A DNA stretch of 45,312 bases, taken from Clostridia bacterium (GTDB lineage Bacteria; Bacillota; Clostridia; Oscillospirales; CAG-272). Numbering within the stretch: position 1 is the first letter of the stretch; each line of letters starts with the position of its first letter. The position numbers and the translations under genes are program-made. The notes under the pieces were generated by a model. The model did not search any database and was not told the DNA's origin. It worked only from the letters and a program-made list of their open reading frames with translations. The stretch lies in contig JAFTJE010000006.1 of NCBI GenBank assembly GCA_017456545.1, positions 1 to 45,312 on the forward strand, read 5' to 3'. Positions 1-45,312 of the stretch are shown here, one piece after another.

Positions 1-39
1 GATTCATCCTGCCCTCGGTCAGGTCTCGGTTGGATTCAT

Positions 40-100
40 CGACGACTGCCACACCTTACCTCTCCCTTTTTCACCCACCGGGTGCGGTCGAGGACGGTTC
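40..100 (-). repeat. dispersed repeat, inverted copy of one beside ssrA
   Basis: Read on the minus strand, these 61 bases match 45034-45094 with about three differences. Weaker, patchy similarity continues towards base 1, for example a shared CCTGACCGAG. No gene lies in bases 1-135. The copy touches a GCAGAATTC-type repeat at 101-131. Confidence 0.85.
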
Positions 101-131
101 ATTCTGCACTCTGAATTCTGCATTCTGCATT
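101..131. repeat. GCAGAATTC-family intergenic repeat
   Basis: The segment is built from ATTCTGCACTCTG and ATTCTGCATT words, the same words that form the right arm of the element at 18199-18518. It lies between the dispersed repeat and the end of spoVAE. It could act in transcription stop or be an old mobile-element scar; the sequence does not decide. Confidence 0.7.
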
Positions 132-135
132 TAAT

Positions 136-504
136 TCACCTCTTCGGCTTGCCGGAAAAAATAAGTGAAGCAATAAAGCCGAATATAATAGCAGCTGCAA
201 TTCCCGCAGAGGTGGCAGAAAGACCTCCTGTGAGAGCTCCTAAAAGCCCCTTTTCATCAACTGCCTTACGCACGCCCTTGGCGATAGAATAGCCAAAGCC
301 TGTAAGGGGAGTGGTGGCTCCTCCCCCTGCAAAATCCACAAGGGGCTGATATATGCCGATTCCCGTAAGGAGCACGCCTGCACATACATATATTACAAGT
401 ATTCTCGCAGGGGTAAGCTTTGTTTTATCTATGAGTATTTGTGCAATTACACATATTATACCGCCTACTAAAAAGGCATAAACATATGAAAGAAAAGTAT
501 CCAT
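136..504 (-). CDS. spoVAE: Stage V sporulation protein AE (SpoVAEb type)
   Basis: This is a 122-residue inner-membrane protein of the SpoVA channel, which takes calcium-dipicolinate into the forespore and releases it at germination. The sequence shows three to four hydrophobic stretches and a conserved GGGATTPLTGFGYSIAKG segment near residue 60, typical of SpoVAE and SpoVAC. The start has GGAGGTG at good spacing, inside the end of spoVAD, and only one base separates the genes. It is the last gene of a spoVAC-spoVAD-spoVAE operon; spoVAA and spoVAB are absent, as in many clostridia. SpoVAE and SpoVAC are homologous, and gene order plus length make this the E member. Confidence 0.93.
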   Translation of the reverse strand: MDTFLSYVYAFLVGGIICVIAQILIDKTKLTPARILVIYVCAGVLLTGIGIYQPLVDFAGGGATTPLTGFGYSIAKGVRKAVDEKGLLGALTGGLSATSAGIAAAIIFGFIASLIFSGKPKR

Positions 505-505
505 A

Positions 506-1504
506 TTACACCTCCGTTTTCAGACGCACAAGATGAGAGATGGCAGGAATGGAATTTCCCTGACATACAGTAAGGGAATTCATAAGTGCACCTGTGCCTA
601 TGAATAAAACATCCCGTAGCTCGCACGCCTCCAGCTTTTTTAATATATGGGCAGATATAACCGACGCACTGCATCCACATCCGGAGCCTCCTGCGTGCTT
701 GTCCTGTGCCTCTATATCGTATATAAGAAGTCCACAGTCCGTGTGGTTTTTCCTTATATCTATCCCCTCGGAGAGGAGAAGCTCCTTTAATATTTCACTA
801 CCCTCATATCCCAGGTCTCCCGTTATTATCATATCAAAATCCTCGGGGGAGTGGTCCGTTTCCCGAAAGTATGTCTTTATTGTTTCCACACAGGAGGGAG
901 CCATTGCCGCCCCCATATTGTTAACATCCTTTATACCCATATCCTTAATTTTTCCGAATACTGCCTCAGGTATAGACACCCTTCCTTTATTTCCCAATAT
1001 AAAGGCACCTGCACCGGTTACTGTCCATTGGGCTGTTGGGGGTCTTTGCCCTCCGTATTCAAGGGGAAAACGGAATTGCCTTTCGCTGGAGCAGAAATGG
1101 GAGGATGTTACCGTGCCCACCCGTTCCGCAATGCCCCCGGAGATAAGACAGGACCCGAGAGCAAGACCTAAGGCACAGGTGGAGCAGGCACCGTAGAGCC
1201 CCACATAGGGTATATCGTAATCCGAAAGACCGAAGCTGGAGCCAACGCACTGATTAAGCAAATCTCCCGCAAGTAAAATATCCAGCCCCGTGTCTTTAAT
1301 TCCTGCATTCTGCATAGCACCGAAGAGAGCTATCCTTTGCATTTCGCTTTCTGACTTTTCCCAGGTGTTCTTGCCGAATTTATTGTCCTCGCTATAATAA
1401 TTGAAGAGCCTGCCGAGAGGCCCCTTTTTTTCTTCGCTTCCCACACAGGAGTAGGTAGACATTATTTTGGGTTCCTGTAAGAATTTTATAACACCGTTAT
1501 TCAT
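506..1504 (-). CDS. spoVAD: Stage V sporulation protein AD (SpoVAD)
   Basis: This 332-residue protein has a thiolase-like fold and in the known family binds dipicolinic acid, delivering it to the SpoVAC/SpoVAE membrane parts. The family signature includes a central YGACSTCALGLALG stretch near residue 104, aligned with the thiolase cysteine region, and the SSHFCSSERQFRFPLEYG segment. A glycine-rich GGSGCGCSASV stretch follows near residue 272. It has no signal peptide. It is the middle gene of the operon, 15 bases after spoVAC and one base before spoVAE. The length is normal for the family (about 330-340). Forespore sigma-G control is expected from family knowledge, but I found no convincing site. 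Confidence 0.95.
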   Translation of the reverse strand: MNNGVIKFLQEPKIMSTYSCVGSEEKKGPLGRLFNYYSEDNKFGKNTWEKSESEMQRIALFGAMQNAGIKDTGLDILLAGDLLNQCVGSSFGLSDYDIPYVGLYGACSTCALGLALGSCLISGGIAERVGTVTSSHFCSSERQFRFPLEYGGQRPPTAQWTVTGAGAFILGNKGRVSIPEAVFGKIKDMGIKDVNNMGAAMAPSCVETIKTYFRETDHSPEDFDMIITGDLGYEGSEILKELLLSEGIDIRKNHTDCGLLIYDIEAQDKHAGGSGCGCSASVISAHILKKLEACELRDVLFIGTGALMNSLTVCQGNSIPAISHLVRLKTEV

Positions 1505-1519
1505 TTTTTACACCCTTTT

Positions 1520-1960
1520 TTACGCAAATAGGCTTGAGATGTAATATATTACACCGTATATTGCACCCGATAGCATACCGAAAACTATAACAGGTCCTGC
1601 GATTATAAACATCTTTGCACCTACGCCCAGCACATATCCCTCACTTTTGTTATCAATGGCAGCTGAGGAAACTGCGTTTGCAAAGCCTGTTATGGGCACT
1701 ATGGTCCCTGCACCTGCCTTTGATGCTATTTTATCGTAAATTCCCAAGCCTGTTAAAAGCACAGAAAGAAAAATCAGAGTTGTGCATACAAGGGAGGATG
1801 CAATTTCCTCATCTCCCGTAAGGTAGGTGTAGAGCTGTCGAAGACTGTGACCGAGAGTGCAAATAGTCCCTCCTATAATAAATGCAAAAATACAATCTCT
1901 CACAATAGGTGATTTTTTTGCTTTCTTTTTTACATAATTGGAATAGCTGCTTTTATCCAT
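1520..1960 (-). CDS. spoVAC: Stage V sporulation protein AC (SpoVAC)
   Basis: This 146-residue integral membrane protein starts with a charged cytoplasmic head of about 20 residues and continues with four hydrophobic stretches. The GAGTIVPITGFANAV segment near residue 83 is the SpoVAC/SpoVAE signature. In Bacillus SpoVAC acts as a mechanosensitive-like channel for dipicolinate. It is first in the operon, with a strong GGAGG just upstream (1965-1969 on the minus strand). The promoter should lie between 1970 and about 2030, a stretch that also carries the divergent sigma-A promoter of the next gene. Confidence 0.94.
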   Translation of the reverse strand: MDKSSYSNYVKKKAKKSPIVRDCIFAFIIGGTICTLGHSLRQLYTYLTGDEEIASSLVCTTLIFLSVLLTGLGIYDKIASKAGAGTIVPITGFANAVSSAAIDNKSEGYVLGVGAKMFIIAGPVIVFGMLSGAIYGVIYYISSLFA

Positions 1961-2025
1961 ATATCCTCCGTAACCGGTTGTTTGTTAAAAGTGTGTGTAT
2001 TTTTCAAAAAAATATGCAAAACAGT

Positions 2026-2054
2026 TTGACAAACAACTTAAAATATAGTATTAT
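2026..2054 (+). promoter_or_regulatory. sigma-A promoter, TTGACA-17-TATTAT
   Basis: The -35 box TTGACA is at 2026-2031 and the -10 box TATTAT at 2049-2054, with a 17-base gap. Transcription would begin near 2061, a short leader ahead of the coiled-coil gene. It points away from the spoVA operon. Confidence 0.88.
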
Positions 2055-2089
2055 ATATGTACGAAAGAAAAATATTCGGAGGACTAACC

Positions 2090-2452
2090 ATGGCTGAGAT
2101 AATTTCTAAGGTTTCCGGGAAAATAAAAAGTGCTGCCAATGTTACGGTTAAGAAGACTAAATCTGCGGCTGCAATTGCTAAGTATACTGTTCAACTCAAG
2201 ACTCTTAGCTCCGAGCTTTCCAAATGCTATAAAAAGCTTGGCAGAGCTTTATATGAGCAGATAAGGTACGATAAGGAAATGGATGAGGCAATAGCCTTGC
2301 GTGTTTCTGAGGCTGATGACCTTTGTGCTGAGATAGAGAGAGTTAAGGCAGAGATAGAAAAAGAAAAGGCTGAGCTTTCAAGGAAAAAGGATGATACCAT
2401 AGAGGGTGAATTCCAGGTTGTCGAAACAGAGGACGGCGTTCTTCCGGAATAA
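2090..2452 (+). CDS. Small coiled-coil cytoplasmic protein, function unknown
   Basis: The product has 120 residues if it starts at the ATG at 2090, which I chose because CGGAGGA (2077-2083) lies seven bases upstream; an earlier in-frame ATG at 2057 overlaps the promoter. The first 35 residues are basic and rich in Lys, Ala and Ser. Residues about 40-105 form a long heptad-rich helix with many Glu and Lys, and the tail is acidic. No signal peptide or membrane segment is seen. It lies 27 bases upstream of the MscS channel gene and probably shares its transcript. I do not recognise a named family. Confidence 0.8.
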   Translation: MAEIISKVSGKIKSAANVTVKKTKSAAAIAKYTVQLKTLSSELSKCYKKLGRALYEQIRYDKEMDEAIALRVSEADDLCAEIERVKAEIEKEKAELSRKKDDTIEGEFQVVETEDGVLPE

Positions 2453-2479
2453 TCTTAAATAGAATCAAGGAGAAAACAA

Positions 2480-3298
2480 ATGGAAAAATTTTTTAATGAT
2501 CTTGTAGCGTTTTTGACCTCACCGTCAACGCTTATGTCAGTGCTGAGATTTTTATTGGCTGTACTGATAATCTTTATCGGTTGTAAGCTTGTTAAGCGAA
2601 TTTCAAAGAAAATTGTAAATTCGAGAGCCTTTTCCCGTTTCAGTAAGACAGTTCGTACCTTTCTCGGACACATTATAGCTGTCTGCCTATATATAGGAGT
2701 AATTCTTTTGGGTGCAATTATTCTTGGACTTGAACTTTCAGGACTGTCCGCAGTCATAGCTTCTGCGGGTATTACAATCGGTCTTGCCCTTCAGGGAAGC
2801 CTTGCAAACATTGCCGGCGGAGTTATGATCGCAGGTATTAAGCCCTTTGAAATCGGACATTTCATTGAGGCTGATGGAGTAAGCGGCACGGTTACAGATA
2901 TCGGTATTTTTTACACAACTATTAAAACCGGTGATAACAAGAAAATAGTTATTCCCAACGGTTCACTTTCCAATACAACCATTACAAATTATTCAGCTAA
3001 TGAGACGAGGAGACTTGATCTTGATTTCACCGTTTCCTATGAGTCGGATATCACTCTTGTAAAAAAGGTTCTTTATTCCTGTGCTAAGGTTGATGAGAGA
3101 ATCCTTGCTGATCCCGCCCCCGTTGTATATGTAACTGCTCACGGCGACAGTGCTATTTGTGTACAGCTCAGAGTGTGGGTAAGAAACTCCGATTATTGGA
3201 ATGTAAAGTTCGATATGTTAGAGCAGGTTAAGGTTAATTTCGACCAGTTCGGAATCTCTATTCCTTATCCCCAGCTTGATGTTCATATGACAAAATAA
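2480..3298 (+). CDS. Small-conductance mechanosensitive channel (MscS family)
   Basis: This 272-residue membrane protein would open under membrane tension and release solutes during osmotic down-shock. Three hydrophobic helices are visible (about 17-38, 61-82 and 88-112). The third carries the Gly/Ala pattern of the MscS pore (IGLALQGSLANIAGG). The beta domain follows, with the family motif VIPNGSLSNTTITNYS near residue 155, and then the alpha/beta cage. Length fits the short MscS class. The ribosome binding site is AAGGAG. Two back-to-back hairpins follow the stop. It is probably co-transcribed with the coiled-coil gene. Confidence 0.93.
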   Translation: MEKFFNDLVAFLTSPSTLMSVLRFLLAVLIIFIGCKLVKRISKKIVNSRAFSRFSKTVRTFLGHIIAVCLYIGVILLGAIILGLELSGLSAVIASAGITIGLALQGSLANIAGGVMIAGIKPFEIGHFIEADGVSGTVTDIGIFYTTIKTGDNKKIVIPNGSLSNTTITNYSANETRRLDLDFTVSYESDITLVKKVLYSCAKVDERILADPAPVVYVTAHGDSAICVQLRVWVRNSDYWNVKFDMLEQVKVNFDQFGISIPYPQLDVHMTK

Positions 3299-3310
3299 GA
3301 AGCTAATATA

Positions 3311-3346
3311 AAACAGCTCCCGAGCAGGGAGCTGTTTGTGTTTGTC
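3311..3346 (+). terminator. Intrinsic terminator of the mscS transcript
   Basis: AAACAGCTCCC (3311-3321) pairs perfectly with GGGAGCTGTTT (3327-3337) around a five-base loop, followed by a T-rich tail. Confidence 0.85.
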
Positions 3347-3351
3347 TTAAA

Positions 3352-3382
3352 CATAAAAAGCCAACTCGCAGAGTTGGCTTTT
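3352..3382 (-). terminator. Terminator facing the lipoprotein gene
   Basis: AAAAGCCAACTC (3356-3367) pairs with GAGTTGGCTTTT (3371-3382) around a three-base loop. It sits just after the stop of the minus-strand lipoprotein gene and has T residues on both strands, so it may work in both directions. Confidence 0.8.
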
Positions 3383-3390
3383 ATATTGGC

Positions 3391-4152
3391 TTATGAATTT
3401 ACTGTACGGTAATTTTTGTAGCCATCCATAGGCTCAATTTCAACATCCTCGCCGGGATCGTTAAATGTGATCTCTGTAACTACATCAGCCTCAACATCCT
3501 CACCGTATACGGAAAGAGTCATTGTGTACTCCAAATTGTAGTATGCGACATAGCCGTCATCATTTATAGCGATTGTAACAACAGCGTCGGAAAGGTTAAG
3601 GTCCTCAACGGAGCTTGCATAATCGTCGCCCATTGATTCAACATTTTCATTGTAGATTTCCATAAATGTTTCGGAATCGATTTCAACTGTAAATACCTTG
3701 TTACCGTCATCATCCTCGTCAACCTCTACATTTTCAAGGACTTCCTTGGGAAGAGGCTTCAAAACATTTTCAACATTTGCACTGTAGTTGTACTCACTGT
3801 TCTTATCAAAGGGAGTCTTTATGCCCTGACCCTCGGACAAAACATAAATATACTCGTAATCGGAGTAGATTTCCATCTCCATTTTTTCGCCAATGATGTT
3901 CATCTCATAGAAAGCATACATTTCGTCATCGCTTGCCTTGATATCAACAGTAACAGGCATTGAGTAGGACTGACCGTTCATCTTCATGGTTATTGCCATA
4001 ACCATAGTTGCATCAAATGCTTCAAGGTCGTTAACCTTTTCGATAGCATCCTCAATCTCACTCTCGGGATCTGATGTTAAATTACAAGATGTAAGTACAA
4101 AGGATGCACAAAGCATAAGTACAACAAGAATCATTGAAATAATTTTTTTCAT
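3391..4152 (-). CDS. Lipoprotein, DUF6612/LolA-like fold
   Basis: The 253-residue product has a lipoprotein signal: MKK, a hydrophobic stretch and lipobox LTSC with Cys23 as the lipid anchor. The mature part is very acidic. It starts with a helix ending in VNDLEAFDATM and continues with alternating strands (ITMKMNGQSYSMPVTVDI and similar). This is the pattern of small LolA/LprG-like lipoproteins of clostridia, often annotated DUF6612. It is probably anchored outside the membrane; its ligand is unknown. It is a single-gene unit with its own promoter and terminator. Confidence 0.78.
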   Translation of the reverse strand: MKKIISMILVVLMLCASFVLTSCNLTSDPESEIEDAIEKVNDLEAFDATMVMAITMKMNGQSYSMPVTVDIKASDDEMYAFYEMNIIGEKMEMEIYSDYEYIYVLSEGQGIKTPFDKNSEYNYSANVENVLKPLPKEVLENVEVDEDDDGNKVFTVEIDSETFMEIYNENVESMGDDYASSVEDLNLSDAVVTIAINDDGYVAYYNLEYTMTLSVYGEDVEADVVTEITFNDPGEDVEIEPMDGYKNYRTVNS

Positions 4153-4205
4153 TTTCTTTTCTCCTTATGAAAATTTATTTTGTAATAAAAGGATATTACA
4201 TTTTG

Positions 4206-4234
4206 ATTATACCACACTGAGTTGGTATTGTCAA
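4206..4234 (-). promoter_or_regulatory. sigma-A promoter, TTGACA-17-TATAAT
   Basis: On the minus strand a perfect -35 TTGACA (4229-4234) and a perfect -10 TATAAT (4206-4211) stand 17 bases apart. They drive the DUF6612-like lipoprotein. Confidence 0.9.
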
Positions 4235-4276
4235 TAAATAATCATAAATCGGTGTTATTTCCGATTAATACAGGTC

Positions 4277-6718
4277 TTAATCACACGGGGATTCGGGGAT
4301 GTCTTTACCCGATTCAGGGAGAAAGAGAAGTCTGCCTCCATCCACGGATATACAAACGGAATCCCCCTTTTTTATCTCCCCGGTAAGCAGCATATCGGAA
4401 AGGGGAGAGTCTATTTTGGAAATTACGGCTCTTCCCAAGGGACGGGCACCGTATACCTTGTCATAGGCCTCCTCGGTTATAAGTCTCGATACCCCTTCAC
4501 CGAAGGAAAGCTTGATTCCTGCCGAGAGAGCCCGTATTTCAGACTGCTCCAGCATTTCAATAACTATTCTTTCTGCGTGGGATATGTCAAGCTTATTAAA
4601 TATAATTATTTCATCAAGTCTGTTGAGAAGCTCGGGAGAAAAATAGGTCTTCAGGGTGTTTGTCATATCCCTTTTTATGGATTTTGCCGACTCTGTGTCG
4701 GATTTTTCGGAAAATCCAAGGTGCTTTTGCTGTGTCATAAGGGTTGCTCCCAGATTCGAGGTTAAAATAATTACACAGTTACGGAAATCCACACGGCGAG
4801 AACGGGAATCCGTAAGGGTGCCGTCATCCAGTATTTGCAGAAGTAAGCCATAAATATCCCTGTGTGCCTTTTCTATTTCATCAAAGAGTATTACGGAGTA
4901 GGGATTTTTTCTTATCCTTTCTGTTAAGATACCTCCGTCATCATAGCCCACATACCCGGGCGGAGAGCCTATAAGACGGGATATGGTATGGCTTTCTGCA
5001 TATTCCGACATATCTAACCTTACAAGACATTCCTTCCCGTAATACAGCTCCCTTGACAGTGCCTTTGCAAGGGCAGTTTTGCCCACTCCCGTTGGACCTA
5101 AAAAGAGAAAAGAGCCTATGGGCCTTGTAGGGTCCTTAAGTCCCATTCTGCCTCTTTTTATGGCATTTACGGTAAGCGTAATAGCCTCATCCTGACCAAC
5201 TATACGGGTTTTGAGCCTGTCGGCTAAGGATAAAAGTCTTTCCCGTTCTCCCTCCAAAAGCCCTGTTACAGGTATTCCCGTCCATTGGGAAACCCCTTGG
5301 CGTATATCCTCCTCTGTAACGGTGGCAGGCGAGCTTCCACTGTAATATTTCGCTTTAGCTCGGTTAAGCTCTATCTTACAGGAAAGCTCCTTATCCCGTA
5401 TTTCCGATGCCAGCTCAAAGCTCTCGGATAGAATAGCCTCCTCTTTCTGCTTTTGGAGAGTGCGAATTTCATTTTCAAGCCTGTTTAAGGAAGCATCCTT
5501 TTCAACACTTCTTATTTTTCTTGCCGAGCATGCCTCATCAATCAGATCTATTGCCTTATCGGGGAGAAAACGGTCAGTTATATATCTTTTTGAAAGCTCC
5601 ACTGCACTTTTTATTGCACTCTCGGATATTTTTAAGCCGTGGAACGATTCGTATTTGTCCTTTAATCCGTTGATTATCTTTATTGTCTGTTCCGTTGAGG
5701 GCTCGTTTATCATAACAGGCTGGAATCTGCGTTCTAAGGCAGAGTCCTTTTCTATATGCTTTCTGTACTCGTCAAGGGTAGTGGCACCTATAATACGGAT
5801 AGACCCCCTGGCAAGGGCAGGCTTGATTATGTTTGCAGCGTCAACAGCTCCCTCTGCCGAGCCTGCACCTACAAGTATATGGACCTCATCTATAAAAAGC
5901 ACTATTCTTCGGTCTGCCTTTACCTCATTTATGACCTGCTTCAGCCTTTCCTCAAATTCACCTCGGTATTTTGCACCTGCTACCATTGCGGAAATATCAA
6001 GAGAAACTATTATCTTATCAAGGAGGCATTCCACCGTATCTCCGTTTGCGATTTTTATAGCAAGCCCCTCGGCAATGGCTGTTTTTCCAACTCCGGGCTC
6101 TCCTATAAGACAGGGGTTATTTTTTGTTCTTCTGGACAGTATCTGTGCCACTCGGGTAAGCTCTGTGTCCCTTTCGTATACGGGGTCCAGCCGTCCACTC
6201 ACGGCAAGAGCAGTAAGATTAACTCCGTATTGGGAAAGAGCAGGGGCACCCGTAATACCTCCGTTTTTGGAAAAATTAGAATCATTACCCATTTCAAGAA
6301 ATGAGCAGATTTCATTTTTCATCCCCTGTATATTCAAGCCGAGAGATACAAGAATCTTTGCTCCCACACAGTCCGAATTATCGCAGATTGCGTATAAAAT
6401 GTGCTCCGTTCCAATAAAGCTGCCACTGAATTTTGACACAAAAACCGATGCCGTTTCCAAAATTTTCTTACATTTCGGTGTGAAAGAGCAGTATATAAGG
6501 GGGGATTCCGTTCCCTTACCCGATATTCTTATTATGCTGTCGCTTAAGTCAGTGTAAAGTATTTTTTTATCATCAAGAAGCTTTGATGCTACGCACTCCG
6601 TACACATAATTCCAAGCAGTAAATGCTCGGAGCCTATGTAGGTGTGCCCAAGCTTTTCGGCGTGAGAACGGGCACTTTCGATTGCGTCCCTTGCTTTTTT
6701 AGTGAAATTTTTTGTCAT
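4277..6718 (-). CDS. clpC: ATP-dependent Clp protease ATP-binding subunit ClpC
   Basis: This AAA+ unfoldase of 813 residues feeds proteins to ClpP. Two Clp-N repeats fill residues 3-140. The first ATPase domain has Walker A GEPGVGKT (206-213) and Walker B LFIDEVH (274-280). A UVR-like coiled segment lies at about 412-446, marking ClpC rather than ClpA or ClpB. The second ATPase domain has Walker A GPTGVGKT (541-548) and Walker B ILFDEIEKAH (610-619). The ClpP-docking loop tripeptide is LGF at 667-669. In Bacillus clpC sits behind ctsR-mcsA-mcsB; here it follows the cortex-lytic genes with a 74-base gap, and no CtsR operator is evident. The ribosome binding site is AAGGGG. Confidence 0.95.
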   Translation of the reverse strand: MTKNFTKKARDAIESARSHAEKLGHTYIGSEHLLLGIMCTECVASKLLDDKKILYTDLSDSIIRISGKGTESPLIYCSFTPKCKKILETASVFVSKFSGSFIGTEHILYAICDNSDCVGAKILVSLGLNIQGMKNEICSFLEMGNDSNFSKNGGITGAPALSQYGVNLTALAVSGRLDPVYERDTELTRVAQILSRRTKNNPCLIGEPGVGKTAIAEGLAIKIANGDTVECLLDKIIVSLDISAMVAGAKYRGEFEERLKQVINEVKADRRIVLFIDEVHILVGAGSAEGAVDAANIIKPALARGSIRIIGATTLDEYRKHIEKDSALERRFQPVMINEPSTEQTIKIINGLKDKYESFHGLKISESAIKSAVELSKRYITDRFLPDKAIDLIDEACSARKIRSVEKDASLNRLENEIRTLQKQKEEAILSESFELASEIRDKELSCKIELNRAKAKYYSGSSPATVTEEDIRQGVSQWTGIPVTGLLEGERERLLSLADRLKTRIVGQDEAITLTVNAIKRGRMGLKDPTRPIGSFLFLGPTGVGKTALAKALSRELYYGKECLVRLDMSEYAESHTISRLIGSPPGYVGYDDGGILTERIRKNPYSVILFDEIEKAHRDIYGLLLQILDDGTLTDSRSRRVDFRNCVIILTSNLGATLMTQQKHLGFSEKSDTESAKSIKRDMTNTLKTYFSPELLNRLDEIIIFNKLDISHAERIVIEMLEQSEIRALSAGIKLSFGEGVSRLITEEAYDKVYGARPLGRAVISKIDSPLSDMLLTGEIKKGDSVCISVDGGRLLFLPESGKDIPESPCD

Positions 6719-6792
6719 CCAATATTTCCCCTTCGGTTTTTGGACAAAGGTCCTTTAATAGAATAATTGTTGACATAAAATCTCTTGCATTT

Positions 6793-7323
6793 TCACCTGC
6801 TTGAAGAAATTAATACCTCATATTCGTCAAAAATACGGTTGAGGGTAGTTACATCCACATCGGGAGATGTGCCGAGGAGATTTCTCCTTTTGAATTTCAT
6901 TACGGCATTTTCCGTAGGCTTATCGTATATTCCCGTCATTTCTATATAACCGGAGGACTCGTCATTGACGGTTATTTCATTGAGCATATGCTGCAAAACA
7001 TAAACTATTGTATCTTGGGAATCGGGTAAAATAACATAGTCCGAATACATCGGAAAAATGTGCACGGCTCTCGGCACGCTTGCATCATAAAGTGCCGAGG
7101 AGTGTGAGGAATTGAGTATTTCCCAGGTCTCAATATCAACTCTTCCGGTGGGTGACAGTCCCATCTCCCTCTGGAATCTCATTATTGCGTGGCGTGTGGC
7201 GGGGTCGTATATTCCCGTAACCCCCTGGGATGCATCGTCATAGCTCAGGTATCTTATATCCCGCAGCATCCTCTGTATCTGTAAGATAAAGTTCTTTTCA
7301 TTGTTTATATCGTAAAAAGCCAT
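6793..7323 (-). CDS. Protein with two peptidoglycan-binding (PG_binding_1) domains
   Basis: The 176-residue product is made of two PG_binding_1 domains. The first (about 12-70) has GVTGIYDPATRHAIMRFQ and GLSPTGRVDIETWEIL. The second (about 99-170) has MTGIYDKPTENAVMKF. No catalytic domain or signal peptide is seen, so it may be made in the mother cell or spore as a cortex-binding partner. It is the third gene of a minus-strand operon, 27 bases after the SleC-like gene. Its exact role is an inference from its neighbours. Confidence 0.85.
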   Translation of the reverse strand: MAFYDINNEKNFILQIQRMLRDIRYLSYDDASQGVTGIYDPATRHAIMRFQREMGLSPTGRVDIETWEILNSSHSSALYDASVPRAVHIFPMYSDYVILPDSQDTIVYVLQHMLNEITVNDESSGYIEMTGIYDKPTENAVMKFKRRNLLGTSPDVDVTTLNRIFDEYEVLISSSR

Positions 7324-7350
7324 AAGGTACTCCTTGTATAATTTCGCCCG

Positions 7351-8745
7351 TTACTGAATGTCATATCCGGGGTACTGTCCCGGTGATGCCCTGTTGCCGT
7401 CATACAGAGAACGGTATTCGGATGTTATTGTGTTCCAAAGCAGGGAGGAAACTATACCGGATTGTGGGAGCCCCTTAATTCCTTGATATACTCTTACTGC
7501 ATTTTCCGTTGAGGGCCCGTATACTCCGTCCACAGTTATTTTCGGGATTTCCGTATATGTATTACTTATATAGTTAAGATAGGTCTGGAGTGCCTCTACA
7601 TATGCCCCACTGGACCCTGCACGGAGCACCGTTCCAGGATAAGGAAGAGTGGTGGAATCAAAAAATCCCTCGGGGAGTGTGTCTAATATACCCAAATATG
7701 CCCTGTAAAGAGCATCCCAGGTTGGAAAGCTTACGCTTCCCGTAGGGTCAAGACCGTAGGACCTTTGAAAGGCTCTTACGGCACTTGTGGTGTTGGGACC
7801 GTATATTCCGTCGGGAGCTATGACAGGTATCTCCTCATTAAAGTTACCCACGAAGGAAAGCAGATACTGTAGCTCAAAAACCTCGGACCCTGTGTCCCCC
7901 TCCGTAAGATTTATAAGAAATAGATTAGATATTTCGTCAAGGTTGATTCCCTCGGATTCAAGGTCATTCAGCCTTTTTACAGCGTTGTAAACTCTTTGTA
8001 TTGAGAACCAGGTGGCTTTCCCCACTATTCCATCGGGGCTCAGGTTAAATACCCTTTGGAATTCCCGTACTGCATTTTCCGTGGCACTGTCATAAACTCC
8101 GTCTATGGGATAAATTTTGGGGATGGCGGGATAATTCTTCGATATTCTGTTTAATCTTATCTGCACCTGCTGTACATCGTTTCCCACGGCTCCGGGTGCC
8201 AAGTCTCTTTCCGGCACGGGGATGTTTATATTTTCGACAGGGGCGTTTGTAACTATACTTATATCGTCTCCGTAATAATATTGCAGTATTTCGTAGGGGG
8301 TGTAGCCCTGCTCGGCAAGGTCAACGGTGCCCCATTGCTCCAGCCCCTGACACTGTATTTCCACTCCATCACAGTAGGCTGTAAAATAGGGCTCTACGGA
8401 GTTACCCTTGATTATATAGTCATTAAAAAGCTCATCCACAATTCTTGATACATTTTCAAAAATATCACGCCCGTATAGAAAGGACTGGTCAATGGCTATA
8501 GAGTTGGTAATATCAAAGTCGTACCCACGGGAACGGTAGTATTGAGTGTAATATCTGTTCAGTGCAAAGGATATCTGGGCATATATGTTGGCTCTCAGGG
8601 CATTTTCAGGCCAGGTGGGAAATATCTCGCTGGATGCCACATTTTTAATGTAATCGGCAAAGGGAACTGTAACATTTTCTGCGTTTGAATCGGGAGAGCC
8701 GAGATGTACTGTTATATATGCAGGTATTATAGGTGTGTTGGGCAT
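7351..8745 (-). CDS. SleC-like spore cortex-lytic protein: SpoIID-like domain plus three peptidoglycan-binding domains
   Basis: The 464-residue protein begins with a region (about 8-165) that I read as a SpoIID/LytB-type lytic transglycosylase domain. ASSEIFPTWPENALRA holds a glutamate (E40) where SpoIID keeps its catalytic one, and FTAYCDGVEI then QWGT match the later SpoIID core. Three PG_binding_1 domains follow (about 183-255, 279-350 and 375-447), each with an IDGVY/PDGIY-type strand and an AVR-x-(F/Y)Q helix. Clostridial SleC, which cuts spore cortex at germination, joins the same domain types but usually with one binding domain, so three is unusual. No signal peptide is seen. It lies 13 bases after the small Ig-like gene. 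The SpoIID assignment is by motif reading only. Confidence 0.8.
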   Translation of the reverse strand: MPNTPIIPAYITVHLGSPDSNAENVTVPFADYIKNVASSEIFPTWPENALRANIYAQISFALNRYYTQYYRSRGYDFDITNSIAIDQSFLYGRDIFENVSRIVDELFNDYIIKGNSVEPYFTAYCDGVEIQCQGLEQWGTVDLAEQGYTPYEILQYYYGDDISIVTNAPVENINIPVPERDLAPGAVGNDVQQVQIRLNRISKNYPAIPKIYPIDGVYDSATENAVREFQRVFNLSPDGIVGKATWFSIQRVYNAVKRLNDLESEGINLDEISNLFLINLTEGDTGSEVFELQYLLSFVGNFNEEIPVIAPDGIYGPNTTSAVRAFQRSYGLDPTGSVSFPTWDALYRAYLGILDTLPEGFFDSTTLPYPGTVLRAGSSGAYVEALQTYLNYISNTYTEIPKITVDGVYGPSTENAVRVYQGIKGLPQSGIVSSLLWNTITSEYRSLYDGNRASPGQYPGYDIQ

Positions 8746-8758
8746 TTTATCTCCTCCT

Positions 8759-9184
8759 TCAATTATTTGAGTCGGAAACTCTGGTAAATCTTCCCTGTGT
8801 ATCGGGTGTTGGTGAATATGGGTCAGAGAACTCTGACAGGGGAATAAGATTTACTCCTTGTATGGATGTTATTCCCTGGAATATGGGAATATTGATTTTT
8901 TCACTTTCATAGTAGCCCTCGGCATTTACGATTATGGAATAGGTGCTGAAGGGCTTTGTGTTATCGGGAGACAGAGAAAGCTCCTTATCCTTTGCCTCCA
9001 GTGCCAGCTTATCCGTTCTGCCTGACCTGTCGGTACGGAGAGAGTATATGGCGTCATCCGATATATTCGGGTCATTCTCTCCGTATTCGAAAATGTGTAC
9101 CATAGCGTCTGCAACGGGCAGGGCTCCGTTTGCTGTTACCGTCTCAACTATGAGAAAGCCTATGGCATTTGTATCTTCTTTCAT
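8759..9184 (-). CDS. Small Ig/prealbumin-like protein, possible SleC propeptide partner
   Basis: The product has 141 residues from the ATG at 9184, chosen because GGAGGTG lies seven bases upstream; an upstream in-frame ATG at 9205 has no such site. The sequence (GFLIVETVTANGALPVADAMVHIFE, shown here only as its opening pattern) resembles a carboxypeptidase-regulatory beta-sandwich: two strands, a proline turn, then TDRSGRTDKLAL and YSIIVNAEGY. SleC proteins carry a pro-region of this kind at their N-terminus, so the gene may encode that part as a separate chain. This is an inference from order and fold. It opens the three-gene cortex operon. Confidence 0.7.
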   Translation of the reverse strand: MKEDTNAIGFLIVETVTANGALPVADAMVHIFEYGENDPNISDDAIYSLRTDRSGRTDKLALEAKDKELSLSPDNTKPFSTYSIIVNAEGYYESEKINIPIFQGITSIQGVNLIPLSEFSDPYSPTPDTQGRFTRVSDSNN

Positions 9185-9239
9185 AATATCACCTCCGTGC
9201 TTCATCCTTAACAGTTTATGCCAAAGCGAAAATTTGGTC

Positions 9240-9268
9240 TTGATTTTTTAGCGATACAGGTGTATAAT
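9240..9268 (+). promoter_or_regulatory. sigma-A promoter of queT, TTGATT-17-TATAAT
   Basis: The -35 TTGATT (9240-9245) and perfect -10 TATAAT (9263-9268) are 17 bases apart. Transcription should start near 9275, so the transcript begins almost exactly at the riboswitch stem. Confidence 0.87.
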
Positions 9269-9275
9269 CTTTAGC

Positions 9276-9316
9276 AGTGAGTTCGTAACCATCCTCACTT
9301 TAATAAAAACTAAGGA
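9276..9316 (+). promoter_or_regulatory. preQ1-I riboswitch in the queT leader
   Basis: AGTGAG (9276-9281) pairs with CTCACT (9294-9299). The loop contains TTCGTAACC, close to the Thermoanaerobacter-type preQ1-I loop, and an A-rich tail ends in AAAAACTAAGGAG (9304-9316). In this class the loop forms a pseudoknot with the tail and a loop cytosine pairs with preQ1. The tail includes the Shine-Dalgarno sequence of queT, so ligand binding should block translation. Position before a queuosine-precursor transporter gene supports the call strongly. Confidence 0.87.
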
Positions 9317-9324
9317 GAAATATT

Positions 9325-9816
9325 ATGAAAACAAATAAGGACAGAGTCCTTAATCTTACCCGTGCCGCAATGATAGGGGCACTGTATTTTATTCTTACAT
9401 GGATATCGGAGCTTATGGGACTTGCCAGGCTTACTCCACAGATTCGACTCGGAGAGGCATTGTGCATTCTTACCTGGTTTACTCCGAGTGCTGTACCGGG
9501 ACTGTTTGTGGGCTGTCTGCTTGCCAATCTTACAATGGGCAGCGTGGTGTGGGATGTGATTTTCGGCTCCCTTGCTACCCTTATCGGAGCATTTATAGGC
9601 TCTCGGCTTAAGTGCAAATGGCTGGTGCCGTTACCCACCGTCCTTGCGAATACCTTGATTATTCCCTTCATTATATTATATTGCTATATGGATACTGTTA
9701 GCCTCGAGCTGTATACGGTCTCTGCCCTGGGTGTCCTCTTTGGCGAGCTTGTATCTGCGTATGTGTTGGGCATGATACTTTTAATTGCCCTTGACAAAAG
9801 AAAATTACTCAAATGA
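9325..9816 (+). CDS. queT: Queuosine precursor ECF transporter S component, QueT
   Basis: The 163-residue integral membrane protein has about five hydrophobic helices and the QueT signature QIRLGEALCIL, like the VRISEALT motif of the family. It is the substrate-binding part of an energy-coupling-factor transporter that imports a queuosine precursor such as preQ1 or queuine for tRNA wobble modification. The ATPase and EcfT parts must come from elsewhere in the genome. The start has AAGGAG, which also forms the 3' end of the preQ1-I riboswitch. It is a single-gene transcript ending in a strong terminator. Confidence 0.93.
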   Translation: MKTNKDRVLNLTRAAMIGALYFILTWISELMGLARLTPQIRLGEALCILTWFTPSAVPGLFVGCLLANLTMGSVVWDVIFGSLATLIGAFIGSRLKCKWLVPLPTVLANTLIIPFIILYCYMDTVSLELYTVSALGVLFGELVSAYVLGMILLIALDKRKLLK

Positions 9817-9854
9817 AAAAAGCCTTTTCCTTTCGTGGGAGAAGGCTTTTTGAT
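9817..9854 (+). terminator. Intrinsic terminator after queT
   Basis: AAAAAGCCTTTTCC (9817-9830) pairs with GGAGAAGGCTTTTT (9838-9851) with one wobble pair, and the T-run ends the stem. Confidence 0.88.
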
Positions 9855-9951
9855 TTCCCTTTGCTTTCGTAAAATTTGAAAAAATTGAATCAAGAGTGCA
9901 TCAAGCTTAGTTCTGATACATAGAGTGCAAATACAAGTCGAAAACCTCTTG

Positions 9952-9980
9952 TTGACAAAGTGACCGTTATATGGTAAAAT
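9952..9980 (+). promoter_or_regulatory. sigma-A promoter, TTGACA-17-TAAAAT
   Basis: TTGACA (9952-9957) and TAAAAT (9975-9980) are 17 bases apart, giving a leader of about 110 bases before the leucine-rich lipoprotein. Confidence 0.85.
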
Positions 9981-10097
9981 ATTCTAAAAGAGCTCAATAT
10001 AATTTACTGAATAATTTTGAAAAATCAATTTGATTACAATGCAAAAAATATATAAACCCCGGTCAGCGAAATATTTGTAAAATCAGGAGGAAAAGCT

Positions 10098-11414
10098 ATG
10101 AAAAAACTACTATTTTTAATATTAATAATACTTTTGTGTCTGACCTCCTTTATGCTTGTTTCCTGCGACGGGGAGGAGGACACCACAACTGTTAAGCCTC
10201 CCGAGTTTAGTATTACATATGAATTAAATGGAGGAACAAACAACACGGAAAATCCCAATGGGTATAACACGGGCGACACAGTAAGCTTAGCCTTTCCCGA
10301 AAGGGCAGACTATATGTTTGCCGGTTGGTATACGGACTCAGCCCTTACAAGCGAGATTAAGGAAATAAAGGACAAGGAAGAAAGCTTAACTCTGTATGCC
10401 AAATGGATACCCTATGATGATGTATTTGAATTTTATGAAGGAACTGACTATTGCAGCATAAGAATTGCTCCGGATTATGAAGTGGAAACTATCATAATTC
10501 CATCAAAATACAATAGTTTACCCGTTACTAAAATATCATCACTATTTAAGGGTAAGTATGAGTCCGTCAAAGCTGTAATTATACCCGATTCGGTAGTTTC
10601 TATTGATTTGTATGCATTCGTTGACGGCTCCATTGAGGAAAATGTCAATCTATCGTACATAGGCGTTAATTCCAATAATCCATACTTCAAATCCGTAGAC
10701 GGAGTTTTATACAGTAAGGATGGCAAAATTTTAATCAAATATCCGCCATGCAAGGATGGCTCTTCGTTTACTGTACCCGAGGGAGTTGAATCTATAAATG
10801 AATGTGCTTTTTCCCGGAATAAAAATCTAAAAAATGTAATTATTCCCAATACCGTAACATCTATAGGGATAAGAGCATTTATGTTCAGTGAGGCTTTGGA
10901 GGATATAGTTATTCCAAATAGCGTAACAAAAGTAGAATATGCTGCTTTTAGTAAATGTAAATCTCTTAGAAGCGTAACCTTGTCAAATAGCATGGAATCA
11001 ATAGAATATGGTACCTTTGAATCTTGCTCGGTACTGGAAAGTATAGTGATTCCCAAAAGTGTAAAGGAAATAAAATCATGGGCATTCGACGGATGCTCAA
11101 CGCTTGAGAGTATAAAGCTTTCCAACGGATTAACAACCATAGGCTATGGTGCATTCCATAACTGTACCTTTTTGAAAAGTATAGAAATACCGAATAGCAC
11201 AAGAACAATCCAAAATATGGCGTTTTCAAACTGCACATCTTTGGAAAGCATAGTAATTCCTGATAGTGTGTCTACCGTAGAAGTGATAACATTTCATACT
11301 TGTCCTAATCTCACAATATACTGCAAAGCTGAAGAAAAGCCCGAGGGATGGGACGAAAATTGGAGCACCGGAATTAAAGAAGTAGTCTGGGGCTACAAGG
11401 AAAACCATAGATAA
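10098..11414 (+). CDS. Surface lipoprotein with InlB B-repeat and BspA-type leucine-rich repeats
   Basis: The 438-residue product carries a lipoprotein signal with lipobox LVSC and Cys23. An InlB B-repeat (Listeria-Bacteroides repeat) follows at about 37-101, from ITYELNGGTN to LYAKW, including the FAGWYTD core. From about residue 120 to 420 there are roughly ten BspA-type leucine-rich repeats with the recurring pattern L-x-x-I-x-I-P-(N/D)-S-V-x-x-I-x-x-x-A-F. Such proteins are displayed on the cell surface and bind host or neighbour-cell partners; the target cannot be read. The start has AGGAGG at seven bases. It is a single-gene unit. Confidence 0.9.
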   Translation: MKKLLFLILIILLCLTSFMLVSCDGEEDTTTVKPPEFSITYELNGGTNNTENPNGYNTGDTVSLAFPERADYMFAGWYTDSALTSEIKEIKDKEESLTLYAKWIPYDDVFEFYEGTDYCSIRIAPDYEVETIIIPSKYNSLPVTKISSLFKGKYESVKAVIIPDSVVSIDLYAFVDGSIEENVNLSYIGVNSNNPYFKSVDGVLYSKDGKILIKYPPCKDGSSFTVPEGVESINECAFSRNKNLKNVIIPNTVTSIGIRAFMFSEALEDIVIPNSVTKVEYAAFSKCKSLRSVTLSNSMESIEYGTFESCSVLESIVIPKSVKEIKSWAFDGCSTLESIKLSNGLTTIGYGAFHNCTFLKSIEIPNSTRTIQNMAFSNCTSLESIVIPDSVSTVEVITFHTCPNLTIYCKAEEKPEGWDENWSTGIKEVVWGYKENHR

Positions 11415-11488
11415 GAGGCAATGTCGGAAGCAGAGACTGCTTTTTCTGCACATACATAGAGCCGTCGCTATCCATATGTTACATAAAC

Positions 11489-11516
11489 AAAAAAACAGGG
11501 CATAGCCCTGTTTTTT
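11489..11516 (+). terminator. Intrinsic terminator after the leucine-rich lipoprotein
   Basis: AACAGGGC (11494-11501) pairs with GCCCTGTT (11505-11512) around the loop ATA, with A and T runs on the two sides. Both strands could use it. Confidence 0.85.
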
Positions 11517-11600
11517 AATATCGGAAAGTGGATTGTTATCTCAAAAATGCAAGGTGTATAAATTGCAGGGTAATATTCTGCCAACCTGCGAGCATAACAG

Positions 11601-11631
11601 AAATGCCTCAACCGTGGTGGTTGAGGCATTT
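11601..11631 (-). terminator. Hairpin terminator of tRNA-Lys
   Basis: AAATGCCTCAACC (11601-11613) pairs perfectly over 13 bases with GGTTGAGGCATTT (11619-11631). It lies immediately 3' of the tRNA on the minus strand and ends in a short T-run. Confidence 0.75.
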
Positions 11632-11706
11632 GGTGCTCCTGCGGAGATTCGAACTCCGGACACCTTGATTAAAAGTCAAGTGCTCTACCGTCTGAGCTAC
11701 AGGGGC
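11631..11706 (-). tRNA. tRNA-Lys (anticodon TTT)
   Basis: The minus strand folds into a full cloverleaf. The acceptor arm GCCCCTG pairs with CAGGAGC except for a C3:A70 mismatch. The D stem is GCTC/GAGC, the anticodon stem CTTGA/TCAAG has loop CTTTTAA with anticodon TTT, and the T stem is CGGAG/CTCCG. Discriminator A and an encoded CCA are present. Confidence 0.95.
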
Positions 11707-11727
11707 ATATTCTATTAACGCCTAAAT

Positions 11728-11756
11728 ATAATAGCATATCTCTTTTGCTTTGTCAA
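11728..11756 (-). promoter_or_regulatory. sigma-A promoter of tRNA-Lys, TTGACA-17-TATTAT
   Basis: On the minus strand TTGACA (11751-11756) and TATTAT (11728-11733) are 17 bases apart, some 22 bases before the mature tRNA start. Confidence 0.88.
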
Positions 11757-11843
11757 TACTTTTTTCCAAAAAACTTAATATTTTTAGGCACCCGGGATGC
11801 TTGGAAAAAATGTAATATTTATCTTTTATTTTTCCCCGATATG

Positions 11844-11852
11844 TGCTACAAT
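11844..11852 (+). promoter_or_regulatory. extended -10 promoter (TGcTACAAT)
   Basis: TACAAT (11847-11852) is preceded by TG at the extended -10 position. No good -35 is present 17 bases upstream. It is the best promoter candidate for the esterase-SDR pair. Confidence 0.5.
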
Positions 11853-11885
11853 AATAATGTAAATCTTTATTTGAGGTGAATTAAA

Positions 11886-12656
11886 ATGAAAAAAACTTAC
11901 CTTTGGGAAAATCCTCCGTATATCGGAGACACAAGCGATGACTTTCGTCCCTCTGTTACCGAGTTTAAGGTGAACGATACAAAAACCGCTGTTATCGTTT
12001 GCCCCGGTGGAGGCTACGGTATGAAGGCAGACCATGAGGGGATACCCATTGCCGAAATGTTCAATAAGAACGGAATAAACGCCTTTGTTCTTGATTACAA
12101 TGTGGCTCCCTGTAACAAATTTGCTCCTCTTTCCGATGTTCAGAGGGCTATCCGTACCGTGCGTAGCATGGGATACGACAAGGTTGCTACCCTCGGATTC
12201 TCAGCAGGCGGACATCTATGCTGTACATCGGGAACTCTTTACGGCTTTAATGCATATCCCAAGACGGATGCAATAGACGAGCTTTCTGCCCGTCCCGATG
12301 CTTTTATGCCTTGCTATCCTGTTGTAAGCTTCCGTGATGAGCTTACTCATATGGGCTCAAGAGAAAATCTTTTGGGCAAGGAAAAAGATGACCCCGTTCT
12401 TGTAAGCATGTTTTCAAACGAGCTCAATGTTACAAAAAATACTCCTCCTTGCTTTATCTGGATAACCAGGAATGACGATGCTGTAAGCTCAAGAAACGCT
12501 ATGGCTCTTGCTAACGCCCTTCTTGATAAGGAGGTATATTTTGCATTGCATATCTATCCCAACGGCTGCCACGGTCTCGGTCTCGCAGAGGACAGAAACG
12601 ATGTATCCACCTGGACACAGCAGGCAGTTCTTTTCCTTAAGAATTTAGGCTGGTGA
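11886..12656 (+). CDS. Alpha/beta hydrolase, acetyl-esterase (BD-FAE/Axe) type
   Basis: The 256-residue hydrolase has the oxyanion-hole motif CPGGGYG (39-45), the nucleophile elbow GFSAGGH with Ser106, an acid residue in TRNDDAV (Asp198) and His229 in GCHG. This set matches the esterase group that removes acetyl or other acyl groups from xylan and sugars. No signal peptide is present, so it works in the cytoplasm, likely on imported oligosaccharides. It starts after GAGGTG and ends four bases before the short-chain dehydrogenase, so the two are co-transcribed. The natural substrate is not readable from sequence. Confidence 0.87.
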   Translation: MKKTYLWENPPYIGDTSDDFRPSVTEFKVNDTKTAVIVCPGGGYGMKADHEGIPIAEMFNKNGINAFVLDYNVAPCNKFAPLSDVQRAIRTVRSMGYDKVATLGFSAGGHLCCTSGTLYGFNAYPKTDAIDELSARPDAFMPCYPVVSFRDELTHMGSRENLLGKEKDDPVLVSMFSNELNVTKNTPPCFIWITRNDDAVSSRNAMALANALLDKEVYFALHIYPNGCHGLGLAEDRNDVSTWTQQAVLFLKNLGW

Positions 12657-12660
12657 GCTT

Positions 12661-13419
12661 ATGGGTAAGATAGCTGTAATTACAGGTGCCTCCAGTGGAC
12701 TCGGTGTTGAGCTCTACAAGGAGATGCAAAAAGAAGAGCTTGATGAAATATGGATAATCGCACGCAGAGAGGAGAGGCTGAAGGAAATAGCCAACACCTT
12801 TGGTAAAATCAAAACAAGGGTGGTTCCCATGGATATAACCCTTCCCGAAAACACAGAGAGGCTTAAGTCCTTATTTGAAACAGAGACTCCCGATATACGC
12901 TTTTTTATCAATAATGCGGGCTTCGGAATTATCGGAAATCTTGATGAGGCAGATTATAAAAAGCAGGGGCAGATGGTAGACCTTAATGTAAGGGCTCTTA
13001 CCGAGCTTACCGTAATCGCCCTTCCTTATATGAATAAGGGAGGATGTGTTATAAACATATGCTCCATAGCATCCTTTGTTCCCAATGCGAGAATGACGGT
13101 ATATTCCTCCACTAAGGCGTATGTTATGAGCTTTACCAAGGCCTTACGCTATGAGCTCAAAAAGAAAAAAATAAATGTAACAGCCATATGCCCCGGTCCC
13201 ATGAGCACAGAATTTTTGGGCGTTGCGGGAATAGAGAAGGGCGTGTCGGGAGCCTTTGACTCCTTACCGTATTGCGACCCTGTAAAAACTGCAAGAGGGG
13301 GAATAAAGGCGGCTAAGCGTGGCAAATGCGTTTACACTCCCAGGGCCTTTTATAAGTTCTATCGCCTCCTTGCAAAGCTGGTTCCGTCATCACTTTTAAT
13401 GCCCTTTGCAAAGACATAA
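12661..13419 (+). CDS. Short-chain dehydrogenase/reductase (SDR)
   Basis: The 252-residue NAD(P)-dependent oxidoreductase has the Rossmann motif TGASSGLG (8-15), NNAG (84-87), a catalytic Ser in the ICSIAS strand, and the YxxxK pair Tyr148/Lys152 in YSSTK. The AR-R residues after the second strand hint at NADP preference. It belongs to the classical SDR group near the DltE/YqjQ type. It directly follows the esterase gene (four-base gap). The substrate is unknown. Confidence 0.9.
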   Translation: MGKIAVITGASSGLGVELYKEMQKEELDEIWIIARREERLKEIANTFGKIKTRVVPMDITLPENTERLKSLFETETPDIRFFINNAGFGIIGNLDEADYKKQGQMVDLNVRALTELTVIALPYMNKGGCVINICSIASFVPNARMTVYSSTKAYVMSFTKALRYELKKKKINVTAICPGPMSTEFLGVAGIEKGVSGAFDSLPYCDPVKTARGGIKAAKRGKCVYTPRAFYKFYRLLAKLVPSSLLMPFAKT

Positions 13420-13690
13420 GGAAAACTTCATATCCATAAAAAAATCACAGCAAAAGGACCTCTGTGTCACACTGCTTTCTTCCTTATTTATTATATCAGT
13501 AATTTAATTGGTAAAGGTATGGCAGCGGAGATATAAACAAGCAATAGAAAATTCTGTAACCAAAGGAAGGAGCATCACTCCTTTCCGAAATTTTTCATAA
13601 AATTTAGTAGAATGATAAACAAAAATATCAAAAAAAATTTGTTTTTGTGCAAAATTTACAAAAAAATGAAAAATAATAATGATTTTCTGC
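13420..13690. other. AT-rich intergenic stretch with one weak hairpin
   Basis: No gene is seen. A hairpin at 13565-13586 (GGAAGGAG opposite CTCCTTTCC with a bulge) followed by GAAATTTTT may end the esterase-SDR transcript. The rest is A/T-rich sequence leading into the next promoter. Confidence 0.45.
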
Positions 13691-13719
13691 TTGACAAATA
13701 CAAATTGCTGTGTTATACT
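13691..13719 (+). promoter_or_regulatory. Strong sigma-A promoter, TTGACA-17-TATACT
   Basis: Perfect TTGACA (13691-13696) and TATACT (13714-13719) stand 17 bases apart within a very A/T-rich upstream region, which often raises promoter strength. It drives the 822-residue secreted protein. Confidence 0.88.
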
Positions 13720-13761
13720 TAAGATACAAAAATTCTTTCGAGAAAAAGGAGAAAAATTAAA

Positions 13762-16230
13762 ATGAAGAAATTCATATCAGTTTTATTGGCAATCTTGATG
13801 GTTGTTGCTGTTATGCCTTTCGCCATTTTTGCTGCTGATGAGGCAGACGAGGGTTATGTTCGTGCAAAGAACACAGCTCATGTATGCCATCCTACAGTAG
13901 ACGGCAATTTGGCATTGGACGCAGTTGATATGTCAACTGTAACAGTAGCTTTCACAAAGGCAGCTACAGATGTTCAGGTTATTGAGGGCTTCCTCACAGA
14001 CGGCAACAAGGGTACAGCTACTCGTTTGCCCGTAGGTGCAACAGCTAAGCTTACTCTTACATTTGCTGATGTTACAGATCTTGGTACACTTACACTTACA
14101 GTTAACGGTAAGGGTAAGGTTAACCCCGGCGAAGAGTTTGAGGCTGAGGTAATCAAGGATTCTACATATAACCTTAAGGTTAAGGTTGTAGCTTACAACG
14201 GCACAACTAAGGTTTATGAGGATACTAAGGAAGTTGACACATCCAAGCTTACAGATCTCGTAGTTAATATCTTCGAGAAGACAACAAAGATTGAAATCAC
14301 AACTGTTGGTGCTACAAGTGCTACAGCAGGTGGTCCCAGACTTTGGGAAGTTTCCGCTACAACAGTTAAGGGTGAGGACGATTACGAGCATGACTACGAG
14401 ACAGTAGTTGTAAAGGCTCCTACACTTTACAAGGATGCAACAGTTGACGGCACAGGTAAGGCATACGATGTATGTAAGAAATGTGGCGACAAGACAGATG
14501 AGTATGTTCTTCCCGCACTTACAAGAGATCAGTTGACTGGTGGCTTCATCGGTCTTGACGATGTTAAGGAATTCAAGGAAATCGCTACTCTTTACAATGC
14601 AGACGGCACAGTAAAGAAGGATGACGACGGTAACCCCTATGAGGTTGCTCTCGTAACAGGTAGAAATCCTGAGGCTTTATTTAACGGCATTACAAACACA
14701 GGTGGTGGTTGGACCAACAGCGGCGACTTCTACGCAGCTAACTCCTCCACAAAGCTTGAAATTTACTTCAAGAACGAAATCGAAATCTCCAGCTTCCAGT
14801 ATTATGCTTGGGCTAACTGGGCATCTGTTAACTTTGAGTTCTACAAGGGCGATACACTTGTAGCAGCTGTTAACGGCGGTCCCGAAGAGCACTGGGGTTG
14901 TTGGGTAATCAATAGAGCATCCGACACTTGGTACGATGTTACTAACTATACAAAGACTAAGGTTAAACCCACAAACGCAAATGACTATATCACAGATCCC
15001 GATCCAGAAGGTGATCCTATCGCTATGTCCCTTGTTGGCGTTAAGTTCGACAAGCTCACAGTTAACTTTGTAAGTGCTAAGGGTAACTGCACAAAGATCG
15101 GTGAAATCAAGATTGGTACACACGAGCATGTATTTGCTGAGGCAGATGTAAAGAAGGGTACACAGGGTACAGGTGAGGATGTATGTAAGTGGACACATAC
15201 TTCTGCTTGCTTGGAGTGCCATGAGGTAGTTACAAATGCTGTTACACATCTCCATAGCATTAAGGTTAACAAAGTTAGAGAAGTTGAATGCGGTACAAGC
15301 GTATACTACGATACATGTACAGTAAAAGATTGTAAGTACAACTCCGGTGAGTACACAGTAGAGGGTACAGGTGCTCACGAATTCAATACAGAAGTAGTTC
15401 AGAATACTCTTGGTACATGTGGTACAGAGGGTAAGGCAACATTCGTATGCTCCGTATGTAAGGAAAGACAGGAAGCTTCCGTTGAAAACCTTGTTGGTAA
15501 GAAGCTTGGTGCTGACCTTGTTGGCGTATACGGCGTAGTTGCTAAAAAGAATACTGTTATCGATGCAGAATTGATTGAGAAGGCTGTTATGACCGGTGCA
15601 GTTGTATTCCCCGTTGCAGCAGTTGATTCTACAACAAAAGCATCCTTGATCGTTAACTACACACTTGCAGTTGACTTCTCAAGCGGTGATTTGTCTGTTA
15701 AGTCTGTAGGTGCAGCTCCCACAGGCTTCCATACACTTGGCTACAAGAGCTATGTTCCTTCCACATACACAACACACGGTATTGACGGTGGTTACTGTAC
15801 AGTATGTAACGCTGATATGAAGGACTTCCAGAAGGTTGCTGACTTCAAGAGCCTTGACACAGTAGTTCGTGTAAGCTTCAACGGCTTCACACTCAGAACA
15901 ACTGAATACGAGGGTATCAGAGCTACATTCACAGTTAACAAGAAGGCAGCTGAGGTTATCGAGGCTGACGGCGAGCACTCCGTAAGAATTTGGGTTGTTG
16001 CTACTAACGAAGCAGGCGAAACAAGCGAGCTTCAGATTTACGGTGCAGGCGCTAAGAACTGGATCGACAACAACTATAAGACATCTGTAGTTGTTAAGGA
16101 TGTTGAGGCTGATGAGGTTATCACATTCCAGCTCAAGATCTCCGTTAAGGATAAGCTTGGTAACGAGCAGGTTGTTATCAGAGATGTTGATTCTACAACA
16201 CTTGCAGCAGTTAAGGCAGCTGGCAAATAA
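13762..16230 (+). CDS. Large secreted protein with discoidin-like segments and Cys-pair repeats
   Basis: The 822-residue product has a clear signal peptide (MKKFISVLLAILMVVAV, cut after about residue 24). Residues 70-200 and 265-455 look like F5/8-type C (discoidin) beta-sandwich regions, the second with NPEALFNGITNTGGGWTNSG and KLEIYF. Between and after them come short modules with Cys pairs: CKKCG (238), CLECH (483), CTVKDC (519), CSVCK (563) and CTVC (679), spaced like the clostridial HEY-CSKCG modules. There is no LPXTG, lipobox or S-layer homology domain. Codon choice is narrow (ACA, GTT/GTA, AAG) as in rpoB, which with the strong promoter suggests high expression. It may be a major exported surface or matrix protein; the function is unknown. 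Confidence 0.82.
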   Translation: MKKFISVLLAILMVVAVMPFAIFAADEADEGYVRAKNTAHVCHPTVDGNLALDAVDMSTVTVAFTKAATDVQVIEGFLTDGNKGTATRLPVGATAKLTLTFADVTDLGTLTLTVNGKGKVNPGEEFEAEVIKDSTYNLKVKVVAYNGTTKVYEDTKEVDTSKLTDLVVNIFEKTTKIEITTVGATSATAGGPRLWEVSATTVKGEDDYEHDYETVVVKAPTLYKDATVDGTGKAYDVCKKCGDKTDEYVLPALTRDQLTGGFIGLDDVKEFKEIATLYNADGTVKKDDDGNPYEVALVTGRNPEALFNGITNTGGGWTNSGDFYAANSSTKLEIYFKNEIEISSFQYYAWANWASVNFEFYKGDTLVAAVNGGPEEHWGCWVINRASDTWYDVTNYTKTKVKPTNANDYITDPDPEGDPIAMSLVGVKFDKLTVNFVSAKGNCTKIGEIKIGTHEHVFAEADVKKGTQGTGEDVCKWTHTSACLECHEVVTNAVTHLHSIKVNKVREVECGTSVYYDTCTVKDCKYNSGEYTVEGTGAHEFNTEVVQNTLGTCGTEGKATFVCSVCKERQEASVENLVGKKLGADLVGVYGVVAKKNTVIDAELIEKAVMTGAVVFPVAAVDSTTKASLIVNYTLAVDFSSGDLSVKSVGAAPTGFHTLGYKSYVPSTYTTHGIDGGYCTVCNADMKDFQKVADFKSLDTVVRVSFNGFTLRTTEYEGIRATFTVNKKAAEVIEADGEHSVRIWVVATNEAGETSELQIYGAGAKNWIDNNYKTSVVVKDVEADEVITFQLKISVKDKLGNEQVVIRDVDSTTLAAVKAAGK

Positions 16231-16244
16231 TTAATTCAAATAAG

Positions 16245-16272
16245 AACCACCGACTTCGGTCGGTGGTTTTTT
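16245..16272 (+). terminator. UUCG-loop terminator
   Basis: AACCACCGAC (16245-16254) pairs perfectly with GTCGGTGGTT (16259-16268) around a TTCG tetraloop, followed by T residues. Confidence 0.95.
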
Positions 16273-16300
16273 ATTCTGTTATTATTTTACAAGACATAAA

Positions 16301-16372
16301 AAGGCTCCCCATATCTGATATGCACCCCAAAAGTGTCTAACTTTTGGGTTCACTTCAATCTTGGAGAGCCTT
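16301..16372. repeat. Nested inverted repeat, possible IS3-family end relic and rnhA terminator
   Basis: AAGGCTC (16301-16307) and GAGCCTT (16366-16372) form the outer arms. Inside, CCCAAAAGT and ACTTTTGGG (about 16325-16348) form a second palindrome. The inner words (TGCACCCCAAAAG, and GTTAGACA on the other strand) resemble IS3-family terminal repeats as I remember them. Read on the minus strand, the outer stem is followed by TTTTT, so it could also stop the rnhA transcript. Confidence 0.55.
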
Positions 16373-16422
16373 CTATACATTTGTAATATTTACTGTGCGT
16401 ACTAATAATAAGGAAGGAAAAG

Positions 16423-16863
16423 CTATTCGGCGTATTTCTGAGCCTCATCCTGTGCCCTTTTGTCGCATCTTTCGTTATATTCGTGTCCTGCATGACCCTT
16501 GACCCAAATATACTCGATTTTATGCTTTGACACAAGGTAAAGAAGCTCCTCCCACAAATCGGGATTAAGAGCAGGGGAACGGTCTGCCTTTTTCCATCCC
16601 TTAGCACGCCAGGATTCTGCCCAGCCGTTTATAAGGGCATCAAGGGCGTATTTTGAGTCGGAAGTGAGTGTAACCTCACATGGCTCCTTGAGAGCCTTTA
16701 ACGCTTCTATAATGGCTGTTAATTCCATTCTGTTGTTGGTGGTTTCCTTTGCTCCACCTGATATGGTTTTTTCAAATTTACCGTAGACCAATATAGCACA
16801 CCAGCCACCGGGACCGGGATTGTACTTACAAGAGCCGTCGGTATATATATTTACATGCTTCAC
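16423..16863 (-). CDS. rnhA: Ribonuclease HI
   Basis: The 146-residue enzyme cuts RNA in RNA-DNA hybrids. All active-site residues of the Escherichia coli type are present: Asp9 in YTDGSC, Glu47 in NNRMEL, Asp69 in TSDSKY, His124 in VKGHAGH and Asp134 in ERCDKRA. The basic handle [10 protein letters not shown] (86-94) is also there. Length is normal. It is a single gene on the minus strand, divergent from rpsF, with its own promoter and a GGTGAA-type ribosome site. Confidence 0.97.
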
Positions 16864-16891
16864 CTATTTATCTCCACACATTTTTTTATAA

Positions 16892-16920
16892 ATTTTAGCA
16901 TATCCAAAATAATAAATCAA
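16892..16920 (-). promoter_or_regulatory. sigma-A promoter of rnhA, TTGATT-17-TAAAAT
   Basis: On the minus strand TTGATT (16915-16920) and TAAAAT (16892-16897) are 17 bases apart, just upstream of rnhA. Confidence 0.8.
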
Positions 16921-16947
16921 TATTTTTCAGCAAAATTAAAAAAACTA

Positions 16948-16976
16948 TTGACAATTTATGTTTCCTGTGTTAGAAT
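16948..16976 (+). promoter_or_regulatory. sigma-A promoter of rpsF-ssb-rpsR, TTGACA-17-TAGAAT
   Basis: TTGACA (16948-16953) and TAGAAT (16971-16976) are 17 bases apart. The start near 16983 leaves a leader of about 90 bases. Confidence 0.88.
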
Positions 16977-17013
16977 ATTGCCCGAACGGGTGTGTTCCAT
17001 GGGTTCATATCCG

Positions 17014-17064
17014 CTCCTACCGACGGAAAATCTGTTCAATCTGTCGGTCTTATGTCCATAGGAG
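17014..17064 (+). promoter_or_regulatory. Candidate S6:S18 autoregulatory leader
   Basis: ACCGAC (17019-17024) pairs with GTCGGT (17043-17048), giving the CCG-containing hairpin typical of the S6:S18-binding leader in front of rpsF. CTCCTA (17014-17019) is complementary to TAGGAG (17059-17064), the Shine-Dalgarno region of rpsF, so an alternative fold could hide the start. Binding of S6:S18 would shift the balance. The pairing is seen; the regulatory role is inferred. Confidence 0.68.
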
Positions 17065-17074
17065 GTGTAAAAAG

Positions 17075-17395
17075 ATGGAAAAGGTTCTCAATTCTTATGA
17101 AACTTTGTTTGTAGTTGACTGCACACTTGGAGAAGAGAGTGTTAAGGCAATTGTAGACAAGTTTACAGCTCTTATTAGCGAGAATGGAACTATCGATTCT
17201 GTTGACGAGTGGGGCAAGCGTAGACTTGCATACCCCATTGATTACAAGAACGACGGTTACTATGTACTCGTTAACTTTAAGAGTGAGGGTGCTTTTACAC
17301 TTGAGCTTGAGCGTGTATTCGGTATTACCGAAGGCATTCTTCGTTCAATTGTAATTAAACACATCGACGACAAGAAAACAGTTAAAGAAGCGTAA
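17075..17395 (+). CDS. rpsF: 30S ribosomal protein S6
   Basis: The protein has 106 residues from the ATG at 17075, chosen for GGAGGTG at 17061-17067; the frame is open further upstream but runs through the leader and promoter. YETLFVVD opens the fold and WGKRRLAYPI (about residue 49) is the S6 signature. S6 binds 16S rRNA with S18 on the small-subunit platform. It opens the conserved rpsF-ssb-rpsR operon, and the leader suggests feedback by S6:S18. Confidence 0.97.
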   Translation: MEKVLNSYETLFVVDCTLGEESVKAIVDKFTALISENGTIDSVDEWGKRRLAYPIDYKNDGYYVLVNFKSEGAFTLELERVFGITEGILRSIVIKHIDDKKTVKEA

Positions 17396-17415
17396 AATTC
17401 AAACGGAGGGGAAAT

Positions 17416-17847
17416 ATGGCAAATTTTAATTTGAACAAAGTAATACTCGGCGGCAGAGTAACTGCAGATCCCGAGCTCAAGCATACCCCACAAGGAATTC
17501 CCGTTTGCTCATTCTCTGTTGCTGTTAACCGCAGATCAAAGGACGGCCAGGCTCCTGCTGACTTTATCAACTGTCAGGCGTGGAGAGCAACCGCTGAATT
17601 TATCAGCAGATACTTCAAAAAAGGAAGCTCCATCTGCTTGGTAGGCTCTATTCAGACAAGGACATGGAATGACCAGCAGGGTAATAAACGCTACGCTACA
17701 GAGGTAATCGCTGATGAGGCGTTCTTTGTAGATTCCAAATCTGAAAGTGATTCTGCTCCCGCATTTGCAACCGAGCAGGCATCATTCCAGACACAGCAGG
17801 CTCCCAAGTATGAGGATATTCAGGGAGACGATGACTTGCCGTTCTGA
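17416..17847 (+). CDS. ssb: Single-stranded DNA-binding protein
   Basis: The 143-residue SSB has an OB-fold at residues 3-105 (NLNKVILGGRVTADPELK at its start, then FINCQAWR), a flexible Gln/Ala-rich linker, and the acidic tip DDDLPF used to recruit repair and replication proteins. The start has GGAGGGG. It lies between rpsF and rpsR, the usual clostridial order. Confidence 0.97.
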   Translation: MANFNLNKVILGGRVTADPELKHTPQGIPVCSFSVAVNRRSKDGQAPADFINCQAWRATAEFISRYFKKGSSICLVGSIQTRTWNDQQGNKRYATEVIADEAFFVDSKSESDSAPAFATEQASFQTQQAPKYEDIQGDDDLPF

Positions 17848-17886
17848 TGAACTGCAAACCCAAAATATAATAGGAGGCTTTTTAAG

Positions 17887-18159
17887 ATGGATAACAACAA
17901 TGTTGTTGAAAGAGAACAGAATACACAGCGTCCTGCTCGTCCTATGATGAGAAGAAAGAAAAAGGTTTGTGCATTCTGTGCTGATAAGATCGGTCATATC
18001 GATTACAAGGATACAGCTCGTTTGAGAAAGTATGTTACAGAACGCGCTAAGATTCTTCCCAGAAGAATTACAGGCACATGTGCTCACCACCAGAATGAGC
18101 TTACAAAGGCTATCAAGCGTGCACGCTATATGGCACTTATGCCTTATATTGATGACTAA
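17887..18159 (+). CDS. rpsR: 30S ribosomal protein S18
   Basis: The 90-residue S18 has a basic head ([12 protein letters not shown]) and the core [22 protein letters not shown], which binds 16S rRNA with S6. CAFCADK supplies a Cys pair typical of Zn-type S18. The C-terminal [10 protein letters not shown] is standard. Short intergenic gap to ssb and a terminator just after the stop mark it as the last gene of the operon. Confidence 0.97.
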
Positions 18160-18167
18160 TAAAAAAT

Positions 18168-18197
18168 TCACCACCGAAAATCGGTGGTGATTTTTTT
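18168..18197 (+). terminator. Terminator of the rpsF-ssb-rpsR operon
   Basis: TCACCACCGA (18168-18177) pairs perfectly with TCGGTGGTGA (18181-18190) around a three-base loop, then seven T residues. Confidence 0.95.
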
Positions 18198-18198
18198 A

Positions 18199-18312
18199 AT
18201 GCAGAATTCAGAATGCAGAGTGCAGAATTTAAGTAAATGCAGAATTCAGAATGCAGAGTGCAGAATTTAAGTAAATGCAGAATTCAGAATGCAGAGTGCA
18301 GAATTTAAGGTA
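18199..18312 (+). repeat. Tandem array, three units of 38 bases
   Basis: The units begin at 18199, 18237 and 18275 with an exact period of 38 bases and read nearly identically. The third runs into a changed copy. Confidence 0.93.
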
Positions 18313-18518
18313 ATGCAGAGTGCAGAATTGATTGAATTGATGTAAATGCAGAGAGTAGAGTGAGTAGTCCTTGAGTTGTTGCAGAATACGGCTTAAGCTG
18401 TAAAGCTACAACAGACGAAATTCCTCTAAAAGGACTACCTACACATCGCAAGATTCTCGGTCTTCTTCCAATTCTGCACTCTGCACTCTGAATTCTGCAT
18501 TCACTCTGATTCTGCATT
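18199..18518. mobile_element. MITE-like element with GCAGAATTC-array inverted arms
   Basis: The left arm has three copies of a 38-base unit (starting at 18199, 18237 and 18275), each built on GCAGAATTCAGAATGCAG, then a decayed copy. The right arm (18470-18518) has the same words inverted. The centre is a long imperfect palindrome whose tips GTAGTCCTT (18364-18372) and AAGGACTAC (18430-18438) pair exactly. No transposase is encoded. It fills the whole space between two converging terminators. Calling it mobile is inference. Confidence 0.65.
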
Positions 18519-18531
18519 TTTCTTTTTGCAA

Positions 18532-18561
18532 AAAAAAACGAGCCCCGGGTTAAAGGCTCGT
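18532..18561 (-). terminator. Terminator of rpsT
   Basis: On the minus strand ACGAGCC (18555-18561 reversed) pairs with GGCTCGT (18539-18545 reversed), followed by eight T residues. Confidence 0.9.
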
Positions 18562-18574
18562 TATATTTATCAGC

Positions 18575-18838
18575 TTACGCCATCTTATTGTACATAAGTG
18601 TGAACTGGCTCTTCTTATGAGCAGCGTTGTTCTTGTGGAGAAGACCCTGGCCAACAGCCTGGTCAACCTTCTTAACAGCAGCTACATAAGCAACTTGAGC
18701 AGCAGCCTTATCTCCGCTTTCAACAGCAGCCTTGAACTTCTTAATAACTGTGTTGAGCTGGGATTTAAGCATCTTGTTACGAAGTGTCTTGGTAGCGATA
18801 ACCTTAACACGCTTCTTAGCAGATTTGATATTAGGCAT
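18575..18838 (-). CDS. rpsT: 30S ribosomal protein S20
   Basis: The 87-residue, very basic, Lys/Ala-rich helical protein begins MPNIKSAKKRVKV, the usual S20 start, and ends in the KNNAAHKKSQFTLMYNKMA tail. It binds 16S rRNA early in small-subunit assembly. It has its own sigma-A promoter, a leader of about 90 bases and a GGAGG site. Single-gene unit. Confidence 0.97.
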   Translation of the reverse strand: MPNIKSAKKRVKVIATKTLRNKMLKSQLNTVIKKFKAAVESGDKAAAQVAYVAAVKKVDQAVGQGLLHKNNAAHKKSQFTLMYNKMA

Positions 18839-18932
18839 GGTAAATCCTCCTTTTAATATAATCTAATCCGACAGAGATGCTATCCGTTGCCTGAGAGGGT
18901 GCTACAGATACAGCCTGTTCGTACGGTTATAT

Positions 18933-18961
18933 ATTTTAACATATGTAAGCTGCGTTGTCAA
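18933..18961 (-). promoter_or_regulatory. sigma-A promoter of rpsT, TTGACA-17-TAAAAT
   Basis: On the minus strand TTGACA (18956-18961) and TAAAAT (18933-18938) are 17 bases apart. The stretch 18962-19140 between this promoter and that of rpoB is A/T-rich with no gene seen. Confidence 0.88.
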
Positions 18962-19140
18962 TACCTTTTTAGAAAAATATTCTATTTTTTTATAATTCTT
19001 TTATTAAATTAAAAGGGTAATTTTTTTTACTTTTTTGTCTAAAAATAATTTACAAAAAATTAACATATTTCCAAATTGTAAATTTTTAAGAAATTAACTG
19101 TAAAATATTTTGAATATAGAAATTTATTTATTAATAACTA

Positions 19141-19169
19141 TTGACAAATCCTTCTTACAGTGTTAAAAT
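19141..19169 (+). promoter_or_regulatory. sigma-A promoter of rpoB-rpoC, TTGACA-17-TAAAAT
   Basis: TTGACA (19141-19146) and TAAAAT (19164-19169) are 17 bases apart. It gives rpoBC a promoter of their own with a leader of about 55 bases. Confidence 0.87.
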
Positions 19170-19232
19170 AACTCTCCGCGAATTGTTTTTTTATATTATA
19201 CTATTATAAAGGAAAATGGAGTGATTAAGTTT

Positions 19233-22200
19233 ATGGTCAAAGAGCAAATACTTGGCAAAAACAAACGAATGAGCTTCGCAAAAATCAATGAATTGATTGA
19301 AATGCCCAATCTTATCGATGTGCAGAAAAAATCCTTTGATTGGTTCTTGAAGGAAGGACTTATGGAGGTCCTTCGTGAGGTATCTCCCATTACAGACCAC
19401 TCGGGCAACCTTGAGATTGATTTTGTATCCTTTTCTCTTGATGTTAACAACCCGAAATATCCCGTAGAGGAATGCAAGATCAGAGATGTTAACTATGCAG
19501 CTCCCCTTAAGGTAAATGTACGCCTTTCCGACAGAAGAACAGGTGAGGTAAAGGAGCATGAGGTATTTATGGGTGATTTCCCCCTCATGACAGATAACGG
19601 CACCTTCGTTATCAACGGTGCTGAGAGAGTTGTTGTTTCTCAGATCGTTCGTTCTCCCGGTATGTATTACGACTTTTCTATTGATAAAACAGGTATGCAC
19701 AACTACAAGGCTTCTGTAATTCCTTACCGTGGAGCCTGGTTGGAGTATGAGACAGATGCGTCAAATGTGTTCTATGTTCATATCGACAAGAACAGAAAGA
19801 TGCCTGTTACCGTTCTTATCCGTGCTCTTGGCATAGAGACAGAAGAGGATATCAAGGATATGTACGGTGAGCTCTTTATGACTCCCACTCTTGAAAAGGA
19901 TGAGTGTGAAAAGCTTGCATTTGAAAATGGCACTACTATCAAGGAAGAGGCGCTTAAGGAAATTTACAAGAGACACCGTCCCGGTGAGCCTGCAACTGCT
20001 GAGAGTGCAGAGACTCTTGTTCATAATTTCTTCTTTGATGGGAAGAGATATGACCTTTATCCCGTTGGCCGTTATAAATTCGACAAGAAGCTTTCTATCA
20101 CCAACAGAATAGTTGGTCTTACCCTTTCACGCCCTGTTGTAAGCACATTGACAGGTGAGGTTCTCTTTGACGCAGGTATGGTTCTTACAAAAGAGGATGC
20201 CGAGGTTATCGAGAAGAATTGTGTAGATGCCGTATATGCTTTCGTTCTTGAAAAGGAATCCAACAGTAAGGTTGAAATTAAGATTTTTGGCAACGGTACT
20301 GTATATCCCGAGTATGTTCTCGGCTACGATCTTAAGGATTGTGGCGTAAATGAAAAGATCAATTATGCTAAGCTCCAGGCTATTATTGAGGAGTGTGCAG
20401 GCGATGTTGACGCCATTAAGGAAAGAGTAAGAAGAGAGGTTGGAGAGCTCTGTCCCAAGCACATTACAAGAGAGGATATTCTTGCCTCCATCGGTTATCT
20501 TGTAGGTCTTGCACACGGCATCGGTAACAAGGATGATATTGACCATCTTGGAAACCGTCGTCTCCGTTGCGTAGGTGAGCTTCTTCAAAACCAGTTCCGC
20601 ATCGGTATGTCCCGTATGGATAAGACTGTAAAGGAGAGAATGAACTCTACTCCCGATGCAGAGGAGCTTGCACCCAAGACACTTATAAATATCAGACCCG
20701 TGGTTACAGCTATCAGAGAGTTCTTTGGCTCATCACCCCTTTCCCAGTTTATGGACCAGAACAACCCCTTGGCTGAGCTTACACATAAGCGTCGTATCTC
20801 CGCCCTCGGTCCCTCAGGTCTTTCCAGAGACAGAGCAGCGTTTGAGGTGCGTGATGTACATTATACACACTATGGCAGAATGTGTCCCGTAGAGACACCT
20901 GAAGGACCTAATATCGGTCTTATCTCCTATCTTTCCACATATGCAAAGATCAGTGATTACGGCTTTATTGAGGCTCCCTACCGTAAGATCGTTGACGGTG
21001 TGGTAACGGATGAGGTTGTTTACATGACAGCCGACGAGGAGGACGGACATGTTATTGCACAGGCTTACGAGGAGCTTGATGAAAATAACAGATTCGTAAA
21101 ATCTAAGATAATTGTTCGTGATAAGGCGGAAATTATAGAGACAGAATCATCCCGTGCTGATTATATGGATGTATCCCCCAAAATGGTTGTATCCGTAGCT
21201 ACAGCAATGATTCCCTTTATTGAGAACGATGACAATGCCCGTGCACTCATGGGCTCCAACATGCAGAAGCAGGCAGTTCCCCTTCTTACCACCGACTCTC
21301 CTATTGTCGGCACAGGTATGGAGTATAAGGCAGCTGTTGACTCCGGCGTAGTTGTAGTAGCAAGGAACAGCGGTACAGTTGAAAGAGTAGATTCAGCTCA
21401 CATTGTTATAAAGAATGATGACGGACTTAAGGACAGATATGAGCTCATTAAGTTCAAGCGTTCCAACCAGAGCACCTGTGTAAACCAGAATCCTATTGTC
21501 AAGGTTGGTGAAAGAGTAGAAAAGGGACAGGTAATTGCCGATGGTCCCGCAACCTCCAACGGTGAAATTTCCCTTGGTAAGAATGCTCTTATCGGCTTTA
21601 TGACATGGGAGGGCTACAACTACGAGGACGCTGTACTTCTTAATGAAAATCTCGTACGCAATGATGTATATACATCTATCCATATAGAAGAGCACACCCA
21701 CGATGCAAGAGATACAAAGCTTGGTCCGGAGGAAATCACAAGAGAGATTCCCAACGCAGGTGAGGATGCTCTTAAGAACCTTGACGAAAACGGTATTGTA
21801 AGAATCGGTACAGAGGTTAAGGCAAGAGATATTCTTGTAGGTAAGGTTACACCTAAGGGTGAGACCGAGCTTACAGCAGAGGAGAGATTGCTCCGTGCTA
21901 TCTTCGGTGAGAAGACAAGAGATGTAAGAGATACATCGCTTCGTCTCCATAACGGCGAGAACGGTATAGTTGTCGATGTTAAGGTATTCTCCCGTGAGAA
22001 CGGTGACGAGCTTACTCCCGGTGTAAACAAGGTAGTTAAGGTATATGTTGCTCAGAAGAGAAAAATCTCCGTGGGCGATAAAATGGCGGGCCGTCACGGT
22101 AACAAGGGTGTTGTATCGAGAATACTTCCTCCCGAGGATATGCCCTTCCTGGCAGACGGTACACCTCTTGATATAGTTCTTAATCCCCTCGGCGTTCCTT

Positions 22201-23150
22201 CCCGTATGAACATCGGTCAGGTGCTTGAGGTTCATCTCGGTATCGCAGCTAAGAAGCTTGGCTGGAAGATTATGACTCCTGTATTTGACGGTGCAAAGGA
22301 GAAGGATATCTTTGAGTGCCTCAAGATGGCAGGTCTTTGGAGAGATGTTCTTCCCACTGAGAATACAGACGGTAAGGACCTCTTTATGGAGGTTGTAAGA
22401 GAGGACGGCAAGAAGGATATCCAGAAGCTCGATCCCGATACAAGAAATAATCCCGAGGCAATCAAGGCTCTTCTCGCAGAGGGTAAGCTTAAGATTTGCG
22501 ACGGTAAAACAATTCTTTACGACGGACGCACGGGTGAGCCCTTTGATAACCCCGTAACCGTAGGTATTATGTATTACCTTAAGCTTCATCACCTTGTTGA
22601 CGATAAGATTCATGCCCGTTCTGTAGGTCCATACTCCCTCGTTACACAGCAGCCTCTCGGCGGTAAAGCACAGTTTGGCGGTCAGCGTTTCGGAGAGATG
22701 GAGGTATGGGCACTTGAGGCTTACGGTGCAGCTTATACTCTTCAGGAAATTCTTACTGTTAAGAGTGACGATGTTATAGGTAGAACAAAGACATTTGAGG
22801 CTATTGTTAAGGGTGAGAATATTCCTACTCCGGGTATCCCCGAGTCATTTAAGGTTCTTGTTAAGGAGCTCCAGGCTCTTGCACTTGATATTAAGGTTCT
22901 CGACAAGGAAGGAAATGAAATTGAGCTTTCCAACATTGGAGAGGATGATATTGAGCCTATGAATATCGTGGCTCCGGCAGAGGATCAGGTTGCAGAGAGT
23001 GATGCCGACAATCAAGATGAATACGACAATAATGAAGATAACGAGGATTCATACGATAACGAGGACGCACCTGACAACTTTGTAGAAGAGCTTGTTAAGG
23101 AGCTCACACAGGAAGAGCAGTATTCAGATTTCGACGATTTCGATGAATAA
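19233..23150 (+). CDS. rpoB: DNA-directed RNA polymerase subunit beta
   Basis: The subunit has about 1305 residues from the ATG at 19233 (an in-frame GTG at 19221 after AAAGGA is also possible). The rifampicin region (about 20720-20810) reads [20 protein letters not shown] then KRRISALGP; the classic resistance positions (Q513, D516, H526, S531 in E. coli numbering) are wild type. [12 protein letters not shown] and the clamp segment near 22620 are present. The tail of about 60 residues is unusually acidic (Asp, Glu, Asn, Tyr) and ends [10 protein letters not shown]. It catalyses transcription with RpoA and RpoC. rplJ and rplL, often upstream, are not here. Confidence 0.97.
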
Positions 23151-23176
23151 AAAATATTAAGAGAAGGAAAATGCTG

Positions 23177-26100
23177 ATGGAACATACTTTTGATTCTATA
23201 AAAATTGGTCTTGCATCTCCTGAAATGATAAGAAATTGGTCATGGGGTGAGGTAACAAAGCCCGAGACTATTAATTACCGTACACAGAAGCCCGAGAAGG
23301 ACGGTCTTTTCTGCGAAAAGATATTTGGTCCTACAAAGGACTGGGAGTGTTCTTGCGGTAAGTATAAGCGTTCTCGTCATAAGGGACACAAGTGTGAGAA
23401 ATGTGGTGTTGAAGTAACCACTAAAAAGGTTCGCCGTGAAAGAATGGGACATATTGAGCTTGCTTGTCCTGTTTCCCATTTTTGGTATTTTAAGGCTGTA
23501 CCTCCCAGAATGGGACTCCTCCTTAATATTTCACTTAAGGAGCTTGAAAATGTAATTTATTTCGTTCAGAGAATCGTAATCGATCCCGGTGATACTCCAC
23601 TTGAAAAGTGTCAGATACTCAAGGAAAGCGAATATAAAGCATACTATGAAAAATACGAGGATCGCTTTGTTGCCGAAATGGGAGCAGAGGCTATCAAGAA
23701 GCTTCTTGAAGAAATAGATCTCGATGAGCTTTCAAAGCAGCTTAAGGATGATCTTGCCAAGGCTTCCGGTCAGAAAAAGACCCGTATTATAAAAAGACTT
23801 GAAATCGTTGAGGCATTCAGAAAGTCAGGCAACCGTCCTGAGTGGATGATCCTCGATGTAGTACCCGTGCTTCCTCCCGAAATCAGACCTATGGTACCTC
23901 TTGACGGTGGAAGATATGCGGCATCCGATATAAATGACCTTTACCGTAGAGTTATCAACAGAAACAACCGTCTTAAGAAGCTTATGGAGCTCGGTACTCC
24001 CGATATGATTATCAAGAATGAGAAGAGAATGCTTCAGGAGGCTGTTGATGCACTTATCGATAACGGTAAGCTTAAGAAACCGGTTACAGGTCCCGGTAAC
24101 AGATCACTCAAATCCCTTTCCGAGATTCTTCGCGGTAAGCAGGGACGCTTCAGACAGAACCTTCTCGGTAAGCGTGTTGACTATTCCGGCCGTTCTGTTA
24201 TCGTTGTAGGTCCTAACCTTAAAATCTATCAGTGCGGTCTTCCTAAGGAAATGGCTCTTGAGCTCTTCAAGCCCTTCGTAATGAAGAGACTTGTGGAAAC
24301 TCAGAAGTCCAGCAACATTAAGGAGGCTAAGCGTAAGGTAGAGCAGGTGGCAGATGAGGTTTGGGACGCACTTGAGGTAGTTATCAAGGAGCATCCTGTT
24401 CTTCTTAACCGTGCTCCTACACTTCACCGTCTTTCCATTCAGGCATTTGAGCCTGTCCTTGTAGACGGTAGAGCTATTAAGCTCCATCCCCTTGTATGTA
24501 AGGCATTCAATGCTGACTTCGACGGCGACCAGATGCCTGTACATGTGCCTCTTTCCAGTGAGGCTCAGGCAGAGGCAAGATTCCTTATGCTTTCTGCTAA
24601 CAACCTTCTTAAGCCCGTTGACGGTAAGGCTATTGCCGTTCCTTCACAGGATATGGTCCTCGGCTCTTACTATCTTACTCTCAATCCCAGAGAGGATGAG
24701 AAGGGTGCGGGAAGTGCCTTCAGAAACTTCGATGAGGCTATGATGGCTTACGCAAACGGAGATCTCCAGCTCCATGCTCCTATCAAGATAAGAGTTACTA
24801 AGGAGATTGACGGTGTGGCTCAGTCCAAGATTATTGACGCTACTCTCGGTAGACTTATATTCAATGCATCTATCCCTCAGGACCTCGGTTATGTGGATAG
24901 AGAAAAGGACCCCTTCGGACTTGAGGTTGACTTCGTTGCCGGAAGCAAGCAGCTTTCTCAGATAGTTGACCGTACAATCAAGGTTCACAACTTTACCAAG
25001 GCTGCAGAGGTTCTTGACAATATCAAGGCTATGGGATATAAATACTCAACACAGGCATCTCTCTCCATTTCAGTTGCGGATATGATTATCCCACAGGAAA
25101 AGTATACAATTGTAAAGGATGCAGAGAAGCAGGTTGATGAGGTATTCTCTCACTTCTATGAGGGTGAGCTTTCCGAGGAGGAAAGATACAACTGTGTAAT
25201 TGATATCTGGAACAAGGCTACAAACGATGTCATAGCACAGATTAAAGAAAACTTCAATATGTACAACCCTATCAAGATGATGTCCGACTCCGGTGCCCGT
25301 GGTAGTATGACACAGATGCGTCAGCTTGCCGGTATGCGTGGACTTATGTTCTCGGCTACAGGTAAAACTATGGAGATTCCAATTAAGTCCAACTTCCGTG
25401 AGGGTCTTACAATACTTGAATATTTCGTAGCTGCCCGTAGTGCCCGTAAGTCACTTTCCGATACAGCTCTTAAGACAGCTGACTCCGGTTACCTTACAAG
25501 GCGTCTTGTTGATGTATCCCACGAGGTTATCATCCGTGAGCATGATTGCGGCACAAGAGATTATATGATTGCAAGCGATATCAAGGAAGGAAATGAAATT
25601 GTTGAAAAGCTTGCTGACAGAATCCTCGGCAGATATACAGTAGAGAACATCTATGATGCAAACGGAAAGCTTATCATCGGTGAAAACGAGATGATTCTTT
25701 CCAAGCATGTGGATGCAATTATTGCCGCAGGTATTACAGAGGTTAAGGTAAGATCCGTGCTCCGTTGTAAGACTAAGTGCGGTGTATGTGCACACTGTTA
25801 CGGTATGGACCTTGCAAGCTCCAAGCCCGTTAACATCGGTGAGGCTGTCGGTGTTATCGCAGCTCAGTCTATCGGTGAGCCCGGTACACAGCTTACAATG
25901 AGAACCTTCCATACCGGTGGTGTAGCTTCTGCTAACATTACTCAGGGTCTTCCCCGAGTTGAGGAGCTCTTTGAGGCTCGCCGTCCCAAGAAGCCCGCTA
26001 TTGCATGTGAGGCAAGCGGTAATGTAAGAATTGTTCCCGATGGAAGAATAAACATTATCCATGTTAGGGACGAGGAAACAGGCGTAGATTACAAGTACGA

Positions 26101-26689
26101 TGTTCCCTTCGGTACTACAATGATAGTTCACGACGGTGACTATGTAAAGAAGGGCCAGGCTCTTACAGAGGGCTATATGGCTCCTGCAGATATTCTTAAG
26201 ATAAACGGCATTGAGGCAGTATATGACTATATCGTTCGTGAGGTTCAGAAGGTTTACCGTTCTCAGAATGTTGATGTTGATGATAAGCATGTCGAGGTTA
26301 TTACCCGTCAGATGACAAGAAAGGTTGAAATCGATGACCCCGGCGATACAGATTTCATCGTTGGAACAGTTGTTGATAAGGAAGAATTCGTTACAGAAAA
26401 CGAAAAGATCCGTGCAAGAATCAATGCAGGTGAGGTCAACCTCCGTGAGGCTATAGCTTCACCCATACTCCGTGGTATTACAAAGGCTGCATCCTCCACA
26501 GAGTCCTTCCTTTCCGCAGCATCCTTCCAGGAGACTACAAAGGCTCTTACAGAGGCTGCTATTAAGGGTAAGATTGACAGGCTTATGGGTCTTAAGGAGA
26601 ATGTTATTATCGGTAAGCTTATTCCCGCAGGTACAGGTCTTGCCGAATATAACAGAATCGGAGTTAAGAAGGAAGAGGCTTCTAATTAA
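23177..26689 (+). CDS. rpoC: DNA-directed RNA polymerase subunit beta'
   Basis: The subunit has about 1170 residues from the ATG at 23177 (AAGGA eight bases upstream; the ATG at 23171 is too close). An N-terminal zinc site uses CSCGKYKR and CEKCGVE. The catalytic magnesium loop NADFDGDQM is at 24509-24535, and a second zinc site lies in [13 protein letters not shown]. The bridge-helix and trigger-loop region follows near 25260-25950 ([17 protein letters not shown], then [11 protein letters not shown]). It lies 26 bases after rpoB and is followed by a strong terminator. Length is typical for clostridia. Confidence 0.97.
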
Positions 26690-26696
26690 ACAATTT

Positions 26697-26727
26697 AAGT
26701 CGGTGGGCAACCACCGACTTTTTTTGT
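26697..26727 (+). terminator. Terminator of rpoBC
   Basis: AAGTCGGTGG (26697-26706) pairs perfectly with CCACCGACTT (26711-26720) around GCAA, followed by T residues. Confidence 0.95.
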
Positions 26728-26754
26728 TTTAACGGATATTTTTTTGTAAAACCG

Positions 26755-26783
26755 TTGAAAAAAATTTAGGCGTGTGCTATACT
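26755..26783 (+). promoter_or_regulatory. sigma-A promoter, TTGAAA-17-TATACT
   Basis: TTGAAA (26755-26760) and TATACT (26778-26783) are 17 bases apart, in front of the EamA-family gene. Confidence 0.82.
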
Positions 26784-26820
26784 TTCCTTTAATAATGAGA
26801 CATGAGAAGGGAGGGACACT

Positions 26821-27708
26821 GTGGAAAATCTCTGGATATTTTTAATACTCCTGTACGGCGTTTTCAAGGGTTTAAGAGAGGCTCTTAAAAAGAAAGCGAC
26901 ACAGTCCCACACTGTTATGGAGGTGCTGTTTTTCTATACTCTCTTTGCATTTATAATAACCGTGCCCTTTTCAAGAGATATATTTTCTTTATCATACAGA
27001 GCCCATCTTGTTATACTGTTTAAGGCATTTGTAATCTTCCTTGCATGGATGTGTGCTATGAGCTCTATAAAGAGATTGCCCATCAGCCTGTATTGTGTTA
27101 CGGATATGTCAAGAATGGTGTTTACCATTCTTATGGGTGTGCTTTTCCTTAATGAGTCAATAGGGGTCAATGAGGGCATAGGTATAGCTCTTGTTATCCT
27201 TGGAGTAGCCCTTGTAAATCTGCTTTCCGGTAAGGGGAGTGGAGAGAAACCCAAAATATACCTTTTATTCCTTGTGTTAATCTCCTGCCTCCTTAATTCC
27301 GTTGCGGAAATCACGGATAAATGGCTCCTTTCGTCTGCAATTACAGACAGATGGCTGCTCGGCACGGAGCATGTGGCAACAGAGCAGATGCAATTCTGGT
27401 ATATGCTTTATCTTGCCACATTTTACGGACTTTTTATTCTGATAAGGAAAGAGAAGGTAAACTTCAAAAAGTGCGTAAAATCCCCCTGTATCTGGCTTCT
27501 CAGTCTCCTTTTTGTGGTGGCAGACAGGGCAATGTTTATTGCTAACACCTATGAGAATAGTACAGTTGTGGTTATGACCCTTATAAAGCAGTCAAGCGTC
27601 CTTGTTACCATACTTCTCGGCAAGCTTGTGTTCAAGGAGAAAAATGTGGCAAAAAGAGCCCTCTGTGCCCTCCTGGTCGTCGCAGGAATTGTTCTTTCTG
27701 TTTTGTAG
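26821..27708 (+). CDS. EamA/DMT-family membrane transporter
   Basis: The 295-residue protein starts with GTG after GGGAGGG. About ten hydrophobic helices are visible in two EamA-like halves (about 1-138 and 150-295), the second ending LLVVAGIVLSVL as in the family. Such drug/metabolite transporters export or import amino acids, nucleotides or sugars; the substrate is not readable. It is a single-gene unit. The hairpin overlapping its stop has no T-tract. Confidence 0.87.
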   Translation: MENLWIFLILLYGVFKGLREALKKKATQSHTVMEVLFFYTLFAFIITVPFSRDIFSLSYRAHLVILFKAFVIFLAWMCAMSSIKRLPISLYCVTDMSRMVFTILMGVLFLNESIGVNEGIGIALVILGVALVNLLSGKGSGEKPKIYLLFLVLISCLLNSVAEITDKWLLSSAITDRWLLGTEHVATEQMQFWYMLYLATFYGLFILIRKEKVNFKKCVKSPCIWLLSLLFVVADRAMFIANTYENSTVVVMTLIKQSSVLVTILLGKLVFKEKNVAKRALCALLVVAGIVLSVL

Positions 27709-27732
27709 CCTCAAACAAATGTCGGAGGCTAC
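27705..27732 (+). terminator. Hairpin at the end of the EamA gene, T-tract missing
   Basis: GTAGCCTC (27705-27712) pairs with GAGGCTAC (27725-27732) but CCTGCGAG follows instead of T residues. It may be the stem of the original terminator cut off by the insertion of the neighbouring island. Bases 27733-27870 carry nothing else I recognise. Confidence 0.45.
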
Positions 27733-27872
27733 CCTGCGAGCATTAATTACAATATAAACTTGATTTCTATCGTTGCAATATAAATTCACATGAGAGAAAA
27801 TGTCTAATACTTCTTCAAACATATGATTAAAAAAGAGATATCTTGTTGAAAATTTGTTCTTCTAAAGAGCAC

Positions 27873-27901
27873 TTGACGTTGACGTAAATATATGATATAA
27901 T
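27873..27901 (+). promoter_or_regulatory. sigma-A promoter, TTGACG-17-TATAAT
   Basis: TTGACG (27873-27878) and TATAAT (27896-27901) are 17 bases apart, in front of the small gene at the left side of the restriction-modification island. Confidence 0.83.
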
Positions 27902-27928
27902 TTATTACATAAAAATTGGAGGAAGACT

Positions 27929-28177
27929 ATGGATTCTACAAAACTAGTTGAATGGCTAATAGCAGAAAAACAAATGAGTATTCGTTCTGCTAAGGATGTA
28001 CTTTCTCGTTACTGCAGAATATGCAGAATTCTTGGTGTTAATTCGATCAATAGTACCTCTTTAGATGAGCTTCAAGCTAATGAACAATTCAAACAAAGTT
28101 CAATATTTATTAAATCACAGCTTAAACGAACAGTTACATTGTGTCAAGAATTTATAAGCAAATCAGAGAAAAGATAA
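27929..28177 (+). CDS. Small helical protein in the restriction-modification island, unknown
   Basis: The 82-residue product has a GGAGG site and its own promoter. It looks all-helical, with pairs of helices separated by SINSTSLDELQ, and it has two Cys in YCRICR. The layout loosely recalls the N-terminal SAM-like domain of tyrosine recombinases without any catalytic part. It lies 231 bases before the methyltransferase gene on the same strand and shares its AT-rich base use. Its function is unknown. Confidence 0.65.
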   Translation: MDSTKLVEWLIAEKQMSIRSAKDVLSRYCRICRILGVNSINSTSLDELQANEQFKQSSIFIKSQLKRTVTLCQEFISKSEKR

Positions 28178-28408
28178 AATATGGAAACACGAATTACAGA
28201 TGCAGGCATATTTGTTATTATCGGTAGAAATAACTTTTTTGTAAAACTTAGAATGCCTCGAGTATGCGAAACTTCAAGGATTCATTGAGAGTTATGTTAT
28301 GAAAAAATGATGGATAGCATATAAGTAAATTTGAAACATAGCTTGTCTTTCTGTGGTGTATAGAATTGTACAGAGCATAGTTAAGTAATTATATTAAGGA
28401 GAATCAGC

Positions 28409-29482
28409 ATGGAACAATACAATGTAATAGATTTGTTTTCAGGCGTTGGGGGGTTAAGCTATGGCTTTTCAAGATTTTCTCAATTCAATATTATTGCAGC
28501 AAATGAGATAGAAAAAGATATTTCAATAGCATACAAAATGAACCACCCAAAGGTGGAAATGTTAAATTGTGATATAAATAGTTTAACAGAAGAAGTTTTA
28601 TCAAAAGTATTAAATGGTCGTTCAGTAGACATTGTCATTGGTGGACCTCCCTGTCAATCTTATTCAACGCTTGGAAAAAGGCAAATGGATGATAGGGCAA
28701 ATCTATTTATGCAATATAAAAGGGTTCTTAAAATTTTACAACCAAAAGCATTTGTTTTTGAAAATGTAGTTGGAATTTTAAGTATGGATAAAGGCAGACT
28801 CTTTGCTCAAGTTCAAAAGGAATTTGAAGAACTTGGGTATAAATTGAAGCACAAGGTTTTGGATGCAGTTCAATTTGGCGTACCACAGCATAGAGAACGA
28901 GTTATTTTAGTTGGATTTAAAGAAAAAAATGGTTTTAATTATCCAGAGCCTACGCATGGTGAAGGATTAAAACCTTATGTAACTCTGAAGGATGCAATTG
29001 GAGATTTGCCTATATTGGAGAGTGGAGAACACAAAAATTATTATTTGAAAGGTATTTCGAATGAATTTCTCGATTTTGTTAGAAAGAACTCTTCCAACTT
29101 TGTTGAAGAACATTCTGCACCCAAAAATGGTGATCATCTTATAAAAATAATGAAAGCACTAAAAGATGGTCAATCAAAAAATGATCTTCCTGAAGACATT
29201 CGCCCTAAAAGTGGTTATGGTAATACTTATGCAAAATTGTGGTGGAACCAACCGTCTACAACAATAACGAGAAATTTCGCTTGTCCTTCATCCTCAAGAT
29301 GTATTCATCCAAGGGATTCAAGGGCTATGTCTATTCGTGAAGGTGCAAGACTACAAAGCTTTCCGGATAACTACAAGTTTTACGGCTCCGATAGCATTAA
29401 ACGATTGGAAATTGGAAACGCAGTACCACCGTTACTTTCTACAGTCATTGCTAAACAAATGTTAGAGGCATTAAACAAATAG
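28409..29482 (+). CDS. DNA (cytosine-5-)-methyltransferase of a type II system
   Basis: The 357-residue enzyme transfers a methyl group from S-adenosylmethionine to a cytosine in a specific DNA site. Motif I is DLFSGVGGLSYGF (8-20), motif IV is GGPPCQS with the catalytic Cys82, motif VI is ENV (118-120), and motif VIII is QFGVPQHRERV. The target-recognition region lies at about 180-290, and motifs IX and X are REGARLQSFP and IGNAVPPLLS. It has AAGGAG upstream. Sequence is visibly AT-richer than the host genes. It faces the restriction gene (convergent), protecting DNA from that enzyme. The target site cannot be read. Confidence 0.96.
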   Translation: MEQYNVIDLFSGVGGLSYGFSRFSQFNIIAANEIEKDISIAYKMNHPKVEMLNCDINSLTEEVLSKVLNGRSVDIVIGGPPCQSYSTLGKRQMDDRANLFMQYKRVLKILQPKAFVFENVVGILSMDKGRLFAQVQKEFEELGYKLKHKVLDAVQFGVPQHRERVILVGFKEKNGFNYPEPTHGEGLKPYVTLKDAIGDLPILESGEHKNYYLKGISNEFLDFVRKNSSNFVEEHSAPKNGDHLIKIMKALKDGQSKNDLPEDIRPKSGYGNTYAKLWWNQPSTTITRNFACPSSSRCIHPRDSRAMSIREGARLQSFPDNYKFYGSDSIKRLEIGNAVPPLLSTVIAKQMLEALNK

Positions 29483-29516
29483 TAAAGCTACCGAATTTTC
29501 GGTAGCTTTACTTTTA
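29481..29516 (+). terminator. Terminator of the methyltransferase gene
   Basis: GTAAAGCTACCGAA (29481-29494) pairs perfectly with TTCGGTAGCTTTAC (29497-29510), 14 base pairs, followed by TTTTAT. Bases 29517-29681 hold nothing else I can support. Confidence 0.85.
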
Positions 29517-29681
29517 TACCATAATTTTTTTATGTGATTAACACCTGTAAAATGGCATTGCATTTTTTTAATCGTTTCCAATCTACAGTGGGTATTTGTA
29601 AACATTAGCTTTTTTTTGTTTTGTTAGAAAACCCTTAGATATTTGAAAAAACTTTTCGACCTTTCAACATGCTATGTATAT

Positions 29682-30524
29682 TTATTCGCTTAATAATCTA
29701 AACAACTTATCGTAGTCATGATGAAATTGTAACTGACCTTGATGCCATTGAACAAAACCGAAAGGCAACTGAATAGTGGTGCCACCATAGGAAGAACCAT
29801 AGTAGGTTTCATCTTGTGCAGCATTTTTAACAGCATTGCAAACATCTTCAATGAAGAAAATCTCATCTACATCATTTTCTCCAAGCAGGTTTATATACCA
29901 AATAAAGTTAGACCACTCACTTTTATTTAACACAGCTCCCATAGAGAAGGACAATTTTGTAATTTCATAAGCATAGTCAGAAAACCAATTTAACAAGTCA
30001 TAGTATAGGTTTTCATCATAATTTTTAAGAGTAGTTGCATTCAAGCTTTTGTGTCGAATTTGCAAATCAAAGTTTTTTTGGTTAGTCCTATCTGCATATT
30101 CTTCGATAATTTCAACGGCATCTTCTGCAGCTGCCCAAAATAAATTAATTGCTCTTTTTACAGATTCAGGTATTTTTGTATCAAACTGCATTTCAAAAGT
30201 ATTAATGAACAGGCCAGCCCTAACGAAATAAACTTGTCCACTTAAACTTTTTTTAATGGACACATTTATCATTTCGTTATTGCTTAAATATACCTTCAAA
30301 TCTGTTTTAGATTTGGTTTTACGACCATTTATACTAGGTACATTGGTTTCGTGCAGTCCACCTATACTGGTTTCCCTTATGTTTTCGTTTGAACGACAAA
30401 CTCTATCTAAGAAGCTTTGTCTAAATTCCTTGTTAGTATCTAATTGTTCTTTAACCAAGTTTTCGTTTTTGTGTCCTGATAGTTTAGCGTGCTTCCAACC
30501 GGTAGCTCTATTTCTATGTTCCAT
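29682..30524 (-). CDS. Probable type II restriction endonuclease
   Basis: The 280-residue protein is the likely partner nuclease of the methyltransferase. The region RKTKSKTDLKVYLSNNEMIN then VSIKKS looks like a PD-(D/E)XK core, with Asp75 and the S-x-K strand at 89-91. The GWKHAKLSGHKNE head is a pattern I associate with restriction enzymes, but I cannot name the family. It starts two bases after the controller gene, so the two are one transcript. Base use is AT-rich, like the rest of the island. The call rests on context plus motif. Confidence 0.78.
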   Translation of the reverse strand: MEHRNRATGWKHAKLSGHKNENLVKEQLDTNKEFRQSFLDRVCRSNENIRETSIGGLHETNVPSINGRKTKSKTDLKVYLSNNEMINVSIKKSLSGQVYFVRAGLFINTFEMQFDTKIPESVKRAINLFWAAAEDAVEIIEEYADRTNQKNFDLQIRHKSLNATTLKNYDENLYYDLLNWFSDYAYEITKLSFSMGAVLNKSEWSNFIWYINLLGENDVDEIFFIEDVCNAVKNAAQDETYYGSSYGGTTIQLPFGFVQWHQGQLQFHHDYDKLFRLLSE

Positions 30525-30526
30525 TT

Positions 30527-30736
30527 TTATTTCTCCAAGAATAGTTTATATGTTTCAATTTCGAGTGCATCTGCTATGCGCTGAATGTTTTCGAGAGAAA
30601 TACTACGGCGACAGCATTCGATAGCACTGATATAGGTCCTATGCATACCACATTTATCTGCAAATGCCTCCTGTGAGATGCCAATAGCAGTTCGATATTT
30701 TTTAAGATTAGTTCCAAATACTTTCACAATATCCAT
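30527..30736 (-). CDS. XRE-family controller (C) protein of the restriction-modification system
   Basis: The 69-residue protein is one helix-turn-helix XRE domain: FGTNLKKYRTAIGISQEAFADK then CGMHRTYISAIECCRRSIS. This size and the place just upstream of the restriction gene are typical of C proteins, which delay restriction until methylation is complete and later repress. The AGGAGG site and a C-box-like sequence lie upstream. Orphan XRE regulators look alike, so the role is inferred from position. Confidence 0.87.
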   Translation of the reverse strand: MDIVKVFGTNLKKYRTAIGISQEAFADKCGMHRTYISAIECCRRSISLENIQRIADALEIETYKLFLEK

Positions 30737-30759
30737 TATACTAGTCCTCCTACTAATAG

Positions 30760-30788
30760 ATTATAACATTTTGCATACTATAAGTCTA
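30760..30788 (-). promoter_or_regulatory. Weak promoter with overlapping C-box-like operator
   Basis: On the minus strand TATAAT (30760-30765) is 17 bases from TAGACT (30783-30788), a poor -35. The word GACTTATAGT (30777-30786) overlaps this -35 and matches half of the GACTTATAGTC-type C-box known from PvuII and AhdI systems. This supports activation and later repression by the C protein. Confidence 0.6.
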
Positions 30789-30955
30789 CACACAATAAGT
30801 AACCTCAGTATTTTAATCTTATTAGTTAAAGATATATGATTACTTACACCATTCATAATGTTGGAGAAAACTTTTACTTAGGCGGTGATCGGCTCTGATT
30901 GCCCTTGGCAAGCATTCACTACCGACCCTTCAAGCCCTGTCAAATAATGTTCAAA
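30789..30955. other. Non-coding stretch at the right side of the island
   Basis: No gene is seen. The frame ending at TAA 30945-30947 stays open for 21 codons (ending in TDPSSPVK) and lies just before a good terminator, so it may be the tail of a gene cut by the island. This is speculation. Confidence 0.4.
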
Positions 30956-30957
30956 AC

Positions 30958-30985
30958 AAAAAGGTGGACTTGCCACCTTTTTTTG
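30958..30985 (+). terminator. Intrinsic terminator
   Basis: AAAGGTGG (30960-30967) pairs with CCACCTTT (30973-30980), then T residues. No intact gene reads into it from the left. Confidence 0.85.
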
Positions 30986-31056
30986 TTTTGTGAAGAGGCG
31001 ATAAAAAAGATATTTTGGCTTTTTAACCGATGGATTTGAACTCTTGTGCTTCTAAT

Positions 31057-31223
31057 CACGGCAGAGCCGTGTATATCATTGATGTGGAGCATCGTATATC
31101 ATCAACGGCTTGCCGTTGTATATCATCATTGCGAAAGAGGATACAGCTTATGGCTGATGATATACACCTTCGGTGATGAGATACACGCTTATGCGTGATG
31201 ATATGCCATTGCTTTCGCAATGG
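31057..31223. repeat. Array of small hairpins joined by TATATCAT / ATGATATA
   Basis: Left half: hairpins CACGGC-GCCGTG (31057-31071), GATG-CATC (31081-31093) and CAACGGC-GCCGTTG (31103-31118), each followed by TATATCAT (31072, 31095, 31119). Right half: hairpins CAGC-GCTG (31144-31156), CACC-GGTG (31165-31175), CACGC-GCGTG (31184-31197) and CCATTGC-GCAATGG (31206-31223), separated by ATGATATA or one-base variants (31157, 31176, 31198). The two linker words are reverse complements, so the array has a turning point near 31127-31143. Stem sequences all differ. No coding role is seen. Confidence 0.9.
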
Positions 31224-31226
31224 ATA

Positions 31227-31260
31227 AAAAATTCGACAAGTCGAAACTTGTCGAATTTTT
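31227..31260 (-). terminator. Terminator of tRNA-Leu
   Basis: AAAAATTCGACAAG (31227-31240) pairs perfectly with CTTGTCGAATTTTT (31247-31260) over 14 bases around a six-base loop. Confidence 0.92.
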
Positions 31261-31343
31261 GGTGCGGATGACAGGACTTGAACCTGCACATCGGAGATAC
31301 CAGATCCTAAGTCTGGCGCGTCTGCCAATTCCGCCACATCCGC
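31260..31343 (-). tRNA. tRNA-Leu (anticodon TAG)
   Basis: The minus strand gives a class II tRNA: acceptor GCGGATG/CATCCGC, anticodon stem CCAGA/TCTGG with loop CTTAGGA (anticodon TAG), a long variable arm typical of Leu, T loop TTCAAGT, discriminator A and encoded CCA. Confidence 0.95.
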
Positions 31344-31360
31344 TTATTTTGTACCACTAT

Positions 31361-31389
31361 ATAATACTATAAAAAAAAGCTTTTGTCAA
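31361..31389 (-). promoter_or_regulatory. sigma-A promoter of tRNA-Leu, TTGACA-17-TATTAT
   Basis: On the minus strand TTGACA (31384-31389) and TATTAT (31361-31366) are 17 bases apart, the same -10 word as the tRNA-Lys promoter. Confidence 0.88.
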
Positions 31390-31433
31390 GGTATTTTACC
31401 ACAAGTTATACAATAAATATATAGGATAATAGA

Positions 31434-31470
31434 AGAAAAATGACTCGCATATAAGGTCTTGCGAGTCATT
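31434..31470 (-). terminator. Terminator of lgt
   Basis: AATGACTCGCA (31439-31449) pairs perfectly with TGCGAGTCATT (31460-31470). Read on the minus strand a T-run follows. Confidence 0.87.
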
Positions 31471-31475
31471 TGGTT

Positions 31476-32351
31476 TTATTTTGTTTCTTCTGCCTGACTT
31501 ATTTCTTTTGCTTGATTTATTTCTTCTGCTTGATTTATTTCTTCTGCCTGCCCGTTGAAGTCGATTTTACCGGCTTTTATTTTTCTTGTGACATAAATAA
31601 AGCCTGTGATGGCGAATATTTCAATGAGAATACTGATAAACTGTGATGTTGAAAGAACACCCACAAAGCCTCTGTATTCATCTCCTCTTAAGAACTCATC
31701 AAAGAATCGTATAACTCCGTATGAAATAAGGTAGGTGAACAAAAGCCTGCCCTTAAGCTTTCCCTTACGGTAGAGATACAGTATCACTGCGAAGAGGATA
31801 AAGCAGCACAATGCCTCAAGGAGCTGAACAGGGAAGCGACGAACTCCGTTTATAGTGGGAACAAGATGATTTGTGTGGGTTATAAATCCAAAGGAGGATT
31901 CTATACCGTAGCAGCATCCACCAAAGAAGCAGCCGATTCTTGCAAAGCCGTGGAATAAGGGGATGGTAAAGCCCATTAAATCAGTATAGAGTGGAATGTC
32001 ATATTTTTTAATGCGAAGATAAATATAACCGATTATGGCTCCACCGATAAGACCACCGTAGAACACCTGACCTCCAAAGAGAATGCGAATAGCATTTATA
32101 AATGATTTGAAATCGGTTACCTTAGCAAATACCATTCCAAAATATTGGATATTAGTAATACCGTACAGAATATGACCGCCTATAAAAATTCCGATACAGA
32201 CAATGAGGAGGAAAACAATTGCGTCATTATCATCCTTACCCGCTTTATTAATATAATGGCAATAAATAACACCGCAGAGCAGAAACGCCGCTGTGGCAAA
32301 TAAGAAATATAAGGATATCTCCTTACCTAAAAATTCAAATGATGGGAACAT
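31476..32351 (-). CDS. lgt: Prolipoprotein diacylglyceryl transferase
   Basis: This 291-residue membrane enzyme attaches diacylglycerol to the lipobox Cys of prelipoproteins, the first step of lipoprotein maturation, and so serves the lipoproteins at 3391, 10098 and 33095. About seven hydrophobic helices are visible. The signature HGFARIGCFFGGCCYG lies at 134-149 with the essential Arg138, and YGVIRFFDEFLRGDE near 211 is also typical. The last 24 residues are four hexapeptide repeats (QAEEIN type), outside the normal fold. The start follows GAGG. It is preceded by the terminator of the small membrane protein; I see no clear promoter of its own. Confidence 0.95.
   Translation of the reverse strand: MFPSFEFLGKEISLYFLFATAAFLLCGVIYCHYINKAGKDDNDAIVFLLIVCIGIFIGGHILYGITNIQYFGMVFAKVTDFKSFINAIRILFGGQVFYGGLIGGAIIGYIYLRIKKYDIPLYTDLMGFTIPLFHGFARIGCFFGGCCYGIESSFGFITHTNHLVPTINGVRRFPVQLLEALCCFILFAVILYLYRKGKLKGRLLFTYLISYGVIRFFDEFLRGDEYRGFVGVLSTSQFISILIEIFAITGFIYVTRKIKAGKIDFNGQAEEINQAEEINQAKEISQAEETK
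31479..31550. repeat. 18-base tandem repeat in the 3' end of lgt
   Basis: Four units of 18 bases encode QAEEIN, QAEEIN, QAKEIS and QAEETK. The middle two units are identical or nearly so, so the number may vary between strains. Confidence 0.92.
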
Positions 32352-32385
32352 GTAAACCTCATTAATAATTAAATAAAAACAAAAA

Positions 32386-32412
32386 GAGTGTTACCGAAGC
32401 AACACCCGTTTT
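32386..32412 (-). terminator. Terminator of the DUF4190-like gene
   Basis: GAGTGTT and AACACCC (about 32386-32408) form a stem with one mismatch, and on the minus strand CTTTTTG follows. Confidence 0.7.
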
Positions 32413-32423
32413 TGTTTGTTAAA

Positions 32424-32753
32424 TTAGGCTGCTGCGCAAGCCAAAATAACGCAAAGTGCGCAAAGTGTACCGATTGCTGCAAGGCATGTACCAATGATAC
32501 CCATTACCAAGCCGGCTGTTGCAAGACCGGAAGCCTTACCGTTAGCAGCCTTGGACATCTTACGGCCCTTAACACCAAATACGATAGCAAGAATACCGCA
32601 AAGAAGTGCAACAAAGGGGAGATATACACCAATCCATGCTATGATAATGCTGATAATGCTAAGAATAAGAGCAGCAATAGAGAAGCCCTTACCGTTGCTT
32701 ACGGGAGCAGGAGCGGGTGCAAACTCATTGAAGTTGTTGAAGTTGTTATCCAT
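32424..32753 (-). CDS. Small DUF4190-like membrane protein
   Basis: The 109-residue product has a Asn/Pro/Ala-rich head (FNNFNEFAPAPAPV), then two pairs of hydrophobic helices: SIAALILSIISIIIAWIGVY and a second pair after the basic GRKMSK segment, starting SGLATAGLVMGIIGTC. This matches DUF4190-type proteins common in gut clostridia. The role is unknown. It has GGAGG, its own promoter and terminator. Confidence 0.82.
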   Translation of the reverse strand: MDNNFNNFNEFAPAPAPVSNGKGFSIAALILSIISIIIAWIGVYLPFVALLCGILAIVFGVKGRKMSKAANGKASGLATAGLVMGIIGTCLAAIGTLCALCVILACAAA

Positions 32754-32790
32754 TGAATTGTCCTCCTTTTATAAATATTTTGACGCTTTA

Positions 32791-32819
32791 ATTATACAAT
32801 GCGTTGTTAAAAAAGTCAA
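32791..32819 (-). promoter_or_regulatory. sigma-A promoter, TTGACT-17-TATAAT
   Basis: On the minus strand TTGACT (32814-32819) and TATAAT (32791-32796) are 17 bases apart. It drives the DUF4190-like gene. The stretch 32820-33020 is AT-rich with no gene seen. Confidence 0.87.
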
Positions 32820-33022
32820 TACATATTTACAAATTATTCAAAAAAATTTTTATTATTCCAACAATTGGAAAAGTATGTAAATATTTTTGGAAATATATGT
32901 TAAATTTTGTCGACGGTATGTCCGAAAATATCAAAAAGCCTGTAAATTTGTTGTATTACTCAAAGTAAACGGTACAGAGGATTGTTAATTAAATTAACCA
33001 CAGTAAATTTTTCCAAAAGCTA

Positions 33023-33051
33023 TAGACAAGGATTTGCTCATATGCTATAAT
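33023..33051 (+). promoter_or_regulatory. sigma-A promoter, TAGACA-17-TATAAT
   Basis: TAGACA (33023-33028) and TATAAT (33046-33051) are 17 bases apart, before the solute-binding lipoprotein gene. Confidence 0.83.
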
Positions 33052-33094
33052 AAAAATAGACTTAACAACAAAGTGAAATGAAGGAGGAAAATAT

Positions 33095-34795
33095 ATGAAA
33101 CGGAAAATATTTTTAGTGTGCTTAATTACATCCCTTGTGATGATTTTTTCAGTAGCATTAGCCTCCTGCTCGGAGGAGCTGACTCCTCCCAATGTTGAGA
33201 TAGCAAATGCTGATAGCACGAAAACATCGGTAAGCTTTGAAATTGTGGAAAACGACCCGGATAATATTGGAGCTGTAACGGAAATTGAGCTTTGGAGTGG
33301 TACAGTAAAGATTAAAACAGCCGACAGTACAGAAATAAGGAAGTTTTCAGACCTTGATGCGAACACATTGTATACGGTTAAGGTTGTATATTCATATGAC
33401 TTGGGTGACGAAAACGGTGAGGTAACAAGCACTGAAACGGTTGATATAAAAACCGTTGACAGCTTTTCCTCGAAGACTGATGTAAGAAGAAGCTGGGAGG
33501 GTAAGACTCTTAATATTGCTTGCTCAACCTGGTCCGGCACCCCCGGTGCTCCGTGGTCTGTAATGGAGCTCTGTATTGAGGAGGGTAAGGACTCCGGCTT
33601 TGGTACATACATTGACAAGGCAGTGCTGGAAAGAGAGAAATATATTAAGGAAGCCTACGGTGTGGAGCTTAATTGGATAAACGCTACACGCTGGAGCATG
33701 CAAGATGCATTGGAGCAGGCAACTCTTGCAGAAAATATAAATTATGACCTTGCTATGCCCCGTATGATGAGAGCACAGCAAATCGTTGCAGGTGGATATG
33801 TATACGACCTTAAGGACAGAGACTTTATTGATTTTGCTAATCCGTATTACAGTAAAAACTCTGTAGATTCCTATACAGCAAAGGGTCATACCTTCTTTGT
33901 TGCGGGAGATTTTTCCACTCTTGATAAGGAAACAGCATTTGTTCTTTACTTTAACAAAACACTTCTCGGTGGAGAAGAGGCAACAAAGGAGCTCTATCAA
34001 AAGGTAAGGGATGGAAAATGGACATGGAGTGAGCTTGTTACACTTGCAAGTGCCAGCTACAAGGATGACGGTGACGGAATACGCGGAGATACTGATGTAT
34101 ACGGGTTGGGTACCACCACTTATTCAAGATATTTTGAATATTTCGGTGTGACACAGGCAGGTGTTAATGAAAATACAGGCGAATGGGAAATAGCTGTTAA
34201 TGATTCAAGAGCAGATGATATTGTTTCCGCTATAATTACCTCCAATAAGGCTATTTGGTGCAGATCAGCCTGGGCAGGATGCTGGGGTGGCCCCCAATTA
34301 TTATGTGAGCAAGGCTTATTATTGTTTTATAATGATGTTCTTCAGTACTCATATTTAGGAGAGAACGGGGATATCGGTGTTGTTCCTTTCCCGATGCTTA
34401 ACGAGGAACAAGGCAGATATTGTGTACCCTGTGCATATCAGCAGACTGTTCTTATGTGTATTCCCAAGGTGACACAGGACAGAGCAATGTCAGAGTATTT
34501 CCTCGATGTGCTTGCCTGGACGGGCAATGAGTATACAATGAAGGCATATATTCAGCAAAAATCACAGCAGTTTACATCCGAAGAGGATATGGAAATGCTT
34601 ACAACATATATACTTCCCAATATTGTGTATGACGCAGGCGGAGCAGTAGGCTGGGGAAGTCTTATAGGTCATGCGAGGGATGAGTCTTATAACGGCAATA
34701 TAAATACATTTGATAACGCTTATGTTAAGTATGAGCCTGATGCCCTAAAAACAATTGCCCAGTGGAATGATGCATGGGGTGCGTATACAGAATGA
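33095..34795 (+). CDS. Solute-binding lipoprotein with N-terminal fibronectin III-like domain
   Basis: The 566-residue product has a lipoprotein signal with lipobox LASC (Cys25). Residues about 30-118 form a fibronectin-III-like sandwich (NADSTKTSVSFEI, then LDANTLYTVKVVYSYDL). Residues 135-566 resemble family 1 extracellular solute-binding proteins of ABC sugar transporters, with the KLNIACSTW-type opening strand (TLNIACSTW here), FVLYFNKTLLGG and ATKELYQKVRDGKWTWSELVTLA. No permease or ATPase genes lie beside it. The added FN3 domain is unusual. It is a single-gene unit with GGAGG and a bidirectional terminator. Confidence 0.83.
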   Translation: MKRKIFLVCLITSLVMIFSVALASCSEELTPPNVEIANADSTKTSVSFEIVENDPDNIGAVTEIELWSGTVKIKTADSTEIRKFSDLDANTLYTVKVVYSYDLGDENGEVTSTETVDIKTVDSFSSKTDVRRSWEGKTLNIACSTWSGTPGAPWSVMELCIEEGKDSGFGTYIDKAVLEREKYIKEAYGVELNWINATRWSMQDALEQATLAENINYDLAMPRMMRAQQIVAGGYVYDLKDRDFIDFANPYYSKNSVDSYTAKGHTFFVAGDFSTLDKETAFVLYFNKTLLGGEEATKELYQKVRDGKWTWSELVTLASASYKDDGDGIRGDTDVYGLGTTTYSRYFEYFGVTQAGVNENTGEWEIAVNDSRADDIVSAIITSNKAIWCRSAWAGCWGGPQLLCEQGLLLFYNDVLQYSYLGENGDIGVVPFPMLNEEQGRYCVPCAYQQTVLMCIPKVTQDRAMSEYFLDVLAWTGNEYTMKAYIQQKSQQFTSEEDMEMLTTYILPNIVYDAGGAVGWGSLIGHARDESYNGNINTFDNAYVKYEPDALKTIAQWNDAWGAYTE

Positions 34796-34801
34796 TAAAC
34801 T

Positions 34802-34834
34802 AAAAGAAGCTGACATCTGTCAGCTTCTTTTTAT
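34802..34834. terminator. Bidirectional terminator between the solute-binding gene and xth
   Basis: AAAAGAAGCTGACA (34802-34815) pairs perfectly with TGTCAGCTTCTTTT (34818-34831). T residues lie on both strands, serving both converging genes; the stem overlaps the stop of xth. Confidence 0.88.
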
Positions 34835-35580
34835 AATTTAATTTCAAGCTCAACAGGGCAGTGGTCACTTCCGAAAATGTCATTGTGTATCTCTGCACCG
34901 ATAAGCTTACCACGAAGGCTGTCGGAGACTATAAAATAATCAATTCTCCAGCCTGCGTTCTTTTCACGGGCACGGAACATATAGCTCCACCAGGAGTATT
35001 TTACCGTGTCGGGATGCATAAAACGGTAGGAATCCGTAAAGCCGGCAGCAAGAAGCTCTGTCATTTTTCCTCTTTCCTCGTAGGAAAAGCCTGCGTTACC
35101 TGTATTTGATTTCGGATTCTTTAAGTCAATTTCATTATGGGCAACATTAAGGTCACCACAGTAGATTACGGGCTTTTTATTATCAAGCTCTGTAAGATAT
35201 GCCCTCATATCATCCTCAAATTCCATACGGTAGTCAATACGCTTAAGCTCATTCTGTGCATTGGGCACATAGGCACAGACAAGATAAAAGCTCTCGTACT
35301 CGAGAGTAATAACTCTGCCCTCGTCCATATGCTTACCGTTTATGCCATATCGGACGCATAAGGGCTCTTTTTTTGTGAAAACAGCAGTGCCCGAATATCC
35401 ACGCCTTTCAGCACTGAAAAAGTAAGAAAAATATCCCTCCGGCTCAAAGTCTGCCTGTCCCGGCTGCATCTTAGTCTCCTGCAAGCAGAAAAAATCTGCG
35501 TTAAGATTGTTAAATGCGTCGGCAAAGCCCTTTGTAAGGGCTGAACGGAAGCCGTTTACATTCCAAGATATAAACCTCAT
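34831..35580 (-). CDS. xth: Exodeoxyribonuclease III
   Basis: The 249-residue enzyme repairs abasic sites and trims 3' ends. I chose the ATG at 35580, with GGAGG eight bases upstream; the longer frame would need a TTG inside that site. Catalytic residues of the family are present: Asn7 in SWNVNG, Glu35 in LQETK, the CGDLNVAH segment and the terminal GSDHCPVEL. Magnesium-dependent action in the cytoplasm is expected. It lies 44 bases after pflA on the same strand, with a hairpin between them. Confidence 0.93.
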   Translation of the reverse strand: MRFISWNVNGFRSALTKGFADAFNNLNADFFCLQETKMQPGQADFEPEGYFSYFFSAERRGYSGTAVFTKKEPLCVRYGINGKHMDEGRVITLEYESFYLVCAYVPNAQNELKRIDYRMEFEDDMRAYLTELDNKKPVIYCGDLNVAHNEIDLKNPKSNTGNAGFSYEERGKMTELLAAGFTDSYRFMHPDTVKYSWWSYMFRAREKNAGWRIDYFIVSDSLRGKLIGAEIHNDIFGSDHCPVELEIKL

Positions 35581-35613
35581 AGTATAATCCTCCAATATCC
35601 TTCAAGGTTATAG

Positions 35614-35640
35614 ATAAAGGCACTTTATAAAAGTGCCTTT
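35614..35640 (-). terminator. Hairpin overlapping the end of pflA
   Basis: AAAGGCACTTT (35617-35627) pairs with AAAGTGCCTTT (35630-35640). On the minus strand TTTATCT follows, a weak tail, so it may give partial read-through into xth. Confidence 0.6.
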
Positions 35641-36329
35641 AATTTTTTAATTGTATCCTTTGAGCACTCCGGAGTATCCTTTAAGGGGAACTCAATTCCA
35701 AGGGCTTTATACTTTTGTGTACAAAGCTTACGGAAGGGGAGAAGCTCTATTTTTTCGTATTCTATATCAGAAAGCAAATCCTTTATAGCAAGTATGCTTT
35801 CCTCCGTGTCGGTCATGCCCGGGACTACCACATGGCGAATAATAACATTTACGCCCATTTTATTGCATAGCCTGAGAAATTCAAGGGTGTTTTTAAGGCT
35901 ACCCCCAACACGCTTAAGATACATTTCCTCAGTAGGGAACTTAATATCGCAAAGCACGGTGTCCGTGTGCTCAAGCACTCTTTCAACAGCTTTATCGGGC
36001 TTTATTCCCGCTGTGTCAAGACAGGTATTTATACCACGGCTGCGGAGAAGCTTGAAGAGCTCGGCCACAAATTCTCCCTGGCATAGTGGCTCACCTCCCG
36101 AGACGGTAACACCGCCCTTTTCTCCGAAATATGTACGGTATCTGACTGCCTTGTCAGCTACCTGTAACGGAGAATAGGGTATCCCACCGGAAAACTCACG
36201 GGTGTCGGGATTATGGCAGTAGGGACAACGGTAGGGACAGCCCTGCATAAAGACTATAAATCTTATGCCGGGACCGTCAACCGCACCTAAGCTGTTAAAG
36301 GAATGTATATATCCAACAGAATCTTTCAT
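35625..36329 (-). CDS. pflA: Pyruvate formate-lyase activating enzyme
   Basis: This 234-residue radical SAM enzyme makes the glycyl radical in PflB. I chose the ATG at 36329, because MKDSVGYIHSFNSLG then VDGPGIRF aligns with the usual start; a further ATG at 36368 would overlap pflB. The iron-sulfur cluster motif CPYRCPYCHN has Cys31, Cys35 and Cys38, and GGVTVSGGEPL is the SAM-binding segment. The ATG lies one base after the pflB stop, so the two genes are translationally close. Length is slightly shorter than in E. coli, as usual. Confidence 0.95.
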   Translation of the reverse strand: MKDSVGYIHSFNSLGAVDGPGIRFIVFMQGCPYRCPYCHNPDTREFSGGIPYSPLQVADKAVRYRTYFGEKGGVTVSGGEPLCQGEFVAELFKLLRSRGINTCLDTAGIKPDKAVERVLEHTDTVLCDIKFPTEEMYLKRVGGSLKNTLEFLRLCNKMGVNVIIRHVVVPGMTDTEESILAIKDLLSDIEYEKIELLPFRKLCTQKYKALGIEFPLKDTPECSKDTIKKLKALL

Positions 36330-36330
36330 C

Positions 36331-38559
36331 TTACATTTCGTTATGGAAGGTTCTTGCAATAACCTCATCCTGCTGAGCCTTTGAAAGCTTATGGAAGTTT
36401 ACTGCATAGCCGGATACACGGATAGTAAGGTTAGGATATTTTTCGGGATGCTTAGCTGCATCAAGGAGCATCTCACGGTGGAATACATTTACATTGATAT
36501 GCTGTGCCTTCTGACCGAAGTATCCGTCGATGATGGAGCAGAGGTTAGCATATCTGTTTTCGTCATCGTTACCGAGGGCAGAGGGAACTATGCAGAAGGT
36601 ATTGGAAATACCGTCCTTACATACATCGTAGGAAAGCTTGGCAACGGAATTAAGAGAAGCAAGAGCTCCACTGGAATCTCTGCCGTGCATTGGGTTAGCA
36701 CCTGGGGCAAAGGGCTCACCTAAGCGTCTGCCGTCGGGAGTGTTACCGGTCTTCTTACCGTATACCACATTGGAAGTGATTGTAAGAATGGAAAGAGTAT
36801 GCTCAGCACCTCTGTATGTGGGTATCTTTTTAAGCTCGTTATAGAATTTCTCAACCTGCTCCTTAGCAATAAGGTCGGCACGGTCATCGTCATTACCGTA
36901 TTTGGGGAAGTCACCCTCTGTTACATAATCGGTAATAAGTCCTGTTTCGTCACGGACAACCCTTACCTTAGCGTGCTTGATAGCAGAGAGGGAGTCTGCG
37001 AGAACGGAAAGTCCTGCTATACCGAACGCCATATAACGGTGCACCTCGGTATCGTGAAGAGCCATCTGAATCTTCTCATATGCGTACTTATCGTGCATAA
37101 AATGAATCATATTCATAGCCTTAACATAGGTCTTGGCAAGCCATGGACGGTACTCGTCCATAAGCTTAAGAACAGTATCATAGTCAAGGTATTCACCCTC
37201 AAAGCGATTGCCGGCAGGAGCAACCTGCTCACCACTCTTTTCGTCACGGCCACCGTTTAAGCTCATAAGAAGAAGCTTAACAAGGTTAGCTCTCGCACCG
37301 AAGAACTGCATATCCTTACCGACTCTCATGGCGGAAACGCAGCAGGCAATAGCATAATCGTCTCCGTATACGGGACGCATTACATCGTCGTTTTCATACT
37401 GGATAGAGTCAGTATCGCAGGAAACCTTGGCTGCAAATCTCTTAAAGCCCTTCGGCAGTCTCTGAGACCAGAGCACGGTAAGATTAGGCTCGGCAGAGGG
37501 ATTGAGATTATAAAGGGTGTTAAGAATACGGAATGAGTTTTTGGTTACAAGAGTTCTTCCGTCATCACCCATACCACCGATGGATTCTGTAATCCACATG
37601 GGGTCGCCTGCAAAGAGGTCATTGTATTCGGGTGTACGGAGGTGTCTTGCCATACGGAGCTTCATTACGAAATCGTCGATAAACTCCTGAATCTGGCATT
37701 CTGTATAAACACCGTTCTTAAGGTCTCTTTCAAAGTAAATGTCAAGGAAGGTAGATGTTCTTCCAAGGGACATAGCAGCACCGTTCTGCTCCTTGATAGC
37801 ACCAAGGTAGCCGAAATAGAGCCACTGTATAGCCTCACGGGAATCCTTCGCAGGCTCGGAAATATCGTATCCGTAGGATTTTGCCATTTCCTTGAGCTCG
37901 TTTAAGGATTTAAGCTGCCAATAAAGCTCTTCGATATTACGGATATCATCCTGGGAAACATCCATATCGGCAATAGCGTTCTTATCCTTCATTTTCTCGG
38001 CAATAAGACGGTCAACGCCGTAGAGAGCAACACGACGGTAGTCACCTATAATTCTTCCCCTGCCGTAAGCATCGGGAAGACCTGTGATAATACCTGTATG
38101 TCTTGCCTTTCTTATATCCTTTGAGTAAACGGAGAATACACCATCGTTGTGTGTTGTTCTGTACTGAAACTCGTTTTCTACCTTATGGGAAAGGTGATAG
38201 CCATAAGCCTCACATGCTTTTCTTGTCATGTTAAGACCGCCAAAGGGATTAACAGCACGGCGAAGAGCCTTATCTGTCTGCAATCCCACAATAAGCTCAT
38301 TATCCTTATCAAGATATCCGGGTGCAAAGGCTGTAAGCCCTGTTACGGTTTCTGTATCTATGGAGTAAACTCCTCCTCTTGATATTTCGGTAGCTAAGCG
38401 AGCCTCAAATTTTTCATTAAGTGCTTTAGTTCTCTCTGTGGGACCACAAAGAAAGCTCTCATCACCCTCATAGGGAGTGTAATTAAGCTGGATAAAATCT
38501 CTTACATTTATTTCATCCTGCCATTTTCCGGCAACAAAGCCGTTCCACTGTTCAAACAT
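36331..38559 (-). CDS. pflB: Formate C-acetyltransferase (pyruvate formate-lyase)
   Basis: This 742-residue glycyl-radical enzyme splits pyruvate plus CoA into acetyl-CoA and formate under anaerobic conditions. The catalytic pair Cys406-Cys407 stands in IACCVSAM and the radical Gly717 in RVSGYAV near the C-terminus. The length matches the true Pfl group rather than glycerol dehydratases. It is followed directly by pflA. The leader contains a ZTP riboswitch, so expression should rise when the folate/one-carbon pool is low. Its GAAAGGAG site is strong. Confidence 0.98.
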
Positions 38560-38610
38560 TTTAGATACTCCTTTCTTTTCCGGCGTGTGATTACCTTCCG
38601 ACTGTGGGAC

Positions 38611-38724
38611 AAAAAAGCAACACTATTCCATAGAGGAAAAGTGTTGCCCAGACGGTCGGCTATGCTTCAACGAACTTCACCGTGTTAATCACAACAAGCA
38701 ACTCTTGTTTTCCGCCAGAAGTTC
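38611..38724 (-). promoter_or_regulatory. ZTP riboswitch (pfl motif) with terminator, in front of pflB
   Basis: On the minus strand the conserved 5' part CTGGCGGAA (from 38718) and 3' part GCCGACCGTCTGGGC (38660-38646) mark the pfl motif, which senses ZTP/ZMP. A terminator follows: GCAACACT (38647-38640) pairs with AGTGTTGC (38624-38617), then TTTTTT (38616-38611). The terminator stem shares GC with the end of the aptamer, so binding of ZTP should prevent termination and turn pflB on. The fold is read from the sequence; ligand and direction come from the known family. Confidence 0.85.
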
Positions 38725-38746
38725 TTTATTCATCGTTTATACTAAT

Positions 38747-38775
38747 ACTATACCATATTAATCACCGATTGTCAA
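38747..38775 (-). promoter_or_regulatory. sigma-A promoter of pflB, TTGACA-17-TATAGT
   Basis: On the minus strand TTGACA (38770-38775) and TATAGT (38747-38752) are 17 bases apart. Transcription starts near 38740, just before the aptamer. Confidence 0.88.
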
Positions 38776-38831
38776 GAAATTTTTGACCGTGAGTTAAATT
38801 TCAATTATTTGCACAAAAAAAACCGTACTTA

Positions 38832-38860
38832 TTGTTTTTTTCTTTGCATTGTGATAAAAT
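38832..38860 (+). promoter_or_regulatory. sigma-A promoter, TTGTTT-17-TAAAAT
   Basis: TTGTTT (38832-38837) and TAAAAT (38855-38860) are 17 bases apart, divergent from the pflB promoter. It drives the FAD oxidoreductase and ADP-ribosylglycohydrolase genes. Confidence 0.7.
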
Positions 38861-38895
38861 GATTAAAATAAGTAAATGAATTCAGGGAGGCAGAT

Positions 38896-40167
38896 ATGCT
38901 TTACATAGAGAAGGAAAGACAGTTGCCTGTAAACGATGAATATGATGTGATTGTTGTGGGCTCGGGCCCATCTGGTATCGGTGCATCCTTGAGTGCCGGT
39001 ATGATGGGTGCAAAGGTTCTTTTAATAGAAAGCCAGGGCTCTGTGGGAGGTATTTCCACAAGTGGACTTATGAGCCATTTTACAGGTCATGTACACAGTA
39101 ATCTGTATCAGGAGCTTCTTCGCCGTTCTGCCCTTCATAACACATTCAAAAGAGGGCTTAAGACAGTTACCATAGATCCCGAAATGCTGAAAATCACTTA
39201 TTACGAGGTGTTAAAGCTTGCAAGAGTAGACATTCTTCTTTACACATTTGCTTGTGATACTATTGTGGAAAACAATAAGGTAAAGGGAATTATCTGTGAA
39301 AGCAAGTCGGGAAGAGTGGCATATTTTGCGAAGGTGATTATTGACTGCACGGGCGATGGCGACATTGCGTATAAGGCAGGGGCAGAGTATTATATGGGCA
39401 GAGAAGAGGATGGCAGAATGCAGCCTGCTACTCTTATGTTCAAAATAGGAGGAGTTGATTACGAGAGGGCAATTTTTCCCCCTTCCTTCGAAACAACTGT
39501 TGAGGTTCCCGCAGGGGAAATACAGGATCTGGGTAAGAAAAATCTTCCATTTCCTGCAGGTCATGTTCTTCTTTACGGCTCCACATTACCCGGAGTGGTA
39601 ACTGTAAATATGACCAATGTAACGGGAATCGACGGTACTAAGGCAGAGGATCTGACAAGAGCAGAGCTTGCTTGCAGGTCGCAGATGGAGCCTATTGTGG
39701 AGTTCTTACGCAAGTATGCTCCAGGATATGAAAAATGCTATATTATCAGTGCGGCATCCCTTATCGGTATAAGGGAAACAAGGCACTTCAAGGGCGTTAA
39801 GACCCTCCATTCACACAGTATAGCAGAGGCAGAGCAGTTTGAGGACTGGGTAGTGCGTGATGCTCACTTTAATTTTGATATTCACAATCTTGATGGCTTC
39901 GGTCTTGACCCGAGAGGGTGTCAGCATCATTTCCATCAGATGGACGGATATACAATTCCTTACGGATGTCTTGTGCCGGAAAGGATTGACGGACTTCTGC
40001 TCTCGGGCAGAAATATATCCGGTACACACAAGGCTCATTCCAGCTTCCGTGCTATGCCTATCTGTCTTGCCATAGGAGAGGCGTGTGGAATTGCCTCGGC
40101 TTTATCGGTAAGAAAGGGAATAGAGCTGAGGGATGTAGACCCCAAGGATATTCAGAAATATTTATGA
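38896..40167 (+). CDS. FAD-dependent oxidoreductase (FAD_oxidored family)
   Basis: The 423-residue protein has a dinucleotide-binding motif VVGSGPSGIG (20-29) and the acidic IES end of the second strand (IESQGSVGG). A second FAD contact lies in DCTGDGDIAYKAGA near residue 150, and the C-terminal LLLSGRNISGTHKAHSS segment closes the FAD site. This is the FAD_oxidored (PF12831) pattern. It starts after GGGAGG and ends 12 bases before an ADP-ribosylglycohydrolase-like gene. The substrate is unknown, possibly a sugar or acid metabolite. Confidence 0.88.
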   Translation: MLYIEKERQLPVNDEYDVIVVGSGPSGIGASLSAGMMGAKVLLIESQGSVGGISTSGLMSHFTGHVHSNLYQELLRRSALHNTFKRGLKTVTIDPEMLKITYYEVLKLARVDILLYTFACDTIVENNKVKGIICESKSGRVAYFAKVIIDCTGDGDIAYKAGAEYYMGREEDGRMQPATLMFKIGGVDYERAIFPPSFETTVEVPAGEIQDLGKKNLPFPAGHVLLYGSTLPGVVTVNMTNVTGIDGTKAEDLTRAELACRSQMEPIVEFLRKYAPGYEKCYIISAASLIGIRETRHFKGVKTLHSHSIAEAEQFEDWVVRDAHFNFDIHNLDGFGLDPRGCQHHFHQMDGYTIPYGCLVPERIDGLLLSGRNISGTHKAHSSFRAMPICLAIGEACGIASALSVRKGIELRDVDPKDIQKYL

Positions 40168-40179
40168 AGGAGAAAATAT

Positions 40180-41529
40180 ATGCCAGGATACGCAGATTAT
40201 AAAAAGCTTTTTTGCGAGGAATACAAAACCCTTCTGTGGGAGGGCTATGACCCCGAAAAATACATAGTAAACGATGTGGACAGTCCCGATTTCTGTCCCG
40301 ACCCCAAGACAGCTGATACTTATCCCACAGGGGATGATTTCTGGCGTCGTCCTTATGAAAATCTTTGCAAGGTAATGGATACTCCCATAAGAGAGGGCTA
40401 TCCATATGTGGAGCCAAACGGCTTTGAGGAGATAATGAAGGAGGCAATAAAATCCCCCGAAATGAAGCCGCTTTCCGACGAGGAGTACAAAAAAAGACTT
40501 TACGGTGCCTTTTTTGGAAGATGTGCCTCCGTTATTCTCGGTAAGCCTCTCGAAATGGGACTTACAAAACAATTCATAAGGGAATATCTCGAAAGCGTTA
40601 ATGAATATCCCTTGAATGATTTTGTTTCGGCAAGAAGCGAGAAGCTCGATTTTACTCTTCGTGAGGACTGTGTATACAGTACAAAGGGAAATGTTAAATT
40701 CGCACAGAGTGACGATGATATCAACTACACCCTTCTCGGACTTTTACTTGTTGAAAAGCACGGTCTTGATATCGAGCCCTGGATGATAGGTGATAACTGG
40801 GCAAACAATATACCGTTTTATTGGTGCTGGTGTGCCTCCCGTGTTGCATACTACCATCTTGTAAACGGCACAATACCCGTAGAAAAAATCCCTTACACGC
40901 TGAATCCGTGGAGAGAGTGCATTGACGGTCAGATAAGAACAGATATCTGGGGATATGTTTTCCCCGCTAAGCATTATGAGGCTTGCAAATACGCCCATCT
41001 GGACACCTCATACAGCTTAACCAAAAACGGTATCTACGGTGGAATGTTTGTGGCAGGAGCACTTTCCTGTGCTTTATCGGAGAATCCCACGGTTGATAGA
41101 ATAATTGATGCAGGTCTTGCCTCCATACCGAAAAAATCAAGACTCTATGAGGCTATAGAAAATGTACGCAATTGGTACAGGGAGACAAAGGATTGGCAGG
41201 CTACAGCTGACAGACTCTTAGAAGAGTACAAGGAGATCCCCTGTGAGGGAACAATAAATAATATGGCAGTGGTAGCTCTTGGAATTATAGCAGGCGAGCT
41301 TGAATATACAAAGAGCATTACAATAGCTACAATGTGCGGTCTTGATACAGACTGTAACGCAGGTACTGTTGGCTCTATTGTAGGTGCTGCTGTTGGCATT
41401 GACGGTATAGAGAAGCGTTGGTATGAGCCCTTGAATGACACAATAAAGAGTGTAGTGGCATCCGTTGGAGAGTGCAAAATCTCCGATATCTGCGAGAGAA
41501 TTATCAAGGCAAAAGAGAAGGTTAACTAA
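40180..41529 (+). CDS. ADP-ribosylglycohydrolase-family protein
   Basis: The 449-residue protein has the family's magnesium-binding features: GAFFGRCASVILGKPLEMG (109-127), SDDDINYT (177-184, for the usual DDT motif) and GLDTDCNAG (387-395). These match PF03747, which removes ADP-ribose or related groups. The first 100 residues are an extension not typical of the family. Being directly behind an FAD oxidoreductase suggests that the real substrate may be a sugar-like metabolite rather than a protein. This is inference. Confidence 0.87.
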   Translation: MPGYADYKKLFCEEYKTLLWEGYDPEKYIVNDVDSPDFCPDPKTADTYPTGDDFWRRPYENLCKVMDTPIREGYPYVEPNGFEEIMKEAIKSPEMKPLSDEEYKKRLYGAFFGRCASVILGKPLEMGLTKQFIREYLESVNEYPLNDFVSARSEKLDFTLREDCVYSTKGNVKFAQSDDDINYTLLGLLLVEKHGLDIEPWMIGDNWANNIPFYWCWCASRVAYYHLVNGTIPVEKIPYTLNPWRECIDGQIRTDIWGYVFPAKHYEACKYAHLDTSYSLTKNGIYGGMFVAGALSCALSENPTVDRIIDAGLASIPKKSRLYEAIENVRNWYRETKDWQATADRLLEEYKEIPCEGTINNMAVVALGIIAGELEYTKSITIATMCGLDTDCNAGTVGSIVGAAVGIDGIEKRWYEPLNDTIKSVVASVGECKISDICERIIKAKEKVN

Positions 41530-41540
41530 CAAAAAATGCA

Positions 41541-41569
41541 AAAATCCCCGACACTGTGTCGGGGATTTC
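41541..41569. terminator. Bidirectional terminator
   Basis: AAATCCCCGACA (41542-41553) pairs with TGTCGGGGATTT (41557-41568). The minus strand has a TTTTTG tail, fitting the end of the dehydrogenase; the plus tail is weaker. Confidence 0.85.
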
Positions 41570-41570
41570 G

Positions 41571-42521
41571 CTATTTTGTTACTACATTTTTTGGATTATT
41601 ACTTAAAAACGCCTCGATATTTGAAAGGATAGTATCAAAGCATCTTGTTCTTGATTCAAAGGAGCCCCATGCCATATGAGGAGTTAAGCATACATTTTTG
41701 TTATCAAGCAGTGAATAGAAGGGATGGTCCTTGCCAAAGGGCTCTTTTGTAAATACATCACAGCCCATTCCACCGATCTTGCCGGAGATTACTGCTTCGC
41801 AAATAGCATTCTCATCCCACACGGCACCCCTTGCTACATTAACGATTATTACTCCGTTCTTCATTTTTGATATGGCATTTTTATCTATCATCCCTCTTGT
41901 TAAATCTGTAAGGGGACAGTGTATGGAGATTATATCCGATTCCTTTAAGAGAGTATCAAGGTCAACACACTCACAGCCCTCCTCGGGTTTGCGTTTGTTT
42001 ACTATTACACGGCAGCCGAAGGCATCGGCAATTTTTCCTACAGCCTTACCTATGTTACCGTAGCCGATAATACCCCAGGTTTTGCCGTAAAGCTCGTGAT
42101 ATACAGGTACAAGACAGTTGGCAACACCGTCAGATGTGTATCTGCCGGAGCTGACACACTCGGTGTATTCACTAAGATGTGTAGCAAGGGAGCAGACCAT
42201 GGATACAGTTACCTGTGCTACACATTGGCTTGAATATGCCGGAGTATTGGTAACTGTAATTCCACGCCCCATGCAGTAATCGATATCTATGTTATCATAT
42301 CCTGTGGCAGTTTCACAAATCAGCTTAAGTTTTTTTGCATTTTTAAGGACGGATTCGTTCATTTTGATCTTATTTACAATAACGATATCTGCGTCCTTAA
42401 TTCTTTCGGGTGCCTCCTCACGGGATGTGGTCTCGTATTTTACTACCGTTCCGTATTTTCCAGCCCCCGATAGGTCAAGGTCATAGCCCAGGGTAGCGTA
42501 GTCAAGTATAACTATTTTCAT
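41571..42521 (-). CDS. D-2-hydroxyacid dehydrogenase
   Basis: The 316-residue NAD-dependent enzyme has the Rossmann loop GYGNIG (153-158), and the catalytic set Arg231 (NVARGAV), Glu260 (TKEP) and His282 (TPHMAWG). These place it in the D-isomer-specific 2-hydroxyacid dehydrogenase family (glycerate or lactate dehydrogenase like). The cofactor-binding domain is central, with the catalytic domain split at both ends, as normal. It lies 12 bases after the SprT/YgjP-like gene. Exact substrate is not readable. Confidence 0.92.
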   Translation of the reverse strand: MKIVILDYATLGYDLDLSGAGKYGTVVKYETTSREEAPERIKDADIVIVNKIKMNESVLKNAKKLKLICETATGYDNIDIDYCMGRGITVTNTPAYSSQCVAQVTVSMVCSLATHLSEYTECVSSGRYTSDGVANCLVPVYHELYGKTWGIIGYGNIGKAVGKIADAFGCRVIVNKRKPEEGCECVDLDTLLKESDIISIHCPLTDLTRGMIDKNAISKMKNGVIIVNVARGAVWDENAICEAVISGKIGGMGCDVFTKEPFGKDHPFYSLLDNKNVCLTPHMAWGSFESRTRCFDTILSNIEAFLSNNPKNVVTK

Positions 42522-42533
42522 TTTTACCTCACA

Positions 42534-43055
42534 TTATTCTTCTGTGAATTTAAGAAGCCTTTTTCGTTCCATGTAGTCCGGCATATAGCTTTCCACAAGT
42601 GCCCAGAACGCCTTTGAATGGTTGTGATGCACAATATGGGCAAGCTCGTGTACGACCACATAATCAATAGCTCTTTCATCGTGCTCCATAAGTCGGCATG
42701 AAAAATTCAGCCTGTTGGCAGAGGAGCAGCTGCCAAATCTCGTTTTTGCCGAATTTATCGACACATGCTCGGGTATAATTCCCATAACAGCACTGTATTT
42801 TTCTACCTTCCTCGGTATTATTTCCTTTGCTATTGCTTTTAGCTTATCTAATTCCTCTTTTGTCGGCTCGGGGTGGCTCTCGTTTATCTTTTTTCGCTTT
42901 TCAAGATGAGAAATCAGCCACTCCTCGTGACTTTTTACAAATTCCTCTATTCTTTTTTTACTTGTTTTCATAGGAGCTCTTACTAAAACCTCTGCGGACA
43001 TTGTAATTTCCAGGGAGAGAGTCCTTCTTTTGGAATATATAACCGTAAATTTCAT
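42534..43055 (-). CDS. SprT/YgjP-like zinc metallopeptidase-fold protein (DUF45)
   Basis: The 173-residue protein has the zinc motif HELAH (136-140) and a third ligand His146 in NHSKAFW, then a helix ending YMPDYMERKRLL. This fits the DUF45/YgjP group (M48-like); a UTP pyrophosphatase role has been reported for YgjP. RFGSCSSANRLNFSCRL (106-122) is also family-typical. It starts after GGTGATG and opens a two-gene operon with the dehydrogenase. Confidence 0.9.
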   Translation of the reverse strand: MKFTVIYSKRRTLSLEITMSAEVLVRAPMKTSKKRIEEFVKSHEEWLISHLEKRKKINESHPEPTKEELDKLKAIAKEIIPRKVEKYSAVMGIIPEHVSINSAKTRFGSCSSANRLNFSCRLMEHDERAIDYVVVHELAHIVHHNHSKAFWALVESYMPDYMERKRLLKFTEE

Positions 43056-43070
43056 TTCATCACCGAAAAT

Positions 43071-43099
43071 ATTTTATCATATCACGCATTTTTTGTCAA
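43071..43099 (-). promoter_or_regulatory. sigma-A promoter, TTGACA-17-TAAAAT
   Basis: On the minus strand TTGACA (43094-43099) and TAAAAT (43071-43076) are 17 bases apart. It drives the YgjP-like gene and the dehydrogenase, divergent from smpB. Confidence 0.87.
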
Positions 43100-43119
43100 T
43101 ATAACTCTAAATTATCCTA

Positions 43120-43148
43120 TTGCAAATCTCTTAAATGTGTGTTATACT
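43120..43148 (+). promoter_or_regulatory. sigma-A promoter of smpB, TTGCAA-17-TATACT
   Basis: TTGCAA (43120-43125) and TATACT (43143-43148) are 17 bases apart, leaving a short leader before the smpB start at 43186. Confidence 0.82.
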
Positions 43149-43185
43149 ATATTTCGCTATTGATGTACAGGAAAGGAGAGCCCGT

Positions 43186-43656
43186 ATGGAAAAAAAGGCA
43201 CCGAGAATTATTGCACAAAACAGAAAAGCCTTTCACGACTATTTTATAATCGAAAAGTACGAGGCAGGTATTGTTCTTTTCGGTACAGAGGTCAAGTCCC
43301 TGCGTCTTGGACAGGTAAATCTTAAGGACTCTTATTGCAGAGTCTATGACGGAGAGCTGTATCTGATAGGCGTTCATATAAGCCCTTATGAAAAGGGAAA
43401 TACCTTTAATAAGGATGCATTGAGGGAAAGAAAGCTCCTTATGCATAAAAAGGAAATTATGAAGTTAAACGGCAGTGTTATGCGTGACGGATATTCATTA
43501 ATTCCGCTATCCCTTTATTTTTCAGGCTCTAAGGTTAAGGTAGAGCTTGGATTGTGTAAGGGTAAAAAGCTTTACGATAAGCGTGAAAGCGATGCTAAAA
43601 GGAGTGCACAAAGAACAATTGAGAGAGCAACTAAGGGCTCAGGAGGAGACGAATGA
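43186..43656 (+). CDS. smpB: SsrA-binding protein SmpB
   Basis: The product has 156 residues from the ATG at 43186 (AAGGAG seven bases upstream). It binds tmRNA and brings it to stalled ribosomes. RKAFHDYFI, the GTEVKSLR segment (about 33) and the C-terminal [10 protein letters not shown] (about 126) are all family signatures; the basic tail enters the ribosome. It overlaps the next gene by four bases (ATGA). The RNA partner ssrA is only about 900 bases downstream. Confidence 0.97.
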
Positions 43657-44546
43657 TGAGAGAATATGTAGTTGATTTTCTAAAGGATTTTGATTATCCC
43701 GAGGAGGCATCTAAGGAGCTTATTGAGGCTTACGATACACTTATCGGAGACGAGTATTGTAAGAATGAGCTTGACAGACTTATAAAGCTTTATGAGGAAA
43801 ACAAAGACCTCGATTACGGTGTGATTTTTAAGTCTACTCCCGAGATGGAAAAGAAATGCGGAGTACATCATTATAAGAGTGAGCTTCTTGTGTTTATCTG
43901 CTATTCAAAGCACTTAAAGGAGCTTTATGTGGCAGAGAGAATTGATGAGAGCATCTGGTTCAACAGCATGCTGGACCTCAAGTACAAGCTTTTTGAGTGT
44001 AAGGCTGTTAAAAATATGTGGGGCTCCTTTGTTGCGTGGTGGTTCCCCGGATTTTTCAACCTTACAAGATTTGCTCTCGGCAGATTGCAGTTTGAAACAT
44101 GCAAGTATGACCAGAAGGATTATACAAAGGACGGTAAGACGGTTAAGACGGGAGATACAGTAATCGGTGTACATATTCCCAGGACCTTGACACCTCTTGA
44201 TAAGCCCTCATATGATAAGGCATTTGATATGGCAAGAGAGTTCTTTAAGGATAAGCTTGGAGATACGCCAATGGCATTTACATGCTGTAGCTGGCTCCTT
44301 TATCCCGATAATCTTGACATTCTTCCCGAAAAGTCAAATGTAAGAAGGTTTATGCTTGAATTTGATATAATAAATCAGTATGATGACAAGCCGGGACAGT
44401 ATGCCGATATGTGGCGTCTTTTCGATATGGACTACACAGGTAATTTTGATGACTATCCCGAGGATTCCTCGCTTCGCCGTGCATTCAAGGCTCACTTGAA
44501 GAACGGTGGAAAGACAGGCGAGGGCTACGGAATATTCTTTGCATAA
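43653..44546 (+). CDS. GNAT-like acyltransferase-domain protein (NAT_N/GNAT_C type)
   Basis: The 297-residue protein resembles the clostridial family with an acyltransferase-like N-part (DUF5596) and a GNAT-like C-terminal domain. Key segments are [22 protein letters not shown] (written here as a landmark near residue 172) and [21 protein letters not shown] near 208. No signal or membrane segment is seen. It starts inside the smpB stop (ATGA overlap) with AGGAGGAG and ends just before ssrA. The reaction is unknown. Confidence 0.75.
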
Positions 44547-44575
44547 TAAAATCCCCACTCATTGTGGGGAAATAT

Positions 44576-44966
44576 GGGTCCGTAATGGTTTCGACGGGGA
44601 TTTTGAGATACGATAAGCGTGGCGGGCTGGCTAATCCCGTATAATGGCTAACTTAAATAATAAACGACAACAGAACTGTTGCTATGGCTGCCTAACTAAT
44701 TGCCCCTACGGGGGGAATTAGTGGCAGTGCTGTGGCTTTTTAGCCACCCGTTCCTCCGAGGAGTACCGTGACCTCGGACTGAGCGTAACCTAACGGTGAA
44801 CATGAACCGAGATTTCGTCCTTGTATCGGTCATGCATAAAAGGACTATCCGAAAGGAAGCCTGTTGTTCGGCGTCCCGTAGGAGAAAAGCAAAAGAGCAA
44901 CTACCCACGAAGAAGGTTGTATCAACGGATTTTCGGACAGGGGTTCGACTCCCCTCGGATCCACCA
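44576..44966 (+). ncRNA. ssrA: tmRNA
   Basis: The tRNA-like ends pair (GGGTCCG with CGGATCC) and an encoded CCA follows discriminator A. The 5' part has the conserved GGTTTCGACGGGG. The tag frame ends at the TAA 44693-44695 and encodes NDNRTVAMAA (44663-44692), after the Ala from the charged tRNA part. The T arm is GGGGTTCGACTCCCC. It rescues stalled ribosomes together with SmpB. A hairpin TCCCCAC-GTGGGGA at 44551-44569 stands just upstream; I see no clear promoter, so ssrA may be read from smpB and trimmed by RNase P. Confidence 0.95.
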
Positions 44967-44970
44967 AAAA

Positions 44971-45001
44971 GGAAAGCACCCGTAAGGGTGTTTTCTTTTT
45001 T
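44971..45001 (+). terminator. Terminator of ssrA
   Basis: CACCC (44977-44981) pairs with GGGTG (44986-44990), extended by GAAA and TTTTC, then TTTTT. An exact second copy is at 45206-45236. Confidence 0.85.
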
Positions 45002-45033
45002 GTTAAAACAATGCAGGGAGTCGAACCGGGTTG

Positions 45034-45094
45034 GAACCGTCCTCGACAGCACCCGGTGGGTGAGAAATGGAGAGGTAAGGTGTGGCAGTCGTCG
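45034..45094 (+). repeat. Dispersed repeat, copy in the ssrA downstream region
   Basis: These 61 bases match 40-100 (inverted) with about three differences, and bases 45269-45312 start a third copy. A perfect 12-base inverted copy of the tmRNA T-arm, GGGAGTCGAACC (45016-45027), lies just before it. Confidence 0.88.
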
Positions 45095-45312
45095 CAGAAC
45101 ACAACTGAGCAAAGCGAGGACAGTGCGATGCGAGAACGACAACAGGAAGTGCAACCCTGACCGAGTCCTCAGACGAGAGGAGACTCCCCTCGGATCCACC
45201 AAAAAGGAAAGCACCCGTAAGGGTGTTTTCTTTTTTGTTAAAACAATGCAGGGAGTCGAACCGGGTTGGAACCGTCCTCGACAGCACCCGGTGGGTGAGA
45301 AATGGAGAGGTA

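Follow-up and report, generated by a model that had tools for sequence, protein, structure and literature searches.

A two-way hairpin array behind a tRNA-Leu terminator belongs to a widespread element family tied to IVP (PF05635) genes

What kind of sequence keeps its linkers constant and changes its hairpins, while each hairpin stays paired with itself and the whole turns round in the middle? The question is raised by an array on the minus strand of the window, by which we mean the whole stretch of 45,312 nucleotides that was analysed. Our main finding is that the array belongs to a defined, widespread and terminator-associated family of elements tied to IVP genes. The reading that we favour, with a probability of roughly 0.7, is that the window array represents a selfish element of the PF05635 (IVP) kind that lacks its gene, and that its linkers are words cognate to IVP.

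The element as defined here is 171 nt long (31055-31225, minus strand), with the tRNA-Leu terminator immediately before it. Read from the tRNA-Leu side, the order is terminator hairpin, T-tract, ATC, H1, three units of linker and hairpin, a centre, three units of inverse linker and hairpin, and GAT:

31260 to 31343, minus strand: tRNA-Leu gene (anticodon TAG) preceding the element (ARAGORN; Rfam tRNA, 59.9 bits)
31227 to 31260, minus strand: intrinsic terminator hairpin (two 15-nt arms, 100% complementary) and T-tract; the element begins right after the T-tract
31206 to 31225, minus strand: H1, that is ATC and the first hairpin, start of the element (the covariance-model match begins at 31225)
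31197 to 31205, minus strand: left linker L1, CATATCATC
31184 to 31197, minus strand: hairpin 1, CACGCATAAGCGTG
31175 to 31183, minus strand: left linker L2, TATCTCATC
31165 to 31175, minus strand: hairpin 2, CACCGAAGGTG
31156 to 31164, minus strand: left linker L3, TATATCATC
31144 to 31156, minus strand: hairpin 3, CAGCCATAAGCTG
31127 to 31137, minus strand: centre, CTTTCGCAATG, exact reverse complement of the 5' arm and loop of H1
31119 to 31127, minus strand: right linker R1, GATGATATA
31103 to 31118, minus strand: hairpin 4, CAACGGCAAGCCGTTG
31095 to 31103, minus strand: right linker R2, GATGATATA
31081 to 31093, minus strand: hairpin 5, GATGCTCCACATC
31072 to 31080, minus strand: right linker R3, AATGATATA
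31055 to 31071, minus strand: hairpin 6, CACGGCTCTGCCGTG, and terminal GAT, end of the element
31000 to 31052, minus strand: T-arm-like 3' flank (AGAGTTCAAATCC...AAAATATCTTTTTT), common to up to 16 of 60 copies

The original prediction, made from the letters of the window, had placed hairpins and linkers correctly to within two bases, with seven hairpins over 31055-31225, and its statement that the array lies directly behind a tRNA-Leu terminator is borne out by ARAGORN and Rfam. On the plus strand, the first three linkers read TATATCAT and the last three ATGATATA or near it, the deviations being GATGAGATA at 31175-31183 and GATGATATG at 31197-31205; the window copy thus displays an inverted set of three TATATCATC-like and three GATGATATA-like words. 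Its two-way word score is 36, a value as high in none of 500 dinucleotide shuffles (maximum 24). Chance or a simple repeat as origin of the array is ruled out by these shuffles and by a control in which the linker pattern was searched for backwards.

In that search, the strict three-linker pattern of TATATCAT was found in 15 of 57 relatives and the backwards control in 0 of 57, and spacers at the relatives' strict-pattern loci have stems of at least 5 in 38 of 60 cases, against 6 of 60 in shuffles. A covariance model built from 16 elements, with the window copy (162 bits) among its rows, detects copies in 25 of the 29 genomes of the genus, and the host genome itself holds further ones. The search of own and related genomes that had been proposed therefore found the array to be neither absent from relatives nor alone in its genome. 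At least 117 stretches of genome contigs fit a loose pattern; among the matches listed, 52 of them lack a paired array by our filter, and many of these resemble chance AT-rich matches. Records with paired arrays, again among the matches listed, are mostly named Clostridia or Oscillospiraceae bacterium, and many come from animal gut. The loose pattern is also fitted by 64 stretches of viral contigs, and a phage origin was rejected, since viral spacers have stems of at least 5 in 7 of 107 cases and shuffles likewise in 7 of 107.

The first four linker types that were seen, namely TATATCATC (window type), ATGATATA, TGAAATA (one locus) and GTATGGAATC, have an identical full layout, and in all four the right-half word is the reverse complement of the left-half word. 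Most full copies inspected consist of H1, three hairpins, centre and three hairpins, some halves having four or five, and this fixed layout recurs in several families of the order. Two ideas had been put forward for constant linkers with changing but self-paired stems. A family of structured targets is supported, whereas a general rule of open-ended copying growth finds no support in the common 3+3 layout; longer arrays that run one way do occur (L067, L063, L082, L096 and L026). In two copies of one relative (G020:C8:46970-47144 and G020:C40:10194-10373), a palindrome, GGGGTTCCCCGAAGCGAGCTTG..., is inserted in the H1 loop, a repeat nested in a repeat.

The position of the window copy next to a stable RNA gene is common among its relatives. 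In the 60 best loci by E-value (at most 1.3e-23; one row per locus, better strand), which include mutually dependent loci of related species, a T-tract stands directly before the element start in 57, a terminator in the form of a perfect hairpin of at least 7 bp in 52, and a tRNA or tmRNA gene ends at most 80 nt upstream on the same strand in 30; a duplicated tRNA 3' end precedes several of the remaining loci. The association with T-tracts and terminators is not built in, because the flanks lie outside the covariance model. The terminator hairpin of the window (TCGACAAGTTTCGACTTGTCGA, 31227-31260) recurs before many copies, so that it may in some cases be carried along as part of the mobile unit; moreover, near-identical copies differ in how far they share the terminator stretch (36-38 of 40 nt alike in some, 17 of 40 in others), which makes the left boundary of the element provisional. 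The only two tRNA-Leu orthologues without the element that could be placed (in G020 and G018) also have a different terminator, and neither a target-site duplication nor a clean empty site was obtained among the tRNA-Leu orthologues placed. On the 3' side, a loose regular expression classed 17 of the 60 flanks as promoter-like, 18 as T-arm-like and 25 as neither, several being visibly misfiled. Copies with the T-arm-like flank (GAGTTCAAGTCC...AAAATATCTTTTTT; up to 16 of 60, including that of the window) are gene-less and lie behind different tRNA genes, and other copies have a promoter and a gene in its place. A second small repeat family, with a core like GAATGACAGTCC..GGACTGTCAGATCCGCG in several cases, was observed between the tRNA gene and a duplicated tRNA 3' end upstream of elements at G010:C41, G008:C5, G011:C15, G020:C26, G020:C11 and G000:C30; it looks as if it inserted at tRNA 3' ends with duplication.

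The middle of the array, 31127-31143, had been taken for a broken hairpin. Nothing there is damaged: it is the centre, in which the 5' arm and loop of H1 return as the reverse complement. In the 16 elements, 92.3% of the cells between H1 and centre are paired and 25 cells are changed on both sides, values that none of 500 shuffles attained; as many pair types occurred in 3 of the 500 and as many pairs changed on both sides (5) in 27, three of the five measures beating all 500. Sliding the partner register lowers pairing to 47% or less. The centre corresponds to H1 over at least 9 nt in 47 of the 60 best loci, and a strict automatic test was positive for 28 of 81 regions upstream of IVP genes, for 0 of 11 in a clade without arrays and for none when each upstream region was shuffled once. 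H1 and centre covary, and they may form an alternative long-range pairing. A ladder of paired linkers had its own appeal, as left and right words change together between types, and RNAalifold does pair the linkers, but those columns hardly vary. In a fixed ladder register, linker deviations within elements give 67 mismatches against 64-69 in other registers (21 of 60 elements), and the ladder was rejected because these deviations are uncompensated.

Which gene accompanies the element? A small IVP gene lies directly downstream of at least 7 of the 60 best copies, and it matches PF05635 (IVP, the 23S rRNA intervening sequence protein; 4.6e-19) and TIGR02436 (four helix bundle protein; 8.2e-21). 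PF05635 is present in 27 of 29 genomes of the genus and in 58 of 117 sampled across the order; the 14 control genomes all lack it. Of 99 places fetched from the genus and order matches, 92 reached far enough upstream to be scored. In the 300 nt before the IVP gene, 58 of these 92 show a two-way word array, as do 1 of 460 dinucleotide shuffles and 4 of 296 window stretches; among the 58, about 7 (words TTCACT, CTTTTC and CATAAT) have the look of simple repeats and not of hairpin arrays, and several IVP genes scored zero only through word decay or because a single half survived. Inverse words in the two halves are partly required by the array score, and the shuffles show that they go beyond chance. 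The original prediction had advised looking for a co-occurring protein family, and PF05635, found with related arrays in this proportion, is such a family.

The array words vary between IVP loci (for example AGTGATGT, AGTGATATT, AATGAAG, AGCTAAATT, GTGAAATA and GTATGGAATC). On a tree built from 95 IVPs, for 56 of which a word was available, linker class changes 32 times against 54.7 in shuffles, and 0 of 200 shuffles were as low; the tree has few columns, near-copies help its clustering statistic, and TTCACT (5 loci), a palindromic simple repeat, favours both this statistic and the count of 58 of 92. The same word class is met with a related protein in different families of the order, as for GTGATGT in L343, L384 and L385, and AATGAAG in L345, L386 and L393. 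Judged from sequence, linker words are shown to follow the IVP subfamily. No IVP gene is present in the window, and under a strict filter, among the matches listed, only 6 of 65 paired TATATCAT arrays on genome contigs have one within 450 nt, a lower bound because IVP genes show up at other such loci. Most copies of the TATATCAT linker type are gene-less.

Evidence on mobility comes from near-identical pairs of elements within genomes (98.9%, 97.7% and 96.1%). In the host genome, contig C19 ends in an element behind tRNA-His and contig C30 in one behind a tRNA-Arg 3' remnant; the two elements share 98.9% identity, but only 17 of the 40 bases before them agree. Contigs C39 and C40 both begin inside the same element, C39 running on into an IVP gene and C40 into other sequence, and their identity stops at the IVP start codon; the assembly does not say which of the C19 and C30 ends joins which of these starts. 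Gene-bearing and gene-less forms of near-identical copies are thus shown to coexist in the host genome, and the window copy is a diverged gene-less one (77% identity to the C39 element). Near-identical copies at different sites, a property of MITEs and other mobile repeats, support the view that the element is mobile. They also bear on the idea of an immobile leader, in which the array would control the downstream promoter or IVP gene, or insulate two transcription units, with IVP as an autoregulator. Such a role would suit the order terminator, array, promoter and gene, seen in part of the copies (the 17 of 60 that the loose expression called promoter-like). We consider it unlikely, given that near-identical copies lie behind unrelated genes in one genome, that no promoter is seen downstream of gene-less copies such as that of the window, and that the element is absent at the tRNA-Leu gene of two placeable relatives.

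One named RNA resembles the array. Gut-1 (Rfam RF01706), described in passages of a 2010 paper as a likely noncoding RNA reported from the human gut only (PMC2864571), scored above threshold in 6 of 15 loci given to Rfam, and its matches, where placeable, cover one half of ATGATATA-type and TGAAATA-type arrays. In three loci of the GTGAAAT linker class it also precedes the IVP gene (L392, 72.5 bits; L398, 68.9 bits; L400, 65.3 bits), with opposite-strand matches in L336 and L400; 4 of the 20 IVP loci given match in all. Like the element, the Gut-1 model has H1 and three hairpins linked through a word that stays constant, here GUGAAAU, but it represents one half only, without centre, inverse half or gene. 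The earlier remark that no named element has this structure was therefore nearly right: the window copy, at 20.2 bits, stays below the 50-bit gathering threshold, yet Gut-1 spans one of the two halves in related elements.

Could the family then consist of noncoding RNA genes, whose transcripts fold into hairpins and work as sRNAs? Rfam types Gut-1 as 'Gene; sRNA', related arrays exceed its threshold, and the fold z-scores of 31050-31230 are strong (minus strand, -5.1; plus strand, -4.0). However, G-T and A-C mismatches stand at 52:45 in array hairpins versus 132:65 in terminator-like hairpins (Fisher p 0.03), and their near equality in the arrays gives no sign of strand-specific RNA selection, which is thus left unsupported; a smaller run agrees (22:30 and 9:6, with terminators at 4:4, too few as a control). 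Moreover, the elements begin where transcription should end, Gut-1 spans only half of them, and stems vary freely among copies, so that we find an sRNA improbable. Together with the uncompensated linkers, the mismatches fit, though they do not prove, words that may be recognised as sequence in both orientations, with hairpins pairing at the DNA level, better than they fit a rigid paired RNA.

Modelled with AlphaFold2 from 8 sequences, a C-type IVP forms a four-helix bundle (pLDDT 93.1). Searched with Foldseek, it matches 2rld (TM 0.86; also found by sequence at 2.2e-17) and 2gsc, structures titled 'unknown function' and 'conserved hypothetical', then Avd of a Bordetella phage DGR (4dwl; TM 0.76, E 0.008) and Avd in the DGR ribonucleoprotein (8ub7), the TM (query) values for Avd being 0.73-0.79. 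Homology of IVP and Avd is noted in passages of an earlier paper (PMC10053308). The fold is thus shared with a DGR protein, but RVT_1, the only DGR part sought, is absent from most genomes of the genus: it occurs in 3 of 29 and was not found in the host genome (90.6% complete). Group IIC introns insert behind terminators, and RNA-mediated copying by a reverse transcriptase acting in trans, in a similar manner, would explain why the elements have the same target geometry (terminator hairpin and T-tract, in one orientation) and why IVP has the fold of Avd, which belongs to a reverse-transcriptase complex; that a genome with near-identical copies has yielded no RVT_1 makes this explanation decidedly doubtful. 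Y1_Tnp is present in 12 of the 29 genus genomes, the copy in the host genome being interrupted by stop codons, and neither enzyme is consistent enough in its presence to be retained as the partner. Ordinary REP/BIME-like palindromes mobilised by a Y1 (RAYT/IS200-type) transposase would likewise be palindromic, intergenic and multi-copy, but are very improbable here, as the elements occur in 25 of 29 genomes and their stems vary around a constant linker, the opposite of REPs, in which stems are constant and linkers vary.

The selfish element tied to IVP remains the reading that we favour. Its full form would carry a PF05635 gene, encoding a four-helix bundle of the Avd fold, and the linker word would be what the cognate IVP recognises, displayed as an inverted 3+3 set spaced by hairpins. 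IVP would read this word and may serve in spreading the element, while gene-less copies would either spread by IVP supplied from another copy or be relics of full copies.

Do IVP genes elsewhere carry such words? In the phylum, PF05635 is present in 35 of 199 genomes drawn, and only 3 of 27 IVP loci reach the two-way score, so two-way arrays were rejected as a general feature of IVP. A strong 7-nt direct repeat lies upstream in 15 of 26 IVP loci outside the order and in 13 of 13 non-array IVP loci of the order, and 0 of 39 shuffles have a comparable one; other ORFs of these loci and of the window have a strong upstream repeat in 14 of 149 cases, 10 of period 7, in a control that is not clean, as the majority of 12 examples inspected belong to these IVP loci themselves. 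Downstream of the gene, the repeat returns as its reverse complement in 14 of the 15 loci outside the order and in 12 of the 13 within it. With such repeats and inverse sets at IVP genes of the phylum, the window array looks like a hairpin-spaced version of general IVP word sets. Six loci were given to Rfam, five of them preselected for flanks like those of stable RNAs: 23S rRNA accounts for three, RNase P RNA for two and neither for one, and in the five the IVP domain is inside the RNA gene. In L458 and L460, the RNase P RNA gene contains the IVP gene, which is preceded by 7-nt words and followed by their reverse complement. Heptameric repeats also precede the S23 gene of the Coxiella intervening sequence, according to passages of PMC4990558. 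23S rRNA intervening sequences, a class cut out by RNase III and not religated, thus resemble the array elements, where they carry an S23/IVP gene, in their protein family, in their position in or at stable RNA genes, and in having word repeats together with the reverse complement. The array elements differ in lying behind a terminator rather than inside the RNA, in spacing their words by hairpins, and in having both word sets upstream of the gene, or no gene at all; indeed, Rfam gave no rRNA match in the window.

A broader view is tentative, and we would put it at somewhat less than even odds: PF05635 and Avd-fold proteins may be word-specific nucleic-acid binders, each subfamily with its own word of about 7 nt, and IVP plus inverted words may form a complete, hitherto unrecognised class of minimal selfish elements, whose homing targets would be stable RNA genes (23S, RNase P RNA and tRNA terminators) and which would use host enzymes only. 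Gut-1, rRNA intervening sequences and two-way arrays would then be three faces of one class. Among the matches listed from the open-access literature, we found nothing joining TATATCAT arrays, REP-like words of Clostridia, Gut-1, PF05635/TIGR02436/S23 and heptameric repeats. Such a view would offer a common and testable explanation for two orphans, the IVP four-helix-bundle family and Gut-1 RNA, and would make the subfamily-specific words a candidate recognition code. It would also tie rRNA intervening sequences to a larger group of elements, and show that spreading behind tRNA terminators is feasible with at most one small gene and without an obvious transposase.

Two further regions of the window lie close to the element. 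At 28409-30524, a cytosine methyltransferase-like ORF and an ORF on the opposite strand, a candidate restriction enzyme, were read by eye, and no link between them and the array was seen in reading the window. The plus strand of 30879-30990, which has no Rfam match at the gathering threshold, ends in a terminator-like hairpin of its own and converges on the element; it is possibly a small RNA.
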